Source: Candidatus Fermentibacterota bacterium
GTDB lineage: Bacteria; JAFGKV01
Length of the DNA stretch: 9,117 nucleotides
Reading direction: 5' to 3'
Assembly: GCA_016928395.1 (NCBI GenBank)
Contig: JAFGKV010000055.1
Span: 1 to 9,117 of the forward strand
Shown here: positions 1-9,117 of the stretch, piece after piece
Position numbering within the stretch: the stretch's first letter is position 1
Layout: each line of letters starts with the position of its first letter
Notes under the pieces: model-generated
What the model saw: the letters and a program-made list of their open reading frames with translations, nothing else
Told to the model about the DNA's origin: nothing
The model's database searches: none
Position numbers and translations under genes: made by a program

Positions 1-1
1 C

Positions 2-181
2 GGTCACCGATGGATCTGGAGGCCCGGGTTCAGCGGTGTGCTCCGGTTCGGCTACGGTATCCCGCTGGTCGACATCGTGTGGGAGGATACGCGACCCTCC
101 GAGCACCCCGATGCCGTCAAAGGCCTCCTCACTTTCATCCAGGGGTTCGACGCCGAGATCTCCATCGGCTATTGCTTCTGA
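2..181 (+). CDS. C-terminal fragment of a probable outer-membrane beta-barrel protein
   Basis: An open frame enters from the left edge and runs 59 residues to a TGA at 179-181, so only the C-terminus is present. The visible part alternates polar and hydrophobic residues in short strand-like runs (GVLRFGYGIPLVDIVW; AEISIGYCF). It ends in Phe, with hydrophobic or aromatic residues at positions -3, -5, -7 and -9. That pattern is the known C-terminal recognition strand of outer-membrane barrel proteins handled by the BAM complex. No family can be named from so short a piece. A GC hairpin follows six bases after the stop, and the next gene starts 120 bp further on the same strand. Reading this frame as coding is fairly safe because its composition is protein-like and the overlapping frames are rich in Arg and Pro. 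The barrel assignment is an inference. Confidence 0.6.
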   Translation, partial: GHRWIWRPGFSGVLRFGYGIPLVDIVWEDTRPSEHPDAVKGLLTFIQGFDAEISIGYCF

Positions 182-186
182 ATCAA

Positions 187-204
187 GACGCGATTCCTCG
201 CGTC
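187..204 (+). terminator. hairpin after the barrel-protein stop, possible terminator
   Basis: GACGCG (187-192) pairs perfectly with CGCGTC (199-204) across a 6-nt loop, starting six bases after the stop codon. No U-run follows, so it is not a canonical intrinsic terminator. It could be a weak terminator or a 3'-end stabilising structure. Confidence 0.3.
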
Positions 205-301
205 CGTCTGAAGAGGCTTTCGGCGATCCTTGACAGTGGATGTTGGGAGCACGAAGCTGGCCCCGTGCTTTCCCACTCCAGCCCCGCACCACGGAGGAAC
301 C

Positions 302-2335
302 ATGCACCGGCGTCTGCTGCTCGCCCTCCCCCTTCTTGTCATCTGTACGAGCTTCGCATGGGCAAGCCCACGGCGGATCGTGCTCCTTGAAGAGGCAACC
401 AATGCCAGTTGCGCGCCCTGCGCCCAGAACAACCCCAAGCTGCAGGAGTTCTTCTCGACGCACTTCGGCGGGGTGGTCTCCGTGCGATACCATGCCTGGT
501 GGCCCGGTGCCAATGATCCCATGTACCTTGAAAACACCGTCGACAACCGGGATCGGATCGGGTACTACGGCATCAGCGGCGTACCCAACTACGTCATGGA
601 CGGAACGAACTATGGGGTTCCCGGCGATCCCGATGCCATGGTCAGCCAGATGTGGGAGCGGCTGAATGTGCCTCCACCGGTGAAGATCGTCGTGGAGCGC
701 ATTGCAGGGCGCGACAGTCTGCTCTGCAACGTGACGGTCATCGGGGACGAAGCAATCGCGGGGAACCTGTTCCTTCGTACTGCTGTCATCGAGCGGCTGA
801 TCGTCTATCCCACCCCGCCTGGGAACAATGGCGAGACCGAGTTCGCCGATGTGATGCGCAAGATGCTGCCCGATGCCACCGGGATACCCGTGGCATCCAT
901 CGCGGCGGGAGATACGCTGCGCTTTTCCCTCGGCTGCGAGATCGGCGCAAGCTGGAATCCTGCGGATCTTGCCGTGGTGGCGTGGCTTCAGGATGACGCC
1001 ACCAAGGAAGTGTTCCAGGCAGGCATCGATCTTCCCACCTACATCGTGGAGACCTCGGATCCGGTGGCGGACTGGCTGGAGCCAAACCAGAGCTATTCCA
1101 AGCACTACTGGATCGGCAATGACAATCCAACTCCCCTGAACATCCAGGTCTCGCTGGAACTGCTCGGGCTGGTGCCTGGCTGGTCGTGCGAGCTGATAAT
1201 GGACTCGGTCGCCCATGACACCCTTGACCTGATCCTGCCGCCGGGCGACTCGGCGGCCTTCGATCTCGCGATCCAGACCGGTGACATGCCAGGCTCTGTC
1301 AAGACCAAGCTCTTCGGCAGGAACCTCGATGACGCCTATGGCTACGGTTTCAGCCAGGGCTACGTCGGCGTCGTTCGCAGCGGCGACATCCTCTTTGTCG
1401 ATGATGATGGCGGCGAGGCGTTCGAGACGCTGTACTACGGATTTTTCGATAGCGCCGGGGTCGCGTTCACCAGCATAACCGAGCCGGACTTGCTTCCTCT
1501 GGCTTCCGGCGTCGACACGACCCTGTTCAAGAGCATCTTCTGGAACGTCTCATGGGGATTTCCGGCCTTCGTCCCCGAGGACATCGCTCTGCTCGCCGGC
1601 TATCTTGATGGGGGCGGCAATCTCTACCTGGCCGGGCAGGATATAGGCTGGGACATCTTCGACCCCAGCGGCAATAGCTATTTCCCGGAGGCGCAGGCGT
1701 TCTACACCACCTACCTCGATGCCCGCTACCTCAACGACAATTCGGGCGTCAACAGCATGGAGGGTGTCCCCGGCGATCCCATTACCGACGGGCTCGCCTT
1801 CAATGTCACCACTGTCTATTCCAGGTATCCCGAGTGGGTCGAGAGCTACTCAGGATCGTCGATACCGATTCTCATGTATACCAACTCGACGAAGATCGGC
1901 GCCCTGCGCTACGACAACGGGACCTACAAGACCGTCTACCTCGGCGTGGGACTCGAGCAGATGAGCGATCAGAGCGCCGCCGAAGCCATCATCCTGCGCA
2001 CGCTGGAGTGGTTCGCGGACAGCGTAGTCTCGGGTGACCACAGCATCGGTCTCCCGCACAGCCTCGGTCTCTGGTCGTGCGAGCCCAACCCCTTCAGCAC
2101 CGAGACGACAATCAAGTACGATGTGCCGCGGGCCGGGGATGTTCGATTGGCGGTGCATGATCTGCTTGGTCGGGAAGTGCGGGTCGTGGTCGACGCCCAG
2201 CATGAGCCCGGCACGTTTGCCGCACGGTGGAATGGGCGCGATGGGCAGGGAACCCCCGTTGCAGCCGGGGTCTACGTGTGCACGTTGCAGGCAGACGGGG
2301 ATCGCCACAGCCGTATGGTGGTACGCATCAGATAG
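302..2335 (+). CDS. secreted thioredoxin-like (Omp28-type) protein with GATase-like domain and C-terminal sorting domain
   Basis: This is a 677-residue exported protein. I chose the ATG at 302 because GGAGGA lies just upstream (293-298) and the product then begins with a signal peptide (MHRR, hydrophobic core, cleavage near AWA|SP at residue 21). In-frame codons further upstream (a TTG at 230) would bury that signal. Residues about 24-210 resemble Omp28/thioredoxin-fold proteins: LLEEATNASCAPC with a CxxC at C37/C40, and a GVPNYVMDG segment at the place of the cis-Pro loop. A beta-rich stretch follows. Residues about 361-480 look like the glutamine-amidotransferase-like domain common in secreted FCB proteins (GDILFVDDDGG at 361-371, LAGQDIG at 443-449); I see no catalytic Cys/His pair that would prove an enzyme. 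Residues 594-677 (EPNPFSTETTIKYDVP onward) form a FlgD-like/type IX-style sorting tail. It probably acts at the cell surface or outside the cell, perhaps in thiol chemistry; the substrate is unknown. Confidence 0.85.
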   Translation: MHRRLLLALPLLVICTSFAWASPRRIVLLEEATNASCAPCAQNNPKLQEFFSTHFGGVVSVRYHAWWPGANDPMYLENTVDNRDRIGYYGISGVPNYVMDGTNYGVPGDPDAMVSQMWERLNVPPPVKIVVERIAGRDSLLCNVTVIGDEAIAGNLFLRTAVIERLIVYPTPPGNNGETEFADVMRKMLPDATGIPVASIAAGDTLRFSLGCEIGASWNPADLAVVAWLQDDATKEVFQAGIDLPTYIVETSDPVADWLEPNQSYSKHYWIGNDNPTPLNIQVSLELLGLVPGWSCELIMDSVAHDTLDLILPPGDSAAFDLAIQTGDMPGSVKTKLFGRNLDDAYGYGFSQGYVGVVRSGDILFVDDDGGEAFETLYYGFFDSAGVAFTSITEPDLLPLASGVDTTLFKSIFWNVSWGFPAFVPEDIALLAGYLDGGGNLYLAGQDIGWDIFDPSGNSYFPEAQAFYTTYLDARYLNDNSGVNSMEGVPGDPITDGLAFNVTTVYSRYPEWVESYSGSSIPILMYTNSTKIGALRYDNGTYKTVYLGVGLEQMSDQSAAEAIILRTLEWFADSVVSGDHSIGLPHSLGLWSCEPNPFSTETTIKYDVPRAGDVRLAVHDLLGREVRVVVDAQHEPGTFAARWNGRDGQGTPVAAGVYVCTLQADGDRHSRMVVRIR

Positions 2336-2388
2336 GAGCTCACACGAAGGAACACCACGCAAGGGACAGGTCGGATCGTACTGCCCTG

Positions 2389-3228
2389 GTGACGCTTCCC
2401 GTCGTCATTCTGCTCGGGTTCGTCATAGCCTTTGCCGGCAGTCAAGGCGGGACCTCCTCCTTCGGCCTTCCCATCTTCGCCCTCGGTGTCGGGCTGATCT
2501 TCCTAATCCAGTGGCTGGCCTTCATCCCTGCGTACCTATTCCAGACCGAGAAGCACTTCGACCTCACCGGGAGCCTCACCTATGTCTCTGTGACCGCGCT
2601 GGCTGTCACCTTGAGCCCCCACATTGACGCCCGGTCGATCCTGCTCCTCGTGCTCGTGGTCGTCTGGGCGGCTCGCCTGGGCACCTATCTCTTTCGGCGC
2701 ATCCGCCATGCCGGGAAAGACGCCCGTTTCGACGAGATCAAGCTTTCGTTCATTCGCTTCCTGAACACGTGGACCCTGCAGGGGCTGTGGGTCAGCCTGA
2801 CGCTGGCCGCCGCGCTGGCCGCCATCACGACCATCAACCGAAAGGGATTGGATCTGTTCGCGTTGGTCGGCTTCCTGGTGTGGCTCTTCGGATTCACCAT
2901 CGAAGCCACCGCCGACTTTCAGAAAAGCCGCTTCCGGGCCGATCGGGCCAACAGGGGGAAATTCATTCACACCGGCCTCTGGGCGCGGTCGCGCCACCCA
3001 AACTACCTCGGCGAAATCGTGCTCTGGATCGGCGTCGCCATCATTGCCCTGCCCGTGCTCCGAGGCTGGCAGTGGGTGACATTGATCTCCCCTGTGTTCG
3101 TTGCCCTGTTGCTCACCCGCGTCAGCGGCGTCCCTCTCCTGGAGAAGAGGGCCGATGAGAAATGGAGCGGCCAGGAAGACTACGAGGCCTACAAGGCTCG
3201 CACTCCGGTGCTGATCCCCCGTCTCTAA
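2389..3228 (+). CDS. DUF1295 / steroid 5-alpha-reductase-like integral membrane protein
   Basis: This is a polytopic membrane protein of about 279 residues (294 if translation starts at 2344). It begins with a hydrophobic segment (LPVVILLGFVIAFAG), has several more, and carries the C-terminal signature SRHPNYLGE (201-209 from the GTG at 2389). That signature is shared by DUF1295 proteins, steroid 5-alpha-reductases and isoprenylcysteine methyltransferase-like enzymes. The block after it (LWIGVAIIALPVLRGWQWV, LLTRVSGVPLLEKRA, YEAYKARTPVLIPR) matches my memory of the DUF1295 family over its full length. Family members are presumed NAD(P)H-dependent lipid or steroid reductases, but the substrate here is unknown. 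The start is uncertain. GTG at 2389 is the first standard codon that does not overlap the previous gene, but it lacks a clear Shine-Dalgarno. An AGGAG at 2334-2338 sits five bases before an in-frame ACG at 2344, and the protein reads through sensibly from there. An ATG at 2227 would overlap the previous gene by 109 nt. It may be co-transcribed with the upstream gene. Confidence 0.85.
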   Translation: MTLPVVILLGFVIAFAGSQGGTSSFGLPIFALGVGLIFLIQWLAFIPAYLFQTEKHFDLTGSLTYVSVTALAVTLSPHIDARSILLLVLVVVWAARLGTYLFRRIRHAGKDARFDEIKLSFIRFLNTWTLQGLWVSLTLAAALAAITTINRKGLDLFALVGFLVWLFGFTIEATADFQKSRFRADRANRGKFIHTGLWARSRHPNYLGEIVLWIGVAIIALPVLRGWQWVTLISPVFVALLLTRVSGVPLLEKRADEKWSGQEDYEAYKARTPVLIPRL

Positions 3229-3248
3229 GAAGGCCCCCGGGGCTTGGG

Positions 3249-5588
3249 CTACGGCACGATGATCAGGGGAGCTCCGACATGGGCCGAGGAACCTTCCGCC
3301 CGGACCTGCAGGTAGTACATGCCTGCCGGGGGTCTCATCCCCGGGCCGTTCATCGGGATCGGAACTTGATGCACTCCCCCCGGGAGCCGGTGGAAAGACG
3401 CGCCTACCTCGCGGCCGCCCAGGTCGAACAACCGGAGGCTGATGAGCTGGGCGCCGGGATCCTCTGAACGAATGCTGAACGAAGCGCTGGCCCTCGTTGA
3501 AGCCGGGTTGGGGCTGAGCCAGAGGAGCCTGAGCGCAGCGGGCCCGACTATGCCTCCTTCCCAGGAATCGGCGGCGACTGCATCCGCCCACGCGTACATC
3601 AGGTCACCCCGGGTCTCGTCATAGTAGATCACATGGGGGCGACCCATAGTATCCACCACCAGCCGTGACCACTCCCCAACCCTACCTTCGCTGGCGATGG
3701 TCGACGAATGCCAGGTTCCGTCGTCACGATAGGCGAACCGCAAATCGACTGCCTGGCCATACAGGTAGCTCACGCAGGGCCGCCCTTCGGGATCGATGGC
3801 CAACGACGTAAACTTGCCGACATCACTTTGCGAATCCACCGTTTCCACGTGCCATCCCTGGGCATCCTTGTACGCGTAGCGAATATCGTCGGGGAAGTTG
3901 TCGAAGTAGGTCATGTGAGGGAATCCGGCCTCGTCCAGTGCCAAAGAACAGTACATCCCTCCCTCGCCGTAGTTGTCGGCGACCTCCGTATGCCAGCCGG
4001 AACCATCCTGATATGTGTAGCACATCCGATCGGCCCACGAATGGTGGGCAATATGGGGATAACCTGCCGTGTCAAGCTTGAGGCTCGTGTAGAACCCCTG
4101 ATCCGGCGTCACCGTCTCGACCATCCAGCCCGAATCGGCATTGACGGCATACATGAGTTCGCGGTTGACCCGATAGGCCATGCGCACGATTCCGTCAGTA
4201 CCCACGGCGATGGAGGTATACCCGCCACCCGTCCAAAGATCCGGTTGGACCGTCTCCATATGCCAGCCGGAATCGTCCATGAACGAATAGCATACGGCAT
4301 CGGCCTCGTCGTCGTAGAAGCCGATATGCGGGTATCCCAGCGGATCAAGGGCCATGGAAAGATCGATGCCGACCTGTCCCACGGCCTGTACATCCCACCC
4401 GTCACCAGTCTGCACCGCGCAGCGAATGTCTCCACCCTCAGCATTCCCATAGCAGGCGTGGAGTAGACCGCTGGAGTCCATGGAAAAGGCCGTGTAGATC
4501 CCCACAACCTCGGCCTGGGATACCGTGTCCGTCGTCCACACCCCCTGAGCCTTCGCGGACAGCCGCAACTCCCGGATCCCGCCGAACGGCTCATCCACAT
4601 GGTAGCTGAAGAACACACCGCCTGCATCGTCAATAGCCAGGGACGCGTAGTCTGCCGCCCCGGCGAGCGTTTCCTCAACCCAGGTCGAGCCATCATGATA
4701 GGCATGCACCGGCCCGCTGGTCGTGCAGAAACCGATATGGGGCAACCCCTGTGCGTCCAGGGCCAATGATGTCCAGTCGCCACCCCGACCCAACGGGTCG
4801 ATCTGCCAGCCGGCAGGATCCTTGCGGGCATACACGACGCTGTACTGCCAGCCGTCATAGTAGCTGATGTGGGGCCGGCCCGTGTCATCAATGGCGATGG
4901 ATGAGTGCCACCCCACGTTGCCCTGCTCCGCAATGGTTTCCGTGTGCCAACCTTCGCCGTCCTTGAAGGAGTAGAGCAGATTGTCGAGAATCATCTCGTA
5001 GTGGCTGATGTGGGGCCTCCCGTCCCCGTCCAAAGCCAGGGAAGAAAAGCCTCCCGGCGCGTAGTGCACGTCGATGACCTCGATCTGCCACCCGTCGTCG
5101 TTCTTCCAAGCATAGTTGAGATCCTCTTCCTGATAGGTAACGTGGGGGCGGCCCTGAACATCGAGGACTATCGAAGTGAACTTCCCACCGGTGCCGACCA
5201 CCTCAATCTGCCACCCCGCGCCCTCGTATCGCGCGTATCGAAGGTTCTGGTTCAGATCGTCGAAGTAGGCGATGTGCAGAGACCCATCCGTGCCGGCTGC
5301 AATGGAGGCGTGCTCTCCGACGCCCGGCGAAGGATCCACGGTTTCCACGACCCACTCGGTGCCGTTTAGCCACCCGTGGTAGAGGTGATCCTGCCCGAAG
5401 GCAAGGTGGGGATTCCCCTGGGCATCCAGACACAGGCTGCGGTCGGTCATCCAGCTAAACACCCGGGGAGACTCCACCGGCTCGATCTGCCAGGAACGGG
5501 GTTGCGCAGCGCATGGGCTCAAGCTCGCCGCCATCAGGAACAAGGCTGCGAACAGTGAGTACGGGGCGAAACGGAAAAGACGTGACAA
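3249..5588 (-). CDS. large secreted repeat protein (about 14 propeller-like repeats) with C-terminal sorting domain
   Basis: This is a 779-residue exported protein. It starts at TTG (5586-5588), supported by GGAGG five bases upstream (complement of 5594-5598) and by an immediate signal peptide (MSRLFRFAPYSLFAALFLMAASLSPCAA, cleavage near residue 28; Pro before Cys26 argues against a lipobox). From about residue 32 to 690 I count about 14 degenerate units of 42-52 residues with the pattern (T/S)S-(L/I)-A-(L/I)-D-x-x-G-x-PH(I/V)-x-Y-x-D ... (L/V)-x-YA-x-x-D-x-x-GWxxExV. Each could be a four-stranded blade, so one or two beta-propellers are likely. The last 85 or so residues (LSPNPASTRAS ... PPAGMYYLQV) form a type IX/FlgD-like sorting tail. 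It is probably exposed on or released from the cell surface. I cannot tell a ligand or enzymatic role. The gene is convergent with the DUF1295 gene, leaving 20 bp between the two stops. Confidence 0.85.
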   Translation of the reverse strand: MSRLFRFAPYSLFAALFLMAASLSPCAAQPRSWQIEPVESPRVFSWMTDRSLCLDAQGNPHLAFGQDHLYHGWLNGTEWVVETVDPSPGVGEHASIAAGTDGSLHIAYFDDLNQNLRYARYEGAGWQIEVVGTGGKFTSIVLDVQGRPHVTYQEEDLNYAWKNDDGWQIEVIDVHYAPGGFSSLALDGDGRPHISHYEMILDNLLYSFKDGEGWHTETIAEQGNVGWHSSIAIDDTGRPHISYYDGWQYSVVYARKDPAGWQIDPLGRGGDWTSLALDAQGLPHIGFCTTSGPVHAYHDGSTWVEETLAGAADYASLAIDDAGGVFFSYHVDEPFGGIRELRLSAKAQGVWTTDTVSQAEVVGIYTAFSMDSSGLLHACYGNAEGGDIRCAVQTGDGWDVQAVGQVGIDLSMALDPLGYPHIGFYDDEADAVCYSFMDDSGWHMETVQPDLWTGGGYTSIAVGTDGIVRMAYRVNRELMYAVNADSGWMVETVTPDQGFYTSLKLDTAGYPHIAHHSWADRMCYTYQDGSGWHTEVADNYGEGGMYCSLALDEAGFPHMTYFDNFPDDIRYAYKDAQGWHVETVDSQSDVGKFTSLAIDPEGRPCVSYLYGQAVDLRFAYRDDGTWHSSTIASEGRVGEWSRLVVDTMGRPHVIYYDETRGDLMYAWADAVAADSWEGGIVGPAALRLLWLSPNPASTRASASFSIRSEDPGAQLISLRLFDLGGREVGASFHRLPGGVHQVPIPMNGPGMRPPAGMYYLQVRAEGSSAHVGAPLIIVP

Positions 5589-5593
5589 GGCTA

Positions 5594-5598
5594 CCTCC
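5594..5598 (-). promoter_or_regulatory. Shine-Dalgarno that fixes the TTG start of the repeat protein
   Basis: The minus strand reads TAGGAGGTAGCC and then TTG. The GGAGG core is five bases from the TTG at 5588. No ATG or GTG nearby would keep the signal peptide, so this site decides the start. Confidence 0.75.
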
Positions 5599-5655
5599 TA
5601 AGGTGGGACAGGAGAGTCCAATCGTCTTCGCGGATGTCGATACTCAGAGCGGTAC

Positions 5656-5684
5656 ATGGAAGGCCCCTGCACCGGCCATGTCAA
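5656..5684 (-). promoter_or_regulatory. candidate sigma70-type promoter for the repeat protein
   Basis: On the minus strand a perfect -35 TTGACA (complement of 5679-5684) is followed after 17 bp by TTCCAT (complement of 5656-5661), which matches only 3 of 6 in the -10. It lies about 70 bp upstream of the TTG start at 5588 and points the right way. The -35 and the spacing are strong and the -10 is weak. Confidence 0.4.
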
Positions 5685-5813
5685 ATCCCCGCGCTCTACG
5701 CGTTTGGGAATCCGGGAGGAGTACAAGTTCAGGGAGGCCGCAGATCCACCAATGACTAGAACAGGGGGACGAGGGCAGCGAGACTCGCAAGTGTCATCAT
5801 CCGGCTTGGCCCC

Positions 5814-5833
5814 GCACCCAACGCTTTGGGTGC
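5814..5833. repeat. perfect 8-bp-stem hairpin
   Basis: GCACCCAA (5814-5821) pairs without mismatch with TTGGGTGC (5826-5833) around a CGCT tetraloop. No T-run follows on either strand, so it is not a canonical terminator. It lies 3' of the leftward operon and 5' of the repeat protein, and could act as a 3'-end structure or a protein-binding dyad. Confidence 0.45.
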
Positions 5834-5872
5834 TGTGGCTTGACCGAGTGATCCAGATACTCTGGCTGGATT

Positions 5873-5934
5873 GTCCGGACACGCCGGGCAATGCCAGGGG
5901 CAAGGGCGGAGGTTACACCATGCATCGTCCGGAC
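5873..5934. repeat. 8-bp palindrome GTCCGGAC occurring twice, 54 bp apart
   Basis: GTCCGGAC at 5873-5880 and again at 5927-5934 is an exact palindrome, and each copy is followed closely by a GC-rich CGCCGGGC or CGCCCGGG. The pair may be the remains of a REP-like element or a double binding site, or may be chance in GC-rich DNA. Confidence 0.3.
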
Positions 5935-5956
5935 CGCCCGGGGCCCCCACCTCTTC

Positions 5957-5993
5957 ACTTCTTCACCCCTTCATTTTTCTACTTCTTCACCCC
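5957..5993. repeat. 13-bp direct repeat downstream of the ABC operon
   Basis: ACTTCTTCACCCC occurs at 5957-5969 and 5981-5993, a 24-bp period, inside a pyrimidine-biased TTCAC-rich tract. On the minus strand it reads GGGGTGAAGAAGT and starts five bases after the permease stop. It is a short, slippage-type, low-complexity repeat. Confidence 0.55.
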
Positions 5994-5998
5994 CCTCA

Positions 5999-6736
5999 TC
6001 AGACGATCCACCTCCTCTGAATGTTCCGCAGGCTGATGAGAAACAGGAGGACGCAGAAGCCCGCCAGAATGGCCAGGTTGAGGGTCACGGGCCGCTGCGT
6101 TGTCCCGTTCACCGCGCCATGGAGGGCATCGGCGCCGTAGGTCAGCGGCAGCAGGTACGACAGTGGGCGCAGGAATACTGGGAGCTTCGTGACCGGGTAG
6201 AACAACCCGCACAAAAACACCATGGGGAAGCGGAAGAAGTTCGAGAACGTCTGTGCCTCGAACACTTCGCTGACCGACACGGCGATGAAGAGGCCCAGAA
6301 AGGTCGAGCTGACGGCAATCAAGGCAACGGCCGCTCCCATCTGCCACCAGATCATGCCTCCCAAGTCGACAATGAACGAGGCCATGATCACCGGGACAAA
6401 CGCATTGACGATGCCGAACACCACCGCGCCCGAGGTCTTGGCAAGCATAAGCACCCACAGGGGGATCGGTGCCAGGAGCAAGCGCTCAAACGACCGGCCT
6501 TTCCGCTCGAACGTGACCGTCACGGCCAGCATGGACGTGGTGCCAAATAGGATCGAGAGGGCCATGACCCCAGGCAGGATCGATCGGGCTTCGCCGAACC
6601 CCGAGCCCGACTTGATGAAGAACATCAGAGTCCACGCCAGGGGGAAGATGATGCCCCAGCTCAGGTTCGGCGGCTTGAGGTAGTACGTGCGCATATCCTT
6701 CCGGAGGATGCTCCAGAACGCGATCCAGGCCCTCAC
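5999..6736 (-). CDS. ABC-2 type transporter permease
   Basis: This is a 245-residue integral membrane protein, a usual length for a single-domain ABC-2 exporter permease. It starts at a GTG (6734-6736) that overlaps the ATPase stop as GTGA, which implies translational coupling. After a short cytoplasmic N-terminus (MRAWIAFWSILRKDMRTYYLKPP) I see about six hydrophobic segments. The FERKGRSFERLLLAPIP motif between segments 2 and 3 is the typical ABC-2 coupling-helix region, and the family block GLFYPVTKLPVFLRPLSYLLPLTY begins near residue 177. It should form the membrane pore with the ATPase encoded just upstream. The family exports drugs, lipids, polysaccharides or other small molecules; nothing here fixes the substrate. 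It is the last gene of the operon, and low-complexity DNA follows the stop. Confidence 0.9.
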   Translation of the reverse strand: MRAWIAFWSILRKDMRTYYLKPPNLSWGIIFPLAWTLMFFIKSGSGFGEARSILPGVMALSILFGTTSMLAVTVTFERKGRSFERLLLAPIPLWVLMLAKTSGAVVFGIVNAFVPVIMASFIVDLGGMIWWQMGAAVALIAVSSTFLGLFIAVSVSEVFEAQTFSNFFRFPMVFLCGLFYPVTKLPVFLRPLSYLLPLTYGADALHGAVNGTTQRPVTLNLAILAGFCVLLFLISLRNIQRRWIV

Positions 6737-7767
6737 GAACCCCCTCCCTTCGGCCCGCGTTCCTTCTCCCGGCGCATCTGTTCCGCGGCGATGCCCGTGA
6801 CTCGCACAAACACGTCTTCCAGGGAAGGACGAATGGCCTTTGCTTCGGTGACATCAACTCCGCGATCTTCGAAGAATCGGACCACCGGCGCCAGAGCCAG
6901 GGTCTCGCGAGTATGGGCGCGAAGTGCAGCGCCTCCGGCGGATTCAAACTCGACGCCGGGGAAAGCCTCGCGCAGCGGTCCCATAAACTCCATCAGGACT
7001 TGAGGCCCCAAGCCTTCCAAAGCCCGGCTCAGCGCCAACTCGATCACCCGTTGCCCCTGCACGTCTCGGATGAGGTGTGCCAGGGTGTCCACCTGGGCCA
7101 GCTTCCCTCCGACGATAAAGGCGATACGGTCGCAGAGTCGCTCCGCCTCCTCGATGTAGTGGGTAGTAAGAAAGACCGTCGTCCCCGCCTTGTTCAGGCC
7201 GGAGAGCAACTGCCGGATCTGTCGAGCGCTGGCCACATCGATGCCGGTCGTCGGTTCGTCAAGGAAGAGAATCTGCGGGCGGTGGATGAGACCGGCGGCA
7301 ATGGTGAGTTTCCGCTTCATTCCGCGGGAGTAGCCGGCGAACTTGCGGTGCGCCGCATCAGCCAGGCCGAATGTATCCAGCAGCTCGCGGGCACGGGCCG
7401 CGCGCTCATGCCCGCGCATACCGTAGAGAGCCCCGCAGAAGCAGAGGTTGTCAAAGCCGCTGAGTTCGGGCCAGAGATTGCTCTCATCGGGTACGACCCC
7501 CATGAGATGCTGGGCTTTCTTGACGTCAGACGTGTACTCCCGACCCAGAAACCTGATGGTCCCCGCATCGGGCCGGGCCAGGCCGGTGAGCATGTTGATG
7601 GTCGTTGTCTTCCCCGCACCATTGGGACCGAGGAAGCCGAACACCTCGCCCTCCCGCACATCGAAATCAACACCTGCAACGGCCTCGATGTCACCGAAGC
7701 GCTTGACGAGACCGCGCGCCTCAATGGCGACCATGTCGCCCGGCGCCTCCCGATCAACCCGCAGCAT
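6733..7767 (-). CDS. ABC transporter ATP-binding protein
   Basis: This is a 344-residue ATPase that pairs with the next gene. Visible motifs are Walker A GPNGAGKTT (47-55), ABC signature YSRGMKRKL (146-154), Walker B ILFLDEPTTGID (166-177), and H-loop TTHYIEEAE with His203. The segment that normally carries the Q-loop Gln reads VVPDESNLWPELSG, with Asp94 in that place. A CxC (C109, C111) follows in NLCFCGALYG. Residues about 230-325 form an accessory C-terminal domain of the type seen in DrrA/YbhF-like exporters. The ATG at 7767 overlaps the upstream gene by 14 nt and has a GGGAGAG just before it. An internal ATG at codon 12 (MVAIEARGL) is a possible alternative, since the domain proper begins there. 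The gene ends in a 4-nt overlap with the permease. It should power export from the cytoplasm. Confidence 0.93.
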   Translation of the reverse strand: MLRVDREAPGDMVAIEARGLVKRFGDIEAVAGVDFDVREGEVFGFLGPNGAGKTTTINMLTGLARPDAGTIRFLGREYTSDVKKAQHLMGVVPDESNLWPELSGFDNLCFCGALYGMRGHERAARARELLDTFGLADAAHRKFAGYSRGMKRKLTIAAGLIHRPQILFLDEPTTGIDVASARQIRQLLSGLNKAGTTVFLTTHYIEEAERLCDRIAFIVGGKLAQVDTLAHLIRDVQGQRVIELALSRALEGLGPQVLMEFMGPLREAFPGVEFESAGGAALRAHTRETLALAPVVRFFEDRGVDVTEAKAIRPSLEDVFVRVTGIAAEQMRREKERGPKGGGS

Positions 7768-8038
7768 GTCTCTCCCGGGACAGCCTGTGGGTCACCACCC
7801 CATGCGGACAGGTGACGTCGAAGCCGTCCTTCGTCTCCCACTCCATCTTGTCGGTCAGCGCCAGGGCCAGCTTCATGGCAGCGATGGCCCCCACTGCCTG
7901 AAAGCACATGCTCTTGCCTTCAGGCGTACGCGGGCCCAGCATGAAAACCTCGCCGCGCACGGTCTTGGCCAGTCCCAGGCAGATGCCTGACTCGGTCTTC
8001 ACGTGAATGGCCTCACAGCGAATCTGGTTGTAGGTCAT
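7754..8038 (-). CDS. small four-cysteine protein resembling the TIGR04076 group
   Basis: This 94-residue protein has no signal peptide or membrane segment. It carries cysteines at 8, 20, 45 and 77, with a central helix-like segment (MCFQAVGAIAAMKLALALTDKMEW) and a C-terminal CPHGVVTHRLSRE. The order Gly-Glu-x-F, PEG, a helix around a Cys, then C-P-x-G-(x)n-RL resembles TIGR04076 proteins, which often end in CPDG.RPV.F.LER. That match is from memory and is only moderate. The role is unknown, and the cysteines suggest metal or thiol chemistry. It lies between the Cys-rich mini-protein (24-bp gap) and the ABC ATPase (14-nt overlap), so it is almost certainly co-expressed. Upstream of the ATG there is a GGGGAGGAG, but it is about 12 nt away, so translation may rely partly on coupling. 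A stop at 7754 well inside the next frame supports a real overlap. Confidence 0.7.
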   Translation of the reverse strand: MTYNQIRCEAIHVKTESGICLGLAKTVRGEVFMLGPRTPEGKSMCFQAVGAIAAMKLALALTDKMEWETKDGFDVTCPHGVVTHRLSRERHAAG

Positions 8039-8062
8039 GGCCCGCCTACGCTCCTCCCCTGC

Positions 8063-8221
8063 TCACGCGTAGCCTTCGTGGCTCACCTGCCGGCCCATGC
8101 ACGGATGGTGCTGGGCAGTGCCGTGGCATTTCTCGATCTGCTCGGGGGCACACTCCTCAGGCGTGTCTTTCAGGTTCTCTGGCTTCTGGCAGCCCTGGTT
8201 CTTCTCGTTACAGCAGCACAT
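8063..8221 (-). CDS. 52-residue Cys/His-rich mini-protein, candidate metal- or thiol-binding
   Basis: This short gene is easily missed. Its ATG (8219-8221) has AAAGGAG seven bases upstream, and the frame runs 52 codons to a TGA at 8063-8065. The product starts MCCCNEKNQGCQKPENLK, continues through DTPEECAPEQIEKCHG and HHPC, and ends GYA. Cysteines are at 2, 3, 4, 11, 24, 32 and 41, and histidines at 33, 38, 39 and 48. The block PENLK-x-x-PEECxPEQIxKCHG-x(n)-HPC looks like a conserved small-protein motif that I recall from other bacterial genomes beside ArsR-type regulators; I cannot name a family. It has no signal peptide, so it is probably cytoplasmic. The first 52 nt overlap the end of the ArsR gene in another frame, and the next gene starts 24 bp downstream. 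Metal binding, as a chaperone, buffer or sensor partner, is an inference from composition and context. Confidence 0.75.
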   Translation of the reverse strand: MCCCNEKNQGCQKPENLKDTPEECAPEQIEKCHGTAQHHPCMGRQVSHEGYA

Positions 8222-8532
8222 GGGAGTGCTCCTTTCGTGTCCGCGCCGGCCTCCGGTGAGTCCAGCAGCTCATCAATCACCTCTCGCCATGCGGCGAGAG
8301 TCTCCTGGTTCAGGCGATAGTGCGTGAAGTAGCCGTGCTTCTCATCAACGACCAGCCCGGCGTCGCGCATGATGCGTAGGTGTTGCGACACCGCGCCCTG
8401 CGTCACGCCAAGCCGGGCGGCCAGCGCGTTCACGCAGAGCGGTCGCTCCTTGAGGAGCTGCACGATCCGGACTCGCGCGTCGGCCGACAGCACCTTCATC
8501 AGTCTCGCGAGGTCTCTTGCAGTATTCACCAT
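8170..8532 (-). CDS. ArsR-family winged-helix transcriptional repressor
   Basis: This is a 120-residue regulator, the usual size for the family. The ATG at 8532 is preferred: a GGAG lies six bases upstream and a promoter directly before that, whereas an in-frame TTG at 8577 lies inside the -35 box. Residues about 7-90 form the winged helix: LMKVLSADARVRIVQLL, then CVNALAARLGVTQGAVSQHLRIMRDAGLV as the helix-turn-helix, then EKHGYFTHYRLN as the wing. The classical metal site ELCVCD is here PLCVNA, so only Cys33 of the CxC remains. The only other cysteine is Cys105, in the tail. The last 17 codons and the stop overlap the mini-protein gene and are basic and low in complexity. As first gene of the operon it probably represses its own promoter and the transporter until a ligand binds. 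The ligand could be a metal(loid), a thiol-reactive compound or something else. Confidence 0.9.
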   Translation of the reverse strand: MVNTARDLARLMKVLSADARVRIVQLLKERPLCVNALAARLGVTQGAVSQHLRIMRDAGLVVDEKHGYFTHYRLNQETLAAWREVIDELLDSPEAGADTKGALPCAAVTRRTRAARSQRT

Positions 8533-8550
8533 TTTAGTCTCCGCTAATAT
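8531..8550. promoter_or_regulatory. imperfect dyad over the ArsR start, candidate autoregulatory operator
   Basis: ATTTTAG (8531-8537) and CTAATAT (8544-8550) form arms separated by 6 bp with one mismatch. The dyad covers the start codon, the Shine-Dalgarno (complement of 8539-8542) and the edge of the -10. ArsR repressors usually bind such AT-rich dyads over their own promoter. The assignment is an inference. Confidence 0.4.
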
Positions 8551-8577
8551 ACTATCATACCCGCGGGTGGAAGTCAA
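8549..8577 (-). promoter_or_regulatory. sigma70-type promoter of the ArsR-ABC operon
   Basis: On the minus strand TTGACT (complement of 8572-8577) is followed after exactly 17 bp by TAGTAT (complement of 8549-8554), matching 5/6 and 4/6 of the consensus. A start about seven bases further on leaves a leader of only about 10 nt before the ATG at 8532. No other promoter of similar quality was seen in the operon, so it probably drives all five genes. Confidence 0.65.
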
Positions 8578-8680
8578 GGGGAGATTCGGCGAGACTCCAG
8601 TCGACGGTTCCCGGCTTCCCTCGGCGCGAGCGGACGAACGCAGTAAGCCTCAGCATGGAAACAAGCAGTGGCGCTTCGCA

Positions 8681-8720
8681 ATCGGGCCGGTGGTGCCCGA
8701 TGAGGCGGGCCTTCTGCCCG
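8681..8720. repeat. two tandem GC-rich hairpins
   Basis: ATCGGGC (8681-8687) pairs with GCCCGAT (8695-8701) over a 7-nt loop. CGGGC (8706-8710) pairs with GCCCG (8716-8720) over a 5-nt loop. The two stems share the same CGGGC/GCCCG core, as in REP-type extragenic palindromes, so alternative pairings between them are possible. Confidence 0.45.
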
Positions 8721-8774
8721 GAGTATGACGAATGCGTGTTCGGTGGAGCGACGACGGAATACGGGACGCGTCAT

Positions 8775-8794
8775 ATATAGGACATGTCCTATAT
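8775..8794. promoter_or_regulatory. perfect 20-bp palindrome, probable operator
   Basis: ATATAGGACATGTCCTATAT is an exact inverted repeat with no spacer (arms 8775-8784 and 8785-8794). Its AT-rich flanks stand out against GC-rich surroundings and include -10-like hexamers TATATT (8790-8795) and TATTAT (8792-8797). No matching -35 is present. It sits 154 bp upstream of the integrase ATG and about 200 bp upstream of the ArsR promoter. It looks like a dimeric-regulator site; the regulator is not identified. Confidence 0.6.
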
Positions 8795-8903
8795 TATCGT
8801 CGTTCTGCGCGCTCGCGGGCCGATCTTCATCCCGCAGGAAGGTTGTGCGGCAGGTTGCGACTCCACAGCCCGCCTGCTTGACGCGCACCCGCCAGGCGGC
8901 TTC

Positions 8904-8926
8904 TTCTCGGCTGTCTCAACCGAGAA
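8904..8926 (+). repeat. hairpin in the integrase leader
   Basis: TTCTCGG (8904-8910) pairs perfectly with CCGAGAA (8920-8926) around a 9-nt loop, ending 22 bases before the ATG at 8949. It may affect translation of the integrase or belong to a recombination site. No T-run follows. Confidence 0.4.
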
Positions 8927-8948
8927 TCACCTTCACCGTGGGGCAGTG

Positions 8949-9117
8949 ATGGACGCAACGGAACATCGCGCACCTGTCTCCCGCTCGCGGGGAATCGCAT
9001 CGCTACCCGCCCGCACCATACCGGAGTCGGTCGCCCCTGCGTCGAGTCCCCGCAGCATGAAGTCCAAGCTCCTCACTCAGATGCGGGAAGCAATGCGGGC
9101 CCGGCACTACAGCCCCC
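8949..9117 (+). CDS. N-terminal fragment of an integron-integrase-like tyrosine recombinase
   Basis: This frame is open from ATG 8949 to the window edge: 56 codons, cut at the 3' end. Residues 37-56 read MKSKLLTQMREAMRARHYSP. That matches the start of the SAM-like core-binding domain of integron integrases and related XerC/D-type recombinases (KLLxQVREAxRxRHYSxRTExAYVxWIRRF in known members). The catalytic R-H-R-Y domain would lie beyond the window. The start could also be the internal ATG at 9057. The upstream ATG adds a Pro/Ser/Ala-rich 36-residue extension of a kind sometimes seen in environmental integrases, but its ribosome-binding site is weak (GGGG at 8940-8943). The protein would cut and rejoin DNA at specific sites. 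It is divergent from the ArsR operon. In typical integrons the attI site and cassettes lie 5' of the integrase gene, which here would be the intergenic region. Confidence 0.7.
   Translation, partial: MDATEHRAPVSRSRGIASLPARTIPESVAPASSPRSMKSKLLTQMREAMRARHYSP

Follow-up and report, generated by a model that had tools for sequence, protein, structure and literature searches.

A conserved small Cys/His-rich protein family encoded out of frame across the end of arsR, a candidate metal- or metalloid-binding accessory

The window analysed here, a stretch of 9,117 nucleotides from a Candidatus Fermentibacterota bacterium, contains an arsR gene and, across its end, a short reading frame rich in cysteine and histidine, of a kind that is readily overlooked in annotation. 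Is this short frame a gene and, if so, what could its product do next to an ArsR-type repressor? An earlier note on this DNA had claimed a frame of 52 residues with seven cysteines and four histidines, an AAAGGAG seven bases before its ATG, and an out-of-frame overlap of 52 nt with arsR. Each of these is present at the locus (Table 1): the frame runs on the reverse strand from 8221 to 8063 and shares nucleotides 8170-8221 with the segment coding for the C-terminal tail of ArsR. Its product is MCCCNEKNQGCQKPENLKDTPEECAPEQIEKCHGTAQHHPCMGRQVSHEGYA, in which the cysteines occupy positions 2, 3, 4, 11, 24, 32 and 41 and the histidines positions 33, 38, 39 and 48.

Table 1 Features of the arsR operon in the window, listed from promoter to permease.
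Feature	Position	Strand	Remarks
Predicted sigma-70-like promoter TTGACT-17-TAGTAT	8549..8577	-	TTGAC conserved in relatives; operator covers -10
Putative operator ATAGTATATTAGCGGAGACTAA	8534..8555	-	Conserved upstream of arsR in 26/27 aligned loci
arsR, ArsR/SmtB-family repressor, 120 aa from ATG at 8532	8170..8532	-	HTH_5 (PF01022) 1.9e-16; NF033788 82 bits
Shine-Dalgarno AAAGGAG inside arsR coding sequence	8229..8235	-	7 nt 5' of small-gene ATG; same position in homologues
Small Cys/His protein gene, 52 aa	8063..8221	-	Under purifying selection; frame kept in ~50 loci
94-aa conserved protein, next gene of operon	7754..8038	-	No family match; same place in L080, L081, L102
ABC transporter ATP-binding subunit (DrrA-like)	6733..7767	-	Family-profile matches
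ABC-2 type permease subunit (DrrB-like)	5999..6736	-	Family-profile matches

Judged by comparison across genomes, the short frame is a real gene: it has homologues, its frame is conserved and it is under purifying selection. It is more than a chance ORF because a genome of the same genus (G001) carries a relative with an E-value of 4e-13 in a protein search, and Planctomycetota carry homologues with E-values of 1e-17 to 1e-21. A search of the host genome found one copy of the family. A protein search of a Sedimentisphaerales MAG gave two relatives, one of them frameshifted; this second copy lies around position 5427 of locus L081, the same locus as L006/L009. About 3% of the sampled Planctomycetota are carriers, and the figures vary with the sample drawn: 12 of 294 genomes with a single sequence as query (one of them, at E=0.009, no credible member), 11 of 392 with a 40-row profile, and 23 of 397 in one class scanned with a 15-row profile. 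Nine more carriers, each from another family and related to the host only at the domain level, came from a scan of 290 genomes spread around it. The second match of genome G784 (L143) was excluded as apparently fortuitous or decayed. No relatives were found in plasmid, phage and viral collections.

The core of the family can be described as C-x12-C-x7-CH-x5-H-x-C. In the 40-row alignment, C11, C24, C32 and C41 are invariant, and P14, L17, P21, E27, Q28, H33, G34, H39 and P40 are conserved at 90% or more. Exceptions exist beyond this alignment, such as L100, which reads HPA; across the family, the four cysteines are near-invariant and H33 and H39 nearly so. The Cys/His motif put forward in the earlier note thus stands for the four spaced cysteines, the CH and the HPC, while its N-terminal MCCC is variable, relatives beginning with MC, MCEE, MSENKG and similar. 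Six loci (L070, L071, L073, L086, L088 and L095) have two tandem copies of the core inside a single ORF of about 78-83 aa. The protein of the congener G001 (L080) keeps the four core cysteines and carries the replacements H33R, H39Y, C2R and C4G, which may reflect relaxed constraint in that lineage or a different ligand. In three homologues, an in-frame TGA was considered as a selenocysteine codon and rejected, the TGA being the terminal stop.

The pattern of substitutions also speaks for a gene. Among 38 gap-free cores, nucleotide diversity at the three codon positions is about 0.25, 0.21 and 0.50, respectively, and dN is lower than dS in all close pairs listed (for example, 0.055/0.28 and 0.078/0.48). 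Between the host gene and that of its congener, dN is 0.23 and dS is 0.88, with the changes spread over the codon positions as 7/8/9. Within the stretch shared with arsR, taken from 22 loci, diversity amounts to 0.37, 0.20 and 0.50 at small-frame positions 1, 2 and 3. The third position of the small frame, which is the most diverse, is the second position of arsR; therefore, within the overlap, the small frame is more constrained than the arsR tail. By these measures, the small frame is under purifying selection at the amino acid level, overlap included. A frame that was not conserved, or not under selection, had been named beforehand as what would count against the gene; what was found is a conserved frame with third-position bias and dN/dS below 1.

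Homologues with the same cysteine spacing beside ArsR genes, which the earlier note had named as possible support, occur across phyla: arsR is directly upstream of the small gene in 37 of the 50 scorable loci. Profiles made from the neighbouring genes served to map 43 loci (the host locus, L005 and L067-L107); L094 and L107 start at a contig edge and were left out of the scoring of upstream genes. Of the 41 loci scored, all in the set from Planctomycetota and the host phylum, 28 carry a co-directional arsR immediately upstream, twelve have none, and in L074 the ABC pair lies between arsR and the small gene. In 22 loci of this set, the stop codon of arsR lies 43 to 58 nt into the small gene, mostly at 52 or 49, and the relative frame is always the same. 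The overlap reaches 103 nt in L082, and in other loci it is 11 nt or absent. All nine loci that come from neither the sampled Planctomycetota nor the host phylum have arsR directly upstream; the spacing there ranges from an overlap of 55 nt to a gap of 69 nt. Nearly all homologues have a purine-rich Shine-Dalgarno sequence of their own. In L075, which lacks arsR, inspection shows a gene for a PadR-type regulator 15 nt before the small gene. Two other loci without arsR, L091 and L092, lie near genes judged by eye to be zinc-type ABC permeases and Mrp/NifX/NifU-like genes, a context that suggests a wider metal-handling role of the family.

The region upstream of arsR is also conserved. In 26 of 27 aligned loci, TTGAC is followed by the family consensus WTAGTATATTAGCGGATACTAA, a sequence that spans the -10 element and has TTAGTAT/ATACTAA as an inverted repeat. 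With three mismatches or fewer allowed, the putative operator occurs once in the host genome and twice in G003, one copy per family locus. This agrees with an operon that is dedicated and autoregulated. A distance of 16 nt separates the predicted -10 from the arsR ATG. The arsR mRNA may thus be nearly leaderless or be translated from a very short leader; the Shine-Dalgarno sequence of the small gene, in contrast, is strong.

The genes that follow point to export in many of the loci. An ABC ATPase, usually together with an ABC-2 permease, is found downstream in about half of them, and four of the nine distant loci are among these. The host ATPase scores 286.5 bits against TIGR01188 (drrA), below the cutoff of 312.45, and the permease matches ABC-2 families. 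Furthermore, a DsrE-like protein that carries a CxxC-type segment is encoded downstream in L005, L083, L085 and L094, a class I methyltransferase in L073, L082, L085, L086, L095 and L107, and an ArsP_1-like permease is present at L090 and L101. The 94-aa protein of the host operon has conserved cysteines at C8, C20, C45 and C77. Elsewhere in the window, 230-2335 of the forward strand encodes an Omp28-related protein whose C-terminus is FlgD_ig/Por-secretion-tail-like, and 3249-5588 of the reverse strand has a weak sorting-domain match.

The small protein had no match in Pfam, NCBIfam, PHROG or PDB sequences, where weak PHROG and Pfam lines had E-values above 0.1 and involved one member each. 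Forty members had no match to Pfam metallothioneins at E<=1, five members had none in NCBIfam, and no PDB chain was found at E<=10. The ArsD family models did not match the small protein, which at 52 aa is far below the length of ArsD. In the papers searched, the motif strings tried were not found, and no such arsR neighbour was recognised in the titles and abstracts listed by topic searches. The AlphaFold models of the small protein (pLDDT 56.5, from a two-sequence alignment) and of the 94-aa neighbour (pLDDT 35.7) were too low in confidence for a fold search. The overlapping arsR product passes the curated cutoff for winged-helix ArsR proteins (NF033788, 82 bits against 55). The host ArsR has a single cysteine, in LCVNAL, and nearly all its counterparts read LCV[NG]xL with one cysteine. 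Two types of known ArsR metal site, the alpha-3 CxC (ELCVCDL) and the alpha-5 DxH...HxxE, were not seen in these ArsRs by inspection.

Since the gene lies behind an ArsR-type repressor, and often before an export pump, its product probably binds a metal or metalloid for a resistance operon. We favour, with moderate confidence, a small cytosolic protein of an ArsR-autoregulated operon that would serve as a metal- or metalloid-binding accessory, as a buffer or chaperone, for an exporter or enzyme. In this operon, arsR and the small gene would come first, followed by a gene for the 94-aa protein, a DsrE-like protein or a methyltransferase, and then by those for the ABC ATPase and the ABC permease. 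ArsR would leave the operator over the -10 in response to a soft, thiophilic metal or metalloid, or to a conjugate of one, and arsR and the small gene would then be translated from one message. Translation of the small gene may be coupled to that of arsR or start internally, because its own Shine-Dalgarno sequence lies inside the arsR tail. The protein would fold around the four near-invariant cysteines, with the histidines of CH and H-x-C, and bind the ion, which it would then buffer or pass on to the product of a downstream gene, exporter or enzyme, in the manner of SmtA with SmtB or of ArsD with ArsA. In favour of this reading we count the spread of the family across phyla, the conservation of its core, the selection, the arsR linkage, the promoter and operator, and the ABC, ArsP_1, DsrE and methyltransferase partners. 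Against it, we count the lack of a sequence link to metal-binding families, the low-confidence structure model, an ArsR with neither CxC nor an obvious alpha-5 His site, the hydrophobic cargo typical of DrrAB-like exporters, the histidine losses in G001 and the twelve loci without ArsR.

By analogy, a close counterpart is the SmtB-SmtA system of Synechococcus, in which an ArsR/SmtB-family repressor also adjoins a soluble Cys/His-rich protein of ~55 aa, but the present family is separate. Its core has four spaced cysteines and not a dense CxC array, with no Pfam match in 40 members. Moreover, the smtB-smtA gene pair is divergent, whereas the pair described here is co-directional, often overlapping and frequently coupled to an ABC exporter. 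ArsD of the ars operons resembles the small protein in having cysteines, a small size and a gene that directly follows arsR in an operon for export, with a possible hand-over to an ATPase. However, ArsD has ~120 aa, a thioredoxin-like fold and CC pairs, and the pump downstream here is an ABC-2 exporter and not ArsAB. The ATPase and permease have family matches to the DrrAB-type ABC-2 exporters, the cargo of which usually consists of hydrophobic compounds; in contrast, the present pair would be under ArsR control with a Cys-rich partner, and its ATPase falls short of the TIGR01188 cutoff. AzuR-NmtA is a further system of an ArsR-family repressor and a bacterial metallothionein (PMC8790569).

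The small protein could instead be a regulatory partner that binds ArsR or its ligand, as a co-sensor, anti-repressor or ligand donor, with the overlapping translation setting the ratio of the two. This is possible, although we consider it rather unlikely. No element of the loci is as constant as the pair of ArsR and the small protein, which is kept without nearby ABC genes in L141 and L145-L148, the LCV[NG] cysteine is the only obvious ligand in ArsR, and in L075 the PadR-type regulator takes the place of ArsR. However, twelve loci lack an adjoining ArsR, adjacency and co-regulation do not amount to physical interaction, and the tandem duplication of the core (L070, L071, L073 and others) better fits added binding capacity. 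A sensor role is conceivable because ArsR has this single cysteine and no evident alpha-5 site. In one form of this reading, an undescribed family, the genes of which run over the arsR stop in another frame in many bacteria, would be a separate metal- or metalloid-sensing or ligand-delivery subunit for an ArsR lacking a canonical site, the two controlling a DrrAB-like exporter; we regard this as doubtful.

A relay of sulfur or thiols, in which the small protein would carry a persulfide or thiol adduct, and no metal, between the DsrE-like protein or methyltransferase and the exporter, is improbable. It would account for these partners in some loci, but most loci, and the window too, lack their genes, and four equally invariant cysteines with two histidines resemble a metal site and not a single reactive thiol. 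Very improbable is a cysteine-sensing leader peptide, the translation of which, and not the product, would control the downstream genes. The Cys-rich N-terminus and the upstream position in the operon would suit it; however, amino acid selection extends to the C-terminal HPC, MCCC is not conserved, the sole terminator-like site of the region is on the other strand, and the small gene is also found in unrelated contexts. Finally, a spurious frame kept merely through the conservation of arsR, which the 52-nt overlap and the small share of carriers (about 3% of sampled genomes) might suggest, is refuted by homologues without overlap or without arsR, by selection by codon position (two thirds of the gene lie outside arsR and are conserved) and by the small frame being the constrained one inside the overlap.

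The small gene adds to the ArsR/SmtB world a conserved small-protein family that is absent from the family databases searched. Its Cys4/His2 motif and the 22-bp putative operator are handles for finding and testing other such operons. The locus also offers a well-supported, conserved case of overlapping genes on the same strand, with the stronger constraint on the short frame instead of the long one. Should the small protein indeed supply ArsR with a ligand, it would show how sensing is possible for an ArsR that has no canonical metal site.
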